64,000 bases of DNA from assembly GCA_002868905.1 (NCBI GenBank), contig PKUA01000011.1, positions 1 through 64,000 on the forward strand. The letters run 5' to 3'. The notes beneath the pieces are model-generated. The model was not told the DNA's origin and made no database searches. It saw nothing but the letters and a program-made list of their open reading frames with translations. The stretch comes from Desulfuromonas sp. GTDB taxonomy: Bacteria > Desulfobacterota > Desulfuromonadia > Desulfuromonadales > Geothermobacteraceae. Below are positions 1-64,000 of this stretch, piece after piece (the stretch's first letter is position 1; each line of letters starts with the position of its first letter). The position numbers and the translations under genes are program-made.

Positions 1-131
1 GCTACCAGGTGGTGGCCGAGCCGCCGGTCGCCCTCGAAGAAGGTTCGGGCGCGGAGGCGGTGCAGCGCAACACCCAGCGTCTCACCGACATCATCGAGGA
101 CCTCGACCAGGCGCTGAAGGCGAGCCAGTAA
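1..131 (+). CDS. C-terminal end of a possible lipid A/lysophospholipid acyltransferase (partial)
   Basis: One frame is open from base 3 to a TAA at 129-131, giving 42 residues; the gene begins outside the window. The opening YQVVAEPPV and the later NTQRLTDIIED resemble the extreme C-terminus of LpxL/HtrB-type acyltransferases. The HP-x-QW stretch that usually follows in that family is missing, and the protein ends ALKASQ. That a gene ends here is fairly safe. The family assignment is a weak inference from about 40 residues. Confidence 0.45.
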   Translation, partial: YQVVAEPPVALEEGSGAEAVQRNTQRLTDIIEDLDQALKASQ

Positions 132-147
132 CCTCTCAACACGAAAA

Positions 148-173
148 GGGCGGCAGGTGAATTCCTGCCGCCC
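148..173 (+). terminator. Perfect 10-bp hairpin after the first gene
   Basis: A 10-bp perfect inverted repeat (148-157 with 164-173, 6-nt loop) lies 16 bases after the stop of the first gene. It has no T-run on the plus strand. AAAA just before it would give a short T-run for minus-strand transcription. It is probably the 3' hairpin of the upstream gene, and it ends 18 bases before trmL. Confidence 0.45.
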
Positions 174-191
174 CTGCCATGAATACCCCTC

Positions 192-665
192 ATGAACAAT
201 CAGCCTTTCCACATTGTCCTGATCGAACCGGAGATTCCACCCAACACCGGTAATGTCGCGCGGCTCTGTGCCGCGACCGGGACCGTGCTGCACCTGGTCG
301 GCAAGCTCGGCTTCTCCATCAGCGACAAGCACCTGAAGCGGGCGGGACTCGACTATTGGGAGGCGGTACAACTCTATCGCTGGCGCCACTTCTCCGACCT
401 GCTCGCCGCCTTCCCCGACCGCCGTGTCTGGCTGACCAGCAAGCGGGCCGAGCAGAACTACGCGAATGCCGACTTCCAACCGGGCGACCTGCTGGTCTTC
501 GGCAAGGAGACCGAGGGATTGTCGGAGGAACTCCTCGCCACCCCCGGCGGACGAACGATCCGCATCCCGATTTTTTCGCCGCTTGTCCGGAGCCTAAATC
601 TTTCGACCGCTGCCGGCATCGTGCTCTACGAAGCGCTACGCCGAACCGGACAACTCGATGGCTAG
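192..665 (+). CDS. trmL: tRNA (cytidine/uridine-34-2'-O)-methyltransferase TrmL
   Basis: 157-residue SPOUT-class methyltransferase that 2'-O-methylates the wobble nucleotide of tRNA-Leu isoacceptors, using S-adenosylmethionine. The N-terminal IVLIEPEIPPNTGNVARLC, the middle LVFGKETEGL and the C-terminal RSLNLSTAAGIVLYEALR are the family's knot and SAM-binding motifs. Length is typical for TrmL, with no extension as in TrmJ. The ATG at 192 is the first start in this frame; the ATG at 179 is out of frame. It ends in TAG, 4 bases into the convergent ogt gene. Use of TAG as a normal stop here matters for reading leuS. Confidence 0.93.
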   Translation: MNNQPFHIVLIEPEIPPNTGNVARLCAATGTVLHLVGKLGFSISDKHLKRAGLDYWEAVQLYRWRHFSDLLAAFPDRRVWLTSKRAEQNYANADFQPGDLLVFGKETEGLSEELLATPGGRTIRIPIFSPLVRSLNLSTAAGIVLYEALRRTGQLDG

Positions 666-1138
666 ACGTTCCCCTTTTCAAAATCGAGCAGCCAGCGCTT
701 GGTCTTTGTTCCGCCCTGGCCTGAGTAGCCGGTCAGGCTCCCGTCGGCAGCGACGACCCGGTGGCATGGCAGGATGATCGGCAGCCGGTTGCCGGCCATC
801 ACCCGCCCGATGCCGCGAGCTGCGGCAGGGCTTCCGGTACGGGTCGCAAGCTCCTTGTAGCTGACCACCTCGCCGTAAGGGACCTCGGCCAGCGCCTTGA
901 GCACTTTAACGGTAAAATCGCTGCCGGTGAAGCGGATCGGGACCGTGAACAGGGTCCGTTTGCCGGCGAAATACTCCTGCAGTTCGGTCACAGCCTGACG
1001 CAGCAGAGGCGTATCGGTTTCGCCCGATGTGGCGGCCCCGCCGGACTCGTCAATCCACCCGACTTGCACCAGGGCGGTGTCATCCGAAATAACCTGCAGG
1101 GTTCCGACCGGTGTTTCAACCACAGCTTGATGATTCAT
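662..1138 (-). CDS. ogt: Methylated-DNA--protein-cysteine S-methyltransferase
   Basis: 158-residue suicide repair protein that takes methyl groups from O6-methylguanine onto its active cysteine. The active-site motif PCHRVVAADG is present, followed by LTGYSGQGGTKTKRWLL. The upstream YGEVVSYKELA and RGIGRVMAGN segments are the helix-turn-helix DNA-binding part of the family. It is the Ogt/short form with no Ada-type regulatory domain. The start overlaps the murJ stop by 4 bases, so the two are probably co-transcribed. Confidence 0.92.
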   Translation of the reverse strand: MNHQAVVETPVGTLQVISDDTALVQVGWIDESGGAATSGETDTPLLRQAVTELQEYFAGKRTLFTVPIRFTGSDFTVKVLKALAEVPYGEVVSYKELATRTGSPAAARGIGRVMAGNRLPIILPCHRVVAADGSLTGYSGQGGTKTKRWLLDFEKGNV

Positions 1139-2715
1139 AATGATTTTCCCTTTGGCAGACGCCGTCGCAACAGCAGGTCGCCGATCACATCGAGGTTCGG
1201 CACCCTGCAGCCGCGACAGATCAACAGGTAGCTTACCCCGCCGCCAACCACCGCCGCAGCGAGCCAGCCCCCTTTAACCCAACTTTCACCGGCAACGCTC
1301 CAGTCGCATTGAGCCAGGAGCAGCTTGACAACAACCAGCATCCCCGCCAGCCCTGGCAATAACCGCCAGACTCCATTCCAGACAACTCCGAGGCTGACAT
1401 CAGGGAACCGGCGCCGGAGAAGGACGAGGAGCACTGCCGCGTTAAACAGCGCTGACAGGGTCAGGGCAAAAGCGAGGCCGATATGCTGGAACGGCCCCAT
1501 CAACAGCAGACCGAAACCGACGTTGACCAGCAGGGTCCAGAACGAGACCAGGACCGGCGTCCGGGTATCCTGCATGGCGTAGAATGTCGGAACAACCAGG
1601 CGGCTGATGCCAACGAAGAGCAGGCCCGGCGCATAGGCGGCCAGCGCGTAGGAGGTCTGGCGGACCGCCTCTGCATCAAAAGCCCCCCGCATGAAAAACA
1701 GGCTGTAGATCGGCTTGGCACAAAGGACCATACCGATCGTCGCCGGCAGTAAGATCAGCAGCAACAGCGACATGGAATGTCGCAGGCTGTCCCGGAACGC
1801 ATCGCCCTGGTTGTCGGCCGCCTGGCGGCTCAGGGTCGGTAGCAGAGCCTGCGCCAGAGAAGCGACGATGATCCCCTGCGGGAACTCGAACAGCCGCTGT
1901 CCGTAGTAGAGGTAAGAGACGCTTCCTTCCGGGAGGAACGAGGCGAGCAGCCGGGTGACGATGACATTGATCTGGTAGATGGCAACACCGGCGATCCCCG
2001 GCAACATCAGGCGGGAAATCTTACTCACGTCAGGGTGGCGCAGACCGAGACGCGGACGTGGCAAAAAACCGATCCTCCGCAAACCGGGCACCTGCATCAC
2101 CAGTTGCAACAGTCCACCGAGCACCACCCCCCAGGCAAGGGCAAAAATGGGCTGATCAAAACGGCTGCCGAGAAACAGGGCGCAGGCGATGATGGCGAGG
2201 TTCAGCACCAGCGGAGAGACGGCTGGCACAAAGTAGCGGCCACGGACGTTGAGAATTCCGGTCGCCAGGGCAAGCAGGCTGACGAAAAAAAGATAGGGGA
2301 ACATCACCCGGTTGAGCTGGTCGGTCAGATGCAGCTTCCCCGGCGTGTCGGCAAACCCGTACCCGATCAACTGCACCAGGTAGGGGGAAAAAAAGATACC
2401 GAGCAGCACGACCACCACCATCACCAGGGTGAGCAGGGTCCAGCAACGATCCGCCAGTGGCTTGGCCCCCTCCTCCCTGTCACGATGGTAGACCTGGCTG
2501 AAAACCGGTACGAAAGCGGCTGTCAGTGACCCTTCGGCAAAGAAACGACGCAACAGGTTCGGCAGGGTAAAGGCGACAAAAAAGGCGTCGGTGGCGAAGC
2601 CGGCACCGAACAGACCGGCGATCACCATGTCGCGCACCAGACCGCCAATCCGGCTGAACAGTGTGGCGATGCCGAGGGTCCCTGCGGAACGGGTTATGCC
2701 GCGATTTTCGCTCAC
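1135..2715 (-). CDS. murJ: Lipid II flippase MurJ (MviN)
   Basis: 526-residue polytopic inner-membrane protein of the MOP superfamily that moves lipid II across the membrane for peptidoglycan synthesis. The N-terminus with TLFSRIGGLVRDMVIAGLFG and the FFVAFTLPNLLRRFFAEGSL segment are MurJ signatures. About 14 hydrophobic segments follow, and length is normal. Translation starts at a GTG (2715) with GGATAGC before it. It heads a two-gene unit with ogt and is divergent from rpsT across a roughly 200-bp AT-rich spacer. Confidence 0.95.
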   Translation of the reverse strand: MSENRGITRSAGTLGIATLFSRIGGLVRDMVIAGLFGAGFATDAFFVAFTLPNLLRRFFAEGSLTAAFVPVFSQVYHRDREEGAKPLADRCWTLLTLVMVVVVLLGIFFSPYLVQLIGYGFADTPGKLHLTDQLNRVMFPYLFFVSLLALATGILNVRGRYFVPAVSPLVLNLAIIACALFLGSRFDQPIFALAWGVVLGGLLQLVMQVPGLRRIGFLPRPRLGLRHPDVSKISRLMLPGIAGVAIYQINVIVTRLLASFLPEGSVSYLYYGQRLFEFPQGIIVASLAQALLPTLSRQAADNQGDAFRDSLRHSMSLLLLILLPATIGMVLCAKPIYSLFFMRGAFDAEAVRQTSYALAAYAPGLLFVGISRLVVPTFYAMQDTRTPVLVSFWTLLVNVGFGLLLMGPFQHIGLAFALTLSALFNAAVLLVLLRRRFPDVSLGVVWNGVWRLLPGLAGMLVVVKLLLAQCDWSVAGESWVKGGWLAAAVVGGGVSYLLICRGCRVPNLDVIGDLLLRRRLPKGKSL

Positions 2716-2849
2716 GCTATCCGAGACCTTCCTGACGAATCGGGGATCCCACTGAAATTATTGAATGAATTTATTTTCATTCTAAAAATTACACCCATAA
2801 CCATCAGTAAACACAGGACTTTAATCAATCCCTATAGAAGTTTTTAATC

Positions 2850-2878
2850 TTGACTCTCCCGTGTTTCCATGCTATAAC
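2850..2878 (+). promoter_or_regulatory. Sigma-70-type promoter of rpsT
   Basis: TTGACT (2850-2855) and TATAAC (2873-2878) are separated by exactly 17 bp. The expected transcript start lies near 2885, about 30 bases before the rpsT GTG. Confidence 0.85.
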
Positions 2879-2916
2879 CCGCACCTGAATTAATTTTAAA
2901 CCTCAAGGAGTCAATC

Positions 2917-3195
2917 GTGGCCAACCATAAGTCAGCGGAAAAAAGAAATCGTCAGAATCGTTTACGTAATGCCCGCAACACTCACATGCGCTCCACCATG
3001 CGGACCCACGTCAAAAAAATCCGGACCGCCGTGGCCGATGGCGACAAGGAAGCGGCCCAGGCTGCCCTGACCGTCGCCGTCCCCTACATCGATAAGGTCG
3101 CCAGTAAAGGCATCATCCATAAAGCGACAGCCAGTCGGAAAATTTCGCGTCTGACCAAACTGGTCAGCTCCATGCAGGAGACCGCGGAAGCCTGA
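2917..3195 (+). CDS. rpsT: 30S ribosomal protein S20
   Basis: 92-residue basic protein that binds the 5' domain of 16S rRNA. The N-terminus MANHKSAEKRNRQNRLRN and the KGIIHKATASRKISRL stretch are diagnostic. It starts at GTG (2917) preceded by AAGGAG with 6-nt spacing. It is a single-gene unit with its own promoter at 2850 and terminator at 3219, convergent with holA. Confidence 0.98.
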   Translation: MANHKSAEKRNRQNRLRNARNTHMRSTMRTHVKKIRTAVADGDKEAAQAALTVAVPYIDKVASKGIIHKATASRKISRLTKLVSSMQETAEA

Positions 3196-3218
3196 TCGAC
3201 AAGGTCACCAGTCTGCGA

Positions 3219-3248
3219 CGGGAGCTCAGTTGAGCTCCCGTTTTTTTT
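3219..3248 (+). terminator. Intrinsic terminator of rpsT, overlapping the holA 3' end
   Basis: A 10-bp perfect inverted repeat (3219-3228 with 3231-3240) is followed directly by eight T (3241-3248). It is a strong rho-independent terminator for the plus strand. On the other strand the same bases are the last codons and stop of holA. Confidence 0.9.
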
Positions 3249-4242
3249 GCCCTGTGCTCGAAATATCGAGTACCAGGCGGCTCAAAAGACCGGACGCAAG
3301 CCCACCACTCGATTTCAACGCAACATCCGCTTCCAGCAACAACCGCATGATCCGGGGAAATTCCTCTTTCCGAAAATTCCGTGCCTGTCGCGTCAGGTTC
3401 TCCACGAAATACGGATTAATTTTCAACCGGGCGGCGAGATCACGCCGTGGCACCCGACTGCCGACCAGCTCGTGGGTCCGCCACAGCTGGCGAAAGTGCC
3501 GCGCCAGCAGCGAGACCAACAGAACCGGAGGCTCGCCGGCCTGGAGCAGTTCATCAACCAGATGGATGGCACTGCCGACATTCCGATCACCGAGTGCCTC
3601 ACCGAGAGCGAACACGGTCTCCTGTCGCAGGTTACAGACGATCGCATCGACGTCAGCCTCGTCGATCGGATCCCGGTCGCCACAGTAGGCGATAAGCTTA
3701 TCGAGTTCCCCGGCGATCTCCTGCAGCTGGGTTCCGGCTCGTCGGCAAAACTTCTCGAACCCGGCTTCGGTCATGCTGCGACCGCTCTCTTTGAGCATCC
3801 GCCGAATTTCCGCCGGGATGCGGTTGGGATAGAGTTTTTTGCACTCGATCGCCTCCCCTTTTTTCATCCACGCCTTGGAAAACTTGGAACGGCGATCAAG
3901 CTTGGCGCCGACCATCAACAGAATCGACTCGGAAAAGGGTTCCTTGAGGTAGCTCTCGAGCGAGGCAAGGTTGGCGGCGTTCAGCTCATCGGCGCGCCGC
4001 ACAAGGGTCAGCCTCCTTGAGGCAAAGACCGGCATGGTCTGCACCGCCTCAAGGATTGCCTGTCCGGTGGTCTCCTTCCCCTCGAAGATATTCAGATTGA
4101 AATCCCGTGCGTCAGGAGGGACGGCGGCATCAACCAGTTGCCGAACCAGTCGATCGACAAGGTAGGTCTCTTCACCGTAAATGTAGATCAGTGGAGGGAT
4201 GTCGTTGCTGCGAATCCGTTTTTGCAGTTCAGCGGCGTCCAA
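3226..4242 (-). CDS. holA: DNA polymerase III subunit delta
   Basis: 338-residue clamp-loader subunit that opens the beta clamp. The N-terminal PPLIYIYGEETYLVDRLVRQL and the FNLNIFEGKE segment fit HolA, followed by the AAA+-like fold and a C-terminal collar domain. The start is TTG at 4242 with GGGGGA 3 bases upstream; no ATG lies near the conserved N-terminus. It follows lptE by 17 bases in the same direction. Its last codons (KKREL and beyond) are read from the complement of the rpsT terminator. Confidence 0.93.
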   Translation of the reverse strand: MDAAELQKRIRSNDIPPLIYIYGEETYLVDRLVRQLVDAAVPPDARDFNLNIFEGKETTGQAILEAVQTMPVFASRRLTLVRRADELNAANLASLESYLKEPFSESILLMVGAKLDRRSKFSKAWMKKGEAIECKKLYPNRIPAEIRRMLKESGRSMTEAGFEKFCRRAGTQLQEIAGELDKLIAYCGDRDPIDEADVDAIVCNLRQETVFALGEALGDRNVGSAIHLVDELLQAGEPPVLLVSLLARHFRQLWRTHELVGSRVPRRDLAARLKINPYFVENLTRQARNFRKEEFPRIMRLLLEADVALKSSGGLASGLLSRLVLDISSTGQKKRELN

Positions 4243-4259
4243 GTGTCCCCCGGCTCAGG

Positions 4260-4765
4260 TCAAAAAGCGGCCAGCAACTCTGAAACAAGCTTTTTTGCCA
4301 ACTGGTGGCAAACCTCTTCGACCGTGGCAGTTTCACGATTTTCCTGGACCTCCAACGATGGGTCGGCAAGGAACTCGCTGCTCCAGGACAATTCGCGTTG
4401 CCAGATGAGAACACCGTCCTTTTGCCGTCTCAGGCCTGCCACCACCTCAATGGAGACGCTGTATTCAGCCACTTCGTCATCGCCACGGTAGGCGCTGTTG
4501 CGCCGTTTGTATTTTCTGATGACGCTTTCAATCACCGCGTCAGCGGTAGCGCGATCATCGACAAGGGCGATTCCGGGCTGAGCGGCCAGCTCCCGTGCAT
4601 AGTGTCGGAACAGCAGGGTCTCGAGAAAGGGTTGGACGGTTCGGTTGTGGACCGGCTCCACGAAAACAGCTTCGATCCCATCGGGAAAACGATTTTCGAC
4701 CTGCAACGCATAACCGCACCCCGCAAGAAAGAGGACGAGACAGATCAGAACAAGGCGAACCCGCA

Positions 4766-4766
<1 letters not shown>
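4260..4766 (-). CDS. lptE: LPS-assembly lipoprotein LptE
   Basis: 168-residue outer-membrane lipoprotein expected to plug the LptD barrel during lipopolysaccharide export. The signal peptide ends in the lipobox LAGC (Cys 17), and GYAL follows as in LptE. The segment VFVEPVHNRTVQPFLETLL matches the family core. It lies between leuS (1-base stop/start overlap) and holA, the usual leuS-lptE-holA order of Gram-negative bacteria, which supports the call despite low sequence conservation of the family. Confidence 0.87.
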
Positions 4767-7665
<2,899 letters not shown>

Positions 7666-7701
7666 GTTTTCCTCCTTTAATGACCCTTCTTAAGCCCGGC
7701 T

Positions 7702-7730
7702 ATTAAAGCGAACAGCCGTTGCCTTGTCAA
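7702..7730 (-). promoter_or_regulatory. Sigma-70-type promoter of infA
   Basis: On the minus strand TTGACA (7730-7725) and TTTAAT (7707-7702) are 17 bp apart. The predicted start is about 30 bases before the infA TTG and just downstream of the last chemosensory gene. Confidence 0.8.
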
Positions 7731-7742
7731 GCATTCAGGGTG

Positions 7743-8123
7743 TTAGCCCTCGAGTTTCAGCAGCCGCTTCGCAGCTTCCAGGATTTTTCCGGTCTGAATC
7801 GGCTTGGTGATATATTCATCCGCCCCGAGCGCAAGGGCGCGCTCGCGGTCCTCGTTTGCCCCCTCGGTGGTGATCACGACGATCGGCACCTCTTTGCAGT
7901 TGGGGTCGTTCCGTACCAGGCTGACCAGCTTCAGGCCATCCATGATCGGCATATTGATATCGGTCAGGATCAGGTCGAACCGATCCGAAGAGAGTTTTTT
8001 CAGGCCATCGACCCCGTCATTCGCTTCTACGATTTCAAGGCCGCGCACCCGCTTCAGCGCAAAAACAATCAGCTGGCGCATTGTCGGCGAATCTTCAACA
8101 ATCAACACCTTATAGTTTGCCAT
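7743..8123 (-). CDS. CheY-like single-domain response regulator
   Basis: 126-residue receiver domain. The acidic pair is E10-D11 (LIVEDSPTMRQ), the phospho-acceptor D55 sits in TDINMP, and the Lys is in ITKPIQ. The GTG at 8132 gives three more residues, but the ATG at 8123 has GGGGG at 8-nt spacing and is preferred. It is the last gene of the chemosensory operon, 16 bases after the GAF protein. It is strikingly similar to the receiver at 18620-18988 (shared SPTMR, TDINMP and ITTEG...DRER.LALGAD), so the two are probably duplicates at opposite ends of the operon. Its output partner is unknown. Confidence 0.92.
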   Translation of the reverse strand: MANYKVLIVEDSPTMRQLIVFALKRVRGLEIVEANDGVDGLKKLSSDRFDLILTDINMPIMDGLKLVSLVRNDPNCKEVPIVVITTEGANEDRERALALGADEYITKPIQTGKILEAAKRLLKLEG

Positions 8124-8139
8124 GTCAGCCACCCCCTGA

Positions 8140-8967
8140 TTATTTGGTCATTAAATTGATAAAGCCCTGAATCGTACTCAGCTTCCGTTCCGATTCAGAG
8201 TAGAGCTTCGATGAAAAAATCGCCGTCGCCGCATGACCTGCAAGGAGGGTAAACAACTCAAAGTCGACATCGGCAAACTGTTCCTTCTGTTCAAGGAGAT
8301 GATAGAGCACCAGCACACCGATGACATGATCCTTGATCTTCAAGGGGATGCAGACCATCGGGCTCTCCAAATCCTTGGTGTACTCGGCCAGGTTGTCAAC
8401 GTAATAGTTCTCGCCGCTCTGGGCGGCCTGCCCGATCACCCCTTCACCCACCTGAACGACCGGGAATGTCGCTTGATCGACCCCTTCAGTCGCCACCGTT
8501 TGCAGATCATGGGATTTCTCATCCACCAGCAGGACGGCGAACTCCTCGGCCCCGATCAGGTTAATGACGATTTCGGAAATGATCTGCAGGACTTCCTGGT
8601 GGTCGAGCGTCGAATGCAGCTGGTAGGAGGCGATATACAGGTTTGCCAGCATATTGTTCTCGCTCTCGACATCGATATAGCGATTGGCAAAATCCTGATT
8701 CTCCTCCTCGACCAGACGAATCCTGTCGAGAACCTCCTCCTTCTCCTTCTCAAGGCTCTCCACCCGGGCTCTCAACTGGGCGACTTCGTCCATCGAACCA
8801 CCCGTCGTTTCGTCGGGTTTGGTATCTTCCTGAATTTTCAATATTTCAAAACGAAGGCGCTCGTTCTCCTTGAGCAGCTCCTGGGTGAACTCAGCACCCT
8901 TTTTGAAAATCTGCAGGAATTCGTCTCCCCGGTTCGCTTTGCCTTTATCATTTTCGTTGTCGGTCAT
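8140..8967 (-). CDS. Coiled-coil GAF-domain protein
   Basis: 275 residues. A charged N-terminal half (about 20-115) is rich in Glu/Lys heptads (VESLEKEKEEVLDRIRLVEE) and probably forms a coiled coil. A GAF domain follows (about 115-260: STLDHQEVLQIISEIVINL, VGEGVIGQAAQSGE, IPLKIKDHVIGVLVLYHL). There is no kinase, cyclase or DNA-binding output. GAF domains bind small ligands, so a soluble sensory role in this receptor-less chemosensory operon is plausible but inferred. The ATG at 8967 has GGGAG at 6-nt spacing, better than the TTG at 8973. Confidence 0.85.
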   Translation of the reverse strand: MTDNENDKGKANRGDEFLQIFKKGAEFTQELLKENERLRFEILKIQEDTKPDETTGGSMDEVAQLRARVESLEKEKEEVLDRIRLVEEENQDFANRYIDVESENNMLANLYIASYQLHSTLDHQEVLQIISEIVINLIGAEEFAVLLVDEKSHDLQTVATEGVDQATFPVVQVGEGVIGQAAQSGENYYVDNLAEYTKDLESPMVCIPLKIKDHVIGVLVLYHLLEQKEQFADVDFELFTLLAGHAATAIFSSKLYSESERKLSTIQGFINLMTK

Positions 8968-9061
8968 CGGCAACTCCCAAGCAAGAAATCAAATTAGCGG
9001 CACATCCTAACAAGCTCTTCGAAAAAATGCCACCCCTCCCATTCTTCCACCTGCCACCTGT

Positions 9062-10132
9062 TCAGCGGCGACAGCGTCTAACCACGGTCGCCCCTACCTT
9101 ATCCAGATCGACCACATCATCAACACAGCCCGCCGCGATCGCCTCCTTCGGCATCCCGAACACAACGCTCGAGTTTTCGCTCTCGGCGATGACATGTCCT
9201 CCGGCTTCCTTGACTGCCCGGACTCCTTTGCTGCCATCATTCCCCATCCCGGTCAGAACAACCGAAACCAGATCCCGACCGAACATTTCGGCGGCCGACT
9301 GGAATAAGATGTCGACCGATGGAATGTAGCGCTGGGCCGGTTCCGGTTCAGTGATCCGAGCCAGAACCTCGGAACCTTGACGTCGAAATTTCATATTTTT
9401 ACCGCCGGGCGCGACCAAAACCAGCCCCGGCCGAATCGTGTCACCATCTTCGGCCTCACGTACTTCAAAGCTGGTCAACCGGTCGAGTCTCTCGGCAAAG
9501 GCCCTGGTAAAACCGGGTGGCATGTGCTGGGCAATCGCAATTCCGACCTGAAACCCGCCGGGAAAGCTGGAAAGGACCTTCTGCAGGGCGGGCGGACCAC
9601 CGGTCGAAGCTCCGATAACGATCTGGCGAAAACCGCCGCTGCGCTCTTTCGGAATCGTCCGTCCCTTACCCACCGGCACCTTGGTTTGCGACAGGTCACG
9701 CCCAAGGACCTTGCGCATGTCAGTGGCCGCGACGTTTCGAATTTTCTGCAGCAGGTTTTCACGAATATTGAACAGGTCGGGGGATATCTGCATGGTCGGC
9801 TTGGCGACGAAATCGACCGCGCCAAACTCAAGCGCCTTGAAAACATCTTCCGAGCCGGTCCGCGACGAAACCACGATCACCGGCGTCGGCCGCTTCTGCA
9901 TCAGGATGCGCAAGAAGGAAAATCCGTCGAGGCGGGGCATCTCCAGATCGAGCGTCACCAGGTCAGGCTTCAGGTCAAAGACCTTACGCAGGCCTTCTTC
10001 GCCGTTGCAAGCGTAACCAACCACCTCCAAACCTTCGACGCTCTCGAGCATCTTGGTGATGGAACGACGATTGAAAGCTGAATCGTCGACCACCAGGATT
10101 TTCACAACATCGTGGTTCAAAGTCGTCGTCAC
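9062..10132 (-). CDS. cheB: Chemotaxis protein-glutamate methylesterase CheB
   Basis: 356 residues. An N-terminal receiver (D16-D17, phospho-acceptor D62 in LDLEMP) is joined to a C-terminal methylesterase with the catalytic Ser in GASTGGP, His in AQHMPPGFTRAF and Asp in GMGNDGSKG. It removes methyl groups from receptors once phosphorylated by CheA. GTG start at 10132 overlapping the cheR stop by 4 bases (GTGA), a typical translational coupling. All catalytic residues are present although no receptor is encoded here. Confidence 0.96.
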   Translation of the reverse strand: MTTTLNHDVVKILVVDDSAFNRRSITKMLESVEGLEVVGYACNGEEGLRKVFDLKPDLVTLDLEMPRLDGFSFLRILMQKRPTPVIVVSSRTGSEDVFKALEFGAVDFVAKPTMQISPDLFNIRENLLQKIRNVAATDMRKVLGRDLSQTKVPVGKGRTIPKERSGGFRQIVIGASTGGPPALQKVLSSFPGGFQVGIAIAQHMPPGFTRAFAERLDRLTSFEVREAEDGDTIRPGLVLVAPGGKNMKFRRQGSEVLARITEPEPAQRYIPSVDILFQSAAEMFGRDLVSVVLTGMGNDGSKGVRAVKEAGGHVIAESENSSVVFGMPKEAIAAGCVDDVVDLDKVGATVVRRCRR

Positions 10133-10989
10133 CCTTGTCGCGCAGGCTTCTGATAAACCATATCGTGTGTTAAGTGCCGCAACTGGAAAGCATTGCTGAG
10201 ATTCATCAGTGACTCGCTGTGCCCCAACAACAAAAAGCCCTCGGGATGCAGTCGCTGGTAAAAAGCGTCGATCACCTTCCGTTTTGCCGCTGCGTCAAAG
10301 TAAATAATAACATTTCGACAAAAAACGACATCAAGGTAACCGAGCAGGGAGACTCTCGGTGCGTCGAGCAGGTTGAGATGGCTGATGGTCACCCACTTCT
10401 TGACCCGGTCCTCGATCCGGTAGCGGGCCCCTTCCTTCTGGAAGTAGCGATCGCGAAAATACCGCTCGGTCGATCGAAACGCGCTCTCTGAATAGACACC
10501 CTGGCGGGCCGATTGCAACACGCGCTGACAGATATCGGTTCCGATGATATCAACCTGCCAGTCATCCCACTTGCCGTCTTCCATCATGAGCATCGCCAGG
10601 GTATACGGTTCCTCACCGGTCGAACAGCCGGCGCTCCAGATCCTGAGTCGCTTCTGACCCTGGGCCTGCTTCCGTTCCCGAACCTCTGGCAACACATCGG
10701 CGACGAAGGTTTTCAGTTGGAATTCTTCCCTGAAGAAATAGGTCTCGTTGGTGGTAACGAGGTTGATCAGTTCCGTCAGTTCCTGATCCTTGTTCGGACT
10801 GTAGCGCAGCAGGTAGTAATATTCGCGAAAGGTTCGCAGGCGATGATGCTGCAGGCGACGCCCCAAGCGTTTCTGCAACAGATATTTGGACTCGTCCTTG
10901 AAGAACATACCGCAATATTGATAGACGAAGTCTCGCAGCAGACGAAACTCCTCATCATTCATCGGTATTTCGACGCCGAACCCAAGCAT
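10129..10989 (-). CDS. cheR: Chemotaxis protein methyltransferase CheR
   Basis: 286-residue SAM-dependent methyltransferase for receptor glutamates. The N-terminal helical CheR domain is followed by the SAM-binding WSAGCSTGEEPYTLAMLM and the later DVVFCRNVIIYFD and GFLLLGHSESL motifs. The ATG at 10989 with AGGA upstream is used; a second ATG at 10962 (MNDEEFRLLRDFV) is also possible. It lies 3 bases after the HEAT-repeat gene. Confidence 0.96.
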   Translation of the reverse strand: MLGFGVEIPMNDEEFRLLRDFVYQYCGMFFKDESKYLLQKRLGRRLQHHRLRTFREYYYLLRYSPNKDQELTELINLVTTNETYFFREEFQLKTFVADVLPEVRERKQAQGQKRLRIWSAGCSTGEEPYTLAMLMMEDGKWDDWQVDIIGTDICQRVLQSARQGVYSESAFRSTERYFRDRYFQKEGARYRIEDRVKKWVTISHLNLLDAPRVSLLGYLDVVFCRNVIIYFDAAAKRKVIDAFYQRLHPEGFLLLGHSESLMNLSNAFQLRHLTHDMVYQKPARQG

Positions 10990-10992
10990 GGA

Positions 10993-12990
10993 TTATCCTG
11001 TGACTCCGCCCTGGAGATAGTCGTTAATCTGCATCCGGACCAGATCTTCCCCTTCGACCTCGAGCTGCCGCTCAAGCAGCTCACGCCATTCGGATACCTG
11101 CTGTTCCGCAATCAGCCTGACAGCCTGGCTGCGGACCTCCCAGCTTTCATGTTTCAGCAGCGAGATGACCTGATGGGCAACCTTGTCCCAGGAGTGAAGT
11201 CCAACCAGCAATTGCAGCGCCGTACTGACCACCTCCTGGTCAGAGTGCGACAGAGCGGCCAGCAAATCTGTCGCCGCATTTTCACCGGTCATCTCAATCA
11301 AAGTCTCAAGTGCATGAATGACCACCACCCCGACCGGGTCATTCAACGTCCCGCGTATTGCCGCAAGCGCATCGGCCCCTCCGGCACGACCGAGACTGCG
11401 GACCGCAGAACTTCGAACCCAGATATCGTCGTCCCGTAGGGCCAGGGCCAGCGGCTCGACCGTCTCCGCCCCGCCCTGTTCACCCAGCAACTCGGTCGCC
11501 AGACGACGAACGTCGGCGTCTTCATCGGTCAGGGCCAGCATGACGGCGCCTCGGCTCTCTTGGTCAAGGCGCCCGCTTAGCGACCGTAGCGCCGAACTCC
11601 TCACCTGACTTGACGGGTCCTTGAGGGCAAACTCAAGGGCCTGCCTAACGGCCCCGCCGGCGAGAGGCGCAAGGATTTCCACGGCGCAAACCCGTAGTTC
11701 CTCTTCATGATCTTCCAGCAGTTGTTGCGCAATTCGGGCAGCGTCCTCGGGGAACTGGCTCCCGAGTCGGCCGGTTGACCCGGCGATGGAGAAACGATCG
11801 GCCGGATCGGCAAGACGGCATGCCTCGACCAACCGGGAGAGGGATTCTGACGTACCGATCTGTTCGAGGGCTGCGGCAGCTGCCAACTGCAACTCCCCGG
11901 AGCTGTTGACGACCGTCTCTTCCAGCAGCGACCGGCTCTGCTCACACTTCCCCTCGCCGAAAACAAGTGCGAGACAGACCTTGACCTCGTCGTCCTGTTC
12001 GTCCCAGGCCGAGAGCAAAAAGCAGGGGTCCTTATGACAGACATGAATCAGGGCGGCGAAAGCCGCATCACGCAGGTCGATGTCATGCAACAGGGGAAGC
12101 AACATCAGGGCATGGGAACCGTCATCGCACCAGCCGAGGACTGCAAGGGCGGCTTGCTTGGTCTCTTCATCCCGGTCCTGCAGGAAATCGGCCGTTTTGT
12201 CGAGCAAAGTTTTTTGCTGCGCATGACAGACGGCCTGCACGGCTTCGGTCCCGAGCCGGTTGCCGATCCTCGCCATGGCCTTCAGGGCCGCCGCGGCAAT
12301 CTGCCCCTGGTTTTCGATCATCGCCGACTGCAGAACGGGAACAACTTCGGCGGTCGCGACATGTCCAAGGCAATCGTACAGTGCCTTGCGCAAGACGGGG
12401 TCCTTCTCAAAGGCGAGTAAACGATCTGCCTGGATCGGTTCTCCGATCTGGGCCAATGCCTCCAACAGGGTGAAACGAAACATCAGATCATCGACCCCGA
12501 GCCGATTCAGCAGGTGGGGAACGGCAGACCTGGCCTCCATACGTCCGAGATTTTCCGCCGCAGCGGCGGCCACGTTCACATCCTCATCCTGCAATCTGTC
12601 GATCAGCGGTTGCAGAACCTCCTCACCGCCGATGGCGCCGAAAATGTCGACCAGGAACTTCCGGACATCATGGTCGTCGCTATCCAGTTCGCCCAGAAGC
12701 GAGGGGATTGAATCCTTCCCCAGGCGGATCAGAATCTCGGCAGCGGTATTACGTTGTCCGGCATTGACATCATCGTACAGCAGGCGAATGATCTCTCCGG
12801 TGCGTTCGAGGGCATCCGGACGGGACAGAAACTGATCAGCCGCCTCCTTCCGTACCCGCCAGCTCGAGTCACCCATCATCCGGATCACAATCTCGCAGCT
12901 GTCATGGCCATCATCACCGACAGCCAATTTCAGACCCTGCAGACGTTGTTCTTCATCCTCCGCTTCGATAAGGTGAGCCCAGGGTTGCAT
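10993..12990 (-). CDS. HEAT-repeat scaffold protein of the chemosensory operon
   Basis: 665 residues made almost wholly of HEAT/PBS-lyase-like repeats of about 31 residues, e.g. DEDVNVAAAAAENLGRMEAR, DDIWVRSSAVRSLGRAGGAD, DPSSQVRSSALRSLSGRLD. It has no signal peptide, membrane segment or enzymatic motif. Such superhelical arrays act as protein-binding surfaces. The ATG at 12990 (SD AAGGTGG) lies 1 base after the stop of the zinc-ribbon receiver gene; the open frame extends further upstream only as a shadow of that gene. A scaffold for the kinase-receiver complex is inferred from context. Confidence 0.88.
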   Translation of the reverse strand: MQPWAHLIEAEDEEQRLQGLKLAVGDDGHDSCEIVIRMMGDSSWRVRKEAADQFLSRPDALERTGEIIRLLYDDVNAGQRNTAAEILIRLGKDSIPSLLGELDSDDHDVRKFLVDIFGAIGGEEVLQPLIDRLQDEDVNVAAAAAENLGRMEARSAVPHLLNRLGVDDLMFRFTLLEALAQIGEPIQADRLLAFEKDPVLRKALYDCLGHVATAEVVPVLQSAMIENQGQIAAAALKAMARIGNRLGTEAVQAVCHAQQKTLLDKTADFLQDRDEETKQAALAVLGWCDDGSHALMLLPLLHDIDLRDAAFAALIHVCHKDPCFLLSAWDEQDDEVKVCLALVFGEGKCEQSRSLLEETVVNSSGELQLAAAAALEQIGTSESLSRLVEACRLADPADRFSIAGSTGRLGSQFPEDAARIAQQLLEDHEEELRVCAVEILAPLAGGAVRQALEFALKDPSSQVRSSALRSLSGRLDQESRGAVMLALTDEDADVRRLATELLGEQGGAETVEPLALALRDDDIWVRSSAVRSLGRAGGADALAAIRGTLNDPVGVVVIHALETLIEMTGENAATDLLAALSHSDQEVVSTALQLLVGLHSWDKVAHQVISLLKHESWEVRSQAVRLIAEQQVSEWRELLERQLEVEGEDLVRMQINDYLQGGVTG

Positions 12991-12991
12991 A

Positions 12992-13879
12992 TCAACCACC
13001 TTTCGGTGCGTTTGCGTCGTCTTCGAGCAACTCGGCCTTCCGACGCCGCTCCATACTGACAAGGGCCAGTTCAAAATAATCTTTTTGTGCCAGCAGTTCG
13101 ACCGGGACGCGCTCGGCCAGCAACCGTCTGCCCTCGGCAATTTGATCGGAGAGGAGCAGGCGCAGGTTTCCGTTGCGGACTCCTTCGTCGACCTTCTCCT
13201 GGTAATACAAGGCGATATCGGCGACCAGGATACGTGCCAACCTGGTGGCCTGGGCCTCGCTGCAAGGCTCATTCGCCTGCCCCACCTCTTTCAACTCGGA
13301 TTCATGCAGGCGCTCGTTCATCTCATCCTGTTCAGTGCGAGACGGGAGAATGTTTTCACTCGCCTGGTGTTTGTCGGCGAGCAAAGTCTGGAACTTGTCG
13401 AGCAAACGATCGATCAGGTGGTGCTTTTCAATGTAGTCATCAGCACCGTAGAGTGACGAGGGGCTCCTTTTATAGGCAGTTTTGCTGTAGACCGATGAGA
13501 GCAGTACGATTTTCAGGTCTTTGAGGGTCTCGTCCTTCCTGATGTGATCGATCAGTTCGAAAGCGAACATTTGCGGCAGGGCGCAATCGACCAAAACGCC
13601 GACATGTTCCTGCTCGTGCAGTTGTTTCAATGCGGCTTTTCCAGTTCCGGTGGCGGAATAACCGTAGCCGGCTTTCACCAGGATCTCCGCCACGGCGAGA
13701 CGAACCTCCCCTTCCGGATGGGCAACGAGAATCCTCGGTAGCCCTTCTCCGCCACGACCATGGGCGGGAAAGACTTTTTGGCACTTACGGCAGCGCAAAC
13801 GGACCAACTGCCGAGCGGCGGCGCCGTCCGGCAGTCGAAAACGACTGGCACAATTAGGGCAGTTAACCTTTATTGACAT
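12992..13879 (-). CDS. Zinc-ribbon plus atypical receiver-domain protein
   Basis: 295 residues. An MJ0042-type zinc ribbon at the N-terminus (CPNC near residue 8, CRKC near 30) is followed by a receiver-like domain (about 50-170) with a possible acceptor Asp in VLVDCALP. The acidic pair that normally binds magnesium is replaced (ILVAHPEGEVR), so it may not be phosphorylated in the usual way. The C-terminal 120 residues are helical and unassigned. It lies between cheW (24 bases) and the HEAT gene (1 base). PilZ- or FrzS-like signalling without phosphorylation is a possible parallel, not shown. Confidence 0.84.
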   Translation of the reverse strand: MSIKVNCPNCASRFRLPDGAAARQLVRLRCRKCQKVFPAHGRGGEGLPRILVAHPEGEVRLAVAEILVKAGYGYSATGTGKAALKQLHEQEHVGVLVDCALPQMFAFELIDHIRKDETLKDLKIVLLSSVYSKTAYKRSPSSLYGADDYIEKHHLIDRLLDKFQTLLADKHQASENILPSRTEQDEMNERLHESELKEVGQANEPCSEAQATRLARILVADIALYYQEKVDEGVRNGNLRLLLSDQIAEGRRLLAERVPVELLAQKDYFELALVSMERRRKAELLEDDANAPKGG

Positions 13880-13903
13880 GATATGGCTCGAGCGATGTCT
13901 TGC

Positions 13904-14437
13904 TTATTTACAATTTTCGGTCGACTTTGAACCGGCAGAAACTGACGAATCGAGATCGGCAAGGTCAATTCTCTCTTCGCTGCTTAATATCTTTTCAAGG
14001 TTCATGATCAGAATCAATTCATCGTCACGACGACAGACGCCCAGGAAGAACTCAGCATCGGGCCCCTTGATAAAATGGGGCGCCGGGAGGACTTCCTTTC
14101 GATTGTAGCGTCTGACTTCCGTGACCTCATCAACCTGCAGCCCAAGGATTCTCCCCTGCAACGAGGTGATCAGCACCCTTGTCCTGCGATCGTTCTCCGG
14201 GACCGCCAGTTCAAACCGACGGCGGAGATCGACGACCGGAATCACCGCTCCACGCAGGTTGATCACGCCCTCGATAAAGGGAGGGGCTTTAGGAACCGCT
14301 GTCAGGCGAAGAGGTCGGATGATCTCCCGAATACTCATAATGTTCAGAGCGTATAACTGTTCTCCAACCCTGAAACAGGCGAGCTGAACCTCTTCACGGA
14401 CCTCAGGCTCGACTTTTGTTGAGATCGCGTTACTCAT
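13904..14437 (-). CDS. cheW: CheW-type coupling protein
   Basis: 177 residues with one CheW domain (about 15-155): CFRVGEQLYALNIMSIREII, FIEGVINLRGAVIPVVDLRR, GLQVDEVTEVRRY. It normally links receptor tips to CheA. A short Ser/Asp-rich tail follows. The start overlaps the stop of the preceding receiver gene by 4 bases. It is one of two CheW-domain proteins besides CheA here. Confidence 0.93.
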   Translation of the reverse strand: MSNAISTKVEPEVREEVQLACFRVGEQLYALNIMSIREIIRPLRLTAVPKAPPFIEGVINLRGAVIPVVDLRRRFELAVPENDRRTRVLITSLQGRILGLQVDEVTEVRRYNRKEVLPAPHFIKGPDAEFFLGVCRRDDELILIMNLEKILSSEERIDLADLDSSVSAGSKSTENCK

Positions 14438-14808
14438 TCGCGTGACAAAAACCGCTGGATCGTTTCAATGACCATGGCCGATTTGAACGGCTTGGTGATA
14501 TACCAGTCGGCCCCGACTTTTTCGCCGCGACTCATGTCCTCGCGGCTCTTTTTGGCGGTCAGCATGATAATCGGAATATTCCTTGTCTCGGAATCCTCCT
14601 TGATCCGACGGCAGACTTCGAAGCCATCGATCTCGGGAAGCATGATATCGAGCAGGATCAAATCGGGACGATCTTCGGCGACAGCAGCCAACGCGGCACG
14701 CCCGTTGGAAACCCCCCGCACCTCATAGCCCTTCGAGGTCAGCAGGATCGACTCCAACTTCAACAAGCTCTCTTCATCTTCAACGATCAGAATCCTCTTC
14801 TTGGCCAC
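14434..14808 (-). CDS. CheY-like response regulator
   Basis: 124-residue stand-alone receiver: acidic E10-D11, acceptor D54 in LLDIMLPEIDG, Lys in ITKPFKS. The sequence ILLTSKGYEVRGVSNGRAAL is closer to the PhoB/Spo0F-like branch than to the other two receivers of the operon, so it probably has a different partner. The start lies 21 bases after the CheW-domain gene. It has no output domain. Confidence 0.93.
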   Translation of the reverse strand: MAKKRILIVEDEESLLKLESILLTSKGYEVRGVSNGRAALAAVAEDRPDLILLDIMLPEIDGFEVCRRIKEDSETRNIPIIMLTAKKSREDMSRGEKVGADWYITKPFKSAMVIETIQRFLSRE

Positions 14809-14829
14809 GGGCCACTCCTTTCTATCGGC

Positions 14830-15654
14830 TCAGGCAGAGCCAAATTCCAACAAAGTCGGCAAGTCGAGCAGAATGATCATTCTGCCCTGAATACGGCCAA
14901 CCCCCTCGACCAGCTCTTTATCGACACCGGTCAACATCGCCGGTGGCTGCTCCTTGAGGCTTTCAGGCAGCTGGACGACCTGAGTGATCTGGTCAACCAA
15001 CAACCCGGCGATCCGCTCCCCATGTTCACAGACGACAATACGCGAGCGGGAAGTCCCGTCCCCCGTAGCAAACTGCAGCCTGCGGCGCAAGTCGAGAACC
15101 GGTACGATCACACCGCGCAACGAGATGATGCCGAGGATAAATTCAGGGACCCGGGGGAGATCCGTAACCTCGCGCGGTTTGATAATCTCAGAAACATGCC
15201 GTATCGGCAGAGCGTATTCCTCGTCAGCAAGATTGAACGTCAGCCACTGCTCGCCCTGTTCTTCAATACCGACCTCATCGGCCGTGATCGCCTGCAGGTA
15301 GCTCTCCTCCGAAGCGAGTTGGAGGTCATCCCCCACCCGAAACAATTGAGCCAGCTGGTCGGTTTCTTCCGGCACCGCAGCAGGATGCCCTGAGGTTTGC
15401 TCCGGTCCGGTCCCAACCGGAGCGGGTTGACTGTCATCCTGAGGAGCCGCGTCCTCGTCGACCGCCTCAGGGTCGCTTGTCTCTGCCTCGGACCCCGGGG
15501 TTTCCTTGTTATCCGCGGCTACTGAAGCGGACCCGGTTCCTGAACCTTCGGGCACGCCAGACGCGTCGGGAGTCTCCGGTGATCCTTCACTGACCTCGCC
15601 AGCCGCGTCTACCTTGGCCTGCTTGGCCTTTTTTCGAATTTCAACCAAATCCAT
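14830..15654 (-). CDS. CheW-domain protein with long acidic N-terminal extension
   Basis: 274 residues. Residues 1-110 are low complexity, rich in Glu/Ser/Pro/Gly/Ala with no fold recognised. Residues about 130-270 are a CheW domain (WLTFNLADEEYALPIRHVSE, EFILGIISLRGVIVPVLDLR, GLLVDQITQVVQL). The disordered acidic arm could tether it to another component. It lies 8 bases after the ATPase gene. Confidence 0.9.
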   Translation of the reverse strand: MDLVEIRKKAKQAKVDAAGEVSEGSPETPDASGVPEGSGTGSASVAADNKETPGSEAETSDPEAVDEDAAPQDDSQPAPVGTGPEQTSGHPAAVPEETDQLAQLFRVGDDLQLASEESYLQAITADEVGIEEQGEQWLTFNLADEEYALPIRHVSEIIKPREVTDLPRVPEFILGIISLRGVIVPVLDLRRRLQFATGDGTSRSRIVVCEHGERIAGLLVDQITQVVQLPESLKEQPPAMLTGVDKELVEGVGRIQGRMIILLDLPTLLEFGSA

Positions 15655-15662
15655 GGTTCATG

Positions 15663-16469
15663 TCAACTCGTCAAGGCCAACTCCGGCAGAATCGACCTGA
15701 TGACCTGCTCATCGACTGTTCGCGTCTCCCGGCCGAAACCTTCCAGAATCGCGAGCGCAGCCGCGTGATTGATCTTCCGTGGAATCCCGCCCGAATAGTT
15801 GTAAATCTCCTGAATCGCTTCCTGTGTGAACAGATTACCACTGCCGCCGGCGACATGCCACCGAAACTCGAGATATTCACCTGTTTCTTCAACGTTCAAT
15901 GGCAGCAGATCGTAACTCAGACCGATTCGTTGACGCAACGGCTCATACGCTCTATGGGCCAGCCGCTTTCTGAGTTCAGGCTGTCCCATCAGAACGACAC
16001 TGAGAAGGTTCTGGTCGTCCAGCTGGAAATTGGTCAGCAACCGAATCTCGTCGAATGTCTCCTTGCTCGGAATCAGCTGAGCCTCATCAATGATCAGAAC
16101 CGGGCAAATCGACTGTTGAAACAGGGAATAGAGTCGCTCACCGAGCTGCTCCAAAAGATCTGTTTTGCTTCGGGCCGGTTCCTTGACCTCGAGGCGATGA
16201 GCGACGGCCCGCAGGAACTCGAGCGGGGACAGCCGTGGGTTAATCAGCAGAACAACCTTGTACTGTTCCCCGAGTTCATCGATCAAAGCGCGGGAAAGGG
16301 TTGTCTTCCCGCAACCGATCTCACCGGTCAGCAAGACCAGGTCGCGTTCTTCAACAGCGTACTGCAGGCGTGCCAGCGCCTCCCGATGGCCCCGGCTGAA
16401 AAAGAGGAACCGCGGGTCCGGCGTTTTACTGAAAGGGCGTTCCTTGATGCCGAAAAACTTCTTATACAC
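15663..16469 (-). CDS. ExeA/MshM-like AAA ATPase
   Basis: 268 residues. Walker A is GEIGCGKTT, Walker B PVLIIDEAQLI, and the N-terminus MYKKFFGIKERPFSKTPDP is the hallmark of the ExeA/GspA ATPase family, which helps place secretion or pilus machinery at the envelope. The C-terminal peptidoglycan-binding domain of full-length ExeA is absent, and there is no membrane segment. The start lies 8 bases inside the cheA 3' end. Its presence within a chemosensory operon suggests coupling of signalling to an envelope machine; that is inference. Confidence 0.88.
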   Translation of the reverse strand: MYKKFFGIKERPFSKTPDPRFLFFSRGHREALARLQYAVEERDLVLLTGEIGCGKTTLSRALIDELGEQYKVVLLINPRLSPLEFLRAVAHRLEVKEPARSKTDLLEQLGERLYSLFQQSICPVLIIDEAQLIPSKETFDEIRLLTNFQLDDQNLLSVVLMGQPELRKRLAHRAYEPLRQRIGLSYDLLPLNVEETGEYLEFRWHVAGGSGNLFTQEAIQEIYNYSGGIPRKINHAAALAILEGFGRETRTVDEQVIRSILPELALTS

Positions 16470-18561
16470 TCAGGCGCCCCTCTCCACGCAATGCATCGCT
16501 CATCAGGCCGCCGACATCGAGCACCAAAACGGTCTGCTGGTTCCCGAGATCCGCCGCACCGGCGACCCCTTTGACGAAAGCCAGGGAGGCGCCGAGGGAC
16601 TTGATGACAACATCCTGCTGCCCGACCAGACCATCGACAACGATCCCCATCCTCCGCTCGGCCAACCCCACGACGGCGACGAAGTAGCGATCAGGACGCC
16701 CCACTTTCCGCTCCAGGCCGAAAAACTCGGCGAGATGAAGAAGAGGCAGGGTCGATTGCCTTAATTCAATCACTTCACGACGTTCAATGGTCTTGATCTC
16801 TGCAGCCTCGACCATCAGGGTCTCAAGAACAGCATTGATCGGTATGGCGTAGGTTCGATCGCCGGTAGTGACGACGAGCGCCTTGATAATGGCCAGGGTG
16901 ATCGGCAGGGTGATAACGACTGTCGTACCGCGTCCTGCCTCGCTGTTGAGTTCGATCATGCCCGACAGGGCGCTGATGTTGTTTTTCACCACATCCATAC
17001 CGACGCCCCGCCCGGACAGCTCACTCACCTCATCCTTGGTGGAAAATCCGGGCACAAAAAGAAGGTCGAGCAGGTCCTCACGGCTCAGTTCGTCACTTTC
17101 ACGGATGAGTCCTTTCTCAATCCCCTTGGCCTTGACCCGACCGAGGTCGATGCCGCTACCATCGTCAGCGACTTCGATGACGACGTGGTTCCCTTTTTGC
17201 GTGGCGCTCAATTCGAGTTTGGCCCGCACCGGTTTGCCAAGGCGTTCTCGCTCCTGAGGGGTTTCGACCCCATGGTCGACCGCGTTACGGATGATATGCA
17301 CCAGTGGGTCGGTCAGATCCTCGACGATCAGTTTGTCGAGTTCCGTATCCGAACCGGAGATTTCAAGCTGGATCTGTTTTCCGAGTTCGTTGGCGACCCG
17401 CCGGACAATCCTCGTCATTTTTTCGAACAATTGCGCGACGGGGACCATGCGAACATCCATGACCGCTCCCTGCAGTTCATCCAGCCGCCTTTCAAGGCCT
17501 CGGCTCGCCTTGTGCAGTTCCGAAACGAGAGAGGCCTCTCCGGCTCCCTTGAACTGGGAGCTGAGCTGAACAATCGAACTCTTGGCCAGGACCAGGTCCC
17601 CCACGATATTCATCAGGTGGTCGAGCTTGTCGATATCGACCCGAACCGTGCGGCTTATGGAACGCAGGGAGGCGCCACCATCCTCGCTCAGGTCCGAAGA
17701 ACTTTTCCCCTTGACCTCCGAAACAGCGGAAGACGGGGCTTCCTCGACAGCCGACTCGGATGCGGCAGTTGCCACAGGTTCAGGCTCGACCTTGGTTGAG
17801 CCCGCCTGTTTCCCGGAAATCGAGACAATTTCGATATATTCGTCGTTGCCGATGTCGGCGGCAACCGTTTCAAGGGCGGCCTCGGTGCCGAGCATCAACT
17901 GAAAGCCGATTCGTTCGCTGATGTCGCCGCTGGTCGGCAAGGTACTGATAAGCTCGCCATACTGTTTCAACAGATCGGTCAATGCGGCCAACTCCTGGTC
18001 GAACGTGTCAAGCGAAAAGCTCGCCCTGACCAGAAGCAGGGTCCGCCCCCGTTTCAGGTTGTCGCGCAGCCGATGTTCTTCATATTCGGTGAGGACATTG
18101 AGAAGTTCAGAAGGGATCGATCCCGACGCGAGAGGATCGTCCGATTCGACAGCAGGACCGTCAAACAGATTCCCCAGTTTGGCGAGAACCGGCGCGATAT
18201 CGGGCTGGTCTGCCGTCTCTTTGCCCTCTCCCTTGCTCGAAACCAGCAGAACAAGCATGTCGAACGATTGGAACAGGACCTCGGAAACGGCCGAGGAGAA
18301 ATCGGTTCGACCCAACCGCAGGTTGTCGAGCAGATTTTCCAGTTGGTGAGAGAGTTCGGAGATGTCATCAAAGCCGAACATCCCGGATAAACCCTTGAGG
18401 GAATGGGCACCGCGGAACAGGGAGTTGATGGTGTCGGGCGCGCCGTCGACCCCGTCCTCTGCGAAACTGAGGCTGCACAGATCAAGGTTCAGTTTTTCAA
18501 GGATTTCCTCGGCCTCGGCGATAAATTCCTTGATAGCTTTATTGGTTGAGCCTGTGCTCAC
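16462..18561 (-). CDS. cheA: Chemotaxis histidine kinase CheA
   Basis: 699 residues. Hpt domain (1-110) with phospho-acceptor H53 in GAHSLKGLSGMFGF; a roughly 100-residue segment (about 160-250) not clearly a P2 domain; dimerisation helices (about 300-360, VDIDKLDHLMNIVGDLVLA); ATPase domain with N-box IIRNAVDHGVETP and G-boxes DDGSGIDLGRV and GRGVGMDVVKNNI; C-terminal CheW-like regulatory domain ending GEGRLSV. All catalytic motifs are intact. It follows the 122-residue receiver gene by 58 bases. Confidence 0.97.
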   Translation of the reverse strand: MSTGSTNKAIKEFIAEAEEILEKLNLDLCSLSFAEDGVDGAPDTINSLFRGAHSLKGLSGMFGFDDISELSHQLENLLDNLRLGRTDFSSAVSEVLFQSFDMLVLLVSSKGEGKETADQPDIAPVLAKLGNLFDGPAVESDDPLASGSIPSELLNVLTEYEEHRLRDNLKRGRTLLLVRASFSLDTFDQELAALTDLLKQYGELISTLPTSGDISERIGFQLMLGTEAALETVAADIGNDEYIEIVSISGKQAGSTKVEPEPVATAASESAVEEAPSSAVSEVKGKSSSDLSEDGGASLRSISRTVRVDIDKLDHLMNIVGDLVLAKSSIVQLSSQFKGAGEASLVSELHKASRGLERRLDELQGAVMDVRMVPVAQLFEKMTRIVRRVANELGKQIQLEISGSDTELDKLIVEDLTDPLVHIIRNAVDHGVETPQERERLGKPVRAKLELSATQKGNHVVIEVADDGSGIDLGRVKAKGIEKGLIRESDELSREDLLDLLFVPGFSTKDEVSELSGRGVGMDVVKNNISALSGMIELNSEAGRGTTVVITLPITLAIIKALVVTTGDRTYAIPINAVLETLMVEAAEIKTIERREVIELRQSTLPLLHLAEFFGLERKVGRPDRYFVAVVGLAERRMGIVVDGLVGQQDVVIKSLGASLAFVKGVAGAADLGNQQTVLVLDVGGLMSDALRGEGRLSV

Positions 18562-18619
18562 ACAGCCCTCCTTCTAAACCGGGTCCGGTCCCAGCCGGTT
18601 ATGAACCTACCGACAGGGT

Positions 18620-18988
18620 TTATTGCAAAAAACGCCGTACCAGTTGCTGCAGATCATCGGGGTTGAAAGGTTTCACCAGGTAGGCATCGGCACCGAGGGC
18701 CAGCCCTCGCTCCCGATCCCGTTCACTCCCCTCGGTAGTGATGATAACCAGCGGGGTTAAACGGAAACGTTCGTCTTTCTTCAAAAAGCTGATCAATTCG
18801 AGACCGTTGATATCCGGCATATTGATGTCGGTGATGATCAGGTCGATCGATTCACGCGGCAAAACACGCAAGGCCTCGAATCCGTTGGCAGCCTCGATAA
18901 TATCATAGTCACCTTCAGCAGTGATCGCCGAGGCGATCAGGCTCCGCATTGTCGGTGAATCTTCAGCAATCAGTATTTTCCGTGTCAC
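18620..18988 (-). CDS. CheY-like response regulator (first in operon)
   Basis: 122-residue receiver with E9-D10 and acceptor D54 in TDINMPDINGLE; Lys in LVKPFN. The GTG at 18988 overlaps the stop of the PATAN gene as GTGA and follows GGGGGAG; extending the frame upstream adds only residues overlapping that gene. Close relative of the receiver at 7743-8123, which closes the operon. Confidence 0.93.
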   Translation of the reverse strand: MTRKILIAEDSPTMRSLIASAITAEGDYDIIEAANGFEALRVLPRESIDLIITDINMPDINGLELISFLKKDERFRLTPLVIITTEGSERDRERGLALGADAYLVKPFNPDDLQQLVRRFLQ

Positions 18989-20718
18989 AGCTCCCCCTGG
19001 AGGTCCTGGTCCGTTGGATTCCAATCGGCGTCTTGAGAACGAAGACGGCGCTCAAGCAGGGCTCGTTCCATGGCGACCCCTGCCTGGCTGAGAAAAATAT
19101 CAAGTGCCATGGTATCACCAATGGCGTGATTGTCGGGAAGATTATCGCCGTACAGCACGGCAACAACCTTGCCGTCGGTGACAATCGGCCCCGTATAGAC
19201 CTCCTTGGGCCGGTCCCCCCCAAGTTGTTCGATCAGATAGCGGTCCCAGGTTCCGTTGCCGGGCCTGATCCGTTGCGGCTCCTTCTGGGCCAGGGTGACC
19301 GAGAACAGGGAATATTCATTCCGGGGGACACTCATCCTCCGGACACACTCATCGGCCGAAAGTCCGCGCAACTGGATGCCGAACTGGCCAAGGCCGACAA
19401 TCTGCTCATCTTTGACCATGAACAGTACGGCGCGATTCATGATCTCGGCGGCGAACCGGAGGACCAGCAGCGTGATCCCGCCTCCAAGGCTCGGGTTATG
19501 CAACTCCATTAACATCTTCTTCAGCAGGTGAAGTCCCGGGGTTTTCTCTTCCCCTCTGGCCGGACGCGCCTCCGGATCATCCCCCATTTCATCAAACAGC
19601 TCTCGTCCGAGATGATGAAGCCCTTCTCCGTTTTCAGCTGGCTCCTCGTCATCCGACCCCTTGGCGACGATCTGCGCCACCAGGTTGTCAAGCTGTTGCT
19701 GGGCTCGTCCATCCCGAATCATGTCTTTTCTCGGTTTAAGACGAACATCCTTGAAACCGAGCTTGCCGAGTTCGGTTTCGGCATGGGCATTCGGGTGATC
19801 TGTCACCACCACCACCTGGTTGACCGGCACCTTGCCATGGAGAGTCTGCAGCAGCTCCAACCCGCCGAGAATTCCGCTGCCATCCTTACGCGGCATGATC
19901 AAGTCGATCAGCAGCAGTTTGTTCTCCCAGGACTGGATCGTCTCGCTTGCCAGGCATTCGGCAATCGAGGAAAAAGAGATGGTTTCGAGACCGTAGGAGA
20001 CGAGACGTGACTCGAACTCTTTGCGCGTCTGTTCGTCGTCGTCTATCACCACCACCTGGTTGAATACCAGATCCGGGAAGTCGGCCACCGGGGCGGGGGC
20101 TACGGCGAGACTGGCCCTGGCCGCACCGGTCTGCTTCGGGAAACTGCAGACCAACTCCTCGAACTCGGGGACAACCTCTTCCTCGACTTCCAGCTCGACC
20201 CCTTCGTTCCGCATCTCGTCGACCAGCCTGCTCCCCTCCATGGCGAGCCACTGGGTATTGATCCCCTTGGAAAGCATCACCTCGAGGGAGTTGACCATGA
20301 CTTCGCTCTGTGCTTCCTGTTCGCCGAGTTGAAACGAGAAGGACCCTTCGTTCCAGGTGAAAAAACTGTAGACGATCTTCTCGATTTGCGACTTGATCGC
20401 ACTTTCGATCTTCTCTTTCGGGATATTGAATTTATCGATCAGGATGTCACCGAGGCGGGGCGGTTCCGGTGTATTGCGCTGCAGCGTCAGGGCACGCTTC
20501 AGGGTCGCCAGGTCAACGATATCGCGCTGCAATAACAGATGGCCGAGATTGTCCTTGAAAACACTCGAGGTTGCCCGGGTCACCTGCCCATGCGAAAACA
20601 CGACGGTGCCGACCCGGTTCAGACTGCTCAGGGTCAACACGCCCGATTTTCGGCTCAGGCTGACGATCTGAAGAATGTCGCCAAGCCCAAGGTCTTCAAG
20701 ATTCCCGACCAAGCTCAT
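18985..20718 (-). CDS. PATAN (DUF4388)-receiver protein with C-terminal GAF-like region
   Basis: 577 residues. An N-terminal PATAN/DUF4388 domain (1-170: LEDLGLGDILQIVSLSRKSG, GVLTL, HLLLQRDIVD, then SFFTWNEGSFSF) is followed by a receiver-like domain (about 225-350, VVVIDDDEQTRKEF, acceptor Asp in LLIDLIMPRKDG) and a C-terminal region (about 400-560) with GAF-like features (ITLLVLRFAAEIMNRAVLF, VYTGPIVTDGKVVAVLYG). PATAN domains are found mainly in deltaproteobacteria and cyanobacteria and are linked to two-component signalling. It is the first gene of the operon, behind the promoter at 20780. Confidence 0.9.
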   Translation of the reverse strand: MSLVGNLEDLGLGDILQIVSLSRKSGVLTLSSLNRVGTVVFSHGQVTRATSSVFKDNLGHLLLQRDIVDLATLKRALTLQRNTPEPPRLGDILIDKFNIPKEKIESAIKSQIEKIVYSFFTWNEGSFSFQLGEQEAQSEVMVNSLEVMLSKGINTQWLAMEGSRLVDEMRNEGVELEVEEEVVPEFEELVCSFPKQTGAARASLAVAPAPVADFPDLVFNQVVVIDDDEQTRKEFESRLVSYGLETISFSSIAECLASETIQSWENKLLLIDLIMPRKDGSGILGGLELLQTLHGKVPVNQVVVVTDHPNAHAETELGKLGFKDVRLKPRKDMIRDGRAQQQLDNLVAQIVAKGSDDEEPAENGEGLHHLGRELFDEMGDDPEARPARGEEKTPGLHLLKKMLMELHNPSLGGGITLLVLRFAAEIMNRAVLFMVKDEQIVGLGQFGIQLRGLSADECVRRMSVPRNEYSLFSVTLAQKEPQRIRPGNGTWDRYLIEQLGGDRPKEVYTGPIVTDGKVVAVLYGDNLPDNHAIGDTMALDIFLSQAGVAMERALLERRLRSQDADWNPTDQDLQGEL

Positions 20719-20779
20719 GCTGAGACCATCCCGAATCTTTCCCTTACTCTATGGCTAACCAGCTAATAATTCACAAAAA

Positions 20780-20808
20780 AATATAGCCTAGCCGAAGGAA
20801 CAAGTAAA
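20780..20808 (-). promoter_or_regulatory. Sigma-70-type promoter of the chemosensory operon
   Basis: On the minus strand TTTACT (20808-20803) and TATATT (20785-20780) are 17 bp apart, giving a leader of about 55 bases before the PATAN start at 20718. The rest of the 283-base gap to der shows no gene and no convincing terminator. Confidence 0.75.
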
Positions 20809-21001
20809 GTATTTCCATAAAATCGACCTCATTGGTGACCTTAACCCAGACCGATCAGAAAACTATAAAGGAGCGGGGAGAATCTGCAACGCCCCGGCGC
20901 CCCTCAAGAAAAACCTCTCCCGGGGAAGTCGCCAACCTTGCAACAGACTCTATTTCAGCCATATCTTGCCATAAATCCGGGTCTTATCCAGCGGTCACAA
21001 T

Positions 21002-22315
21002 TCAGTGTTCGCGCTGCCTGAACCTAAGTCGGATGGGAACATCCTTCAGTTGCAACCCTTCGGCAATCTGGTTCGTCAGGTAACGCTGGTAGGAAAAATG
21101 AATTCCGTCGCTACGGCTGACGAAAATGGTAAAAGTCGGGGGACGGACCCCGGTCTGGGTCATGTAGAAATATTTGGTGCGTTTGCCGTGAAACATGGCG
21201 GGTGGGTGCTGTTCTATCGCCTGTTGCAGGACCCGGTTCAGGGTGGCGGTCGCTATTTCGCGGTTAAACTGGCTGGCGACGCGCGCCACGGCTGCCATGA
21301 TCTTGTCAACCCGCTGTCCGGTTTCGGCCGAAACGAATACGATCGGCACCTCGGGCAAAAACTTGAAATGGAAGCGGAGGTCTTTGACAAAGCTCCCCAT
21401 GGTCGCGTGGTCCTTCTTCACCAGGTCCCATTTGTTAACCACCAGAACGATCGCCCTTCCCTTTTCGAAGGCGTAGCCCGCCACCGTCAGGTCCTGCTCC
21501 GTGATCCCTTCCGAGGCGTCGATGAGAAGAAGCACGACATGAGCCCGGTCCATCGCCTTGAGTGCCTGGATGACGCTGTATTTCTCCAGGACCTGGGAGA
21601 CCTTCCCCTTGCGGCGGATACCGGCCGTATCGATGATGAGGTACCGTGAGTCTTTATAGGTCAACGGCGAGTCGATACTGTCACGGGTCGTTCCGGCGAC
21701 CGGGCTGGCCAAAACGCGTTGGTAGCCTAGAAGACGGTTAATCAGAGAGCTTTTACCGACGTTTGGCCGGCCGACGACGGCAAGTCTCAGATCTTCCTTC
21801 TCTTCAACCGCGTCAGTCGACCCGGGCAGGTGTTCTTCGATCCAGTCGACCAGCTCTCCCATGCCGAGACCGTGCGCGGCCGATGTCATCATCAGTTCCT
21901 CATGGCCGAGAGCATAGAATTCGGCAGCGACCTGCTCCTGCTTCGGGCCGTCGACTTTGTTGGCCACCAGCAGAACCGGCTTGGGGACCCGCCGAAGCAT
22001 GGCCGCGACCTCTTCGTCAGCCGTATTCAGGCCAGACTGGCCATCGACGACGAACAAAATAATGTCGGCCTCCTCGACGGCCATCTGGGCCTGTTCGCGC
22101 ATCTGAGACAGAATCGAATCGGTCGCAGCTGGCTCGAAACCGCCGGTGTCAATCAGCAAAAACGGTTTTTGGTAACGATCGATGCGGGCATAGTTCCGAT
22201 CACGCGTCACCCCGGGAATATCTTCGACCAGCGCTTTACGCCGCCCAAGCAGCCGGTTGAAAAGGGTCGATTTGCCGACATTCGGTCGACCGACGATTGC
22301 CACCACGGGAGTCAT
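21002..22315 (-). CDS. der: Ribosome-assembly GTPase Der (EngA)
   Basis: 437 residues with two tandem GTPase domains: G1 motifs GRPNVGKSTLFNRLLG and GRPNVGKSSLINRLLG, DTGGF and DTAGIRRKGK switch regions, NKVD and NKWD specificity motifs. The C-terminal KH-like domain ends in LRFRQREH. It acts in 50S subunit maturation. The ATG at 22315 (MTPVVAIVGRPNVG) with AGGAAG is chosen; the frame is open 69 bases further up but unconserved. Confidence 0.97.
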   Translation of the reverse strand: MTPVVAIVGRPNVGKSTLFNRLLGRRKALVEDIPGVTRDRNYARIDRYQKPFLLIDTGGFEPAATDSILSQMREQAQMAVEEADIILFVVDGQSGLNTADEEVAAMLRRVPKPVLLVANKVDGPKQEQVAAEFYALGHEELMMTSAAHGLGMGELVDWIEEHLPGSTDAVEEKEDLRLAVVGRPNVGKSSLINRLLGYQRVLASPVAGTTRDSIDSPLTYKDSRYLIIDTAGIRRKGKVSQVLEKYSVIQALKAMDRAHVVLLLIDASEGITEQDLTVAGYAFEKGRAIVLVVNKWDLVKKDHATMGSFVKDLRFHFKFLPEVPIVFVSAETGQRVDKIMAAVARVASQFNREIATATLNRVLQQAIEQHPPAMFHGKRTKYFYMTQTGVRPPTFTIFVSRSDGIHFSYQRYLTNQIAEGLQLKDVPIRLRFRQREH

Positions 22316-22442
22316 TATCTTCCTGCTTTCACTTTTCGGATACGGAAACCAGTTTGATTCAAGTTTGAATCCGGCTCGTATCACAGTAAACTATCTTATA
22401 ATTCAAACGACCACTCGGTCCCGCTTCGACCAAGGAGGATTT

Positions 22443-22760
22443 ATGAAAACCGGTCTTAATCTCGCGCTTGCCTTCGCATTCCTGGCCTTGCTGCCCCCAT
22501 CACAAACTTCGGCAACCGAGACACCGAACCTGGAACTCGGAAAAACCCTGTTCCACGCTACATCCCTCGGGACCAACGGCAAATCGTGTGCGAGTTGCCA
22601 TCCGGATGGAGAGGGGCTGCATGAAATCGAGGCCTACGATGAAGAAATGCTGCGGGAGATGGTCAACTTCTGCATCCGGGATGCTTTGAAAGGGAAGATG
22701 CTGCCGCTCGACTCCCAGGAGATCGTGTCCATGGAACGCTACCTGCGCACCCTTGATTGA
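22443..22760 (+). CDS. Small periplasmic monohaem c-type cytochrome
   Basis: 105 residues. A signal peptide (about 1-24, ending TSA) is followed by one haem site CASCH (residues about 53-57) in KSCASCHPDGEGLHEIEAY; a distal Met could be in GKMLPLD. ATG at 22443 with a perfect AAGGAGG. A TATAAT at 22397 may be its -10 box, but no matching -35 was seen. It is divergent from der and alone on the plus strand. Electron carrier function is family knowledge; its partner is not shown. Confidence 0.85.
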   Translation: MKTGLNLALAFAFLALLPPSQTSATETPNLELGKTLFHATSLGTNGKSCASCHPDGEGLHEIEAYDEEMLREMVNFCIRDALKGKMLPLDSQEIVSMERYLRTLD

Positions 22761-22777
22761 CTGGATACCGTCTCGTC

Positions 22778-23164
22778 TCAGCAACCGCAGCCGCAATTGT
22801 GACAGACCTGCTTGGCGTGTCCCTCGGGCTCTATGGTCTCCGGGGCGAAGGCGATACGGTTGACCCCGCGACGGATATCCGCAAGCAGGTCGAGCTTGCC
22901 GCTTGCCCCGATGACGTGTCCCAGACACGGATTCCCCAATCCGTCCCGCGGAGAACGGACCCGGACAGCATTCAACAGATCACCGTAACCCCGAACCTCA
23001 ATCTCCTGGTCTTCTTCCTGCCAACTCAAATCGATGCCAAGAGGTTCCAGTTCTGCGGCCAGGTTCTGCATGAACCCTTCCCTGGCGGCCTCGTCCAGCG
23101 GATACGTCCAGTCCGGGCGAACAAACCTGTATTGATAAAATGCAACCTCGATTTTTTTCCGCAT
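22778..23164 (-). CDS. Conserved-looking hypothetical protein with C-terminal CHNCGCGC
   Basis: 128 residues, soluble and unrecognised. The last eight residues, CHNCGCGC, form a dense Cys/His cluster suited to metal binding. The upstream part has mixed alpha/beta character (IEVRGYGDLLNAVRVRSP) and no signal peptide. It lies 6 bases after the YciO-type gene and is probably co-transcribed. No function is proposed. Confidence 0.6.
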   Translation of the reverse strand: MRKKIEVAFYQYRFVRPDWTYPLDEAAREGFMQNLAAELEPLGIDLSWQEEDQEIEVRGYGDLLNAVRVRSPRDGLGNPCLGHVIGASGKLDLLADIRRGVNRIAFAPETIEPEGHAKQVCHNCGCGC

Positions 23165-23170
23165 CGCTTT

Positions 23171-23788
23171 TCAGTCCGATTCTTCAATCCAGGAGGTGTC
23201 GCCGCTTCCCTCGCGCAAAACTTCGACACTATCCCCGACCAGGCTGATAAGGGTTGACGGCTTTTCGACCAGCACCCCGCCATCGACGACCAGGTCGACC
23301 ATTCTGCCAAAAGAGGCGTCGAGTTCATCGGCGTAAGTGTAGGTATCTTCACCGGAAATATTGGCGCTGGTGGTAATCAACGGATGTCCGAGTTCGCGCA
23401 CAATGGCAAGAGCGATCGGGTTGTCGGGAATTCTGATTCCGACCGTTTTCTGCTTGGTGGTCAAAAGATCGGGAACGACCCGGCTCGCTTCAAGCACAAA
23501 CGTGTAAGGGCCTGGCAGATGCCGCTTCATGATTTTGAAGGCGAAGTTGCTGACCTGGGCATAATTGGCGACATCCGACAAATCGGCGCAGATAAACGAG
23601 AACGGTTTGCGGGGGTCACGCTGCTTGATCTGGTAAATCTTCTTCACCCCTTTTTTGTTGAAAATATCGCAGCCGATTCCGTAGATTGTGTCGGTCGGGT
23701 AGATGATGATGCCACCCTGCTTCAGGCTGTCGACGATATGCTTGATATGACGCTGTTGGGGATTTTCGGGGTTGACAGAGAGCAACAT
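23171..23788 (-). CDS. YciO/Sua5/TsaC-family threonylcarbamoyl-AMP synthase-like protein
   Basis: 205 residues with the YrdC fold: GGIIIYPTDTIYGIGCDI, KQRDPRKPFSFIC, LPGPYTFVLEA, TVGIRIPDNPIAL, PLITTSANISGE. Sua5/TsaC members make threonylcarbamoyl-AMP for tRNA t6A37. The short form with KQRDPRKPFS looks closer to YciO, whose role is less clear, so no symbol is given. An AT-rich stretch (23810-23850) with TATAAC on the minus strand may hold its promoter. Confidence 0.88.
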   Translation of the reverse strand: MLLSVNPENPQQRHIKHIVDSLKQGGIIIYPTDTIYGIGCDIFNKKGVKKIYQIKQRDPRKPFSFICADLSDVANYAQVSNFAFKIMKRHLPGPYTFVLEASRVVPDLLTTKQKTVGIRIPDNPIALAIVRELGHPLITTSANISGEDTYTYADELDASFGRMVDLVVDGGVLVEKPSTLISLVGDSVEVLREGSGDTSWIEESD

Positions 23789-23902
23789 GGTTTTTCTCCA
23801 GAACTCACTGGTGCTGGCACCGGTTCAAAAACGTTATAATTTTAACATACTTCATTAAAAGATGGCACTAATCGTACGCCATCGCTTGTGGTTAAAAATT
23901 CC

Positions 23903-24175
23903 TCAAAGCAGAAATTTCAGTCCTTCAAGCCCTCGCAATTCGGCATAGATACGTTCCAACTGATCACGATTGACCAGGCGGACCAGCACTGTCACAGCCA
24001 GGTATGCCTTCCCGGAACTTTCCCTGAGCTTGACTCCGTCGACCGGGACATCGACAACCCTCCGGACGGCCGCGATAACCCGCTGTTGGAATTGCTCGTC
24101 GATCGCGGCAGGCCCGACCGCCTTGAACATGTAATCACAGGGGAAATCAAGCAGTTCGTCGCCTTTGGACATCAT
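23903..24175 (-). CDS. DUF493 (YbeD-like) protein
   Basis: 90-residue ACT-like small protein: [41 protein letters not shown] and the terminal GLKFLL fit DUF493. The ATG at 24175 overlaps the dut stop as ATGATG, so translation is coupled to dut. Biochemical role unknown; YbeD of E. coli is a structural homologue of regulatory ACT domains. Confidence 0.85.
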
Positions 24176-24630
24176 GAAGGCTCCTTGGTCCCTGCTATTC
24201 CGGTGTGCCCGAAACCGCCTGCACCTCGCTCCGTTTCCGGCAGTTGGTCCGTTTCGGTGAGCACGGCCCTGACCACTGGCGCAATAACGAGTTGGGCAAT
24301 CCGGTCACCGTCACTGAGGACGACTTTCTCCAGACCGTGGTTGATCAGTAAAACTCCGACCTCTCCGCGATAATCGGCGTCAATGGTTCCGGGAGCGTTG
24401 ACCATGCCGATCCCCTGACGTAGAGCGAGACCGGAACGGGGCCTGACCTGCCCTTCGAACCCATCGGGAATGGCGAGGGCGATGCCGGTCGGGATCAGCA
24501 TTCTTTCACCCGGATCAAGCTCCACGGGAGAGTCGAGAGCGGCATACAGGTCCATACCGGCTGCATGACGGGTCATGTAGCGCGGGATCCGGGCGTTCTC
24601 CCGCAACCTTTGCACAGAGATCTCGGTCAT
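24172..24630 (-). CDS. dut: dUTP pyrophosphatase
   Basis: 152-residue trimeric dUTPase. All five motifs are seen: [52 protein letters not shown] and the C-terminal [10 protein letters not shown]. It hydrolyses dUTP to dUMP, limiting uracil in DNA. It starts 4 bases inside the 3' end of the M16 peptidase gene. Confidence 0.96.
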
Positions 24631-25910
24631 GATGCCCTCCCCCCTGCTTGGTTGTGAATCCGGATCCTGTCGAAATCGAGCCCCTCGGGGGGCGGGGAGC
24701 CGAGCAGGTGCAGGTTCAACCTGTCGTCGGCGAATATTCGGGCGGCGAATTGGCGCAGTTGCCCTGAATCGACGGCGGCGAATTTTTCAAGAACCTCGTC
24801 GATGATCGGCGGTTTGCCGAGATAGATCATCCCCTTGGCCAGCCGTGACATGCGATTACTGATATTTTCAAGCGACAAAAGCAGCTTGCCCCGAATCTGA
24901 TGGTAGGCATGACTCACTTCATCCTCGGACACCTCGTTGTCGACAAGTTGACGGAATTGCTCCAGGATGACCTCGGCAGCAGCCTGCAGGTGACTGCTGG
25001 CACAACCGCAGTAGACAACCTCCGCACCAGCGTCCGCATAACAGGTCGGGTAACTGTAAATCGAGTAAGCGAGGCCGTGCCGTTCCCTGATCGCCTGAAA
25101 CAGGCGGGAGCTCATGCTCGCCCCGAGAATCGTGTCGAGCATGTATTGTGTGAAACGATCCGGGTCGTCCTGGGATACGGCCCGCACGCCGAGACAGAGG
25201 TGGACGTGGTCCGATGCGCGTTCTGTTACGTCCAGGCGGCGTGTCGCCGCGGGAGGTGCTTCGTTGACGATCGGGGATCCCTCGGAGAGGTCGGCAAGTT
25301 TGCTCCCGATCAGCTCGACCAGGTCATCATGCTCCACGTCACCGGCGGCACATACCAGCAACCGGGACCCGATGAAATGTTCCGCCATGTAGGTGCGCAG
25401 GCGATCACCGGTCACACCGGCCAGAACATCCGGCTCACCGGAGCTCGAACACCCGAGCGGGTGGTAACCCCAGAGGGTGCGGGAGAACAGTTCGTGGATG
25501 TAGTCTTCCGGTGTATCCTGCAGACGGGCGATCTCCTGCAGAACCACCCCCTGTTCTTTGCGGAGTTCATCTTCGTCAAAGCGGGGGTGACAGAACATGT
25601 CGGTCAGAAGATCGACCGCAAGCGGCAGGTCCTCGTTGAGGACCCGGGCGTGGAAACAACTGAATTCGCGAGCGGTGAAGGCGTTCAGGCTGCCGCCGAC
25701 CGCATCGATTTCACTGGCGATGTCGGCAGCGCTGCGGCGCTCAGTCCCCTTGAACAGCATGTGTTCGAGCAGGTGGGAGACGCCGCGCTCCTCGGCAAGT
25801 TCATGCCGGGAGCCGAACATGACCCAGAGCCCGATGGCAACCGAGTGGTAACCGGGAAGATGCTCCGTTACCACCCGGATGCCATTATGCAGAATGGACT
25901 GCCGGACCAT
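24627..25910 (-). CDS. M16-family zinc metalloprotease
   Basis: 427 residues. The inverted zinc motif HLLEH (in [15 protein letters not shown]) is followed by the distal Glu region EEDYIHELF-like stretch and the M16 C-terminal domain ([20 protein letters not shown]). The pnp-M16-dut gene order is common in Firmicutes and Deltaproteobacteria (YmxG/PqqL-like). No signal peptide, so it is probably cytoplasmic. It begins 11 bases after pnp. Confidence 0.93.
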
Positions 25911-25921
25911 GAGTCTGGGGT

Positions 25922-28018
25922 TTAATCCTGGGGAGCTGTCTGGCCGAGGGCCTCCTTGCGGGAGAGCTTGATTTTACCCTGGCGATCAATGGCGATGCAT
26001 TTAACCAGGACCTCGTCACCCTCTTTAAGGATATCGGTCACAGCCTTGACCCTCTCCTTGTCCAGCTCGGAGATGTGAACCAGGCCGTCGGTTCCGGGGA
26101 GGATTTCGACAAAGGCGCCGAACTCCATGATCTTCTTGACCGTCCCCTGGTAGAGCTTGCCGACTTCCGGCTCCTCGGTCAGATCCCGGACCATCTTGAT
26201 CGCTTTTTTCGCCGACTCACCATCGGTCGAGAAGATGTTGACCTTGCCGTCGTCATCGATATCGATCTGGCAGCCGGTCGCGTCGATGATGCCGCGAATG
26301 TTCTTGCCACCAGGACCGATGACAACCCGAACCTGGTCGGGCTTGACGTTGATACTGGTGATGCGCGGCGCATACGGTGAGAGTTCCTCGCGCGAGGTGG
26401 CGATCGCTTCAGCCATCTTGTCAAGGATATGGATGCGCCCTTCGCGGGCCTGCTCCAACGCCTGCTCCATGATCTCGCGATTGACGCCGGTGATCTTGAT
26501 GTCCATCTGCAGGGCGGCGACACCGTCCCTGGTCCCGGTCACCTTGAAGTCCATGTCGCCGAGGTGATCTTCGTCGCCGAGGATATCGGAGAGGATGGCG
26601 ACGTCGTCACCTTCCTTGATCAGGCCCATGGCGATACCCGCCACCGCTTCCTTAATCGGCGCGCCACCATCCATCAACGCCAGTGACGAACCGCAGACGC
26701 TGGCCATGGAGGAGGAGCCGTTCGATTCGAGGATGTCGGAGACAAGACGAATGGTGTAGGGGAAATCATCATGATCCGGCAGGACGGCCGCAACGGAACG
26801 CTCGGCGAGCATGCCGTGTCCGATTTCGCGGCGTCCGGGGAACAGGCGCATGCTGGTTTCACCGACGCAGAACGGCGGGAAGTTGTAATGGAGCAGGAAA
26901 TTCTTGAATTCCATCCCCTGGATGTTGTCCATGCGCTGCTCATCCTGCTTGGTGCCGAGAGCGAGTGCGACCAGGGCCTGGGTCTCACCACGGGTGAACA
27001 GGGCGCTACCGTGGGCACGCGGCAGGACGCCGGTCTCGCAGGTGATGGGACGGACCGTCTTGGTGTCGCGGCCGTCGATCCGGACCTTCTCTCTGGTCAC
27101 CATCTGGCGGACAACCCGCTTGGCGATGCTGCCGAGAATACTGGAGATCTCGCCGCCTCGCTCCGGGAACTCCTCGGAGAGGGCTTCCTTCACCTCGGCC
27201 TTGATCAGATCGACGGTGGCGTAACGCTCCTGTTTGGTCTGAATCCGGTTGGCGTCGGCGAGACGCTTCTCGGCCAACTCGGTCACCTTCGCTTCCAGGT
27301 CCGCATCGACCTCGGCCACTTCGAACGGGCGCTTCTCGACGCCGACCAGCTTCTGCAGTTCGAGTTGAACATCGAGCAGCGGCTGCAGCGACTCATGACC
27401 GAAGAAGATCGCTTCGAGCATCTCCTTCTCCGAGATAAGGTCGGCCTCCCCTTCAACCATCATCACGGCCTCCCGCGAACCGGAAACGACGATATTCAGT
27501 TCGCTCTCTTCGATCTGAGGCAGGGTCGGGTTAGCAATCAGCTTGCCGTCAACCCGCCCGACGCGCACAGCGGCGATCGGACCCTCGAACGGGATGTCCG
27601 AAACCATGACGGCGGCAGAAGCCGCGACCATGGCGAGGGTATCCGGATCGTTGACGCAGTCGGCCGAAACCACGGTCGGCATGATCTGGGTCTCGAAGAG
27701 ATACCCCTTGGGGAAGAGCGGCCGCATCGGGCGGTCGATCAACCGGCAGATCAGCGTCTCCCGTTCGGTAGAACCGCGCTCGCGGCGGAAGAACGAGCCG
27801 GGGATTTTGCCGGCCGCATAGAACTTTTCCTGGTAGTTGACGGTCAGGGGGAAGAAATCCTGCCCTTCCCGCATGGTCCTGGCGGAAACGGCGGTGCAAA
27901 GCACCTTGGTTTCGCCGTAGGTGATAACCGTGGCGCCGTCGGCCTGACGCGCCATCTTCCCGGTTTCGATGGTGAGAGGTTGCCCGTTGAACGGCACCTC
28001 AACTTTGTGGTAAGCCAT
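25922..28018 (-). CDS. pnp: Polyribonucleotide nucleotidyltransferase (PNPase)
   Basis: 698-residue phosphorolytic 3'-5' exoribonuclease. Two RNase PH domains ([35 protein letters not shown]), then KH ([17 protein letters not shown]) and S1 ([19 protein letters not shown]) at the C-terminus. ATG at 28018 with AAGGAG. The frame continues 35 codons upstream, but only [12 protein letters not shown] onward is conserved. A small hairpin sits directly upstream of the SD. Confidence 0.98.
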
Positions 28019-28031
28019 GTTTGACTCCTTC

Positions 28032-28050
28032 GCGACCCTTCCTGGGTCGC
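28032..28050 (-). promoter_or_regulatory. Hairpin directly upstream of the pnp ribosome-binding site
   Basis: A 7-bp perfect stem (28050-28044 with 28038-28032, 5-nt loop) ends one base before the AAGGAG of pnp. In E. coli the pnp leader is processed and autoregulated through a stem-loop; a similar role here is inferred from position only. Confidence 0.45.
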
Positions 28051-28187
28051 CGTTGACGTTGAACGACGCTTGTCGGATGCCATAAAGTCCGAAGGAGGTT
28101 GGCCTGAGACAGTGTCCGCCCACAAAGTATATGTGTGTGCGCGACCCTCTCTCCGGACAGCCTCCTGCGATGACAATCCGATCAAGG

Positions 28188-28212
28188 AAAAAGAAGGGCA
28201 GTCAACTGCCCT
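28188..28212 (-). terminator. Intrinsic terminator after rpsO
   Basis: On the minus strand an 8-bp perfect stem (28212-28205 with 28202-28195) is followed by TC and then a run of five T. It lies 21 bases after the rpsO stop and before pnp, as in E. coli where rpsO and pnp are separated by a terminator. Confidence 0.8.
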
Positions 28213-28233
28213 CCCGAGAATAAATACTGCTGT

Positions 28234-28500
28234 CTAGCGACGAATGCCGAGTTCTTTGATGACGCTGCGATAACGCTCGACATCTTTCGACTTCAGGTAA
28301 TCGAGCAGACGACGACGCTGACCAACGATTTTCAGCAGACCACGCCGGGAATGATGATCCTTTTTGTGGGTCCGGAAATGTTCGGTCAGGTACGTAATCC
28401 GCTCGGACAGCAGGGCGATCTGAACCTCGGGAGATCCTGTGTCACCCTCATGCTTCTGGAACTTGTCAATAATCTCTTTTTTACGCTCGATTTCCAACAC
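28234..28500 (-). CDS. rpsO: 30S ribosomal protein S15
   Basis: 88-residue primary 16S rRNA-binding protein, conserved throughout ([38 protein letters not shown]). GTG start at 28500 with AAGGAG 11 bases upstream; the next codon TTG is an alternative start. It stands between truB and pnp in the classical order. Confidence 0.98.
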
Positions 28501-28611
28501 AGTTTCGGTTCTCCTTAACAGAAAAATAAGCCGCCGGACGCCTCAATGACAGCTCCGCCGGGCTGAAGTAAGTGGACTAATTATCACAAAACCCCCGTGC
28601 TGTAAAGAGTT

Positions 28612-29520
28612 TCAGGGGTGAAACACCTTCAACAATTTAAAATCCCCACGCTTCTCCTGGGGTCGCTCGGGCTCAAAGCGTGCTGTCGCGAACAACGGTT
28701 CTCCCGTCAGCAACACCACCCGCGTCCCCGGTTCGATCTCTGCAGGGAGCCGGATCTGCTCCAGTGTGGGAGGAATTCCCTGCCTCAAACGCTCCTTCGC
28801 GTCACCATCCAGTTCCACCCGGGGCCAACCGGCAAAGGCCATCGTCAGGGGCAAAAGACCGCTGAAGGGTAGACTCCAGTCATGATCTTCAACGTCCTCC
28901 AGACCGATCGCGGCCTCAATCCGGAACGGGCCGTGCTCCGTGCGCCGCAGGGCTGTCAGGTGAGCGCCGGTCCCGAGGTTGTCACCAAGGTCCGCAGCGA
29001 GAGTCCGGATGTAGGTCCCCTTGCTGCAGGCGATGGACAGTTCGAGAGTCGGCAGCTCCAACAAATCCACCTCGAGACGGTGGATGGTCACTTGACGCGC
29101 CGCACGTTCAACGCTACGCCCGCTCCTGGCGAGCTTATACAGCGGCTGACCCTGGTGCTTCAACGCGGAATACATCGGCGGCACCTGTTCGATTTGGCCG
29201 CGGAAAAATTCGCAGGCCGACTCGATCTGTTCCCGGTCGAAACAAGGTACCGGCTTCCGTTCCAGGACTTCTCCTTCGGCGTCCAGTGTGTCGGTCGTCA
29301 CACCGAGCATCACGGTCGCCAGATAGGCCTTGTCGCCGTCACTCAGGTATTCCAGCAGCCGTGTACCACGACCGAGCGCGAGCGGGAGCAACCCGGTCGC
29401 CATCGGATCCAAGGTGCCGCCGTGACCGATCTTGCGACACCCGGTCGCGCGGCGAACGCGCCGTACGACATCGAACGACGTCATGCCGGCCGGCTTGTCA
29501 ATCAGCAGGAAACCTTCCAT
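28612..29520 (-). CDS. truB: tRNA pseudouridine-55 synthase TruB
   Basis: 302 residues. The catalytic Asp is in GGTLDPMATGLLPLALG; KAYLATVMLGVTTDTLDAEG and GTYIRTLAADLG are further family motifs, with a C-terminal PUA-like tail. It makes the T-loop pseudouridine of nearly all tRNAs. Its ATG abuts the nrnA stop. Confidence 0.97.
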   Translation of the reverse strand: MEGFLLIDKPAGMTSFDVVRRVRRATGCRKIGHGGTLDPMATGLLPLALGRGTRLLEYLSDGDKAYLATVMLGVTTDTLDAEGEVLERKPVPCFDREQIESACEFFRGQIEQVPPMYSALKHQGQPLYKLARSGRSVERAARQVTIHRLEVDLLELPTLELSIACSKGTYIRTLAADLGDNLGTGAHLTALRRTEHGPFRIEAAIGLEDVEDHDWSLPFSGLLPLTMAFAGWPRVELDGDAKERLRQGIPPTLEQIRLPAEIEPGTRVVLLTGEPLFATARFEPERPQEKRGDFKLLKVFHP

Positions 29521-30486
29521 TTATACGGGGAGCAGTGCCTGAAGGCGGGTAAAAACCTGATGCTGGATTGTCGCGAGATCCCCCTCGACGCTTGCTCCGG
29601 CGGCATTATGATGTCCACCGCCGCCAAGTTCACGTGCCAGGGCGCCAACGTCGACGTTCCCCTTGCTGCGGAAGCCGACCTTATAACGCGAGGGTCCGGT
29701 CTCCCGGAAAAAGAGGGCCACTTCGACACCCCGGACCGAGCGGGGGTAATTAATGAAACGATCAGTGTGTTCCTGGGCCGCGCCGGTTTCAGCCATCATC
29801 TCCTCCGTCACCGCCATGGCAGCGATTCGGCCACAGCTCGAGACCGCCAGGGTCGGCAGAGAATGACCGAGCAAGCGAAGCCTCATCTCTTCCTGACTCT
29901 CATACAGTCCGCTCGCAACCGCCCAGGGGTCGACACCGAGCTCGACCATTTCGCCGGCGACGGCGAAAGCTTCGCGGTTGGCATTGGAATAACGAAAGGA
30001 ACCGGTGTCGGAGAGGATAGCCGTGTAGATGCAGAGAGCGACATCCCCGGAGATAGGCCAGTCAAGGGTTTTCAGGAGATGATAAATCAGAATCCCGGTC
30101 GCCGCAGCCTCTGTATCGACCAGGTTGACAACGCCGAACTGCTCGGAATAGGGGTGGTGGTCGATATTCACCAGATCCTTGCAGCACGCCTTGACGTCAG
30201 CGCCGACCCGTTTCAGGTCACCGGCATCGAGCACAAAACCGACATCCCATTCAGCGTCAGGCAGGCTCTGCCTGACCGAATCGGATCCGGGCAGAAACTC
30301 GAGATCGGCAGGGACGGTGTCTCGGTTGAAGGCGATGACATCCCGACCTTGCTCCCGCAAGGCATTGGCCAGGGCAAGGGTCGATGCCAGGGCATCACCG
30401 TCCGGGTGTTCATGGGCGGTGACCAGGAAACGAGATCCGGATCGGATCAGGTCAGCTATCTTCGTTATCTTGGTTTGATTCGGCAT
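29521..30486 (-). CDS. nrnA: Bifunctional oligoribonuclease/pAp phosphatase NrnA (DHH family)
   Basis: 321 residues with DHH-family motifs HEHPDGDALAST, NIDHHP and DTGSF, plus the DHHA1 motif GGGGHHNAAG. It degrades short RNA oligomers and pAp. Its start lies 35 bases inside the rbfA 3' end, an unusually long overlap for two conserved genes. Position between rbfA and truB is the standard one. Confidence 0.92.
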   Translation of the reverse strand: MPNQTKITKIADLIRSGSRFLVTAHEHPDGDALASTLALANALREQGRDVIAFNRDTVPADLEFLPGSDSVRQSLPDAEWDVGFVLDAGDLKRVGADVKACCKDLVNIDHHPYSEQFGVVNLVDTEAAATGILIYHLLKTLDWPISGDVALCIYTAILSDTGSFRYSNANREAFAVAGEMVELGVDPWAVASGLYESQEEMRLRLLGHSLPTLAVSSCGRIAAMAVTEEMMAETGAAQEHTDRFINYPRSVRGVEVALFFRETGPSRYKVGFRSKGNVDVGALARELGGGGHHNAAGASVEGDLATIQHQVFTRLQALLPV

Positions 30487-30829
30487 GAATCTGGTTCAAC
30501 AATGTCTCGATATGACCACCATGCTCGATGGAGGTATCGTATTGAAAGGATAGTTCCGGGACGAGGCGCAACCTGAGACGTTTGCCGATTTCGCGACGGA
30601 GAAAACCGAGCGCCTTGGCAAAGCCGGCGGCGGTTTCCCGGCGCTGCTTTTCCTCTCCCATGACCGTGTAATAGATCTTGGCGTGCTGCAAATCGTAGCT
30701 GACCTCAACACCGGTTATCGTAACAAATCCGATCCGGGGGTCTTTCAGCTCAAACTGTATCAAGGCCGAAATCTCCTGCTGGATCAACTCGGCCACGCGC
30801 TGCGAGCGATGGAAAGAATCGCCTCTCAT
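30452..30829 (-). CDS. rbfA: Ribosome-binding factor A
   Basis: 125 residues with a KH-like fold: RSQRVAELIQQEISALIQ, DPRIGFVTITGVEVS, AKIYYTV, LRLRLVPELSFQYDTSIEHG. It matures the 5' end of 16S rRNA. It overlaps the DUF503 gene by 4 bases at its start. The C-terminal tail (HAESNQDNEDS) is acidic and is the part overlapping nrnA. Confidence 0.96.
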   Translation of the reverse strand: MRGDSFHRSQRVAELIQQEISALIQFELKDPRIGFVTITGVEVSYDLQHAKIYYTVMGEEKQRRETAAGFAKALGFLRREIGKRLRLRLVPELSFQYDTSIEHGGHIETLLNQIHAESNQDNEDS

Positions 30830-31122
30830 AATTCTCCGTAATGCAGAAATTCGAGCTCTCGGCGAGTGATTTCAACCTCGCCGGAGCTTTGGATGTCACG
30901 TTCGATCCGTTCCAGCACCGGGCTGATGGAATTCTCGGAGATTCCGACCATCGTGATCCCGATGCGAGCCTTCTGCCAGAAGTCCTGGTGACCGGTTTCG
31001 GCACAGGAGACAGGGTGTCGGCTCCGAATTCTCCCGACCAGGGAGCGAACGATTCCCCGCTTCTCCTTGAGCGACTGAGGAGCGTAAAGGTGCAACTCGA
31101 TGTCGAGCACCCCGACGACCAT
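30826..31122 (-). CDS. DUF503 (YlxP-like) protein
   Basis: 98 residues: MVVGVLDIELHLYAPQSLKE, KRGIVRSLVGRIRS and ARIGITMVG match DUF503, a ferredoxin-like-fold family usually lying between infB and rbfA. Proposed to act in ribosome assembly; not demonstrated here. The stop overlaps rbfA by 4 bases. Confidence 0.87.
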   Translation of the reverse strand: MVVGVLDIELHLYAPQSLKEKRGIVRSLVGRIRSRHPVSCAETGHQDFWQKARIGITMVGISENSISPVLERIERDIQSSGEVEITRRELEFLHYGEL

Positions 31123-31158
31123 TGACCCTCCTCCCCGGTAGACCTTGCGGTCAGGAGC

Positions 31159-33903
31159 CTACTGCAGCTTGGTCTGGACCTCTTCGATTTCAAACGCTTC
31201 GATGAAATCGCCGACCTTGATGTCGTTGTAATTCTCAAGGCCGATACCACACTCGTAGCCGGTTGCGACTTCCTTGGCGTCGTCCTTGAAGCGCTTGAGC
31301 GAGTTGAGCGCCCCTTCCCAGATCACCACGCTGTCGCGCACCAGGCGGGCCTTGCAGTTACGGGTGATCTTCCCGTCGACAACATAGCAACCGGCAATGG
31401 TACCGATTTTACTGATATGGAAAGTATTCCGCACTTCGGCCCGACCGAGCTCGACTTCCTTCAAGGTCGGAGCGAGCAGACCCTCCATGGCGTTCTTCAC
31501 GTCGCCGACCGCATCGTAAATGATGTTGTACAGTCGGATGTCAACCCCTTCGAGCTCGGCGAGAGAAGTCGCCTTGGCCTCGGGACGGACATTGAAACCG
31601 AGCACGATGGCATCGGAGGCCGAGGCGAGAGAGACGTCACTTTCGATGATACCGCCAACCCCGGTATGAATGACAATCAACCGACACTGGTCGGAGGAGA
31701 GTTTGAGCAGCGATTCCCGGACCGCCTCGACCGAACCCTGGACGTCGGCCTTGATGATGACCTTGAGTTCCTTGACATCCCCTTCCTGGATCCGGGCGTA
31801 GAGTTGATCCAGTGAGATTTTACTGGTCTTGGCAAGCTCCGCCTCACGTAACTTATGCGACCGGTGCTGGGCGACGTCCTTGGCGGTTTTCTCATCCTCA
31901 ACCGCGTTGACTGTGTCGCCGGCATCCGGCACGCCGGAGAGCCCTGTCACTTCGACCGGCATCGACGGGCCGGCTTCCTCGAGCCGATCACCTCGATCAT
32001 TGGTCATGGTCCGGACACGGCCGAAATGGACGCCGCTGACGACAGGGTCTCCTATTTTCAGGGTTCCTTCCTGCACCAGCACGGTTGCCACCGGCCCGCG
32101 ACCTTTGTCGATCCGCGCCTCGACAATCGCACCGCTGGCACGTTTGTCGGGATTTGCTTTCAATTCGAGGACTTCGGCCTGAAGAAGGATCATCTCCAGC
32201 AGGTGGTCGATATTGGTATTCTCCTTGGCGGAGACCTCAGAGAAAATCGTATCCCCACCCCAATCCTCCGGAACCAGCTCGAACTCGGTCAACTCCTGCT
32301 TGACACGGTCGGGATTGGCATTCGGCTTGTCGATCTTGTTGACCGCGACGATGATCGGAACTTCGGCCGCCTTGGCATGGTTGATCGCCTCGCGCGTCTG
32401 CGGCATGACACCGTCGTCGGCAGCGACCACCAGGATGACGATGTCGGTCACTTTGGTGCCCCGGGCACGCATCGCGGTGAACGCCTCGTGCCCCGGAGTA
32501 TCGAGAAAGCTGATTTTACGGCCATCAAGCTCAACATCGTAAGCACCAATGTGCTGAGTTATCCCCCCCGCTTCACCGGAAGTGATGTTGGTGGCACGAA
32601 TCGCATCGAGCAGGCTGGTTTTACCGTGATCGACGTGGCCCATGATAGTGACCACAGGCGGCCGCGGCTTCAGATCCTCGGCAGCGTCTTCCTCACCCTT
32701 TTTGACAGCTGAATCCTGCAGGATGGTCGCCTCGTCGAAGGCGACGTTTTCAACTTCATATTCAAATTCCGAGGCAAGGATCGCCGCAGTATCGAAGTCG
32801 AGGGGATGATTGATGGTCACCATGTTACCCTGGCGCATCAACTCCTTGATCAGGTCGTTGGCCTTGACCCCCATCCGCTTTGCGAGTTCTCCAACGGTAA
32901 TGACGTCGGTAATACGGATCTTCCGCTTGATCGCCTTGGATGTGGTGATTTCGGTCTTCTTCTGCTGCTTCGCCCTTTTACCGCGACGCATCCTGTCATT
33001 GCGGTCCGGCTCGAAAACCTCCATGCGTGCCCGCTTGGCCCGCCGGCTGTCCCCCGGGCGACGGTCCGAATCTTCGTTACCGCCGCGCCCCTTCTTTTTC
33101 TTCTTGTTGCCCCGCCCCTCTTTGGCTGGCGCGCCAAGATCGGCCGGGGGAGGCATTGCCCCCGGAGCACTCGGGCGGGGAGGCGCCGGCCGACCCGGAC
33201 GGTCGGGGCGACTGCGACGTCCATCGCCCCCGGCGGGTCTTTTTGCGGGAGCTTCCGCCTGAGGCAACTCCACGCGGCCGAGAATCTTGGCGCGGTTAGC
33301 CGTCGCTTTGGCTGGCTTGGCCGGTTTCTCTTCTTTGGGAGCTTTGTCTTTGGCCTTGGCAGCCGTCTTTTCGACCGCGTCGGGCTCAATAGCAGCTGTC
33401 GTCTCTTCTTCGGCAGGTTCGGCAACCGGTTCCGCTTTTTTCTTTGACTTTGCGGTCGCGGTAACGGTTTCTTCCCCGGTCTTCGTCTTCTCGACCTCAG
33501 GTTCAGCCTCTCCCTCTGCGACCTCTGCTTTCGCTTCTTTAACCGGAGCCTCTTCGACTTCTTCAGCCTCGACCTCCGAAACAACCATCGTTTCGGCCTC
33601 TTCGGCGACCGGCTCCTCGGGAGCCTCTTCTGCTTTCGCGGCTGTCTCGGCCTCCGGCTCCTCGGCCGTCTTGACCGGTTCCTTACGGCGGCGCCGGATA
33701 ATCCCGGATGAGATGCGTCGTTCCTCGATCACCTGCGGCTTATCGCTCTCTTCAGCCGGCTTTGAAAACTGTTCAACGACGGAATCGTCCAATACGCTCA
33801 TGTGGCTCTTGACCTCGATGCCGGCTTCCTGGAGCCGACGCAGCAACTCCTTGTTGTCCAATCCCATCTTCTGCGCCAGTTCATAAACCCGTGTCTTCGA
33901 CAT
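31159..33903 (-). CDS. infB: Translation initiation factor IF-2
   Basis: 914 residues. IF2_N domain at the start ([19 protein letters not shown]), a long Glu/Ala/Lys/Pro-rich linker (about 60-330), a second IF2_N copy ([17 protein letters not shown]), then the G domain ([40 protein letters not shown]) and domains II-IV. It delivers fMet-tRNA to the 30S subunit. ATG at 33903 with GGGGAG overlaps the ylxRQ stop by one base (TGATG). Confidence 0.98.
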
Positions 33904-34505
33904 CAAATCTCCCCTGCAAAGTCTTCGTAGCGCTGCAATTCCAACACCAGCGCTTCACTCAGTTTTCCTTGCCAAATACCGACAACGCTCCGCTCATCCC
34001 GCCCCAGCAAAGTGCCGAGATGTTCCTTCGTGAACAGTTGGCAGATCGGCGTTCCACTTGCACTTGCGGTGATACGCTGCCGGATTTTGTCGCCAATACC
34101 GACTGAAACATCTTTCGCCAGCAACACCAGACCCGGAACTCTGCCACGGCCGACTTCGGCCAGGAACTGGTTACTGCCACTGACCAGTTGATTCGATTTC
34201 CGCGCCATGCCGATCAGGTTCTCGATCCGCTGCAGCACCTGGTTGCGAAACTCGATGACGAGTTGTGCCAGATCAACCTGCAGGTTACCGGCCCGAAGGG
34301 CGCGCTGAAACTGGTTCCGCTTCACCGCATGACTCAGGCACCCCATGGTCGGGCATGTATAGCCCCCCCGTCCGGGCAGCCGATGACGATAGTCAATCAG
34401 GAGCGCAATTCCGTCGGGTGAAACAACGTACCTCGTCAACTCCGACTGGGGGCGAACCTGGCGGCAACCGAGACAACTTCTCTCCGCCCGTCCGCTTCCA
34501 CCCAT
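33903..34505 (-). CDS. YlxR-YlxQ (L7Ae-like) fusion protein
   Basis: 200 residues. The N-terminal half (1-85) is a YlxR/DUF448 domain with [16 protein letters not shown] and [16 protein letters not shown]. The C-terminal half (about 95-195) is an L7Ae/YlxQ-like RNA-binding domain ([32 protein letters not shown]). In Bacillus these are two adjacent genes between nusA and infB; here they form one reading frame. It lies 5 bases after nusA. Confidence 0.87.
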
Positions 34506-34510
34506 GGCCC

Positions 34511-35830
34511 TCAGTCCTCGTCCACCGGATCTTCGATCGAAGCTTCCTCGGCGGCGGGCTCATCTTCAGCTTCCGCCAACTGCGAGAAGGCATCGACTTC
34601 GAGCAGCTTCTCGACGAGGTCGCCCTTACTCATGCTGCTCCGGCCAGGAATCTTATGCTGCTTCGCCAGTTCGTACAGCTCGTCGCGGGTAAAATCTTCG
34701 GGGCTGCGCTCCGTCGCGACCTCTTCAGCTGCAGTCTCCGTCTCAGCAGCTTCCTCCTCTGCCGCTCCACCACCGGTCAGTTCTTCCAACTCGGCTTCGG
34801 CAGCGCGGGTTTCACTCTTGATGTCGATCTTCCATTCTGTCAGTCGCGCCGCCAGACGGACGTTCTGGCCCTTCTTGCCTATGGCGAGAGAATGCTGGTC
34901 GTCCGGAACGATGATCTCGAGCGCCTGTTCCTCATTGTCAACGTATACCCGGGTCACTTCCGCCGGTGAAAGCGCAGAACAGGCAAACCGGGCAATGTCG
35001 GGCGTCCAGGGAATGATATCGATCTTCTCTCCGCGCAATTCGGAGACGACATTTTGCACCCGGGAGCCGCGCATCCCGACGCAAGCGCCGACCGGATCGA
35101 CATCGTGGTCGTTGCTGAGAACGGCGATCTTGGTCCGGCTGCCCGGTTCACGCGCAACCGCCATAATTTCGACAATCCCCTCGGAGATCTCGGGAACTTC
35201 GGTCTTGAACAGGGTCGCAACCAGACCCGGATCGGTCCGCGACAGGATAATCTGCGGTCCCTTGGTCGCCATCCTGACTTCGCGGAGAAAAGCACGAACC
35301 CGGTCTCCCTGGCGATAGTTTTCCCGCGGGACCTGATCGCGATGCGGCAGCAACGCCTCCGCACGACCGAGGTCGACGATCAGATCGCCCCGTTCGTAGC
35401 GGCGGACGATGCCGTTGAGCAGCTCGCCGACCCGATCCTTAAACTCGTTGTAGATCCCTTCACGCTCTGCTTCGCGAACCTTCTGGATGATGACCTGCTT
35501 CGCAGTCTGGGCAGCGATCCGGCTGAAGCCGGTCGAATCCATTTTCATCCCGAGGGAATCTCCCGGCTCGACGTCGGGATCGATCTCCCTCGCCTCGTTG
35601 ATATCGATCTCCTTGTAGGAGTCTTCGACTTCTTCTACCACAGTCACAAACTCGAACACCTCGACCTCACCAACTTCTTCGTTGTAGTGAGCTTCGAGAT
35701 CACGCGTATTGCGATACTTCTTGTTGGCCGCAGTCAGCACCGCCTGCTCAAGAGCCTCAACGAGGATCTCACGGTCAATTCCCTTGTCCTTGACCACCTG
35801 GTCGATGATGATGTTCAGATTCGCTTCCAT
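34511..35830 (-). CDS. nusA: Transcription elongation/termination factor NusA
   Basis: 439 residues. N-terminal RNA polymerase-binding domain (1-125), S1 (about 135-200), KH1 and KH2 ([38 protein letters not shown]). The C-terminus, after an acidic linker, carries [20 protein letters not shown], resembling a Rho_N/SAP-like module in place of the acidic repeats of E. coli NusA. ATG at 35830 with GGGAG; the frame is open upstream but unconserved. Confidence 0.97.
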
Positions 35831-35901
35831 CCAAACGCTCCCTATTGACTTCATGTTTCGGCCGGTGGCCGAATTTTTCGTTTGTCGGACTGTTCCAACC
35901 G

Positions 35902-36390
35902 TCAGAATTGCGGGTCGAGATTGGCCTGATCGATTTCGCCCAGCCTCAGTTCGACTTTGCCACCACGCTTGTCCTGTTGTTCGATGGTGACAACATCCCC
36001 CTCGATTCCGCAAAGAATCCCGGAAAAAGTCTTGCGCTGATGCCCGCGCTGATCGGGATCAATGCTATCCCGAGTCTTGATTTTCACCCATTCACCGGCG
36101 AACCGCGCATAATCCCGCGATTTCAACAACGGCCGGTCAAGACCGGGCGATGACACCTCAAGACGGTAAGAGCGGTGGACCACATCCTCGACTTCGAGGA
36201 TCGCATCGACTTCACGACTGACAGTGACACAGTCATCCAGGGTAATTCCACCCGGCTTGTCAATGAACAGGCGCAGGGCCCATTCTCGTCCTTCTTGTCG
36301 GTATTCCTGGTGGACCAGCTCCATCCCGAGATCATCGAGAATCGGCATCACCAACTGCTCAACTCGCGACAATACGTCGTTTGACTTCAT
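35902..36390 (-). CDS. rimP: Ribosome maturation factor RimP
   Basis: 162 residues: [54 protein letters not shown] and a C-terminal SH3-like domain. It acts in 30S maturation and heads the rimP-nusA-infB operon. The ATG at 36390 is 13 bases after the T-run of an intrinsic terminator, which implies attenuation. The SD is weak (GGGG 9 bases upstream). Confidence 0.93.
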
Positions 36391-36403
36391 AAGAGCGTAC
36401 CCC

Positions 36404-36433
36404 AAAAATAAAAAAAGTGAGCAAGTTGCCCAC
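36404..36433 (-). terminator. Intrinsic terminator/attenuator just before rimP
   Basis: On the minus strand GTGGGCAA (36433-36426) pairs with TTGCTCAC (36424-36417), one G-T wobble, followed by seven T, one A and five T (36416-36404). It lies 112 bases after the rlmD stop and only 13 bases before the rimP ATG. Confidence 0.82.
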
Positions 36434-36544
36434 CTGAAATCGGAGTGAACATGATAAAACTGTGCTTCAATAACATGCCATCCCGAAAATTTCAAGCAAA
36501 ATTTGGCTGAACAACCGCCCATTCCAGGTGCTAAATGCTGCTTG

Positions 36545-37831
36545 TCACTCCAATTCCAGCAGGGCAATTGTTTCAACGTGATGGGTCTGGGGAAACATAT
36601 CGATGGGGCGCAGGGCACTCAGGTGATATCCCGTACTGGTCAGCCCCTTGACGTCCCGGGCCAGAGTAGCCGGGTCGCAGGATACGTAGAGGAGCCGTGT
36701 CGGCAGATGAGCGCCGCCAGCCAACGCCTGGTTGAGCTCTTTCGCCCCCTGGCGCGGCGGGTCAAGGACCAGGAGATCGCACGGCTGGTCGAGCAGGCGC
36801 GGCAAAGCGGACATGGCGTCGCCGACAAGGAACCGGCAGTTTTCCACCCGGTTCGTTTTGGCATTTTGTTCCGCAGCGACAATCGCCGGTTGATACGCCT
36901 CGATTCCGACCAGCGAAGCGGACCGCCGCGCAAGCGGGAGGCTCAGGTTCCCCATGCCGCAGTAAAGGTCGATCACCCTCTCCGTTCCGACCAGGGCCGC
37001 GAGTCGCACCACTTCATCAACCAGCAGGCGATTCTGCCCGGCATTGACCTGGGCGAACCCCCCGGCATCGTACAACAGCCGCAGGGGTGGGTCATCGACC
37101 TCGATGCCCAAACCAACGGGACCGCAGAGATGCTGCAGGGTTGACTTGCGCCCGGTCTGCATGAAGAGCGCGACGTCATTCTCGGCGGCGTATCGCGCCA
37201 GGTACTCGGCAGCTTCCGTCTGCGCGTCGGCCAGTTGATGAACGACCATTCGCGCCTGCCCGTCCGCACCGAGTTCGACATCGACCTGCGGGATCGTCTC
37301 CGGCACCGGAAATCGTTCCAGGATGGGACGCAACCAGACAAGCAAGTGGTTGATCCGCTCGTCGGCGATGGGACAGGAGACGATATCGATCACGAAATGT
37401 GAGCCGCGTCGAAAAAAACCGATCGCCATGCCTTCGGAAGTGGCGTGGCATTTGAACTGGACGCGACTGCGATAGCCCCACTCACTGACGGCGGGGAGGA
37501 TCGGAAGTTCCGAGGCGGCCTGAACACCGCCTATCCGGTGAAGGACATCCTGAACCAGCCGTTGCTTCCACTCCGCCTGTTCCGTATACGCGAGGTGCTG
37601 CCAGTCACAGCCGCCGCACTCGCCAAAAACGGGGCAAGGCGGCCTCCGACGCCCGGAACCGTCGTCCAGACGCTCCGTCATCCTGCCACGGAGGTACCGC
37701 TTCTTTTCCTGAACGACCTCAAACCGAACCCTGTCACCGGGTGCGGTGAGTGGTACGAAGACGGTCTTTCCGTTGAAGCGGCCGACCCCTTCCCCACCGG
37801 TCGCCAGGCTTTCGACCGTCAGCTCCGGCAT
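36545..37831 (-). CDS. rlmD: 23S rRNA (uracil-5-)-methyltransferase RlmD/RumA family
   Basis: 428 residues. TRAM domain at the N-terminus (ESLATGGEGVGRFNGKTVFV), an iron-sulfur cysteine set (CPVFGECGGCDWQHL), SAM-binding VIDLYCGMGNLSLPLAR, and the catalytic region LVLDPPRQGA with LLYVSCDPATLARD. It makes m5U in 23S rRNA; other RumA/TrmA-family substrates are possible. ATG at 37831, overlapping the upstream gene by 13 bases; longer starts are unconserved. Confidence 0.92.
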   Translation of the reverse strand: MPELTVESLATGGEGVGRFNGKTVFVPLTAPGDRVRFEVVQEKKRYLRGRMTERLDDGSGRRRPPCPVFGECGGCDWQHLAYTEQAEWKQRLVQDVLHRIGGVQAASELPILPAVSEWGYRSRVQFKCHATSEGMAIGFFRRGSHFVIDIVSCPIADERINHLLVWLRPILERFPVPETIPQVDVELGADGQARMVVHQLADAQTEAAEYLARYAAENDVALFMQTGRKSTLQHLCGPVGLGIEVDDPPLRLLYDAGGFAQVNAGQNRLLVDEVVRLAALVGTERVIDLYCGMGNLSLPLARRSASLVGIEAYQPAIVAAEQNAKTNRVENCRFLVGDAMSALPRLLDQPCDLLVLDPPRQGAKELNQALAGGAHLPTRLLYVSCDPATLARDVKGLTSTGYHLSALRPIDMFPQTHHVETIALLELE

Positions 37832-38229
37832 ATCCCGGCCAACGCAGCCACACCGCCTCGACGTTTGACGTCCAGCTGCTTCGAGAGGTAACGACACGGA
37901 AACTCGTCCAGTTCAAGATAGACCCGTGATGTCCTGACAAAACGTTCAACCAGCTCCCGGCGCACCGTTTCGACATCTCCCCCTGCGACCCCCATTCTCT
38001 CAAGCTCGGCCCGGAAGACGACATCCGACCCGAGCAGCAGGCGCGCTTTTTCAGCTTCGACTTCCGGGTCGGCGGCGGTGGGGAAACAAGTGGGACAGAT
38101 CGGAATCGGTGCACGCACCTCGACCCGGACCCGGTGGTAGTCACCGTAATACCTGTTCGTCTGGTCGAAGAATGATAGCACCAAGCCATTCGTCAACTCG
38201 ACATGATGAAATGCCTGCTCCACGATCAA
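37819..38229 (-). CDS. Hypothetical protein between trmJ and rlmD
   Basis: 136 residues, unrecognised. The N-terminal part is beta-rich (VELTNGLVLSFFDQTNRYYG, YHRVRVEVRAPIPICPTCFP) with one CPTC pair. The rest is helical and charged. The start overlaps the trmJ stop by 4 bases, so it is translationally coupled to an RNA-methyltransferase cluster. No function is proposed. Confidence 0.65.
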   Translation of the reverse strand: MIVEQAFHHVELTNGLVLSFFDQTNRYYGDYHRVRVEVRAPIPICPTCFPTAADPEVEAEKARLLLGSDVVFRAELERMGVAGGDVETVRRELVERFVRTSRVYLELDEFPCRYLSKQLDVKRRGGVAALAGICRS

Positions 38230-38987
38230 CCTCCCTGCGACCTCTGCCGTTCTCCTTCGACCCAGTCGACACGACTCAGCAAACCCTGCAGAATTCTGAC
38301 TTCACGCGGGTCGAGAGCTGCCCGGCCAAGGATACTCCGCAATGCGCGCAGAATATGGTCCGGGTTCTGGGGGTCGAGAAATTCAATATCGAGCAGTGTC
38401 CGGCGCATATGCTGGAACATCGCTTCGAGCTCATCCCCGGTTGCCAATTCGCGCCGGTCGCCGCCGAAACCTGCAGCGTTCTTCTGGGCCAGCTTATAAC
38501 ATTCATAAAGGCAGATGCTGACCGCCTGGGCGAGGTTCATCGACGGGACCGCATCGTCGGTCGGGATCTCGAGAACCCGTTGACAGAGTTCAACTTCGCT
38601 GGCCGACAGACCGTGATCCTCCCGACCGAACACCAAAGCGACCCTGCCGTGGGCCAGCTGTGGAAACAGCAACTCTGCTGCATCGGACGGCTCGAGCGGA
38701 TCGACCCGGTATTTACCGGTGCGTCGGCTGGTGCCGATGACCAGGTGACAGTCGGCGACGGCCTGACGCAGCTCATCAAAACGGCGCGCCTGTTCGAGCA
38801 GCGGCCGGGCGCTGACCGCCATCCGTCTTGCCTCGTCGCTGGCCGGGTCGGCCTCGGGAGCCGTCAGGCGCAGTTCACGCACGCCGAAATTACCGAGACT
38901 GCGCGCCACGGAGCCGAGGTTCAGGTTCCCCTGCGTGCCGACCAGCACCACGACCAGGTTATGCAACAGATTTGTCGAGACTGTCAT
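38226..38987 (-). CDS. trmJ: tRNA (cytidine/uridine-32-2'-O)-methyltransferase TrmJ
   Basis: 253 residues of the SPOUT class: VVVLVGTQGNLNLGSVARSL, VALVFGREDHGLSASEVELC, IPTDDAVPSMNLAQAVSICL. The C-terminal extension of about 95 residues is typical for TrmJ and distinguishes it from TrmL at 192. It 2'-O-methylates tRNA position 32. It follows rsmE by 1 base. Confidence 0.92.
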   Translation of the reverse strand: MTVSTNLLHNLVVVLVGTQGNLNLGSVARSLGNFGVRELRLTAPEADPASDEARRMAVSARPLLEQARRFDELRQAVADCHLVIGTSRRTGKYRVDPLEPSDAAELLFPQLAHGRVALVFGREDHGLSASEVELCQRVLEIPTDDAVPSMNLAQAVSICLYECYKLAQKNAAGFGGDRRELATGDELEAMFQHMRRTLLDIEFLDPQNPDHILRALRSILGRAALDPREVRILQGLLSRVDWVEGERQRSQGG

Positions 38988-38988
38988 G

Positions 38989-39753
38989 TCAACCTATATC
39001 ACCGAACTGATATTGAATAATGGCCGCCGCTGTCAGGGCGGCGGTCTCGGTACGAAGAATGCGTGGCCCGAGTGACACCGGGAGGAATCCGAGGGCGGTC
39101 ACCTCCGCCACCTCCTCGGGGGTGAATCCACCCTCCGGACCGACCAGCATTGAAATTCGCAGTGGTTTCTGTTCAAGAGCATCGCGCAACAGCCACGGGG
39201 CCCCATTCTCAAGCAGCATCAGCTTGAGATCGGCCTGATTGGCGAGCCACGTCGCCTCGTCCCAGGAGAGCATCGGATAGAGTTCAGGCAGCTCAGCCCT
39301 CCGGCATTGCCGGGCGGCCCGCAACACCACCTCGGGCCAGCGATGTGATTTCTTCTGCCGCGCATCCCTCTCTTCCAGGGAGATCGAACGGGTCGCCTGG
39401 AACGGAGCGATCCGGTCGACGCCAAGCTCGGTCAACTTTTCCAGCACCAGCTCGAAACGTTCCTTCTCCGGCAACGCCTGGTAAACCTCGATCCGGACCC
39501 TGTCCCTCTGCTCACCAGCGAGTCGCTCAAACGGTACGAGCGTGCCGACCGAACCGTCGAACCGGCTGACCCGCGCGCGATAAAGGCTCGCTTCCGTGTC
39601 GACCACGGTGACAACCTGCCCCACTCTCGCACCCCAGGCTGTCAACGCGTGGCACGCTGCGGGCGAAAGGTCGATTTCAGTCTCGAGGGTCGGAACTTCG
39701 TCCAGTCGGACCAGGCTCTCATCCCCCCCATTATTCGTGCATGTCGGGAGCAA
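38989..39753 (-). CDS. rsmE: 16S rRNA (uracil-1498-N3)-methyltransferase RsmE
   Basis: About 254 residues from a TTG at 39753. The N-terminal PUA-like part (RVSRFDGSVGTLVPFER) is followed by the SPOUT domain with LVEKLTELGVDRI-like stretch, RWPEVVLRAARQCRRAELPE, LVGPEGGFTPEEVAEV and LGPRILRTETAALTAAAIIQ. The start is uncertain: no ATG or GTG lies at the expected place, so the TTG with AGAGG upstream is a best guess and overlaps holC by 23 bases. Confidence 0.88.
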   Translation of the reverse strand: MLPTCTNNGGDESLVRLDEVPTLETEIDLSPAACHALTAWGARVGQVVTVVDTEASLYRARVSRFDGSVGTLVPFERLAGEQRDRVRIEVYQALPEKERFELVLEKLTELGVDRIAPFQATRSISLEERDARQKKSHRWPEVVLRAARQCRRAELPELYPMLSWDEATWLANQADLKLMLLENGAPWLLRDALEQKPLRISMLVGPEGGFTPEEVAEVTALGFLPVSLGPRILRTETAALTAAAIIQYQFGDIG

Positions 39754-40150
39754 AGCCTGCCTCTCGATACTGCCTGAATCGCTCGCGCGCCGCCTCGGCG
39801 AGAGAATCGTCATACAGCTCGGCGAAATCGACGACCTGCTCGAAGCGGCGGACGAATTCAAGGGAGCACGGTGCTCCCATGATCAGGACCTGGGCATTGT
39901 TGCAGTTACGCTCCTTCAGGGTGATGACGACCGGCTCATCGAAACACTCCACGGAACCGTTGTCGTACGCGTGCGGCAGGAAGGCCCCCTTGCTGTAGGT
40001 CCACATGAACCGGTCGAGGGTGACCCCCTGGTTATCGTCGCTGACGGTCAACAGCACCCGTTTCCCTTCCGAGAAATACTTCTCGGCCAGCAGGCAGAGG
40101 TGTTTCGCTTTCTCCGGTTTTTTCAGTTTGACGAATCTGATGGTCGGCAT
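39731..40150 (-). CDS. holC: DNA polymerase III chi subunit (HolC)-like protein
   Basis: 139 residues. The segment TLDRFMWTYSKGAFLPHAY and the strand-helix start IRFVKLKKPEKAKHLCLLAE match HolC, which connects the clamp loader to SSB. Length fits (E. coli chi 147). It is a single gene upstream of rsmE; the 199-base gap above it to the Slp gene holds only a partial TTGACA motif at 40292. Confidence 0.78.
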   Translation of the reverse strand: MPTIRFVKLKKPEKAKHLCLLAEKYFSEGKRVLLTVSDDNQGVTLDRFMWTYSKGAFLPHAYDNGSVECFDEPVVITLKERNCNNAQVLIMGAPCSLEFVRRFEQVVDFAELYDDSLAEAARERFRQYREAGFAPDMHE

Positions 40151-40349
40151 GACGTCTCCACGGGCGGAGCAGTACAGGGAATCTCAGTTTGGCCGCGCGC
40201 AAAACAGGTCCGCAACTTAGCAGAGCCTTCGGGGTGCGTCAACAATTACGGCGAGCATTGAAAAACGTTGGATCGGCCCCCGATCTGTGGATTGACATGC
40301 CCGGCCGGAGGGATAAAGTTGATAAAAGCAAATCGTCGGGGATGCTGCC

Positions 40350-40937
40350 ATGAACACTGCAAAAACCATCGGATTGCTGGCGCTGCTGGTCTCTTTGACC
40401 GGATGCGGCCACGTCATTTCCCAAGCGGCCCGGGACCAGGTCACGCCGAATCTCGACTTTACCGAGGTGCGGCAAAACCCGGAGGTCCACCGGGGTGAAA
40501 CCTTACTGCTCGGCGGCGTCATTGTCGGGCTCAAGACGGAAGCCGAAGGTTCGGAACTGGAGGTTTACAACTGGGGCCTCGACCGCTGGGGCGAGCCTGT
40601 CGCCGTCGATGACGGCAGCGGCCGTTTCCTGGTCCGGACCGAGCGCCTGCTCGACCCCGTGGTTTATCCACCGGGACGGCTTGTCACCCTGACCGCCACC
40701 GTAACCGGCGTCGAGGAACGTTCGTTGCTCGGGGTGACCAATTACCGCTACCCGGTGCTGCAACTCGGTGAGATCTATTCCTGGCAGAGTCCGTACCGTT
40801 ACATGCTCTACCCGGGACCCTACCCGTACCGGCCGATTTACGTCGAAGAAGGGACACGCCTCCGCACCAATCCGTACGACCCATCCTATTACAACTACCC
40901 TTATACCCCCTACGACATGCGTTATTTCTGGCCCTGA
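40350..40937 (+). CDS. Slp-family outer-membrane lipoprotein
   Basis: 195 residues. Lipobox LTGC (Cys 19) after a short signal peptide, then PNLDFTEVRQNPEVHRGETL, LLGGVIVG and PGRLVTLTATVTGVEE, as in Slp/YeaY lipoproteins. The C-terminal 50 residues are unusually rich in Tyr and Pro (YMLYPGPYPYRPIYVEEG). ATG at 40350 with GGGG upstream. Slp proteins are starvation-induced in E. coli; the role here is unknown. Confidence 0.87.
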   Translation: MNTAKTIGLLALLVSLTGCGHVISQAARDQVTPNLDFTEVRQNPEVHRGETLLLGGVIVGLKTEAEGSELEVYNWGLDRWGEPVAVDDGSGRFLVRTERLLDPVVYPPGRLVTLTATVTGVEERSLLGVTNYRYPVLQLGEIYSWQSPYRYMLYPGPYPYRPIYVEEGTRLRTNPYDPSYYNYPYTPYDMRYFWP

Positions 40938-41223
40938 CGCCAGAGCCAGCCAATCGTTGAAATTTGCATCAGCCGAAAAGTTCCCGCAGAGCCTCCATCT
41001 TCCCGTTGCAGTACAGTCGCCACCCTTGTTCGGTCATACGGTTGCCATGACAACCAAAATCATCGACCTGCAGCGCCTATATCATGTTAAAATGGTTTCA
41101 ACCGACTGTTATTTCAAGGATTTTATCAATATTTCGACCAATTGTACCTAGCTCTTTCCTCCAAGTTCGATTATGATAGAACCTTATCTTGATTAAAGTC
41201 CCCCAGGTGTCTTGCGAAACACG

Positions 41224-41895
41224 ATGAAATGTTTTGAATGCCAACAACCGATCGATGAAACGACCGGAGTCTGCCCGCTGTGCGAGGCCTTGACAGTTTT
41301 TGATGAAGGGAAAATCGAGGAGAAGACAGAAACGGAGGGCGAAACCGTCGAAGAGGACTCCGGGGCAGAGAAAGCGGCAGAAGAGGAAACCGACAACCCG
41401 CCGCCCGTCGATCCCGAACTTGTCCTCCCACCCATCCAGAGGAAAAACCCGTTACTGCTTTATCTCAGCATCGCCGTGGCCGTCGGCGTGGCGATCTGGC
41501 TCGCCGTCCTTGCCGGCGACCGCGAACCATCGAGATTTCGGAACGAACGCATTTCGGTCGCAACGACCGGCGAGCTGACCACCCTGTTTCGCCGGGTCCG
41601 GGAAGCGACGCTACAACGCGACATCGATCTGTTCATGTCCTGCTATTCAGCCGACTTCCCGAACCGTGAGCAAAAACGGAGCCAGACCCTGGCCCTCTGG
41701 GACAAGCACCGTTTCATCAATCTCTCTTTCGACATGAGCGACATGAGGATGGGGGGAGACCTCCTGCACTCCGTAATCACCTGGGATATCGAGCTGCAGG
41801 AGCTGCCGGATGGCGAACCGCGCCAGATCTCGACGACCAACAACGTCACCCTGGAAAAGGATCGAAACCGATGGCGAATCATCGCGCTGAACTAA
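41224..41895 (+). CDS. Membrane-anchored zinc-ribbon protein with C-terminal NTF2-like region
   Basis: 223 residues. The N-terminal zinc ribbon has CFEC and CPLC (residues 3-20), then an acidic linker, one membrane helix (about 75-97, LLLYLSIAVAVGVAIWLAVL) and a C-terminal domain (TLFRRVREATLQRDIDLFMS...SADFPNRE) resembling SnoaL/NTF2-like or nuclear-transport-factor folds. ATG 41224 is chosen; a TTG at 41212 also fits. The 286-base gap upstream shows no other gene. The stop overlaps the next gene by 25 bases. Confidence 0.75.
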   Translation: MKCFECQQPIDETTGVCPLCEALTVFDEGKIEEKTETEGETVEEDSGAEKAAEEETDNPPPVDPELVLPPIQRKNPLLLYLSIAVAVGVAIWLAVLAGDREPSRFRNERISVATTGELTTLFRRVREATLQRDIDLFMSCYSADFPNREQKRSQTLALWDKHRFINLSFDMSDMRMGGDLLHSVITWDIELQELPDGEPRQISTTNNVTLEKDRNRWRIIALN

Positions 41896-42488
41896 GCAGA
41901 CGAGCAACGGCTTTGCTTGGCCTGCTGCTGGCGGTGGTTGTTTTCACTTCCGGCTGCGCCGGCATCTTCCCACGTGACGACCAGGAGGGAAAATCGTCCC
42001 GTGACCGCTCCGGTCCGACCGCCGTCTCCAAGACACGTGGAAAAGGACAGCAGGAGCGCGCCATCAGATCAGTCAGGGTCAAACAGAACTACTACCTGGC
42101 CAATGTTCGTCCAATGCCGGGAATGCAGGGAAGCCCCATCGCCAAGGTGCGCGGGGGGCAGAAAGTTTCCCTGATCCTGGAGAAAGGGAACTGGCTTGAA
42201 ATTGCCTTCCAGGGAGAGGACGGCAAGCAGGTGGTCGGTTGGATCTACAAGTACCTGATCGAAGGCTACGACAAACCGGCACCGGAGGCCACGCCAACCG
42301 CCCCTCCGGTCAATGCCGAATCGACCGCCACGGCGGAGGAACCAGTATCGCCCATCCCCCCGGTCGAGGCATCCTCCGGATCGGATGAGCCGACAGAGCC
42401 GGAGAATGAGCCGAGCGTCGAATCCGAATCGGAGACGGATCCCGAATCGACTCCCGAACAGGCCACAAAACCGATTTCGATTCTCTAG
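41871..42488 (+). CDS. SH3-domain lipoprotein
   Basis: 205 residues. Signal peptide with lipobox TSGC (Cys 29), then a bacterial SH3 domain (about 65-132: YYLANVRPMPGMQGSPIAKV, GNWLEIAF, VVGWIYKYL) and a low-complexity Glu/Ser/Pro/Thr tail of 70 residues. SH3b domains often bind cell wall or metal; here it would face the periplasm. It overlaps the previous gene by 25 bases, and AAGGA precedes the ATG by 9 bases. Confidence 0.77.
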   Translation: MANHRAELSRRATALLGLLLAVVVFTSGCAGIFPRDDQEGKSSRDRSGPTAVSKTRGKGQQERAIRSVRVKQNYYLANVRPMPGMQGSPIAKVRGGQKVSLILEKGNWLEIAFQGEDGKQVVGWIYKYLIEGYDKPAPEATPTAPPVNAESTATAEEPVSPIPPVEASSGSDEPTEPENEPSVESESETDPESTPEQATKPISIL

Positions 42489-42496
42489 CCGCCCCC

Positions 42497-43138
42497 CTAT
42501 ATTGTCTCAACCTCTGTCGTCATCCGCCTGACAGCTGTCCCCATGATGGTCGGTGAAACGAACGCAGGACCACCACGTGATCTGGTCCGTTCCAGTCGAT
42601 CAAAGCTGAAACCGGCCGCCAGGATCGCCTGCTCGGTCTTTCGCGTCAGGTGACAGTTGCCGGCCATCTTTCGCCATGCCGGCTGCCAGAACCTCTGCCA
42701 GGACAAAAGGCGTTCCCCCTCAGGTGCCGCCACGTGCTCAATAAAGACCAGCCGTCCGCCCGGCCTCAGGACCCGGTACATCTCGGCCAAAGCCGTCGCC
42801 GGATCAGGAACGGAGCAGAGGACCAGAGTGCTCACCACCACATCAAACGACCGGTCGGCAAAAGGGAGGGCATCGGCGCTGCAGCCGACCACCCGGTACC
42901 GTCCTGCCAGCTTCCGCTTTAACCTCCGCTGCATATGACGATCCGGCTCGGTCAGGATCAATCGCCCTACCTCCGGAGGATAGAAAAACGCGTTGGCCCC
43001 TGTCCCACTGCCGATTTCAAGAAGATCGCCGGAAACAGGCCCCAGAAGGGATGAACGCCATTGGGCCAGGCAGGCTCGCTCCATGCGTTGCATGACCAGA
43101 TCGTAACCGGCCGCCATCAGACGTGCATAAAAAGACAT
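42497..43138 (-). CDS. Class I SAM-dependent methyltransferase (UbiE/METTL7-like)
   Basis: 213 residues with motif I LLEIGSGTGANAFFYPP, motif II region ADALPFADRSFDVVVSTLVL, and PGGRLVFIEHVAAP followed by WQPAWRKMAGNCHLTRKTE, which resembles the METTL7/phosphatidylethanolamine-methyltransferase-like subgroup. Substrate unknown. It is convergent with the SH3 lipoprotein gene. Confidence 0.87.
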   Translation of the reverse strand: MSFYARLMAAGYDLVMQRMERACLAQWRSSLLGPVSGDLLEIGSGTGANAFFYPPEVGRLILTEPDRHMQRRLKRKLAGRYRVVGCSADALPFADRSFDVVVSTLVLCSVPDPATALAEMYRVLRPGGRLVFIEHVAAPEGERLLSWQRFWQPAWRKMAGNCHLTRKTEQAILAAGFSFDRLERTRSRGGPAFVSPTIMGTAVRRMTTEVETI

Positions 43139-43219
43139 GACCTTCTCGTACCTCTCACTGGCACAACATGACCAATCGCCGGGTTACAGATACATCTACT
43201 TCGTCGGTGGAAATTGCCA

Positions 43220-44494
43220 TTAGTAATCAAACTTGGCACAGAGCGCGCCCAGATAGCGGGAACCGACCTGTTCCGAGGCGAGCAGGCGCTTGATCGGGTC
43301 GAGACGCAGAACCACGCCGAAGACGGCGGCGAGGGCGCGATGACTCCAGAGCGCACGGTTGTCGAAGATAAGGTGCTGCAGCATGCCCCGCTCGATCGCC
43401 ATCAGCACCGCCTTGTGAGTCGAGTTGACCGGGGTGATCACCCGCCTTTGCCGTTGCACCATGTTGATGGCCTGGCGTTGACAGGTGCGAACGCAGACCC
43501 CGCAGCCGACGCAGAGTTTCCGATCGACCACGGCACGTTTTCTCCCCCGCCCCTGTTCGCCCTCCGCCTCAAGCGAGAGCACCTTGACCGGACAAGCCGG
43601 CAGGCAACGACCGCAGCCGCTGCAGGCCTCCTCCACCTCGGCAATATAGTTACTGGTATGGATCGGCTGCTCCAGGCCGAAACGCTGCACCGCCAGCATC
43701 GCCTCGCAGCAGCAGGGGCAGCAGTTGCAGATAAAATTGACTCCGCGCTGCACGTTTTCGCCGAATTGGGCAAGGTTGGCTTCCTGCGCCTGGTGCAGCA
43801 ACTCCAGGCACTCGACCTTGTCGATGCGCCGGGCGAAACCGTGCCTGACCAGGGACGACGCCACAACGTTGAAGGTCATGCAGATATCGAGCGGCGCCGA
43901 ACAGGCTTTTCCGAGGTGTTGCCGCTTGTGCCGACAGTAACAGAGGCTGACGCCGATCTCCGTCGCCGACTCGATGATCTCGGTGGAACGGTCGGTATCG
44001 AGAACCTCCAGGGCAGTATCGAGAGACACAGCGTCCTCGTGTACCAGAACCCGGCCGAGCTGGGTCTCACCACCGACGAACAGTCCCCGCATGAAATCGT
44101 CTTCGACCGAGATGTACTGTTCGTAAAGCTCAGAGAGCACCTTCTGGTCGATATCGTCCCTGATCCGCATCATGGCGAACTCGAAGAACCCGGCCATCGG
44201 CGGCGGCAGCACATAGAGGGTCGTACCGTTCTGGGGCATATCGACCAGCAACGCCCGATCGGCGAGCTGGTTCAGAATTTTTTCCGCCTCGCCCCGGCCG
44301 ACACTCCAGACCGAAGCAGCCTTGGCCGCGCTGAACGGACGGACCGGCAGCCGCGCGACAAGCTCCGCCTCCCGCTCTGAAAAGAGCATGGCGAGAATTT
44401 CATACAACAGCCGCCCCGGCGCCGCCCCCTGTGGGAACCGGTTAAGACGCTGTTCCAATTCGACATAACCTTTTCGCGCGGTCAGGTGGGCCAT
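43220..44494 (-). CDS. 4Fe-4S dicluster ferredoxin-type protein with winged-helix N-terminus
   Basis: 424 residues. The first 130 residues look helical with a possible winged helix (FSAAKAASVWSVGRGEAEKI). A middle Cys-rich part (CYCRHKRQHLGKACSAPLDIC; CNCCPCCC) is followed by two 4Fe-4S motifs, CSGCGRCLPACP and CVGCGVCVRTCQ (about 300-370). It is a cytoplasmic iron-sulfur electron-transfer protein of the type found in anaerobes; partner unknown. ATG at 44494 with AAGGA. It follows the DUF2784 gene by 4 bases. Confidence 0.87.
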   Translation of the reverse strand: MAHLTARKGYVELEQRLNRFPQGAAPGRLLYEILAMLFSEREAELVARLPVRPFSAAKAASVWSVGRGEAEKILNQLADRALLVDMPQNGTTLYVLPPPMAGFFEFAMMRIRDDIDQKVLSELYEQYISVEDDFMRGLFVGGETQLGRVLVHEDAVSLDTALEVLDTDRSTEIIESATEIGVSLCYCRHKRQHLGKACSAPLDICMTFNVVASSLVRHGFARRIDKVECLELLHQAQEANLAQFGENVQRGVNFICNCCPCCCEAMLAVQRFGLEQPIHTSNYIAEVEEACSGCGRCLPACPVKVLSLEAEGEQGRGRKRAVVDRKLCVGCGVCVRTCQRQAINMVQRQRRVITPVNSTHKAVLMAIERGMLQHLIFDNRALWSHRALAAVFGVVLRLDPIKRLLASEQVGSRYLGALCAKFDY

Positions 44495-44498
44495 AACT

Positions 44499-44879
44499 TT
44501 ATCCTTTTCGCTGCGAGCGGCGCCGCAATTTGCCGACGACCAGGAGATAGATGAAACCATTAACGCCGATGGCGATCAGTCCGAGAACGAGTTGCAGGTC
44601 AGAGGTCAACCCGTCCGGGTAGATGACGGGCACCAGGTAATGTTCGAGAAAGCCGCCTCCGTACCCGGCCTCTCCGCCGAGGGCACGGAACCGGTTTTCC
44701 AGCGGGGTCAGTGGACAAATCCACCCCTTGACCGCCACCAGTGCGATCCAGACCGCCGTCGGCGGATGGACCAGAAGCATCCAGCTACGCCAGAGGACGA
44801 ACAACCCGCCGAACAACGCGAACAGGATGAAGGAAAAATGGAGCAGCAGGACCAGGTCGGCCGCGATCCGGTAGCCCAC
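44499..44879 (-). CDS. DUF2784 membrane protein
   Basis: 126 residues with three to four membrane helices. ADLVLLLHFSFILFALFGGL, WICPLTPLENRFR and the FLEHYLVPVIYP stretch match DUF2784. Function unknown. It lies directly upstream of the ferredoxin-type gene and downstream of the SOR-like gene. Confidence 0.8.
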   Translation of the reverse strand: MGYRIAADLVLLLHFSFILFALFGGLFVLWRSWMLLVHPPTAVWIALVAVKGWICPLTPLENRFRALGGEAGYGGGFLEHYLVPVIYPDGLTSDLQLVLGLIAIGVNGFIYLLVVGKLRRRSQRKG

Positions 44880-44911
44880 GCATCACACCTGGGGAGATTC
44901 GCGAAGCGCCA

Positions 44912-45337
44912 TCAAGTCAGGTCGACTTCCTTCAACCAGGTGTCGTGCTTGTTGCAGACCGACAGGACGTAAAGCTTTCCCCGATAATTACCGACGTGGA
45001 ACTCCGATACCGGGGCCTTGCCGGAGGTGGGATCGAACATGGTCTCGCTGACGAATCGAAAGCGATCATTCAGCACGACATGCTTGATGATGTAGTGCTC
45101 GAAGGGCTTCATCTCATGGCCCGTCACCACCTGCAGGATTGCCCCGTCGGCGCCACTCCGCACCGAGACGTTCGGCGCGTGTCCGGCCGCCTTGGCAGCC
45201 CAGCGACCCGGGGATTCGACCGTGTAATAGAGCCCTCCGGCCATATCTGCGCAATCGGCGCCGAACGTCCGGACCGGCAATGCCAAGGCTGCACCGGCCG
45301 CCACCAGGCCGGTCTGCAGAAATCCACGTCGTTTCAT
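44912..45337 (-). CDS. Tat-exported superoxide-reductase-like (desulfoferrodoxin-fold) protein
   Basis: 141 residues. The N-terminus MKRRGFLQTGLVAAGAALAL is a twin-arginine signal. The rest keeps the ligands of the SOR Fe(His)4Cys site: AGHAP, GHEMKPFEHY (two His) and CNKHDTW (Cys, His). SOR reduces superoxide to peroxide and is usually cytoplasmic in this group; export would make it a periplasmic defence protein. The canonical Glu before the first His is not seen. A methyl-viologen/superoxide assay would settle activity. Confidence 0.78.
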   Translation of the reverse strand: MKRRGFLQTGLVAAGAALALPVRTFGADCADMAGGLYYTVESPGRWAAKAAGHAPNVSVRSGADGAILQVVTGHEMKPFEHYIIKHVVLNDRFRFVSETMFDPTSGKAPVSEFHVGNYRGKLYVLSVCNKHDTWLKEVDLT

Positions 45338-45482
45338 AGCAGTTCCTTTCGATCAAAAGAATGGACAGGTATTCGCAGGAGTGTACATATCTCGTACAAG
45401 CTTAGAGGATATTTCCCTCCCTGCAACACTGCCCAACCTCTGCATTGCCACCAGCTTCTTCAACAGAGCCGGCCTGCGCCCG

Positions 45483-45887
45483 TCAAGGGAACCAGTCGAC
45501 ATCGTTCTCCATGCAGCGTCGGTACATCTCCCTGCTCCACGTCTTGCACGGTTCATAGGCCGACGGGTTATGAACATCCCTGAAGTAACCGCACTCCTTG
45601 TGGGTCCAGATCAACACCAGATCGTTGCACATCCGTTCCCGCCGCGAGGGGTCCTCAACGTCGACCGACTGCTTCACCCATTCACCCGAGAATTCGCAGT
45701 TGGACCGGACATTCCGCCGCAGGACCTCAATCCCGGCCGGGTTGTCCAAACCGGACACCCAGGCATCCCCGACCTGGATGCAGCCGGACTCGTCTGCCTC
45801 GGCAACAGAGGAAAAAACCGTCGGCGCCAACAGCAGGAGAGTCAAAATCAACACAACAGAAAATCGAGACGTCTTCATGGTGGCCAT
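45483..45887 (-). CDS. Small Cys-containing exported protein of unknown function
   Basis: 134 residues from the ATG at 45887 (or 131 from 45878). A signal peptide (about 1-30, LILTLLLLAPTVFSSVAEA) is followed by a mature part with six Cys (CIQVGDAWV, CEFSGEWVKQ, CNDLVLIWTHKECGYF, CKTWSREMYRRC), probably disulfide-bonded in the periplasm. No SD is visible, so expression is less certain. It is not recognised as a family. Confidence 0.6.
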   Translation of the reverse strand: MATMKTSRFSVVLILTLLLLAPTVFSSVAEADESGCIQVGDAWVSGLDNPAGIEVLRRNVRSNCEFSGEWVKQSVDVEDPSRRERMCNDLVLIWTHKECGYFRDVHNPSAYEPCKTWSREMYRRCMENDVDWFP

Positions 45888-46040
45888 TATGTCATATGGA
45901 TCCTTTCCCTCCGAGCCCTTCATCCCATGGAGACCCCAAAAAATCCGTTCATCTTGCCCGCCTCGCTCCGACCTCTGCCCTTCAGCAGCGTGGGAAGTCA
46001 TCGCTGCATCAAAAAAAGATCGATAAATCAAGGACCTAAC

Positions 46041-46069
46041 TTGACAACCAACCGGACCGGGATTATAGT
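46041..46069 (+). promoter_or_regulatory. Sigma-70-type promoter of mraZ
   Basis: TTGACA (46041-46046) and TATAGT (46064-46069) are 17 bp apart, nearly consensus. The start of transcription should fall near 46076, inside the repeat array at 46071-46124. Confidence 0.9.
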
Positions 46070-46070
46070 T

Positions 46071-46124
46071 GGGGTCAAATGTGGATATAAGTGGTTATTT
46101 ATGGTTCTTAGTGGTTTTTCTGGG
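46071..46124 (+). promoter_or_regulatory. Six 10-bp repeats, probable MraZ operator
   Basis: GGGG, GTGG, GTGG, ATGG, GTGG and TGGG begin at 46071, 46081, 46091, 46101, 46111 and 46121, an exact 10-bp period, each followed by an AT-rich hexamer. MraZ is known to bind arrays of G-rich boxes at this spacing upstream of its own gene. The array starts at the transcript start and ends 7 bases before the ATG, so binding would block initiation. Confidence 0.78.
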
Positions 46125-46130
46125 GTTGCA

Positions 46131-46583
46131 ATGCACTTCTGTGGTGAACATTTCAAACCGCTCGATGACAAGGGACGCCTGAGCATTCCGCGGGAATTCC
46201 GCGACCAACTGGCAACCGACGATCTCCATCTGGTCCTGACCAAGAACATGAACGGCGGTCTGGCCGCTTACCCGACCGCGGAGTGGGACGATTTCGTCAG
46301 ACACCTCGAGAACATTCCCGCCGGACAACAGCGCAACGCCCTGAACCGCCTCTACCTGGCACCGAAAACCGACGTTCAGGTCGACAAACAGGGCCGCATT
46401 TCGTTGAGTCGCGCCCAGCGCAAGTGGCTCGGACTGACCGAAGATGACCGCGAGGTGGTGCTGGTCGGCAACTTTCGCCGTTTCGACCTGTTCAGTCCAG
46501 AGCGATACCAGAACGTGATCGCCGCCGACGTAGCCCTGATCAAGGAAGCCGAGGAGTTGATCAACCGGATCGACTTGCCGTAG
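46131..46583 (+). CDS. mraZ: Transcriptional regulator MraZ
   Basis: 150 residues with two SpoVT/AbrB-like repeats: HFKPLDDKGRLSIPREFRDQ and TDVQVDKQGRISLSRAQRKW. The ATG at 46131 has GGGG at proper distance; ATG 46101 would place the start inside the operator. MraZ represses the dcw division and wall operon, of which it is normally the first gene. Here rsmH, ftsL and the rest do not follow; only a small membrane-protein gene does. Confidence 0.95.
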   Translation: MHFCGEHFKPLDDKGRLSIPREFRDQLATDDLHLVLTKNMNGGLAAYPTAEWDDFVRHLENIPAGQQRNALNRLYLAPKTDVQVDKQGRISLSRAQRKWLGLTEDDREVVLVGNFRRFDLFSPERYQNVIAADVALIKEAEELINRIDLP

Positions 46584-46635
46584 CAGGGGGATTTGGGTTC
46601 ACGGATGTGAACCTTGAGGAGAAAAGGAGGGCAGC

Positions 46636-46929
46636 ATGAGATCTCGTACGTTCCATTGCGACGGATTCATCCCGGTCCACAACAAATCGTCTCATCTCCT
46701 TGCCGACAACAGTCTTTTCAGGCGCTGCTGCCATCACATGCTGAAAAACATTCTCCCCACCCTGGTGATGCTGGTTGTCAGCAGCGCGATCACCCTTGCC
46801 ATCGCCTCCTGGATCAACCAGGCGAAGTCGCACCAGGCCGTGTCCGACCCCGGTCCGTTCGGTCATGGACTGGCCGGGCCCGGGTTCGTGCTGAAGCAGT
46901 CCCTGCAGACCAACATTGGCCGGAATTGA
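46636..46929 (+). CDS. Small single-pass membrane protein downstream of mraZ
   Basis: 97 residues with one strong membrane helix (about 38-60, LPTLVMLVVSSAITLAIASW) and a polar C-terminus. The ATG has an excellent AAAGGAGG at 6-nt spacing, which supports expression. It is 52 bases after mraZ on the same strand. It is not recognised and does not resemble FtsL by motif. Confidence 0.62.
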   Translation: MRSRTFHCDGFIPVHNKSSHLLADNSLFRRCCHHMLKNILPTLVMLVVSSAITLAIASWINQAKSHQAVSDPGPFGHGLAGPGFVLKQSLQTNIGRN

Positions 46930-46934
46930 ATCAC

Positions 46935-46974
46935 AAAAAAGCCCCCAACTCTGCTGATTGAGAACTTTGGGGGC
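46935..46974 (-). terminator. Intrinsic terminator of the DUF2202 operon
   Basis: On the minus strand an 8-bp stem (46974-46967 with 46948-46941) with an 18-nt apical part that can pair further is followed by six T (46940-46935). It ends the minus-strand operon and may also stop the mraZ unit arriving from the other side, where the tail is weaker. Confidence 0.8.
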
Positions 46975-46999
46975 AGGCTTTCTTCGAATTCAAGAAGAG

Positions 47000-47620
47000 C
47001 TACACTCCCATAATTGCCTCAAAAAGTGCCTGACTAATATATTGAGGCGTATAGGTGACTCCCTGTCGGGCAAGGGCGTTAACATAAGCACGCAAATGAT
47101 TTTTGGACCCCTCAAGCAAATTTTGATATGCGACTACAACATCCAGGTTGTCCGTATCAGCAATCGCGTGTTGTATATCGACCATGTCAATCTCTTCGAT
47201 TGTCGCACCGACCGTTAACCCGTCCGTCAATGATTCGGCACCCGCCTCAATGAGTTCATCGTATTTCTGCTGCAATATCGTGTTGTTAAATACTCCCTCG
47301 TAGATTGAAGCCGAGTCAGGAAGCCCGTATTTGTCCAGTTTCGCCTTCATGGTATCCATATGTTGTTGCTCGGAAACCGCGATCCTGGCAAAAGGATTCG
47401 TCTGCCATAAATCAGTCATTACCAGGTAGACATCCCGAGCCAGTTTCTCTTCCTCGCGCATGTACTCAAGGTGATCAATCTCTATCTGGTTTAGTGACGA
47501 CACCCCAGAACCAGGTCCCTTTCCAGCCAATGACAAGGGCATCGTGAGAAAAGTTGCAACGCCAATGAAAACCAAAGTAACGAGGAACGAGAGGATTTTG
47601 ATTTTTTTATGCTTTTCCAT
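47000..47620 (-). CDS. Exported ferritin-like DUF2202 protein
   Basis: 206 residues. Signal peptide (about 1-32), then a four-helix ferritin-like DUF2202 domain: EYMREEEKLARDVYLVMTDL, FARIAVSEQQHMDTMKAKLD, ANLDVVVAYQNLLEGSKNHL-like region. The Glu and His residues (EEEK, EQQH, SKNH) are placed as di-metal ligands. Function of DUF2202 is unproven; metal or oxidant handling is inferred. It is the last gene of the riboswitch-headed operon. The ATG is preceded by GGGAGG. Confidence 0.86.
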   Translation of the reverse strand: MEKHKKIKILSFLVTLVFIGVATFLTMPLSLAGKGPGSGVSSLNQIEIDHLEYMREEEKLARDVYLVMTDLWQTNPFARIAVSEQQHMDTMKAKLDKYGLPDSASIYEGVFNNTILQQKYDELIEAGAESLTDGLTVGATIEEIDMVDIQHAIADTDNLDVVVAYQNLLEGSKNHLRAYVNALARQGVTYTPQYISQALFEAIMGV

Positions 47621-47652
47621 CTTTTTCCTCCCTTCTTGTTTTGGATACCCAC

Positions 47653-48927
47653 CTACTGAAGGGTTTCCGACGGCCTCCTGTTTTTATAACCATGCCTGTA
47701 GGTATAGCCAGCTCCATTCAGGTCATTGATTCCGTCGCCATTTTCATCCTGGAATCGATCATTGTATTGATCGGCGTCGGTATCGGCCCATCCGAACCCG
47801 TGGCTGAACGGTAGCTGAGTTACATCGTCAATTCCGTTCCCGTCACGATCCGGGTGGCTTTTCTGATACCCGTAACCGAATCGTTTCTGAGCGAACAGGC
47901 AATCATCGCAGTCCGCGACGCAATCACCGTCACGGTCCCGGATTCGATCATTGATACGGTCCCGGTCGACATCCCCCCAACCATACCCATGGGCATAAGA
48001 TGTCCCCGTCAGATCATTGAAGCCATCACCGTTGGCGTCGGCAAACAGGTCATTGAACCCATCGCTATTTTCATCGAGCCAACCAGGTGTCGCCATATAA
48101 GGTACCCCGCCATAATTTCGATCGTGGTCGCAGATTCCATCCCCGTTTGCATCGGAAAAGTTGTCATTGATCCCGTCACCATCTATGTCGATATAGCCAA
48201 AAGGGTGACTGAACGGCATACCCGTGAGGTCACAGATTCCGTCGCCATTCGCATCGACAAAATTGTCATTGATACCATCGCCATCCATGTCGACGAATCC
48301 AAAACCATTGCCGCTATGTGCCCCTGTCCTGTCACAGATGCCGTCGCCGTCTTCATCTATGAAATTATCATTGATCCCATCGCCGTCCTGGTCGACAAAC
48401 CCCAGCCCAAGCATGTAAGGGGAGCCTGCATAATAGTAGCCGTTATCACATATTCCATCCCCATTGCTGTCCGTAAAATTGTCATTGATGCCATCGCCAT
48501 TATCATCGACGAACCCGAATCGATACCCATCGAAGCCGGTATGTGATATCACCCAGCCATTCCTGACGTGGACTTGGCCAAGATCGAGATACTGGTGATT
48601 CAACATGCGGAAGGGGATCTCCGCGATTGTCCCATCGTGTAAATGAACAAATAGACTGTGATCCCCGTCAGCCACGTCAGAAACTTCAAAAGCCCCATCT
48701 GGTTCAAGAGCTGTTGAGGAAGATGACTCGTCGAGGATAACGAACTCGGAGGAGGATTGATTCGCTTGAATCTGGGAGGTCGAACGGTTTTCGAGCTGCA
48801 AGGTTCCAACAACGGTTCCCTCATCCGCGCCTGACGATCCTCCTCCCGACCCACCACATGAGACCAGTCCTGCCATCGCTATCCCAACCATGAAGGACCA
48901 CCCTGTTTTTGCAATCATCGTTTTCAT
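47653..48927 (-). CDS. Surface lipoprotein with tandem calcium-binding Asp-rich repeats
   Basis: 424 residues. Lipobox LVSC after a signal peptide, a Gly/Ser linker, a beta-rich domain (about 40-125), then about eight repeats of roughly 35 residues around DDNGDGINDNFTDSNGDG and DQDGDGINDNFIDEDGDG. These are EF-hand/dockerin or thrombospondin-3-like Asp loops, each able to bind calcium. One repeat is degenerate with four Cys (CVADCDDC). ATG at 48927 with AGGAG at 7-nt spacing. It is predicted to sit on the outer membrane and to stiffen when calcium is bound. Confidence 0.84.
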   Translation of the reverse strand: MKTMIAKTGWSFMVGIAMAGLVSCGGSGGGSSGADEGTVVGTLQLENRSTSQIQANQSSSEFVILDESSSSTALEPDGAFEVSDVADGDHSLFVHLHDGTIAEIPFRMLNHQYLDLGQVHVRNGWVISHTGFDGYRFGFVDDNGDGINDNFTDSNGDGICDNGYYYAGSPYMLGLGFVDQDGDGINDNFIDEDGDGICDRTGAHSGNGFGFVDMDGDGINDNFVDANGDGICDLTGMPFSHPFGYIDIDGDGINDNFSDANGDGICDHDRNYGGVPYMATPGWLDENSDGFNDLFADANGDGFNDLTGTSYAHGYGWGDVDRDRINDRIRDRDGDCVADCDDCLFAQKRFGYGYQKSHPDRDGNGIDDVTQLPFSHGFGWADTDADQYNDRFQDENGDGINDLNGAGYTYRHGYKNRRPSETLQ

Positions 48928-48964
48928 GATAGCTCCTGTTTGCATCGGTCCTTAACCGTTGATC

Positions 48965-49573
48965 CTACTTGCGTGCTGCATCTCCCCCTGGCAACTTACC
49001 AGGTTCGCTAATTGCAATAAGATTGGTGTTCAGTTGATAGATCCGCTTGGCCAGGTCCTCATTCTCGGCGTCAGGATAACTATCGCTTCTCGAACAGGCG
49101 GATTCTCCATGCGCGCGAAGGAAGACCCTCAAAGTAAAGTCCTCCGGTTGGTTTCTGGTTTCCGGGATCGGACATGCGAGATTCGGGTCACGTTTCCAGC
49201 CGGGAGTTGCAGGTCTACCAGCCCAACAGATAACCTCGTCTTGATCATTGAGGACCTGAAGGCAGAACCCGCCCGGCCCGCCCGAACAACCCAACGACTC
49301 CGTGTCTGAAGAATCGTTCAAGTAATCTGCTGCGAAAGAGTCCTCGGCATGATCATGCTCCTCCCCCATGCGCCCCTTTGATTGAAAATCCTGGGCGACG
49401 AGAGTCGCAATGAGAACCTGGTTTCCGGCGCTTTGAAACATGTAATCATCATATTCGCCTGAAAGAATGTGAGCCCTCATTCCGGACATCTCCGCGCTAA
49501 CAGGCGAAACAAAACCCCACAGGAGTGCGACGCAAATAAAAAGACCTGTTTTGATTGTTGAAAACTTTTCCAT
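48965..49573 (-). CDS. Exported hypothetical protein
   Basis: 202 residues from the ATG at 49573 (SD GGAGGG). A signal peptide ends near VSAEM; the mature part has paired Cys (LGCSGGPGGFCLQVLNDQ, VICWAGRPA, LACPIPE, SACSRSD) and no recognised domain. Periplasmic or secreted. It lies between the two largest proteins of the operon; function unknown. Confidence 0.7.
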   Translation of the reverse strand: MEKFSTIKTGLFICVALLWGFVSPVSAEMSGMRAHILSGEYDDYMFQSAGNQVLIATLVAQDFQSKGRMGEEHDHAEDSFAADYLNDSSDTESLGCSGGPGGFCLQVLNDQDEVICWAGRPATPGWKRDPNLACPIPETRNQPEDFTLRVFLRAHGESACSRSDSYPDAENEDLAKRIYQLNTNLIAISEPGKLPGGDAARK

Positions 49574-49649
49574 GTGTCCCTCCGTGCTCTGTTTCAAGTC
49601 TTACCCGGGGAAGATTTTCGCTCTTCCCCGGGTAGAGATTGACCTTTCT

Positions 49650-50909
49650 TTATTGCTCAACATCTATGGTCTCGCACTGGTCAAGCCATTCATCCGCGAC
49701 CGGGTAGGTGTGCATGAAGAGTATGACGGCTCTTGCATCATCTGCGGCCATAACGAATCCGGAGATGTTGGTTCCGGACGCCCCTTGATTCCCAAAGACC
49801 ACATCCATCACTTTCCCTTTGTGAAGCTTGGCCGTCCCGTCTGGAAGATATTCCCCATAACAAATGGTTTTCTCATCGTTCTCGGCGGCGTATCTCACTT
49901 CCCTGTCATAGGTGAAACCTGCGTATGGGAAATAATCTTCCTCAACGGGAAGATTTATGCCGAGCACCGTATTGATAAACACAGTACCATCTACGGTTGC
50001 CTGTCCATCCTTATCAATCGCAGCACCCAACATTGAGGCGGCGGCATCGAAATATGTGCCGTCCTCAAAGGGTGCGGCTACAGTGACGCCGGAGAAGGTT
50101 AGACTCTGATTGAGCAAAACCTGTCGGTAGATCGCCAGGTTTTCGAGAGGGGAATCGATGATTTTAGTGGATCCGTCCGCTTTTGTAATAAAAACGCGTC
50201 CTGCCGGGTCAGTTTCGATGCTGTCGATGTCTGGTTGGCTGAGAAGATCTATAACTTCTCCAAGAGCCCTATCCAGCACCCTGTCAGGTGATCTTGAGAA
50301 ACTCAGCCGACCGAGGTCAACTTCGGATGCAAAGAATTGATACTCTTCGAAAATCGCCCCCTCGCTGTCCAGCGGGAGTAAATACACATCGGACCACCCG
50401 GCATAAAGGGAGTCCTCCGACGGGAGCCAATCGTTCTTAACAATGTCAATAATGTTGAGGCAAGCATTCGACAACTCTTTGCAAGTGAACGGATAAAGAC
50501 CATCGACGCAAACAGATTCATCAAAAAGACCACAGTCAGCTACATCCAAAACAGTAATTGGTTGCTCGAAAACGGCATCGTCTGGCAATGGGGTCCTGTT
50601 AAGAACCGGCGTGTTGTATCCAATGCTGCTCCATGAATAAAGAAGCGGAACACCGTCAGGGTCGCGATCAATGACATAAAGGTCACCATACAGTTCACCC
50701 TTTCCCGGACTATTCCCGCTATTGCCATTGTCATTACCGTTGCCGGGATTCTCATCAACAATTTTCACAGAACCCAAGCCATTTCCGCTATTTGGGACCC
50801 CCCCTCTTTGAGCGTATGCCCAAGTTGGTAGCGCCATGACAATTGCCACGGTTGCAAGCAGGAGTAGTTGAAACACTATTTGTGGTTTAAATGCTGCTTT
50901 TTCTCTCAT
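49650..50909 (-). CDS. Large exported hypothetical protein, first gene after the riboswitch
   Basis: 419 residues from the ATG at 50909 (SD AGGAGG). A signal peptide (about 1-33, ending WAYA) is followed by a Gly/Asn-rich linker (NPGNGNDNGNSGNSPGKGEL) and a globular region with four Cys in CGLFDESVC and CKELSNAC. No catalytic motif is seen. The acidic, low-Lys composition suits a secreted or surface protein. It is the gene most directly under control of the GEMM-like element. Confidence 0.78.
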   Translation of the reverse strand: MREKAAFKPQIVFQLLLLATVAIVMALPTWAYAQRGGVPNSGNGLGSVKIVDENPGNGNDNGNSGNSPGKGELYGDLYVIDRDPDGVPLLYSWSSIGYNTPVLNRTPLPDDAVFEQPITVLDVADCGLFDESVCVDGLYPFTCKELSNACLNIIDIVKNDWLPSEDSLYAGWSDVYLLPLDSEGAIFEEYQFFASEVDLGRLSFSRSPDRVLDRALGEVIDLLSQPDIDSIETDPAGRVFITKADGSTKIIDSPLENLAIYRQVLLNQSLTFSGVTVAAPFEDGTYFDAAASMLGAAIDKDGQATVDGTVFINTVLGINLPVEEDYFPYAGFTYDREVRYAAENDEKTICYGEYLPDGTAKLHKGKVMDVVFGNQGASGTNISGFVMAADDARAVILFMHTYPVADEWLDQCETIDVEQ

Positions 50910-51021
50910 GACGTCCTCCTGTTTCTTTGTCTTGGGAGGTCGAACATATCCATGCCTTGAGGGCAAACCACAACGACTATTACACTCCGACAATAAGACC
51001 TCCGGCCCCGTTGTTTTTGAA

Positions 51022-51063
51022 TCACGTCGGACGACCAAACCTCTGTCTAAAAATCTCCCTCAT
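51022..51063 (-). CDS. Possible 13-codon leader ORF in the riboswitch leader
   Basis: ATG at 51063 follows AAAGGAGG with 6-nt spacing, the best ribosome-binding site in the leader. It encodes 13 residues, MREIFRQRFGRPT, then TGA. It lies between the alternative hairpin and the first exported-protein gene 112 bases downstream. Whether it is translated is unknown. Confidence 0.35.
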   Translation of the reverse strand: MREIFRQRFGRPT

Positions 51064-51110
51064 TCCCACCTCCTTTCTTTCTGGTGACGTTCACGGCCTC
51101 CGAAATACAA

Positions 51111-51155
51111 ATGGCCGAGTTACCCAAGGTTTTGGACCTTCGGTAGCTCGGCCAT
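51111..51155 (-). promoter_or_regulatory. Alternative hairpin overlapping the riboswitch aptamer (expression platform)
   Basis: On the minus strand a 9-bp outer stem (51155-51147 with 51119-51111), a 4-bp TACC/GGTA helix and a 4-bp AAGG/CCTT helix, separated by single mismatches, close a 7-nt loop. A moderately T-rich stretch (TTGTATTTC) follows. Its 5' arm is the same sequence as the 3' part of the aptamer, so the two folds exclude each other. Confidence 0.7.
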
Positions 51156-51215
51156 CTTCGTCCAGAAGACCCGCCGCTTTCCGCACCTATCTCACGAAAG
51201 GACTGGCTTTTCGGG
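51139..51215 (-). promoter_or_regulatory. GEMM-I (GEMM-Ib-like) cyclic-dinucleotide riboswitch aptamer
   Basis: The minus strand carries P2 (CCTTTC/GATAGG, 51201-51186, one mismatch) capped by a GTGA tetraloop, the joining element GCGGAAAGC (51184-51176), P3 (GTCTTC/GAAGAT, 51170-51154) and GGCCGAGCTACCGAA (51153-51139). As I recall them, the c-AMP-GMP-sensing GEMM-Ib RNAs of Geobacter have GCGGAAAGC, GGGTCTC/GAGAC and GCCGGGCTGCCGAA in the same order. It starts about 25 bases into the transcript of the promoter at 51246. Ligand choice (c-di-GMP or 3',3'-cGAMP) cannot be decided by eye. Confidence 0.76.
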
Positions 51216-51245
51216 TTTTTACACGCGCCCCGGATGTTTGCAATC

Positions 51246-51273
51246 ACTATATTCCGCAGACCTTGCGTGTCAA
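51246..51273 (-). promoter_or_regulatory. Sigma-70-type promoter of the riboswitch operon
   Basis: On the minus strand TTGACA (51273-51268) and TATAGT (51251-51246) are 16 bp apart. The transcript should begin near 51239, a few tens of bases before the aptamer, and run into the genes at 50909, 49573, 48927 and 47620. Confidence 0.86.
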
Positions 51274-51466
51274 GGAATTTTAATATTAGAACACTTAATA
51301 CTGGGTTTTAATCAAACGCACAAGGGTCATGTTTTCTCCAAACCTACCGTAATACCCGCGTGTCATCGAACGGGAGATTAGCCTCAGGGCATGTTGAAAA
51401 TAAAACCTTTGGCAGATTTGGCTGTTTGGGGTAACTGATTTTCTTTTTTCACCAGGTTGAACACTC
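51274..51466. other. AT-rich spacer without a recognised gene
   Basis: An 85-codon frame at 51295-51552 on the minus strand overlaps the next gene and has no supportable start or homology; it is not called. Apart from the inverted repeat at 51426-51475, nothing is seen. Confidence 0.4.
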
Positions 51467-51475
51467 CTACCCCAA
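51426..51475. repeat. 8-bp inverted repeat with 34-nt spacer
   Basis: TTGGGGTA (51426-51433) and TACCCCAA (51468-51475) are perfect inverted repeats spanning the stop codon of the zinc-ribbon gene. A run of T and C between them makes a loose transcription-stop hairpin possible; a protein-binding site is equally possible. Confidence 0.35.
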
Positions 51476-51781
51476 TCTACGCGGCTTCTTTTGGCAGGGG
51501 ACGAGATAAACCTTCCGGTTGCCCCACCAAATAAGCCCTCCCAAAGCGACATAACTTCCGAGCGCCAAAAACAACCACCCTCGATCGCCGAAATAGAGCA
51601 GAACCGTAAAGACGAGCGATATCAGGGCAACCACGATAAAAAGGGCCTGTCGAACCTTGGTGTCTTTATCGACGGTGAAGCTGCCGCCGCATTGCGGACA
51701 GGTGCGACAGCTGTCAAACACCCCTCGGTGGGGAAGTTCTTTGAGGACGATCACGCTTCCGCAGTGCGGACAGGCCAACAT
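51467..51781 (-). CDS. Zinc-ribbon membrane protein
   Basis: 104 residues. Two zinc knuckles, CPHCGS and CPQCGG with another Cys pair partner region (SCRTC), are followed by two membrane helices (about 46-64 and 68-86). The C-terminus is basic. Function unknown. It lies 3 bases after the four-helix membrane-protein gene and is probably co-transcribed with it. Confidence 0.68.
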   Translation of the reverse strand: MLACPHCGSVIVLKELPHRGVFDSCRTCPQCGGSFTVDKDTKVRQALFIVVALISLVFTVLLYFGDRGWLFLALGSYVALGGLIWWGNRKVYLVPCQKKPRRLG

Positions 51782-51784
51782 TTT

Positions 51785-52216
51785 TTACTCCTTCGGTGTC
51801 GCGATCTGCCACCAGACATAAGAACCGAGACACAACGAGATAAACGTCAAAGGGACAAATATCCCCACACCGATGAGCTGGTCCCGTAACCGGTGCGGAC
51901 TCGACCAACCCAAACCGATTCCGAGGACCAGGCTCACAAGCCCTGCGCCAATGAAAAGGGATGTCCGGGTCAGCAGGTTGAACTGTCTCAGCAGATAGCC
52001 GGCGAGGGCCATCACCAAAACGAGAACCGGGTAGGCAACCGGAACGAGAACGAACAGAATCAGACCGGCCGCCCTGGCCGAAGCGTAACCGGATACCTCG
52101 GCAAGGTGGATTTCAAGCAGTTCGGCGACGATGACCGCAGCTGCCAACAACGCCAGCGGGAGCAGGGTCATCAGCGGTGAGATCAGCGAGGCTTTGATGA
52201 TCCTGGGCTTAATCAC
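51785..52216 (-). CDS. Four-helix membrane protein
   Basis: 143 residues with four predicted membrane helices (LMTLLPLALLAAAVIVAELL; AGLILFVLVPVAYPVLVLVM; SLFIGAGLVSLVLGIGLGW; GIFVPLTFISLCLGSYVWW). Not recognised. Its start lies 8 bases inside the 3' end of the acetyltransferase gene upstream. Confidence 0.65.
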   Translation of the reverse strand: MIKPRIIKASLISPLMTLLPLALLAAAVIVAELLEIHLAEVSGYASARAAGLILFVLVPVAYPVLVLVMALAGYLLRQFNLLTRTSLFIGAGLVSLVLGIGLGWSSPHRLRDQLIGVGIFVPLTFISLCLGSYVWWQIATPKE

Positions 52217-52703
52217 TCACGCACCGTTCCATGAACACGGCATCCGGAAAGGGGTTGAACCGGTACGGCTCAATCTCGACAAAACCGAACTTGCGATAAA
52301 GCGCCAGCGCATTATCCAGGGATCGCAGGCTGTCAAGCCTGACAAGGCGATAGCCGAGCTGCCTCGCCCGGGCCAGAAAAGCCTCCATCAAGGCACGGCC
52401 GGCGCCGCTCCCCTGACACTCAGGCACAACAAACATCCGCTTCATCTCGGCAACCCCCGGGTCCAACTCTCTAAGGCCGACGGCTCCGATATACCGATCA
52501 CCTTTTCTGGCCAGCAACAGGCAGCCTTTGGGTGGACCATACATCTGGCCAAGCGCCGCCATCTCCTCGGAAAAACCCTGAAATTCAAGGTCGAGCCCCA
52601 GAAAATCGACGTAATCGCTGAACAGTTTTTGCCCAATGGCATACTGTTCCGGGCTCTCTGCAAATTCGATCTGTATCTTCATCATGGGATCTGACGTCGG
52701 CAT
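52209..52703 (-). CDS. GNAT-family N-acetyltransferase
   Basis: 164 residues. Acetyl-CoA loop VVPECQGSGAGRALMEAF (R/Q-x-x-G-x-A type), preceded by YIGAVGLRELDPGVAEMKRM and followed by ALALYRKFGFVEIEPY. The first ATG of the frame (52703) is used; 52685 is an alternative. Substrate unknown. Confidence 0.88.
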   Translation of the reverse strand: MPTSDPMMKIQIEFAESPEQYAIGQKLFSDYVDFLGLDLEFQGFSEEMAALGQMYGPPKGCLLLARKGDRYIGAVGLRELDPGVAEMKRMFVVPECQGSGAGRALMEAFLARARQLGYRLVRLDSLRSLDNALALYRKFGFVEIEPYRFNPFPDAVFMERCVSD

Positions 52704-52709
52704 TGAAGC

Positions 52710-53196
52710 TCAGATATCGTTAAGAATAAATTTCATTTTGCGGCCACCGGTTACTTCGAAGCCGTTACCAGCATAAAAAATAGATGGTTTTTTCGAATTC
52801 AGGCAGTGGTGGCGTGCACAGTTCCAACCGTTTCCATCCGATTGACTTTGCCATTTCTGCCACCTTTTCGAGCAAAGCCGAACCGACTTTGCGGGACCGG
52901 CAATTCGGCCGCACGTAGAATTCCTGGACGATGCCGAAGGTTCCCTCGGCATAGAGCGCGTGGCTTTCGCAGAGGGAGGCAAACCCAATCGGGGTATCCG
53001 TGCCGCGGTCAACCGCCAACAAAACGCGATATTTGCCTTGTTCCATCAGGTCGCGGCAGAGCTGCGTTGTGGTTGGAATATCGACGTTAAAATGCCGCGC
53101 GCCGGTCTTGTCGATGATTTCATCGGTCAGCGCGTGGGCCATGGAAGCGATTATCGGGGCATCTTCCGTGGTAGCTTTTCGGATATAAGTGTCCAT
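52710..53196 (-). pseudogene. GNAT-family acetyltransferase with a frameshift at a T6 run
   Basis: Frame 1 from ATG 53196 gives MDTYIRKATTEDAPIIASMA and the acetyl-CoA region EFYVRPNCRSRKVGSALLEK, then ends early with FLCW and a stop at 52765. The neighbouring frame continues at once with FYAGNGFEVTGGRKMKFIL, the expected GNAT C-terminus (FYxxxGF). Removing one T from the run at 52775-52780 restores a single protein of about 161 residues. It may be a sequencing error, a real mutation, or slippage. Confidence 0.76.
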
Positions 53197-53288
53197 TTGA
53201 TTGTCCAGGTCCGGAAATCTTTGCATAACCGGTGGCCAATGCCGCCTGCCGGAATGACGAGTCGCACCAGATGCGGGTGTTCAAAAGC

Positions 53289-53990
53289 TCAATTTTTTTG
53301 ACACAGGTATGTTCCGACGACTCCTTCTACCATGTCTTTGGAGAGGATGCTGAAATCCGCCCTTTCGAGCAGACCGTCCATGATCCAGTCGAAGGTGGAA
53401 AACTCCTCCCTGATATGAGTTGCGACCTCGTCGCGCAGCTGCTGTCCACCGATGTCCCCTAGCGTATCAATCCAGCGTGTGATATTGGCCTCGGCGTCAG
53501 CCTGGGCAAAAAGCACATCGTGGATGTACAAGAGCCCACCCGGCTTGAGCATTCCGTTCATCCGGGCAAGAGCCATCCCCTTCCAGAAGTCCGGTAGATG
53601 ATGAAAGGCCATGCTCGTCACCAGAGCATCCGCGAACGGGCCTGCGTGCTCGTAAGTCAGAAAACCGGCGTGACAGGTGGTGATGTTCTGCAACACGGCC
53701 TTGTTCGCCTTGTTTCGAACAGCTTCAAGCATTCGGTCCGACACATCAACAGCGTAGACATGACCACAGCGTCGGGCCGCATGCATGGCAAAGGCTCCCG
53801 TCCCGGTGCCAAGTTCGATCACCACCGACTGCGTCGTCACACCGAGGGTATCGAGGATGCGTGCGCATTCTGCGTCCACATCGCGAAACTGGGCGTGACG
53901 CTCGTCGTAGGCCTCAACCTCGAGCGGATCTTCATAGTCGACGCCGACCTGCCTGAATTCATCATACTGCCATGGAGGGGATTTTTTCAT
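53289..53990 (-). CDS. Class I SAM-dependent methyltransferase
   Basis: 233 residues: motif I VVIELGTGTGAFAMHAARRC, motif II HVYAVDVSDRMLEAVRNKA, then GPFADALVTSMAFHHLPDFW and LKPGGLLYIHDVLFAQ. Belongs to the UbiE/COQ5-like group. The N-terminus (PPWQYDEFRQVGVDYEDP) resembles cobalt-corrin or small-molecule methyltransferases of anaerobes only loosely. Substrate unknown. Confidence 0.87.
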   Translation of the reverse strand: MKKSPPWQYDEFRQVGVDYEDPLEVEAYDERHAQFRDVDAECARILDTLGVTTQSVVIELGTGTGAFAMHAARRCGHVYAVDVSDRMLEAVRNKANKAVLQNITTCHAGFLTYEHAGPFADALVTSMAFHHLPDFWKGMALARMNGMLKPGGLLYIHDVLFAQADAEANITRWIDTLGDIGGQQLRDEVATHIREEFSTFDWIMDGLLERADFSILSKDMVEGVVGTYLCQKN

Positions 53991-54064
53991 GGAATTGTCC
54001 TGGATGATTCGCCCTGTTCAGGGGCAAATCGAAGCAAAGGTATGGGATCACTCCTGCAAAACTT

Positions 54065-54685
54065 TTATCTGCACAAGATTGTCATCGGCTGCCGGATGAT
54101 TGTTTTCCAGTTCCGGGGGTCCGCGCGACGAATATCACTCAGGTAGATTTCGTGATGTTTTCCCGTTAGTTCTCCACCGTTCCCTTGAATAAATTCATGC
54201 AACTTCTCCACGGTCGGTCCTTCCTCGGAAAAAGGCCCGACATGAAGGATCTGAGCGGATAAACCTTCGTTGAAGCTCTCAAATCTCAGGTTTGGCAGGG
54301 CTGGCAGATCCTTCTTGCCGGAGACTGCGTCCATGGCTGAATCCACCATCGTTGCGGTAATCAGCGCAGGTTGCATAATCATCATCCGCCAGATCCAATT
54401 GGATTTATTCCCTTCGACAAAATCAGACATATCTTCCGCCCACCAAAGCCCCTCTAACGGCATCACCCCGTAATCAATCGCGGCAGGAGACTTTTTGACC
54501 ATGAACTTTAACGTATAAGCCACGGAAAAAAGAACGTCAATGGCGGCCTGATGATCGGATGCGCCGGGCTCGCCCATGCCGTCAACCATCAAGAAGTTCA
54601 TTTCCGGAACAATACACTCCACGACCTTTTTCGCGGAACACTTGTAATATTCTTTCAGCTCTTTGTTAAAATCAATTTTTTCCAT
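54065..54685 (-). CDS. GyrI-like small-molecule-binding domain protein
   Basis: 206 residues: VPEMNFLMVDGMGEPGASDH, AIDVLFSVAYTLKFMVKKSP, YGVMPLEGLWWAEDM and the C-terminal LSDIRRADPRNWKTIIRQPM are those of the stand-alone GyrI-like family, a SHS2-fold ligand-binding group. No DNA-binding domain is attached. Role unknown; detoxification is often suggested for the family. Confidence 0.84.
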   Translation of the reverse strand: MEKIDFNKELKEYYKCSAKKVVECIVPEMNFLMVDGMGEPGASDHQAAIDVLFSVAYTLKFMVKKSPAAIDYGVMPLEGLWWAEDMSDFVEGNKSNWIWRMMIMQPALITATMVDSAMDAVSGKKDLPALPNLRFESFNEGLSAQILHVGPFSEEGPTVEKLHEFIQGNGGELTGKHHEIYLSDIRRADPRNWKTIIRQPMTILCR

Positions 54686-54804
54686 GAGTGTTCACCTTGA
54701 ACAGGAACGGACTGGCCTTAGAGATCTGGGTCTGGTCACTTTCAATGGTGGAGCAACTCTTAGGCAACCCGACCAGGCATAACCCCGGCCGCCTGAGTGC
54801 ATGG

Positions 54805-55119
54805 CTAGTTGTTTTTTGCACTGGAATTTCTCAAGAGCAGGTACCAGTTTAAACCCACCAAAACGACTGACATCAAAATATAGGCTGCAATGACGGCCAG
54901 TTGGAAAAAGTATGCTGCGATCCCTCCCTGATCCCCTGTATGCGCCGCAAAGAAATAAGAGGTGCCGCTGCCTGCGAACACCAAAACCCCGCCGACACAC
55001 AGATATACCATTCGCAAACCGGGTCTAAACCACCTTGAATAAGGGAGTGTGATTACAAAGATTACAATTGGGCCAAGCAACATCAACAGGCCAATAAGCA
55101 TACTGAAAGTCCAGAACAA
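54805..55119 (-). CDS. Small membrane protein
   Basis: 104 residues with three membrane helices (SMLIGLLMLLGPIVIFVITL; MVYLCVGGVLVFAGSGTSYF; FFQLAVIAAYILMSVVLVGL). Not recognised. The gene is AT-richer than its neighbours. No strong SD is visible. Confidence 0.55.
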   Translation of the reverse strand: MFWTFSMLIGLLMLLGPIVIFVITLPYSRWFRPGLRMVYLCVGGVLVFAGSGTSYFFAAHTGDQGGIAAYFFQLAVIAAYILMSVVLVGLNWYLLLRNSSAKNN

Positions 55120-55164
55120 GTTGATGGCAGCAAAACAATGCAGACTAATTCAGCAATAAGAAAG

Positions 55165-55356
55165 TCATTTGATTTTCAATATGCCAATAACAATACATAT
55201 AGCGCCGCCCACCATACCACCCCACGCCTCAAGCGGTACATCGCCGCTCAATGCTCTCGTTATTTGCGAACCTGCAGAGTTATAAATATTATAACCCCAG
55301 ACAGCCAAAGCAATTCCGACAACCAAAAGAACCACTCCGATATACTTGCTTTTCAT
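55165..55356 (-). CDS. DUF3185-type small membrane protein
   Basis: 63 residues with two helices: IGVVLLVVGIALAVWGYNIY and GGMVGGAICIVIGILKI, joined by NSAGSQITRALSGDVPLEAW. This layout and sequence match DUF3185. ATG with GGAGGT upstream. Function unknown. Confidence 0.68.
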   Translation of the reverse strand: MKSKYIGVVLLVVGIALAVWGYNIYNSAGSQITRALSGDVPLEAWGGMVGGAICIVIGILKIK

Positions 55357-55390
55357 GAGACCTCCAACTTCAGATTAGAAAGAAAATAAG

Positions 55391-55582
55391 TTTGAACACA
55401 AAACGCCTGCTCTTAGCCGTGTGTGGCAGCAGGGCGCCGAGATCACCACCAACACTATTATGCAGGGCAATTATGCAAAGCTGCAGAACTCCCTGCAAGA
55501 GTATATTCGCAACGACATCCCCGACACAACAAAACACACCCAATTGACCCAGGTGCAGACCAGGTTCGAGATATCATCGTGA
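55391..55582 (+). pseudogene. Possible gene remnant
   Basis: Starting after a TAG, a frame stays open for 63 codons and reads like normal protein (ALSRVWQQGAEITTNTIMQG, NSLQEYIRNDIPDTT) ending in TGA. It has no start with an SD and no recognised family. Together with the rest of the 336-base gap 55357-55692 it looks like decayed coding sequence. The only other feature in the gap is the terminator at 55627. Confidence 0.25.
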
Positions 55583-55626
55583 TCGAACCGGATAAGGACC
55601 ATGAAAAATGGTGTGGTTATAGGTTT

Positions 55627-55668
55627 AAAAAGAAACGGCAGGACCACCTGAGGTGCCCTGCCGTTTTT
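55627..55668 (-). terminator. Bidirectional intrinsic terminator after apgM
   Basis: A 9-bp stem (55634-55642 with 55657-55665) is extended by an inner CACC/GGTG helix. It is flanked by TTTT on the plus strand and by an A-rich stretch (55627-55635) that gives T on the minus strand. It lies 24 bases after the apgM stop. Confidence 0.82.
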
Positions 55669-55692
55669 GTTCATCGAATTATCCTTAACTGC

Positions 55693-56895
55693 CTAACTCT
55701 CGATCATCCTCCGCACCAATTCATGCCCGGGATCGACAATCACACCTGAAGCCTTGGCCTGCGCCTCGTCGTAACCTTTCGCGCCGTTGCCGCTGACCTT
55801 GCCGGTCGAATCGTAGAGAATATAAGGCACCGCGTCGGAGGTGTGGGTCATCAGGTGCAGCGGGGTCGGATGGTCCGGCAGAACCAGCACGCGGAAATCT
55901 CCGTATTGCTTGAGCCCTTCGATCACCGGGCCGACGATCTTGGCATCGAAATCCTCGATCGCCTGCAATTTATCCTCGAGTTTACCGCCGTGAGACGCTT
56001 CGTCCGGGGCTTCGACGTGGAGGTAAACGAAGTCAGTGTCGGCCAGCGCCTCGATGGTCGCTGACGCCTTGCCGGCGTAGTTGGTGTCAAGGTAGCCGGT
56101 AGCGCCCGGCACGTCGATGACCTTGAGACCGGCGTAAGTCCCGATCCCCTTGATCAGGTCGACGGCGGATATGACAGAACCTGTCAGCCCGAGCATCTGC
56201 TGGTAGGTCTGCATTGCCGGCGGCCGCCCCTGTCCCCAGAGCCAGATCGAGTTGGCGGTCACCTCCCCTTCATCCTCACGTTTCAGGTTGACCGGGTGGC
56301 GTTTGAGCAACATCTGCGCGCTGGTGGTGAGGTGAATCAGGGCGTCGGCCCCATCCCCTTGCGGCAGGTAATTGCGCACCGACTGGTTGGTGATGTCGTG
56401 CGGCGGTGTGGTCTGCAGCGCCTCCTTGCCGCCGTGCCAGACCAGCAGGTGACGGTAAGAGATGCCGGGGTGAAAAGTGAACTGCTCGTCGCCGAGTTCT
56501 TCCTGCAGGGAGAGAATGAGTTGGCGTGCCTGATCGGTGCCGATATGTCCCGCGGAAAAATCCCCCATGTAGAGGTCGAAGCCGTGCGGCGCCAGGTGCA
56601 CCAGGTTGAGACGGAAGGCGACGTCGTCCGGTCCGAGTTCGACCCCCATGCTCGCAGCTTCGAGGGGGGAGCGACCGGTATAGCAGTCGCGCGGGTCGTA
56701 ACCGAACACCGAGAGGTTGGCGACGTCGGAGCCGGGGCGGAAGCCTTCCGGCACTGTCTGAGCCAGGCCGATCTCACCCTGTTGGGCGAGGCGGTCCATG
56801 TTCGGGGTGGCGGCCGCCTGCAAAGGGGTCTTTCCTTCGAGCGCTTCTACCGGCTCGTCCGACATGCCGTCGCCGAGCAATACTACGTACTTCAT
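55693..56895 (-). CDS. apgM: Cofactor-independent phosphoglycerate mutase, ApgM type
   Basis: 400 residues of the alkaline-phosphatase superfamily: KYVVLLGDGMSDEP with the metal Asp, TPNMDRLAQQGEIGLAQTVP, GSDVANLSVFGYDP (nucleophile Ser), HVEAPDEASHGG and LVLPDHPTPLHLMTHTSDAV. It interconverts 2- and 3-phosphoglycerate. This archaeal-type form is common in Deltaproteobacteria. ATG at 56895 with AGGAG at 8-nt spacing. Confidence 0.95.
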   Translation of the reverse strand: MKYVVLLGDGMSDEPVEALEGKTPLQAAATPNMDRLAQQGEIGLAQTVPEGFRPGSDVANLSVFGYDPRDCYTGRSPLEAASMGVELGPDDVAFRLNLVHLAPHGFDLYMGDFSAGHIGTDQARQLILSLQEELGDEQFTFHPGISYRHLLVWHGGKEALQTTPPHDITNQSVRNYLPQGDGADALIHLTTSAQMLLKRHPVNLKREDEGEVTANSIWLWGQGRPPAMQTYQQMLGLTGSVISAVDLIKGIGTYAGLKVIDVPGATGYLDTNYAGKASATIEALADTDFVYLHVEAPDEASHGGKLEDKLQAIEDFDAKIVGPVIEGLKQYGDFRVLVLPDHPTPLHLMTHTSDAVPYILYDSTGKVSGNGAKGYDEAQAKASGVIVDPGHELVRRMIES

Positions 56896-56912
56896 CGTAA
56901 CTTCTCCTGTTG

Positions 56913-57079
56913 AGGAGCCTGTCGGACTATCCATGAGCCGGTTGCAAATCGGGCTGTTTGGTCCAGACTCCTGTTCCTTTTGAGTTCATAGCTATGGCTA
57001 TGAGCCTTCAAATGACCAAAATCTGGTCTCAAACTTCCGAATTATCGCTTCGACCCGTCTAGTCTGCTGACAGGCTCCT
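56913..57079. repeat. 167-bp nested palindrome with 11-bp terminal inverted repeats (MITE-like)
   Basis: AGGAGCCTGTC (56913-56923) and its perfect complement (57069-57079) bound the element; GGACTA and TAGTC just inside are also related. Nested within, around the same centre, are CCAGA/TCTGG (56963, 57022) and a perfect 7-bp hairpin TCATAGC/GCTATGA (56986-57003). It has no ORF. Its right end includes two bases of the xerD stop codon. Such non-autonomous palindromes are usually dispersed in many copies. Confidence 0.66.
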
Positions 57080-57962
57080 AGCCCCGCGGGTGATGCTGCT
57101 GGTGAATCTGGCGCAGCCGCTCCCGGGTGACGTGAGTATAGATTTGGGTGGTTGTTATATCCGCGTGTCCGAGCAGGGTCTGCACGATCCGCAGGTCCGC
57201 GCCGTTCTCCAGCAAATGGGTCGCGAACGAGTGCCGCAGCATGTGCGGGCTGATCTCCTTGAAGATACCGACCTCCCGCGCGCGGCGTTTCATCATCTTC
57301 CAGAACCCCTGTCGTGTCAAGGGACCGCCGAAACGGTTGAGGAACAGCTCGTTCCGCCGTTTCTTGTCGAGCTGCGGCCGACCGCCTGTCAGGTAGCCGT
57401 TGATGGCGGCGATCGCCTCTTCGCCGAGCGGGACCATCCGCTGCTTGCTCCGCTTGCCGAAGGCGATCACGTAACCGGCCTGTAGCTGCAGGTCGCGCAG
57501 CTTAAGGCCGATCAACTCGGAAACCCGCAGGCCGGTGGCGTAGAGCACTTCGAGCATCGCCCGATCGCGCAGGGCAAGCGGTTCGGTTCCGGCTGGCGCG
57601 GAAAGCAGGCGTTCGACGTCGGCGAAGCTGAGGCTTTTCGGCAACGGCTGCAGGTTCTTCGGCAGAGAGACCTGGGCTGCGGGATTCTGCTCGGCATACC
57701 CTTCGGTGTGCAGGAACTTATGGAAACTCCTGATGGCCGCCAGACGCCGCGCCCTGCTGCGGGCGGCCAGCCCGTTCTTGCGGCACTCGCCGAGGAACTG
57801 CACCACCAAACCGGAATCGACCGCCTCCGGAGCCGTGACAGATTGCCGGTTCAGAAAACCGATGTAATCACGCAGGTCACGACCGTACGCTTCAAGGGTG
57901 TTGGCCGCGAGTCCCCGTTCTACGGTCAGGTAATTAAGAAACAGGTCGAGGAACTGGTCCAT
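57078..57962 (-). CDS. xerD: Site-specific tyrosine recombinase XerD
   Basis: 294 residues. SAM-like core-binding domain (FLNYLTVERGLAANTLEAYG), then the catalytic domain with Arg in ATGLRVSELIGL, HMLRHSFATHLL, LGHADI and the Tyr in TTTQIYTHV. The R-K-H-R-H-Y set is complete. Length and HMLRHSFATHLLENGADLR favour XerD over XerC. It resolves chromosome dimers at dif with FtsK. Start ATG 57962; stop is TAG. It follows glnD by 16 bases. Confidence 0.93.
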   Translation of the reverse strand: MDQFLDLFLNYLTVERGLAANTLEAYGRDLRDYIGFLNRQSVTAPEAVDSGLVVQFLGECRKNGLAARSRARRLAAIRSFHKFLHTEGYAEQNPAAQVSLPKNLQPLPKSLSFADVERLLSAPAGTEPLALRDRAMLEVLYATGLRVSELIGLKLRDLQLQAGYVIAFGKRSKQRMVPLGEEAIAAINGYLTGGRPQLDKKRRNELFLNRFGGPLTRQGFWKMMKRRAREVGIFKEISPHMLRHSFATHLLENGADLRIVQTLLGHADITTTQIYTHVTRERLRQIHQQHHPRG

Positions 57963-57978
57963 ACCCGGCCGCAATGCC

Positions 57979-60681
57979 CTATCCGTCCAACGGCAGGCTG
58001 TCGATACGCTCCAGCAGCATGGTACGGATCTCGTCGAGTTTTTCCGGATCGACCACCTTCTGACTGAAAATGTCCTGCACGTAGAAGGTGTCGGCCGCCT
58101 GATCGACCTTGGTGGAGATTTTCGACACACCGATATAAAGACCGAGTTCCAGCAGGGCGTTGGTGATGACGTAGAGCAGGCCGACCCGGTCGTGGGTGAT
58201 GATATCGATAACGGTGTGGTCGGTAGAGACATGGTTGTCGAAATCGATCCGGCTCGGGAACTTCGGCTGGTGCGTCTTGGCCAGGACGCTCGGCTTGCAG
58301 GCCTTGGCAACCACCTCGTCGAGACGCAACCGCCCCTCGATCGCCGCGACCATATCCTCCTCGATCTTCTTCCAGCGCCGGGCGTCGGTGATCAGGGTCC
58401 CGCTGCCGGAGCGGACCTGGAGGATATCGAAGGCCTCACCGTCCATGCGGGTGTAGATCTGCGCGCCGAGGATATTGACGTTGTGAGCAGCCATCACCCC
58501 GGCCAGCTTGGAAAAGAGCCCGGGAACGTCAAGGGTCGAGACCCAGATTTCTGAGTATTCGTGCTCCGGCTGGTGGTTGATCTGCAACGCCAGGGTCTTT
58601 TTCCCCCGACTGAAAAAGAGCTTGAGGTGGTCGACGATCTCATTGGAGCGGTGACTGAGCAGGTAACGCTGCCCCATGTTCTTGAGCGCTTTTTTGACCT
58701 TGCGTTCGCCGTAATCTTCCTCCAGCGTCTGGCGGACCTTCCGCTTGCGGTTGCGCAGGCGCTCGGAACGGATATCGGCCAGGAAGCCGCTACGCTCCAG
58801 GGCGCCGTAAGTCTTCTCATACAGCTCCTGCAGCAGGAACCCCTTCCACTCCGACCAGACGTCGGGACCAACCGCCTTGAGATCTGTAAACGTCAGAAGG
58901 TAGAGCATCTTGAGGTTTTCGGTCATCCCCATGGTGTTGGCGAATTGCTCGATCAGTTTATCGTCGTGCAGGTCGCGGCGCAGGGCGATGTGCGGCATAT
59001 CGAGGTGGTGCAGGACCAAAAATTCGAGCCGATCGCTGTCTTCCCGGTTCAGACCGAAGCGCCGCGAGATCCTCTTCACCATCTCCGCGCCCTTCTCGCT
59101 GTGGTTCTTCCCCTCCCCCTTGCCGATATCGTGGAACAGGATCGCCAGGATCAACAGCTCCTTCTTCTCCACGTCGTTGGCGAGGCGCGTCAACAGCGGC
59201 TTTTTCTTGGCGTAATGGCCATCGAGCAACTTGAAAAACTGCTCCACGGCGAAGATCGAATGAATGTCAACCGTGTAGATATGGTAGGCATCGTGCTGCA
59301 CCATGCAGTAGATCCGCTTGAACTCTGGGATGTACTGGTTGAGAAACCGCAGATGGTGCATATCCCGCAGGGTGGCGCCGACGCTGTGCGGCCCCTTGAG
59401 GATGGCGAAGAAATCCTTGTTGACCAAACGCGAACGGCGGAAGCGGTCGTTGACCAGGTGGAGATGGTCGCGAATGGCGGTTTTGAGCTGAAAGCTGAGC
59501 GGCACCCCATGGCGTTGCGCCAGCAGGAATGCGTGCATCATCAACTTCGGTTCCACGGCAAACACCTCTGGCTGGGAAATGCGCAGCTCCTTGCGCAACA
59601 GGTAGAAGCCGTGCTCGAGATTTCGCCGCGCGATCTGCCCGATCAGGCCGACCGACTGGTCGCGCTGGGTGACCCGACCGATCAGGGAGGAGGAGAAATG
59701 CTCCACCTGTGTGGCAAAGGAGTAGAAGTCCTGCATGAACTGCTCGACGGCGCGTGCTTTGCGGCTGCCCCGGTAGCCGAGGAAGCGGGCAATCGCCTCC
59801 TGCTGGTCGAAATGGAGCTGCTCGTTCTTCCGGTTGGAAAGATAATGGAGCTGGTTGCGGATTCGCCAGAGCCGATCGTAGTAGTCGAAAAGCTGCTGCT
59901 CCTCCTCCTCGCTCATCACCCCTTTGGTCACCAACTCGTGCAGGGTTCGGGCCTTGAACTTGACCCGGGCGATCCAGACTGCGCCGTGCAGGTCGCGCAG
60001 TCCCCCTTCCCCCTCCTTGATGTTCGGCTCGAGCAGAAAAACCGACGAGCCGTATTTCTCGCGACGGGTGTCGATCTCCTGAAGTTTCGCCTTGATGTAC
60101 CCCTGCGGATTACGTTTCAGCACCTGGTCGACCACCGATTTCAGGTAGCTGTCGAACAGCTCGTCCTCCCCGACCAAAAGACGCGAATCGAGCAGGGCGG
60201 TCCGCACGGTCACGTCGTTGTCCGCCATCTCCAGGCAGTCCTTGGCATTCCGGACGCTGTAGCCGACGTCGAAATTGAGGTCCCAGGCGAGGTAGAGCAG
60301 CCGTTCGGAAATCGTTTCGGCGATCTCCCGGCTTTTCCCCTGGTAGTAAAACATCAGGTCGATATCAGAACGGGGATTCAGCTCGGCCCGACCGTAGCCA
60401 CCAATGGCAATCAGCGCGCAGTCCGAGCAATCCTCCAGGTCGCACGTAACAACTCGGTAGATATTGCGCAGCAGGGTATCGGTCATCGAGGTGAGGCTGC
60501 CGACGACCTGGCGTCCGCTGGCGCCCGCTTCGTGCTGCTTCTGAATTTCGCTACGGTGCTGTTCCAGGAAGGTGCGGCTGTCGTCCATCAGCAGGTCACG
60601 CCGCTTTTCATAGGGAGTCGCCGGATCGAGAAGCTCCGGTGAACGAAAAAGATTCTGATCGTCTTCAGTCATTATAGTCAT
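57979..60681 (-). CDS. glnD: Bifunctional uridylyltransferase/uridylyl-removing enzyme GlnD
   Basis: 900 residues. Nucleotidyltransferase motif GGYGRAELNPRSDIDL, GlnD linker, HD domain (LAILFHDIGKGEGKNHSEKG, FLVLHHLDMPHIALRRD), and two C-terminal ACT domains (STLDVPGLFSKLAGVMAAHN; DRVGLLYVITNALLELGLY). It senses glutamine and modifies PII proteins. The ATG at 60681 overlaps the amidase stop as ATGA. Confidence 0.96.
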   Translation of the reverse strand: MTIMTEDDQNLFRSPELLDPATPYEKRRDLLMDDSRTFLEQHRSEIQKQHEAGASGRQVVGSLTSMTDTLLRNIYRVVTCDLEDCSDCALIAIGGYGRAELNPRSDIDLMFYYQGKSREIAETISERLLYLAWDLNFDVGYSVRNAKDCLEMADNDVTVRTALLDSRLLVGEDELFDSYLKSVVDQVLKRNPQGYIKAKLQEIDTRREKYGSSVFLLEPNIKEGEGGLRDLHGAVWIARVKFKARTLHELVTKGVMSEEEEQQLFDYYDRLWRIRNQLHYLSNRKNEQLHFDQQEAIARFLGYRGSRKARAVEQFMQDFYSFATQVEHFSSSLIGRVTQRDQSVGLIGQIARRNLEHGFYLLRKELRISQPEVFAVEPKLMMHAFLLAQRHGVPLSFQLKTAIRDHLHLVNDRFRRSRLVNKDFFAILKGPHSVGATLRDMHHLRFLNQYIPEFKRIYCMVQHDAYHIYTVDIHSIFAVEQFFKLLDGHYAKKKPLLTRLANDVEKKELLILAILFHDIGKGEGKNHSEKGAEMVKRISRRFGLNREDSDRLEFLVLHHLDMPHIALRRDLHDDKLIEQFANTMGMTENLKMLYLLTFTDLKAVGPDVWSEWKGFLLQELYEKTYGALERSGFLADIRSERLRNRKRKVRQTLEEDYGERKVKKALKNMGQRYLLSHRSNEIVDHLKLFFSRGKKTLALQINHQPEHEYSEIWVSTLDVPGLFSKLAGVMAAHNVNILGAQIYTRMDGEAFDILQVRSGSGTLITDARRWKKIEEDMVAAIEGRLRLDEVVAKACKPSVLAKTHQPKFPSRIDFDNHVSTDHTVIDIITHDRVGLLYVITNALLELGLYIGVSKISTKVDQAADTFYVQDIFSQKVVDPEKLDEIRTMLLERIDSLPLDG

Positions 60682-62378
60682 TTGGTTGCAATCAATTTGA
60701 ACGCGCGAGCATAGTTACGGACACCCTTGACCACGGCTTTGGCGACCTGCTGTTGATAGGCCGAATCCTTAAGACGCGACTCTTCGCGTCGATTACTGAT
60801 AAATGCGGTTTCGACCAGGACCGATGGCATGGTCGCGCCGAGAAGGACGTGAAAGGGGCCCTGCTTGACGCCGAGGTCCTTGATACGGGAATATTTTTGA
60901 CGCAGATCACTGACCAGGGATTTCTGCATCTCGCTGGCGAGCCGACTCGATTCGTTGATCTTGGCGTTGGCCATCAGATCGAAAAGGATCAGCTCCAGAT
61001 CACCGACCTCTTTCAGTGACATGCCGTTCTCACGCGCGGCGACGGCAACCGCCTGCCGGTTCTTGGAGAAGTTGAGGTAGAAGGTTTCCACCCCGTACAC
61101 ACTCCGACTCCGACTGGCGTTGGCGTGAACTGAAATAAACAGGTCGGCATTCTTCCTGTTGGCGAACTGCGTCCTCTCCGCCAGGGGGATAAAGGTGTCG
61201 TCGTCCCGGGTCAACAACACCTCACACTTGAACGCCTTTTTCAATTCGGCGGCGATCTTTTTCGCCATGGCGAGAGTGACCGTCTTCTCTTTGAGACCGT
61301 TCGGCCCGACAGCACCCGGATCCTTGCCGCCGTGACCGGCGTCGACCACGATGCGACGCAGCCCCTTTGACAGGGTGCTGTCCGGAATATTGATGGCCAA
61401 ATCAGGTTCGTTCGGTACGGAGCTGAGCATCGCCCCGATGGAATCAGCCCCGGAGACGGGAACCTCGACCTCGTCAACATCCTCCACCCCTTCGGCAAAA
61501 ACATCAATCACCAGCCGGTCTGGGCGGTCGATCTGGCTGACCCGGAAGTCTTTCAGCGAGGCGAGATCGAGCACCACACGCAACCGGGAGGATGTGGGGT
61601 GACCGGTCCGTATGCCCTGTAACAGGCGACCCGGCATAACGAACCTGTCGGGCAGTCTCTCGGAAGCCTGGACCTGCTCCAGGTCGACATAGAGCCGTGG
61701 CCCGAACCCCCGGGATGTGTCGGCCGGCAGAGTGTTCGCCTTGAAGCCGACAGGGCCGGTCAGGTCGAGCACCACCCGGGCGAAATCCCCTTCATCCCGG
61801 TGACGAATGTTTTCAAGACGGGCAGCTCCGGGCTCGGCAACAGGTCGGGAGGGAGCCGCGACGGTCGGCCGCTTCGGCGCATGAGCCGCCAGCCGCTTCG
61901 CCCCTTCCCGGGCTTTCCCGAACATATCCCCCTTCGGATAAAGGGTGACGATGGAAGAGAACCGGCGGTACGCCTCTTCGAAGCGCTGCAGCGGATCCTC
62001 CAGAACCTCGCCGGCCATGAGCATGGCGTCATCCGCCAGACTGCTGGCAGGATAAAGGTCGTGGACCCGGTCGAACATCTTCACCGCCGAGACCGCATCT
62101 TTTCTGACCCCTGATATCCGGTAAAGATCGTGGCTGGCCCGGCCGGCCAGAAACAGGGCGGACGCCGCTTGCGGATGGTCCTGATCGTTCCGCTGGAACT
62201 GTTCCAGTCCTTCGATCACCCGCTCCCAGTTGTGCCGGTAGAGTTGCTGCTTGGACGAGTTCTGCAGTTTACGGAATTCAGAGCGAACCTTGTCGTAGGC
62301 ATCATCGGCGCAAACCGGGACAACCAGTAACAACAAGGTCAGCAAGGACAAAAAAGTTCGGACGTAAAAGCGAATCAT
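60678..62378 (-). CDS. amiC: N-acetylmuramoyl-L-alanine amidase, AmiC type, with TPR-like and AMIN domains
   Basis: 566 residues. Signal peptide (about 1-24), a tetratricopeptide-like helical region (about 30-165), an AMIN domain (about 190-300, FARVVLDLTGPVGF) and the zinc amidase_3 domain (about 335-560: IVVDAGHGGKDPGAVGPNGL, LFISVHANAS, VLVETAFISN). Zn ligands His, Glu and His are visible. It cleaves peptidoglycan cross-wall during division. The TPR-like addition is unusual for E. coli AmiC but common in this group. Confidence 0.93.
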   Translation of the reverse strand: MIRFYVRTFLSLLTLLLLVVPVCADDAYDKVRSEFRKLQNSSKQQLYRHNWERVIEGLEQFQRNDQDHPQAASALFLAGRASHDLYRISGVRKDAVSAVKMFDRVHDLYPASSLADDAMLMAGEVLEDPLQRFEEAYRRFSSIVTLYPKGDMFGKAREGAKRLAAHAPKRPTVAAPSRPVAEPGAARLENIRHRDEGDFARVVLDLTGPVGFKANTLPADTSRGFGPRLYVDLEQVQASERLPDRFVMPGRLLQGIRTGHPTSSRLRVVLDLASLKDFRVSQIDRPDRLVIDVFAEGVEDVDEVEVPVSGADSIGAMLSSVPNEPDLAINIPDSTLSKGLRRIVVDAGHGGKDPGAVGPNGLKEKTVTLAMAKKIAAELKKAFKCEVLLTRDDDTFIPLAERTQFANRKNADLFISVHANASRSRSVYGVETFYLNFSKNRQAVAVAARENGMSLKEVGDLELILFDLMANAKINESSRLASEMQKSLVSDLRQKYSRIKDLGVKQGPFHVLLGATMPSVLVETAFISNRREESRLKDSAYQQQVAKAVVKGVRNYARAFKLIATK

Positions 62379-62866
62379 TACAGCATGAGTGAGTTCTATT
62401 TTTTCACTTAGTTACAGAGAAAAATCGACCGGACGTTGACGGTCTGATTCTTTTCCCGCGCATCATATGTTTCTAAAGATAACGTCCCGTGGCTTCCAAA
62501 GGCAAGCCCATATAGGCAATTGAGAACCAATTAAGCGAAGGGACCAAGCATTCCATCCCACTGCTCGTGTTCCCACCTTGAGATGAAAGACCCCTCCCCC
62601 AGGATAACTCACACAAACTTAGCGGTGGCAGGCATCCGTGTCTCCAAGGCTGGCGATGCCAACAAAATCGAAAAAGCGGCAACGGTCCTTTCACAGGGTT
62701 CCTCGCGGCTAACGAGCATTCTCACGCATCAAGGGTCGGCCTCACCTTAGGGGGGTGCGAGAAAATCAAAGTGCGACGGCCACAATACGATTGACAACAT
62801 TGGCATAAGAAACGTTATTTAGGACACCCTGAAATAGCAGGCCACACAAGTTTATCAGGGGAGACT
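62379..62866. other. 488-bp intergenic region without a supportable gene
   Basis: No conserved ORF was recognised. A 73-codon minus-strand frame (62473-62694) ends in LEATGRYL but has no SD and an odd composition. A TTGACA at 62793 has no good -10 partner. The stretch marks the boundary between the division genes and the glycan/methyltransferase genes. Confidence 0.35.
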
Positions 62867-63427
62867 TCAAATCGTAGCCACGCAGAAATTATTCATTCCG
62901 AGCTGAAAATAGCGATGGACTCTAACCTCGTACCCAGCATCGCTGAGAAGTCGGGTCAGACTTCGACGATCAAAATAGGCTTTGTGGTCGGCAATTTCCT
63001 CCTTGCTGACGACACCTAAGCGGAAAGCCAGAAATTCCAGCACCGGTTGCGCGGCCTTGCTTGGCACGGTCACTACCAATTCGCCACCCGGTTTCATAAT
63101 ACGCCGAATTTCCTGCAAGATGGCAGCCGGCCGTTCAAGATGCTCAAGGACAGCGAGCATTGTCACCAGGTCGAACGAATCGTCAGCATACGGCAGGCTA
63201 TCAGAAATCATCAAACGCTCGGTTCGGATTTTGCCATGGACCAACTTCGGCGCCTTGAAATCGACGCCAACTCCCGAAGCGATGTACGGTTCCATCTCTC
63301 GCAGAAATTTTGCGTCCCAACCGCAACCGATATCTAGTAATCGGCAGGATTCGTGCCGGCGAACGTATGGAAGAACCCGGCGGATACGCAGCGATCGCAA
63401 CAGTGGCTCAAGAAATGCTTCCCGCAT
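62867..63427 (-). CDS. Class I SAM-dependent methyltransferase
   Basis: 186 residues from ATG 63427: CRLLDIGCGWDAKFLREMEP (motif I), GVGVDFKAPKLVHGKI, LPYADDSFDLVTMLAVLEHL (post-motif II) and IMKPGGELVVTVPSKAA. Related to Methyltransf_11/23 proteins found in polysaccharide clusters. It starts 1 base after the GT2-GtrA gene and is probably co-transcribed with it, suggesting modification of a lipid-linked glycan (inference). Confidence 0.83.
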   Translation of the reverse strand: MREAFLEPLLRSLRIRRVLPYVRRHESCRLLDIGCGWDAKFLREMEPYIASGVGVDFKAPKLVHGKIRTERLMISDSLPYADDSFDLVTMLAVLEHLERPAAILQEIRRIMKPGGELVVTVPSKAAQPVLEFLAFRLGVVSKEEIADHKAYFDRRSLTRLLSDAGYEVRVHRYFQLGMNNFCVATI

Positions 63428-63428
63428 C

Positions 63429-64000
63429 TTAGCCGCCAATTCCCTTTTCCGGAAAGACGAGATATCGCCGCAGAACAAAGTTGCCAAAGAAACCGAAGAT
63501 GGCGGCCAGGGATTTGCTACCGACGGGGGAAACACCGAAACTGGTCAAAAACATTGTAATGCCGACATCGAAGCAGCCCATGATCATGATGGTCAGCAAG
63601 TACATCAACAACTCCCCCCCCGTGTTCCAGCGTGCTTTGTGTCGAAACAGAAGGGCAATACACAGCAGATAATTGATCAGTGCGGCACCAACAAACGCAA
63701 GAGGCACTGAAAACGTCATCCCGCAGCCCAGGGCAGTGAGCAAGACAAAAAGAAGAATGTTCCCGAGCGCACTCATTCCACCAATGAACAGGTAGATTAA
63801 CAACTGCATCGGCAGTTGGGCCGTATGCGCACCGTAATGCAGGATACAGTAAAGTGCCTGGACACCGTCCTTCCAGCCAATCTTTTTCCCCTCGTCAAAG
63901 CTCCTTGGCTTGTAGCTTATGGCGACTTCCCAGACCCTGCAACGCCTCTGGGCGATCTTCGCCACCACTTCCGGTTCAAAACCGAACCTTTTTTCTTTTA
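63429..64000 (-). CDS. Family-2 glycosyltransferase fused to a GtrA membrane domain (5' end outside window)
   Basis: The last 190 residues of a longer protein. The visible start KRFGFEPEVVAKIAQRRCRV, then EVAISYKPRSFDEGKKIGWK, is the C-terminal part of DPM1-like family-2 glycosyltransferases. It is followed by a four-helix GtrA domain (LIYLFIGGMSALGNILLFVL ... FGFFGNFVLRRYLVFPEKG). GtrA proteins flip polyprenyl-phosphate sugars. The frame runs through base 64000 without a stop. The fusion of both steps in one chain is common for such enzymes. Confidence 0.87.
   Translation of the reverse strand, partial: KEKRFGFEPEVVAKIAQRRCRVWEVAISYKPRSFDEGKKIGWKDGVQALYCILHYGAHTAQLPMQLLIYLFIGGMSALGNILLFVLLTALGCGMTFSVPLAFVGAALINYLLCIALLFRHKARWNTGGELLMYLLTIMIMGCFDVGITMFLTSFGVSPVGSKSLAAIFGFFGNFVLRRYLVFPEKGIGG

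Follow-up and report, generated by a model that had tools for sequence, protein, structure and literature searches.

MraZ is a widespread regulator tied to the dcw cluster, and, to our knowledge, the determinants of its DNA specificity are little understood. The window analysed here, a stretch of 64,000 nucleotides (contig C22 of its genome, labelled G000), carries a mraZ gene that is followed not by the dcw genes but by a gene for a small membrane protein, which raises the question of whether the dcw cluster of this genome has lost its regulator gene or whether the window holds a second MraZ with another target. These two possibilities had been offered by an earlier reading of the letters of the window (the sequence-only reading). 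Our data suggest that the orphan copy, for which we coined the label MraZ2, is a variant of a well-known regulator: rare, standing alone, accompanied by a conserved partner and, it appears, re-coded.

The mraZ2 gene (46131-46583, plus strand) is an intact open reading frame that begins with ATG and encodes 150 amino acids. A sigma-70-type promoter, TTGACA-17-TATAGT, lies upstream of it (46041-46069, plus strand) and agrees with the consensus at 11 of 12 bases, bearing out the near-consensus promoter of the sequence-only reading. The six boxes of exact 10-bp period that were said to reach the ATG are borne out as well: the operator array, TTGGGGTCAA ATGTGGATAT AAGTGGTTAT TTATGGTTCT TAGTGGTTTT TCTGGGGTTG, runs from 46069 to 46128 on the plus strand, just short of the start codon at 46131. 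The [GT]GG cores of the boxes lie in one phase at 46072, 46082, 46092, 46102, 46112 and 46122, and box 6 includes the likely ribosome-binding GGGG. With both strands scanned, this array of six out of six cores is unique within the 64-kb window, and neither 100 dinucleotide-shuffled windows nor 20,000 shuffled versions of the 260-bp region contained one, with a core that was picked after the boxes had been looked at. With the stricter core TGG, just four of the six boxes are in phase, a level reached by 5 of 60 shuffled windows and by 0 of 5000 shuffles of the region. Conservation is better evidence for the boxes than these shuffle statistics: all five MraZ2 loci identified below have phased boxes in this position, and in the other four loci TTGACA or TTGACT and a -10-like stretch likewise occupy the corresponding place, the match being weaker in G098. 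Downstream, the small membrane-protein gene noted by the earlier reading is present (46636-46929, plus strand); it encodes 97 amino acids with a single predicted span at residues 39-57, and its homologs lie 3' of mraZ2 in the other three full loci. The terminator of that reading is less sure: the stem-loop GCCCCCAA...TTGGGGGC (46941-46974, strand undefined), read from the sequence as a possible shared terminator, was called by the terminator scan on the minus strand only. Beyond it, a DUF2202 protein (PF09968, 166 bits) is encoded convergently to the mraZ2 operon (47000-47620, minus strand), followed by a 430-amino-acid open reading frame (47653-48945, minus strand) that consists mostly of D-x-D-G-D-G-x-N-D repeats, calcium-binding-like by eye; a c-di-GMP-I riboswitch aptamer (51139-51217, minus strand, 44.3 bits) precedes a 462-amino-acid open reading frame (49650-51038, minus strand).

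The genome, 3.30 Mb in 84 contigs and 99.98% complete, has one other MraZ, on contig C78. There the gene order is mraZ, rsmH, a short open reading frame without an NCBIfam match at E<=1e-20 in the position of ftsL, ftsI, murE, murF, mraY, murD, ftsW, murG, murC, ddl, ftsQ (assigned by a weak match), ftsA and ftsZ. Because this cluster is headed by its own mraZ, it has not lost its regulator, and the copy in the window is a second MraZ rather than a displaced one; the first of the two possibilities thus finds no support. The rsmH-ftsI genes, the other mraZ and the similar boxes, for all of which a search of the genome had been suggested, are together on C78, where the dcw operator mixes GTGG and GTGT boxes. 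The ftsI of C78 is split by one in-frame TAA (L005:15160-15162, minus strand), a sequence error or a real stop, and both of its parts match penicillin-binding-protein models.

MraZ2 matches PF02381 in two stretches at 68.5 bits (cut-off 23), and all four full MraZ2 proteins contain LDDKGR, the conserved D-x-K-G-R hairpin, of which D12, K14 and R16 are invariant in an alignment of 25 sequences. Its AlphaFold model (pLDDT 93.9) is predicted to have the swapped-hairpin MraZ fold: all 16 Foldseek matches at E<=0.001 are MraZ chains, the first ten with TM scores of 0.76-0.82, and they include the Mycoplasma MraZ entries 1n0e/1n0f and the MraZ-promoter complexes 9r4j and 9sz7, one of them with a 4-box promoter. 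The sequence-only reading would have been refuted by a complete dcw operon with its own mraZ next to an orphan lacking its DNA-binding residues; the genome does have the former, but MraZ2 retains both the hairpin and the modelled fold. The protein therefore resembles dcw MraZ (PF02381; TIGR00242) in its two MraZ domains, hairpin and fold, and its loci share the phased GTG-type boxes at a 10-bp step between the -10 element and the start codon. In contrast to dcw MraZ, the four full MraZ2 score 81.5, 77.7, 73.6 and 78.0 bits against TIGR00242, below the cut-off of 98.35, compared with 115 bits for the dcw MraZ of G014 and 74.1 for that of G000; rsmH accompanies mraZ at 50 of 50 dcw loci but at 0 of 4 MraZ2 loci, each covering 2.8-3.5 kb; and MraZ2 has four to six boxes, none of them GTGT, followed by the membrane-protein gene, where dcw operators mostly have two or three in-phase GTG boxes. 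A further difference is at residue 9, which is Lys in all four full MraZ2, whereas 51 dcw MraZ proteins, that of G000 set apart, have 48 Asn, 2 Val, 1 Leu and no Lys. The model places this residue in the first strand, three positions ahead of the D in D-x-K-G-R, and we take it to correspond to a DNA-contact arginine of AbrB. The hairpin superfamily is common to MraZ2 and the AbrB/MazE-type swapped-hairpin regulators, as reflected in weak matches below the cut-offs (TIGR01439; PF04014 at 12 bits, cut-off 24.7). The gene next to mraZ2, however, encodes a membrane protein that matches no Pfam family over the cut-off, and no toxin-like gene was found beside mraZ2 in the families searched.

MraZ2 is rare. 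Of 136 genomes of the order, apparently Desulfuromonadales, five carry it (G000, G135, G014, G097 and G098): the full relatives in G135, G014 and G097 are 62-73% identical to the window's protein and ranked above all dcw MraZ, and the copy in G098 is a contig-end fragment with 67% identity over 51 residues. A peptide-pattern scan of genome contigs gave three loci, those of G135, G097 and G098, and an HMM built from the four full proteins scored its members at 286.7-294.3 bits and the next protein among 277 genomes of the class at 145.6 bits; a phylum-wide sample of 395 genomes yielded no further MraZ2. Nearly all of the genomes searched have a single mraZ. Of 69 genomes drawn from the phylum, 65 gave a match, and G000 alone exceeded two MraZ-domain matches and hence had more than one gene; in the order, second mraZ copies were seen only in MraZ2 carriers (4 of 128 genomes with a match). 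These two samples argue against a second mraZ being common. In G135, an 87% complete assembly, rsmH is missing as well as the dcw mraZ, whose loss cannot be told from a gap. A tree of 54 MraZ proteins (4 MraZ2 and 50 dcw) supports the MraZ2 clade at 99/94, which indicates a distinct lineage present in several families. A phage or plasmid origin was considered and rejected: none of 39 pattern stretches of viral contigs is a relative, 12 phage and 26 plasmid records match at less than 60% identity, and the two plasmid matches that were inspected are an ordinary dcw mraZ followed by rsmH. Base composition likewise gives no clear sign of recent transfer, since the G+C content of mraZ2 is close to that of its surroundings at three loci (59.2 against 57.1 in the window, 49.2 against 49.2 in G097 and 59.5 against 60.5 in G014), but not in G135 (52.3 against 44.1, on a 3-kb contig).

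The boxes of the two kinds of operator differ in their cores. By eye we delimited 23 boxes in the five MraZ2 operators (6, 5, 4, 4 and 4), with the cores GTGG (17), ATGG (3), others (3) and GTGT (0), and all 23 have GG at the third and fourth core bases. The 109 in-phase GTG boxes in 47 of 49 dcw promoters of the order (two had no in-phase GTG pair, and that of G000 was left out) have the cores GTGT (70), GTGG (30), GTGC (5) and GTGA (4); the two sets were collected differently, GTG having been required only of the dcw boxes, and are not quite alike. Among the carriers, the dcw operators of G014, G097 and G098 are of the GTGT type, with GTGA as the third box in G097. Thus, the DNA code of MraZ2 has apparently changed from GTGT to GTGG together with an Asn-to-Lys change at residue 9, although 30 of the 109 dcw boxes are also GTGG and the MraZ2 side of the comparison comprises five sequences. 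A pattern of four phased GTGG boxes, searched with up to two mismatches in ten genomes (five carriers and five others) and blind to targets with fewer or looser boxes, gave 14 matches. All four with 0-1 mismatch are at mraZ2 promoters; of those with two, three lie within the operators of G000 and G135 and seven elsewhere. The reversed control pattern gave 23 matches in the same genomes, so the seven are no more than expected by chance, and the search leaves one known site of the array per genome, the mraZ2 promoter itself. In G000, both matches lie within the mraZ2 operator and at no other place in the genome. The second possibility of the sequence-only reading is accordingly borne out as far as a distinct paralog goes; as to another target, the array in its own genome points to its own promoter, and the linked gene is that of the membrane protein.

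This linkage holds in 4 of 4 loci with room for the gene, that of G098 being cut by the contig end. The partner proteins have 79-97 amino acids and one span within residues 39-58, begin 45-121 bp after mraZ2, are 26-32% identical to that of the window and, around the span, have R..hh...N.iPTL.ml...S..tL....I..A in common. An N-terminal tail of 38-39 residues, poorly conserved and with a net charge of +3 or +4, precedes the span in each of the four; the model of the window's protein (mean pLDDT 59.5) shows one long helix and is otherwise of low confidence. For the partner-family members scanned, no Pfam or NCBIfam family was found over the cut-off. Matches to the partner family (E<=0.001) occur in 29 of 136 genomes of the order, the five carriers included, a count in which the weakest matches may be chance and for which many genomes had only 40 first-look candidates scored. 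Homologs therefore also occur without mraZ2, so the membrane protein does not depend on MraZ2. Together with the loci L100-L105, these genomes outline a family of roughly 73-97-amino-acid single-span proteins with a PTL(L/I) motif; six stand-alone loci have no shared neighbours. Around the five MraZ2 loci, no conserved wider neighbourhood was seen beyond the membrane-protein gene: rlmN on one side is common to G097 and G098, whereas the loci of the window, G014 and G135 have different surroundings. The unit of G097 sits in the 1307 bp that separate rlmN from ndk; in G096, of the same genus and with a 96% identical rlmN, the spacing is about 365 bp and the unit is absent. At the two ends, 152 and 175 bp of the intergenic regions align at 77-78%; between them, 983 bp of G097 have 43 bp as their counterpart in G096. 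The absence of the unit from this same site indicates that it was gained or lost as a block. In G092, G095 and G094, rlmN adjoins ndk and the unit is absent as well.

Starting from the paralogy, rarity, linkage, operator conservation, box difference and residue difference observed here, we propose, at a probability of about 0.7, that mraZ2 and the small membrane-protein gene form a two-gene operon in which MraZ2 represses itself through its GTGG boxes, with a code shifted from GTGT. The mraZ2 gene and that of the small inner-membrane protein would be transcribed together as a stand-alone operon; MraZ2, which very likely assembles into an oligomeric ring as other MraZ proteins do, would bind the six phased boxes of the GTGG type, which occupy the leader between the -10 element and the start codon, and would block RNA polymerase and perhaps also the ribosome site in box 6. 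Such repression would keep the levels of MraZ2 and the membrane protein, the presumed output of the operon, within limits. The code would have moved to GTGG in step with the change from Asn to Lys at residue 9, to which a putative effect on DNA reading is ascribed, and in most carriers MraZ2 should not cross-talk with dcw. Self-repression is what we infer from the position of the boxes and from two precedents. The available portion of one report (PMC7761207) describes repeats at a 10-bp step (7 nt plus 3 nt) for B. cenocepacia MraZ, located 3' of the -10 element and over the start site as in mraZ2, although that operator has four repeats and belongs to the dcw operon. M. genitalium MraZ, according to the accessible text of a second (PMC8475190), is a repressor whose sole motif occurrence is its own promoter and whose complementation worked only in cis. 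With its 4-box promoter (9sz7, 9r4j), it is similar to MraZ2 in fold (TM about 0.8) and in its direct-repeat operator, but it is only 22-25% identical to MraZ2, Mycoplasma MraZ heads its own division cluster, and the Mollicutes box AAAGTG[T/G], as given in the same text (PMC8475190), is unlike the MraZ2 boxes.

The separation from dcw is doubtful in G000 itself, because there the dcw MraZ also has Lys9 and its operator is mixed. A tentative reading, whose chances we put below even, is therefore that in this genome MraZ2 also acts on dcw: the dcw mraZ would have been replaced by, or have been the source of, an MraZ2-type protein, and the two would share or compete for boxes or form a mixed ring, such that the orphan operon tunes division and wall genes. 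In a search of 277 genomes of the class with the G000 dcw MraZ, the four full MraZ2 came next after the protein itself, before any other dcw MraZ; it has 8 of 22 MraZ2-specific residues (the next best dcw MraZ has 4); its identity to the dcw MraZ of three family mates is about 34%, against 64-66% for the RsmH of the same genomes; and a tree forcing it together with these family mates is rejected (p-AU 0.0005). Its operator, moreover, carries AGGTGGGGAA, TAGGTGGGTC and TAGGTGGTTT. However, the support for placing it beside MraZ2 is not firm (94/61), and the great length of its own branch (1.36) makes attraction possible, so replacement of the dcw regulator is a lead rather than a result; GTGGGGAA is common as the first box among dcw operators; the operator of G000 keeps GTGT boxes and one 11-bp step and is not matched by the pattern of four GTGG boxes at up to two mismatches; and a single genome is concerned. 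If replacement were true, the two MraZ proteins of G000 may share sites.

The membrane protein might instead act as a sensor or anchor: it would bind MraZ2 and, in response to a signal from the envelope, release the promoter, giving a small membrane-linked switch. The linkage at four of four loci and the net-positive tail before the span would suit this role, but the tail is poorly conserved, no known soluble domain was found and homologs stand alone without MraZ2, and we consider it unlikely. Still more doubtful is the wider proposal that MraZ2 and the membrane protein are a small re-coded control unit (GTGG, Lys9), gained and lost across genomes, that links membrane state to gene control, and that in the window's lineage an MraZ2-type protein took over dcw, whose operator followed towards GTGG. 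MraZ activation has been reported in some bacteria, and MraZ2 could in principle activate its operon. We regard this as quite improbable, since the boxes lie 3' of the -10 element across the expected start site, a position suited to blocking, and the MraZ proteins of both E. coli and M. genitalium are described as repressors in the accessible text of PMC8475190. That mraZ2 is a displaced or decaying remnant of a dcw mraZ might be thought from its standing alone without rsmH, but it is contradicted already by conserved orthologs: the reading frame and operator are intact, the partner is conserved, the distinct clade spans several families, and the dcw cluster is headed by a mraZ of its own, so we give this reading next to no credence.

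Among the literature matches listed, by title or by the start of the abstract and with most subscription papers outside their scope, none is on a second, orphan MraZ. MraZ2 suggests that an ancient switch of cell division can be duplicated, re-coded in its DNA specificity and turned to a different purpose. A natural pair of paralogs in one cell with matched differences (GTGT and GTGG; N9 and K9) offers a ready test of how MraZ reads DNA, and it raises the question of what MraZ can control besides cell division. Besides that of G000, another long-branch dcw MraZ, that of G020 (L018), lies near MraZ2 in the tree; it has Leu9 and boxes of the GTGT type.

Follow-up and report, generated by a model that had tools for sequence, protein, structure and literature searches.

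In the 64,000-nucleotide window (the whole stretch of Desulfuromonas sp. DNA that was analysed, contig PKUA01000011.1, positions 1 to 64,000), four minus-strand genes follow a GEMM-I riboswitch, and we infer with moderate confidence that they constitute a c-di-GMP-induced operon of the cell envelope or the extracellular space, whose core is the exported protein P1 together with P4, a putative di-iron DUF2202 protein. In the direction of transcription, the features are:

51246..51273, minus strand: sigma-70-like promoter (TTGACA-16 nt-TATAGT, 11/12 consensus matches)
51139..51217, minus strand: c-di-GMP-I (GEMM-I) riboswitch aptamer (Rfam RF01051, 44.3 bits vs gathering score 35)
51105..51157, minus strand: predicted expression platform hairpin, then AUUUGUAUUU; it uses the aptamer's 3' strand, as a terminator competing with the aptamer
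49650..50909, minus strand: P1, 419 aa, exported, with Gly/Asn linker (type I signal peptide by inspection; family alignments)
48965..49573, minus strand: P2, 202 aa, exported, five Cys after the signal peptide (type I, by inspection)
47653..48927, minus strand: P3, 424 aa, lipoprotein (lipobox AGLVS|C24 by inspection; 13 calcium-type loops)
47000..47620, minus strand: P4, 206 aa, exported DUF2202 ferritin-like protein (PF09968, E=7e-49, profile 1-159 of 162)
46938..46968, minus strand: terminator-like hairpin and T run after P4 (motif scan)

The four genes lie within 47000-50909, separated by short gaps of 76, 37, and 32 nt, as the first-pass annotation had described, and each is preceded by a Shine-Dalgarno-like stretch (AGGAGG, GGAGGG, AGGAG, and GGGAGG for P1 to P4). 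Between the end of the promoter and the aptamer lie about 29 nt. Promoter and terminator scans on their own give hits at near chance frequency; the promoter is more credible because it stands directly ahead of the riboswitch. With one promoter, short gaps, and one terminator-like site, a single transcript covering P1 to P4 is predicted, in agreement with the transcription unit proposed earlier. Inspection also bears out the claim that all four products are exported, P1, P2, and P4 by type I signal peptides and P3 by its lipobox.

P1 belongs to an unnamed family with 211 confirmed relatives in several phyla. It shares the family domain (4e-85), with the invariant or nearly invariant GD..RD, GR, R, D..GR, IDSP..NLA.Y, K, D, and H, and AlphaFold models it well (pTM 0.74, core pLDDT above 90); nothing significant was found for it in Pfam, NCBIfam, PDB sequences, or Foldseek searches of the PDB and viral sets. 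In the contig search, the P1 sequence alone gave no match and the family alignment recovered relatives; a search of plasmids for P1 gave no match. In Pseudomonadota, the P1-family gene is often found downstream of a gene for a BBP2_2 outer-membrane barrel, the commonest neighbour overall (49 of 93 P1 loci, 7 of these 49 being HMM seeds). In this cassette, for which a published name was not found, the P1 domain stands behind a Gly-rich linker, as it does in the window; however, the window operon has no barrel gene, and the partners of P1 there are P2, P3, and the DUF2202 protein. In Desulfuromonadales and Vibrio, the neighbours are LuxR-family regulators; counts of LuxR and DUF7453-like neighbours were obtained with HMMs seeded from the loci counted and are descriptive only. 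In one genome (G125), a copper-type ATPase and a MerR regulator are encoded close to one P1 gene and one P3 gene.

The assignment of P4 to the ferritin-like DUF2202 proteins is confirmed by the full-length PF09968 match, and P4 also matches the MJ0754 structures 3q4o and 3q4n (E 1e-42). The ferritin-type ligand residues (E, ExxH, E, ExxxNH) are kept at E56-58, E84/H87, E142-143, and E170/H175 (six sequences compared), and P4 may bind metal via these putative di-iron residues. MJ0754 is archaeal and was deposited as an uncharacterized protein, whereas P4 is exported and encoded in an operon with P1; a search of the open-access literature returned no mention of DUF2202 or MJ0754. Of the seven genomes with both, five (that of the window, G070, G504, Prolixibacter, and Polaromonas) have a DUF2202 gene within 5 kb of a P1 gene, far above a chance expectation roughly estimated at about 0.003 per genome. 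Among these linked DUF2202 genes, those of G070 (C92) and G504 contain stops or frameshifts. About 88 of the 93 P1 loci have no DUF2202 gene nearby, and the DUF2202 genes of the order are mostly solitary. Because the two are neighbours in distant bacteria as well, P1 and the DUF2202 protein probably cooperate at the cell surface, the presumed location of P1. The pair can also be read as part of a metal or oxidative-stress module, in which the DUF2202 protein binds or oxidizes iron, P1 is its partner or substrate, and c-di-GMP control is secondary. The ferritin-like relatives (MJ0754), the conserved ExxH residues, and the G125 locus would fit such a module; however, most inspected P1 loci lack metal genes and the commonest neighbour is the outer-membrane barrel, which leaves this explanation doubtful, although not far-fetched.

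The c-di-GMP-induced envelope operon preferred here is not part of a conserved four-protein module. That earlier proposal was rejected, since co-occurrence of all four proteins was not found in relatives, and the full set is scattered in its occurrence, the pattern that the first-pass annotation itself had named as speaking against it. What stands from this comparison is the P1-DUF2202 pair, which recurs in five unrelated lineages. P2 is an orphan, with no homologue in the 58 related genomes searched, and its five Cys after the signal peptide do not establish the description as Cys-paired. Homologues of P3 (~50% identity) are scattered over about a dozen genomes, none adjoining P1 or DUF2202 genes and none behind a GEMM aptamer; elsewhere, no P3 or DUF2202 gene was found to be controlled by a GEMM RNA, and the GEMM aptamer of locus L204 points to another gene. 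As for P3 being a calcium-repeat lipoprotein, the lipobox and the 13 Asp/Asn-rich loops, of the DxDGDGxND or DxNGDGICD kind, are present, but no Pfam calcium-binding family (EF-hand, thrombospondin type 3, or dockerin) matched above cut-off; judged by the loop motif only, P3 probably binds calcium.

The GC content of the four genes is 46-52%, compared with 57.0 +/- 4.0% for the ORFs of the window, and with GC3 values of 0.50-0.54 they rank among the five lowest of 48 ORFs. The claim that they are A+T-richer than their flanks holds against the window ORFs, but not against 51-52 kb and 54-56 kb, where GC is equally low and the A+T-rich stretch extends past the operon. None of the four families occurs in the four genomes of the same taxonomic family that were searched, and P1 forms a lone deep branch, separate from same-order sequences. 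Low GC3, this absence, and the deep branch make the horizontal acquisition of the operon suggested earlier plausible; in an empty-site comparison, the nearest genomes gave no clearly syntenic orthologues of the flanking genes. It might be that four unrelated acquired exported genes were recently assembled by chance behind a riboswitch, as an accessory operon with no joint function. This would agree with the full set being found nowhere else among the genomes searched, with an orphan P2 and a scattered P3, and with a low GC3 in a region itself low in GC. Nevertheless, the P1-DUF2202 linkage in five distant lineages, and one leader and export common to all four products, argue in the other direction, and such an origin is considered fairly unlikely.

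The second-messenger cue that had been left unnamed can now be identified as a GEMM-I riboswitch of the c-di-GMP type, arranged like an ON switch. The platform hairpin (-32.6 kcal/mol; z -6.8, equalled by no shuffle) takes the P2/P1 3' strand of the aptamer (helices of the RNA, not the proteins). In the published pilM ON switch, aptamer and terminator are mutually exclusive (PMC9262584), and here, too, terminator and aptamer share the 3' strand in mutually exclusive folds. By analogy, the window leader would switch transcription on. Against this reading speak the short P1 helix of the window aptamer and the interruption of the U run that follows its hairpin (AUUUGUAUUU). The run is UUUUUU in G044 (Desulfuromonadaceae SZUA-540), where a window-type aptamer lies directly before a P1 homologue of another clade; the aptamers C65 and C73, like that of G044, share the subtype and hairpin layout of the window.

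The window aptamer has G at the selectivity position Vc2-20, which is the c-di-GMP type. In an alignment of the 16 GEMM-I aptamers of the genome and that of G044, G20 is found in the window, C65, C73, C8, C51, and G044 aptamers, and A20, the cGAMP type, in 11 of the 16. The window aptamer, C65, C73, and G044 make up a separate subtype (CGGAAAGC, with C-G pairs replacing G-C). In Gmet_0970, the A20G substitution alone converts a cGAMP riboswitch to a c-di-GMP riboswitch (PMC6456294), and the predicted ligand of the window aptamer is c-di-GMP; against this prediction stands the binding of both dinucleotides by some GEMM-I RNAs of Geobacter. At least seven GGDEFs with canonical GH..GD are encoded in the host genome, in addition to two with Hypr-type GH..GS, so that the host is likely to make both messengers. 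The Geobacter GEMM-I regulon (pilM, pgcA, omcAHG; GEMM-Ib, cGAMP) is similar in RNA class, in the hairpin overlapping an aptamer strand, in exported products, and in the number of copies (17 in G. sulfurreducens, 16 here). However, it has A20, whereas the window operon has G20 and non-cytochrome exported targets, of which no description was found within that regulon. That the operon senses cGAMP, or both dinucleotides, as part of the known regulon for extracellular electron transfer of the Geobacter type would accord with the prevalence of A20, the two Hypr-like GGDEFs, the OmcST riboswitch of G. sulfurreducens (reported to respond to c-di-GMP and cGAMP), and the cytochromes and MauG-type peroxidase among the other GEMM targets of the genome, but it is unlikely given the G20 and distinct subtype of the window aptamer and the lack in P1-P4 of an apparent CXXCH or, by Pfam, of a cytochrome.

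In the proposed c-di-GMP-induced operon, transcription would start near 51240. At low c-di-GMP, the leader hairpin (~51157-51105) would capture the aptamer 3' strand and transcription would stop; at high c-di-GMP, in the surface-attached, biofilm state, the bound aptamer would keep this strand and allow read-through into P1-P4, whose products would be exported. P1 would consist of a linker and the globular domain of its family, and P4 would be a four-helix protein that likely binds or oxidizes metal in the vicinity of P1. P3 would be a lipoprotein of the outer membrane or the periplasm, probably calcium-binding, and P2 a small accessory. Gene order, aptamer, G20 type, overlapping hairpin, export signals (by inspection), the P1 family, and the P1-DUF2202 linkage were computed; the operon may have a surface or matrix role.

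Among P1 loci, an aptamer convincing in both score and position occurs only in the window and G044. At P1 genes outside Desulfuromonadales, GEMM matches do not exceed 20 bits and most are kilobases off; a weak match near the P1 gene of L151 (14 bits, 9243-9325) is at chance level (E 0.27). LuxR/GerE regulators adjoin the P1 genes of G034, G049, and G070, with WISR, WVSR, and WASR at the place of VpsT's c-di-GMP motif; published work on VpsT confirms such a motif and R134. The VpsT/CsgD consensus is W[FLM][TS]R, from which the three differ at the first variable residue, so that they match it only approximately; no regulator next to P1 matched Pfam VpsT-like_REC above cut-off. The likeness to VpsT/CsgD biofilm matrix genes thus consists of GerE-type W-x-S-R regulators beside P1 homologues and of exported output, whereas the sensor is the regulator protein in those systems and RNA in the window operon.

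It can be proposed, tentatively and with some doubt, that P1, from a widespread secreted family of no known fold, and DUF2202, as an exported di-iron protein, work together at the centre of a hitherto undescribed extracellular system, which several phyla would place under c-di-GMP control, with sensors differing by lineage (GEMM-I RNA in the window and G044, VpsT-like regulators elsewhere). Within the genome, the data suggest that one nucleotide divides the GEMM-I RNAs between c-di-GMP and cGAMP, with the window operon on the c-di-GMP side. A large secreted family with no domain model or solved relative is hereby linked to a c-di-GMP input and to a likely partner, DUF2202, and both ties can therefore be tested.

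The four same-strand genes with short gaps described in the first-pass annotation were confirmed, on the minus strand, and for the proposed single promoter and single terminator one promoter-like and one terminator-like site were located:

51273-51246, minus strand, promoter-like site (11/12 consensus matches)
51217-51139, minus strand, c-di-GMP-I (GEMM-I) aptamer (Rfam, 44.3 bits; gathering score 35)
50909-49650, minus strand, P1 gene, first in operon
49573-48965, minus strand, P2 gene, second in operon
48927-47653, minus strand, P3 gene, third in operon, lipobox
47620-47000, minus strand, P4 gene, fourth in operon, DUF2202
46968-46938, minus strand, terminator-like hairpin after P4

The gaps P1-P2, P2-P3, and P3-P4 measure 76, 37, and 32 nt, a ribosome-binding-like stretch lies ahead of all four genes, and N-terminal export signals were seen by inspection in 4/4 products, as had been proposed. 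At 46131-46583, an MraZ gene (PF02381) is followed by a 97 aa ORF instead of the rsmH/mraW expected in a dcw cluster.

The second-messenger cue proposed earlier can be specified, from sequence, as the putative GEMM-I aptamer upstream of P1, the single RNA match of the Rfam search in the whole window. The genome carries 16 GEMM-I matches; when aligned, the position equivalent to Vc2 G20 is A in 11 and G in 5, including the window's aptamer. Published work shows that a cGAMP riboswitch becomes one for c-di-GMP when this position is changed from A to G (PMC6456294). The subtype of the window's aptamer, marked by a compensatory C-G for G-C pair change and the stretch CGGAAAGC, recurs on two further contigs (C65, C73) and in Desulfuromonadaceae SZUA-540 (G044). 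The leader hairpin 3' of the window's aptamer (-32.6 kcal/mol, z -6.8) is predicted to occupy the aptamer's 3' strand; the same layout is found in the other three, and the U run after the hairpin is weaker in the window's leader than in G044. This arrangement is like that of the pilM ON switch, whose hairpin takes the aptamer's 3' strand (PMC9262584). The genome encodes two GGDEF proteins with GH..GS (Hypr-type residue) besides at least seven canonical ones, so the organism plausibly makes both c-di-GMP and cGAMP. Elsewhere in the genome, tandem A20 (cGAMP-type) aptamers stand ahead of one gene (three; C17:11616-12549, L044) and of a two-partner secretion pair including a ShlB/FhaC-type transporter with POTRA_2 (two; C56:3377-3720, L040). 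Of the two other aptamers of the window's G20 subtype, the one at C65:254-330 (L048) precedes a gene for a MauG/CCP-type di-haem peroxidase that runs off the contig, and the one at C73:1323-1400 (L043) precedes a gene for an exported subtilase-PKD protein of 839 aa.

P1 matches no family in Pfam or NCBIfam. Protein and alignment searches placed relatives in 10/136 genomes of the order, a count that includes the window's genome, and a genome scan with the P1 alignment gave 211 confirmed loci, 80 of them kept, from Alpha-, Beta-, and Gammaproteobacteria, Desulfopila, Prolixibacter (Bacteroidota), and Trueperaceae. Invariant R, D, K, Y, and P residues mark the shared domain, which in most relatives follows a Gly-rich or similar linker and in some is present as two tandem copies. 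The architecture varies (L034, L035, L036, L037): some have a single domain, and the tandem duplications of genomes G034, G016, and G049 carry a shuffled AAS..VLGIN element. In the AlphaFold model (83 sequences; pTM 0.74) the C-terminal domain is confident; Foldseek against solved and viral structures gave no relative at E <= 0.001. In the family tree, the window's P1 is a lone long branch apart from same-order sequences.

A BBP2_2-type outer-membrane barrel gene adjoins P1 in 49/93 loci (seven of the 49 are seeds of the barrel HMM), in nearly all cases as the gene immediately upstream in the same orientation. A Pseudomonadota cassette of a barrel (BBP2_2 + OMP, ~820-910 aa), then a Gly-rich P1-family protein, was seen in L097, L102, L164, and 46 further loci. 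In Desulfuromonadales, Vibrio, and Prolixibacter, P1 adjoins a GerE/LuxR-type regulator, which in G034, G049, and G070 has W-[IVA]-S-R, a sequence resembling the c-di-GMP motif of VpsT. G044 carries an aptamer of the window's G20 subtype directly ahead of its P1 homologue; the two kinds of sensor together suggest c-di-GMP as the input of P1 genes. Repeated neighbours of P1 or DUF2202 genes and of LuxR regulators are small, exported, Gly/Ser-rich proteins that have long DQDRDRDQ tails (L032, L080, L082, L084, L088). In L032, L033, L082, L105, L113, and L139, the gene 3' of P1 encodes a member of an exported family of 580-630 aa that matches DUF7453 weakly.

The ferritin-like assignment of P4 held: DUF2202 (PF09968) matches along its length, archaeal MJ0754, of solved structure, aligns at E 1e-42, and ferritin-type residues are retained. 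DUF2202 is uncommon (12/136 genomes of the order; 6/49 P1-bearing genomes searched) and absent near most P1 genes. In 5/7 genomes known to hold both, the two lie within 5 kb:

window, same operon
G070, decayed DUF2202 copy ~4.7 kb off, within a LuxR-P1 cluster
G504, DUF2202 with a broken frame, 252 bp downstream
Prolixibacter, two-domain protein ~2 kb off
Polaromonas, DUF2202 276 bp upstream, same strand

With a roughly estimated chance expectation of ~0.003 per genome (1-2 copies in ~4 Mb), and with the P1 proteins of these five genomes scattered across different parts of the tree, P1 and DUF2202 look functionally linked. The stops or frameshifts in DUF2202 at L083:562-1031 (G070) and L202:9031-9626 (G504) are decay or assembly errors.

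Co-occurrence of all four genes in relatives was not found, which refutes, on the first-pass annotation's own terms, a conserved four-gene module. Of the joint module, the P1/DUF2202 pair recurs, but P2 has no homologue among 58 relatives searched, and full-length P3 homologues (~50% identity, in a dozen or so of the order's genomes) are usually solitary, with no GEMM aptamer found near them. Calcium binding by P3 is suggested by its 13 Asp/Asn loops, for which no Pfam family matched.

The operon genes are among the lowest of the window in GC and GC3, as the A+T-richness claimed for them implies, but the nearby 51-52 kb and 54-56 kb stretches are low too; the latter (54000-56000) is a second A+T-rich stretch of 49-50% GC. 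The flanks showed no synteny in the nearest genomes. Acquisition of the operon is plausible. The reading with most support is that c-di-GMP induces this operon and that its products are envelope or extracellular proteins; ligand binding, the ON direction, metal binding, and protein location are inferred, and P1 and DUF2202 would form a recurring core, with P2 and P3 as local additions.
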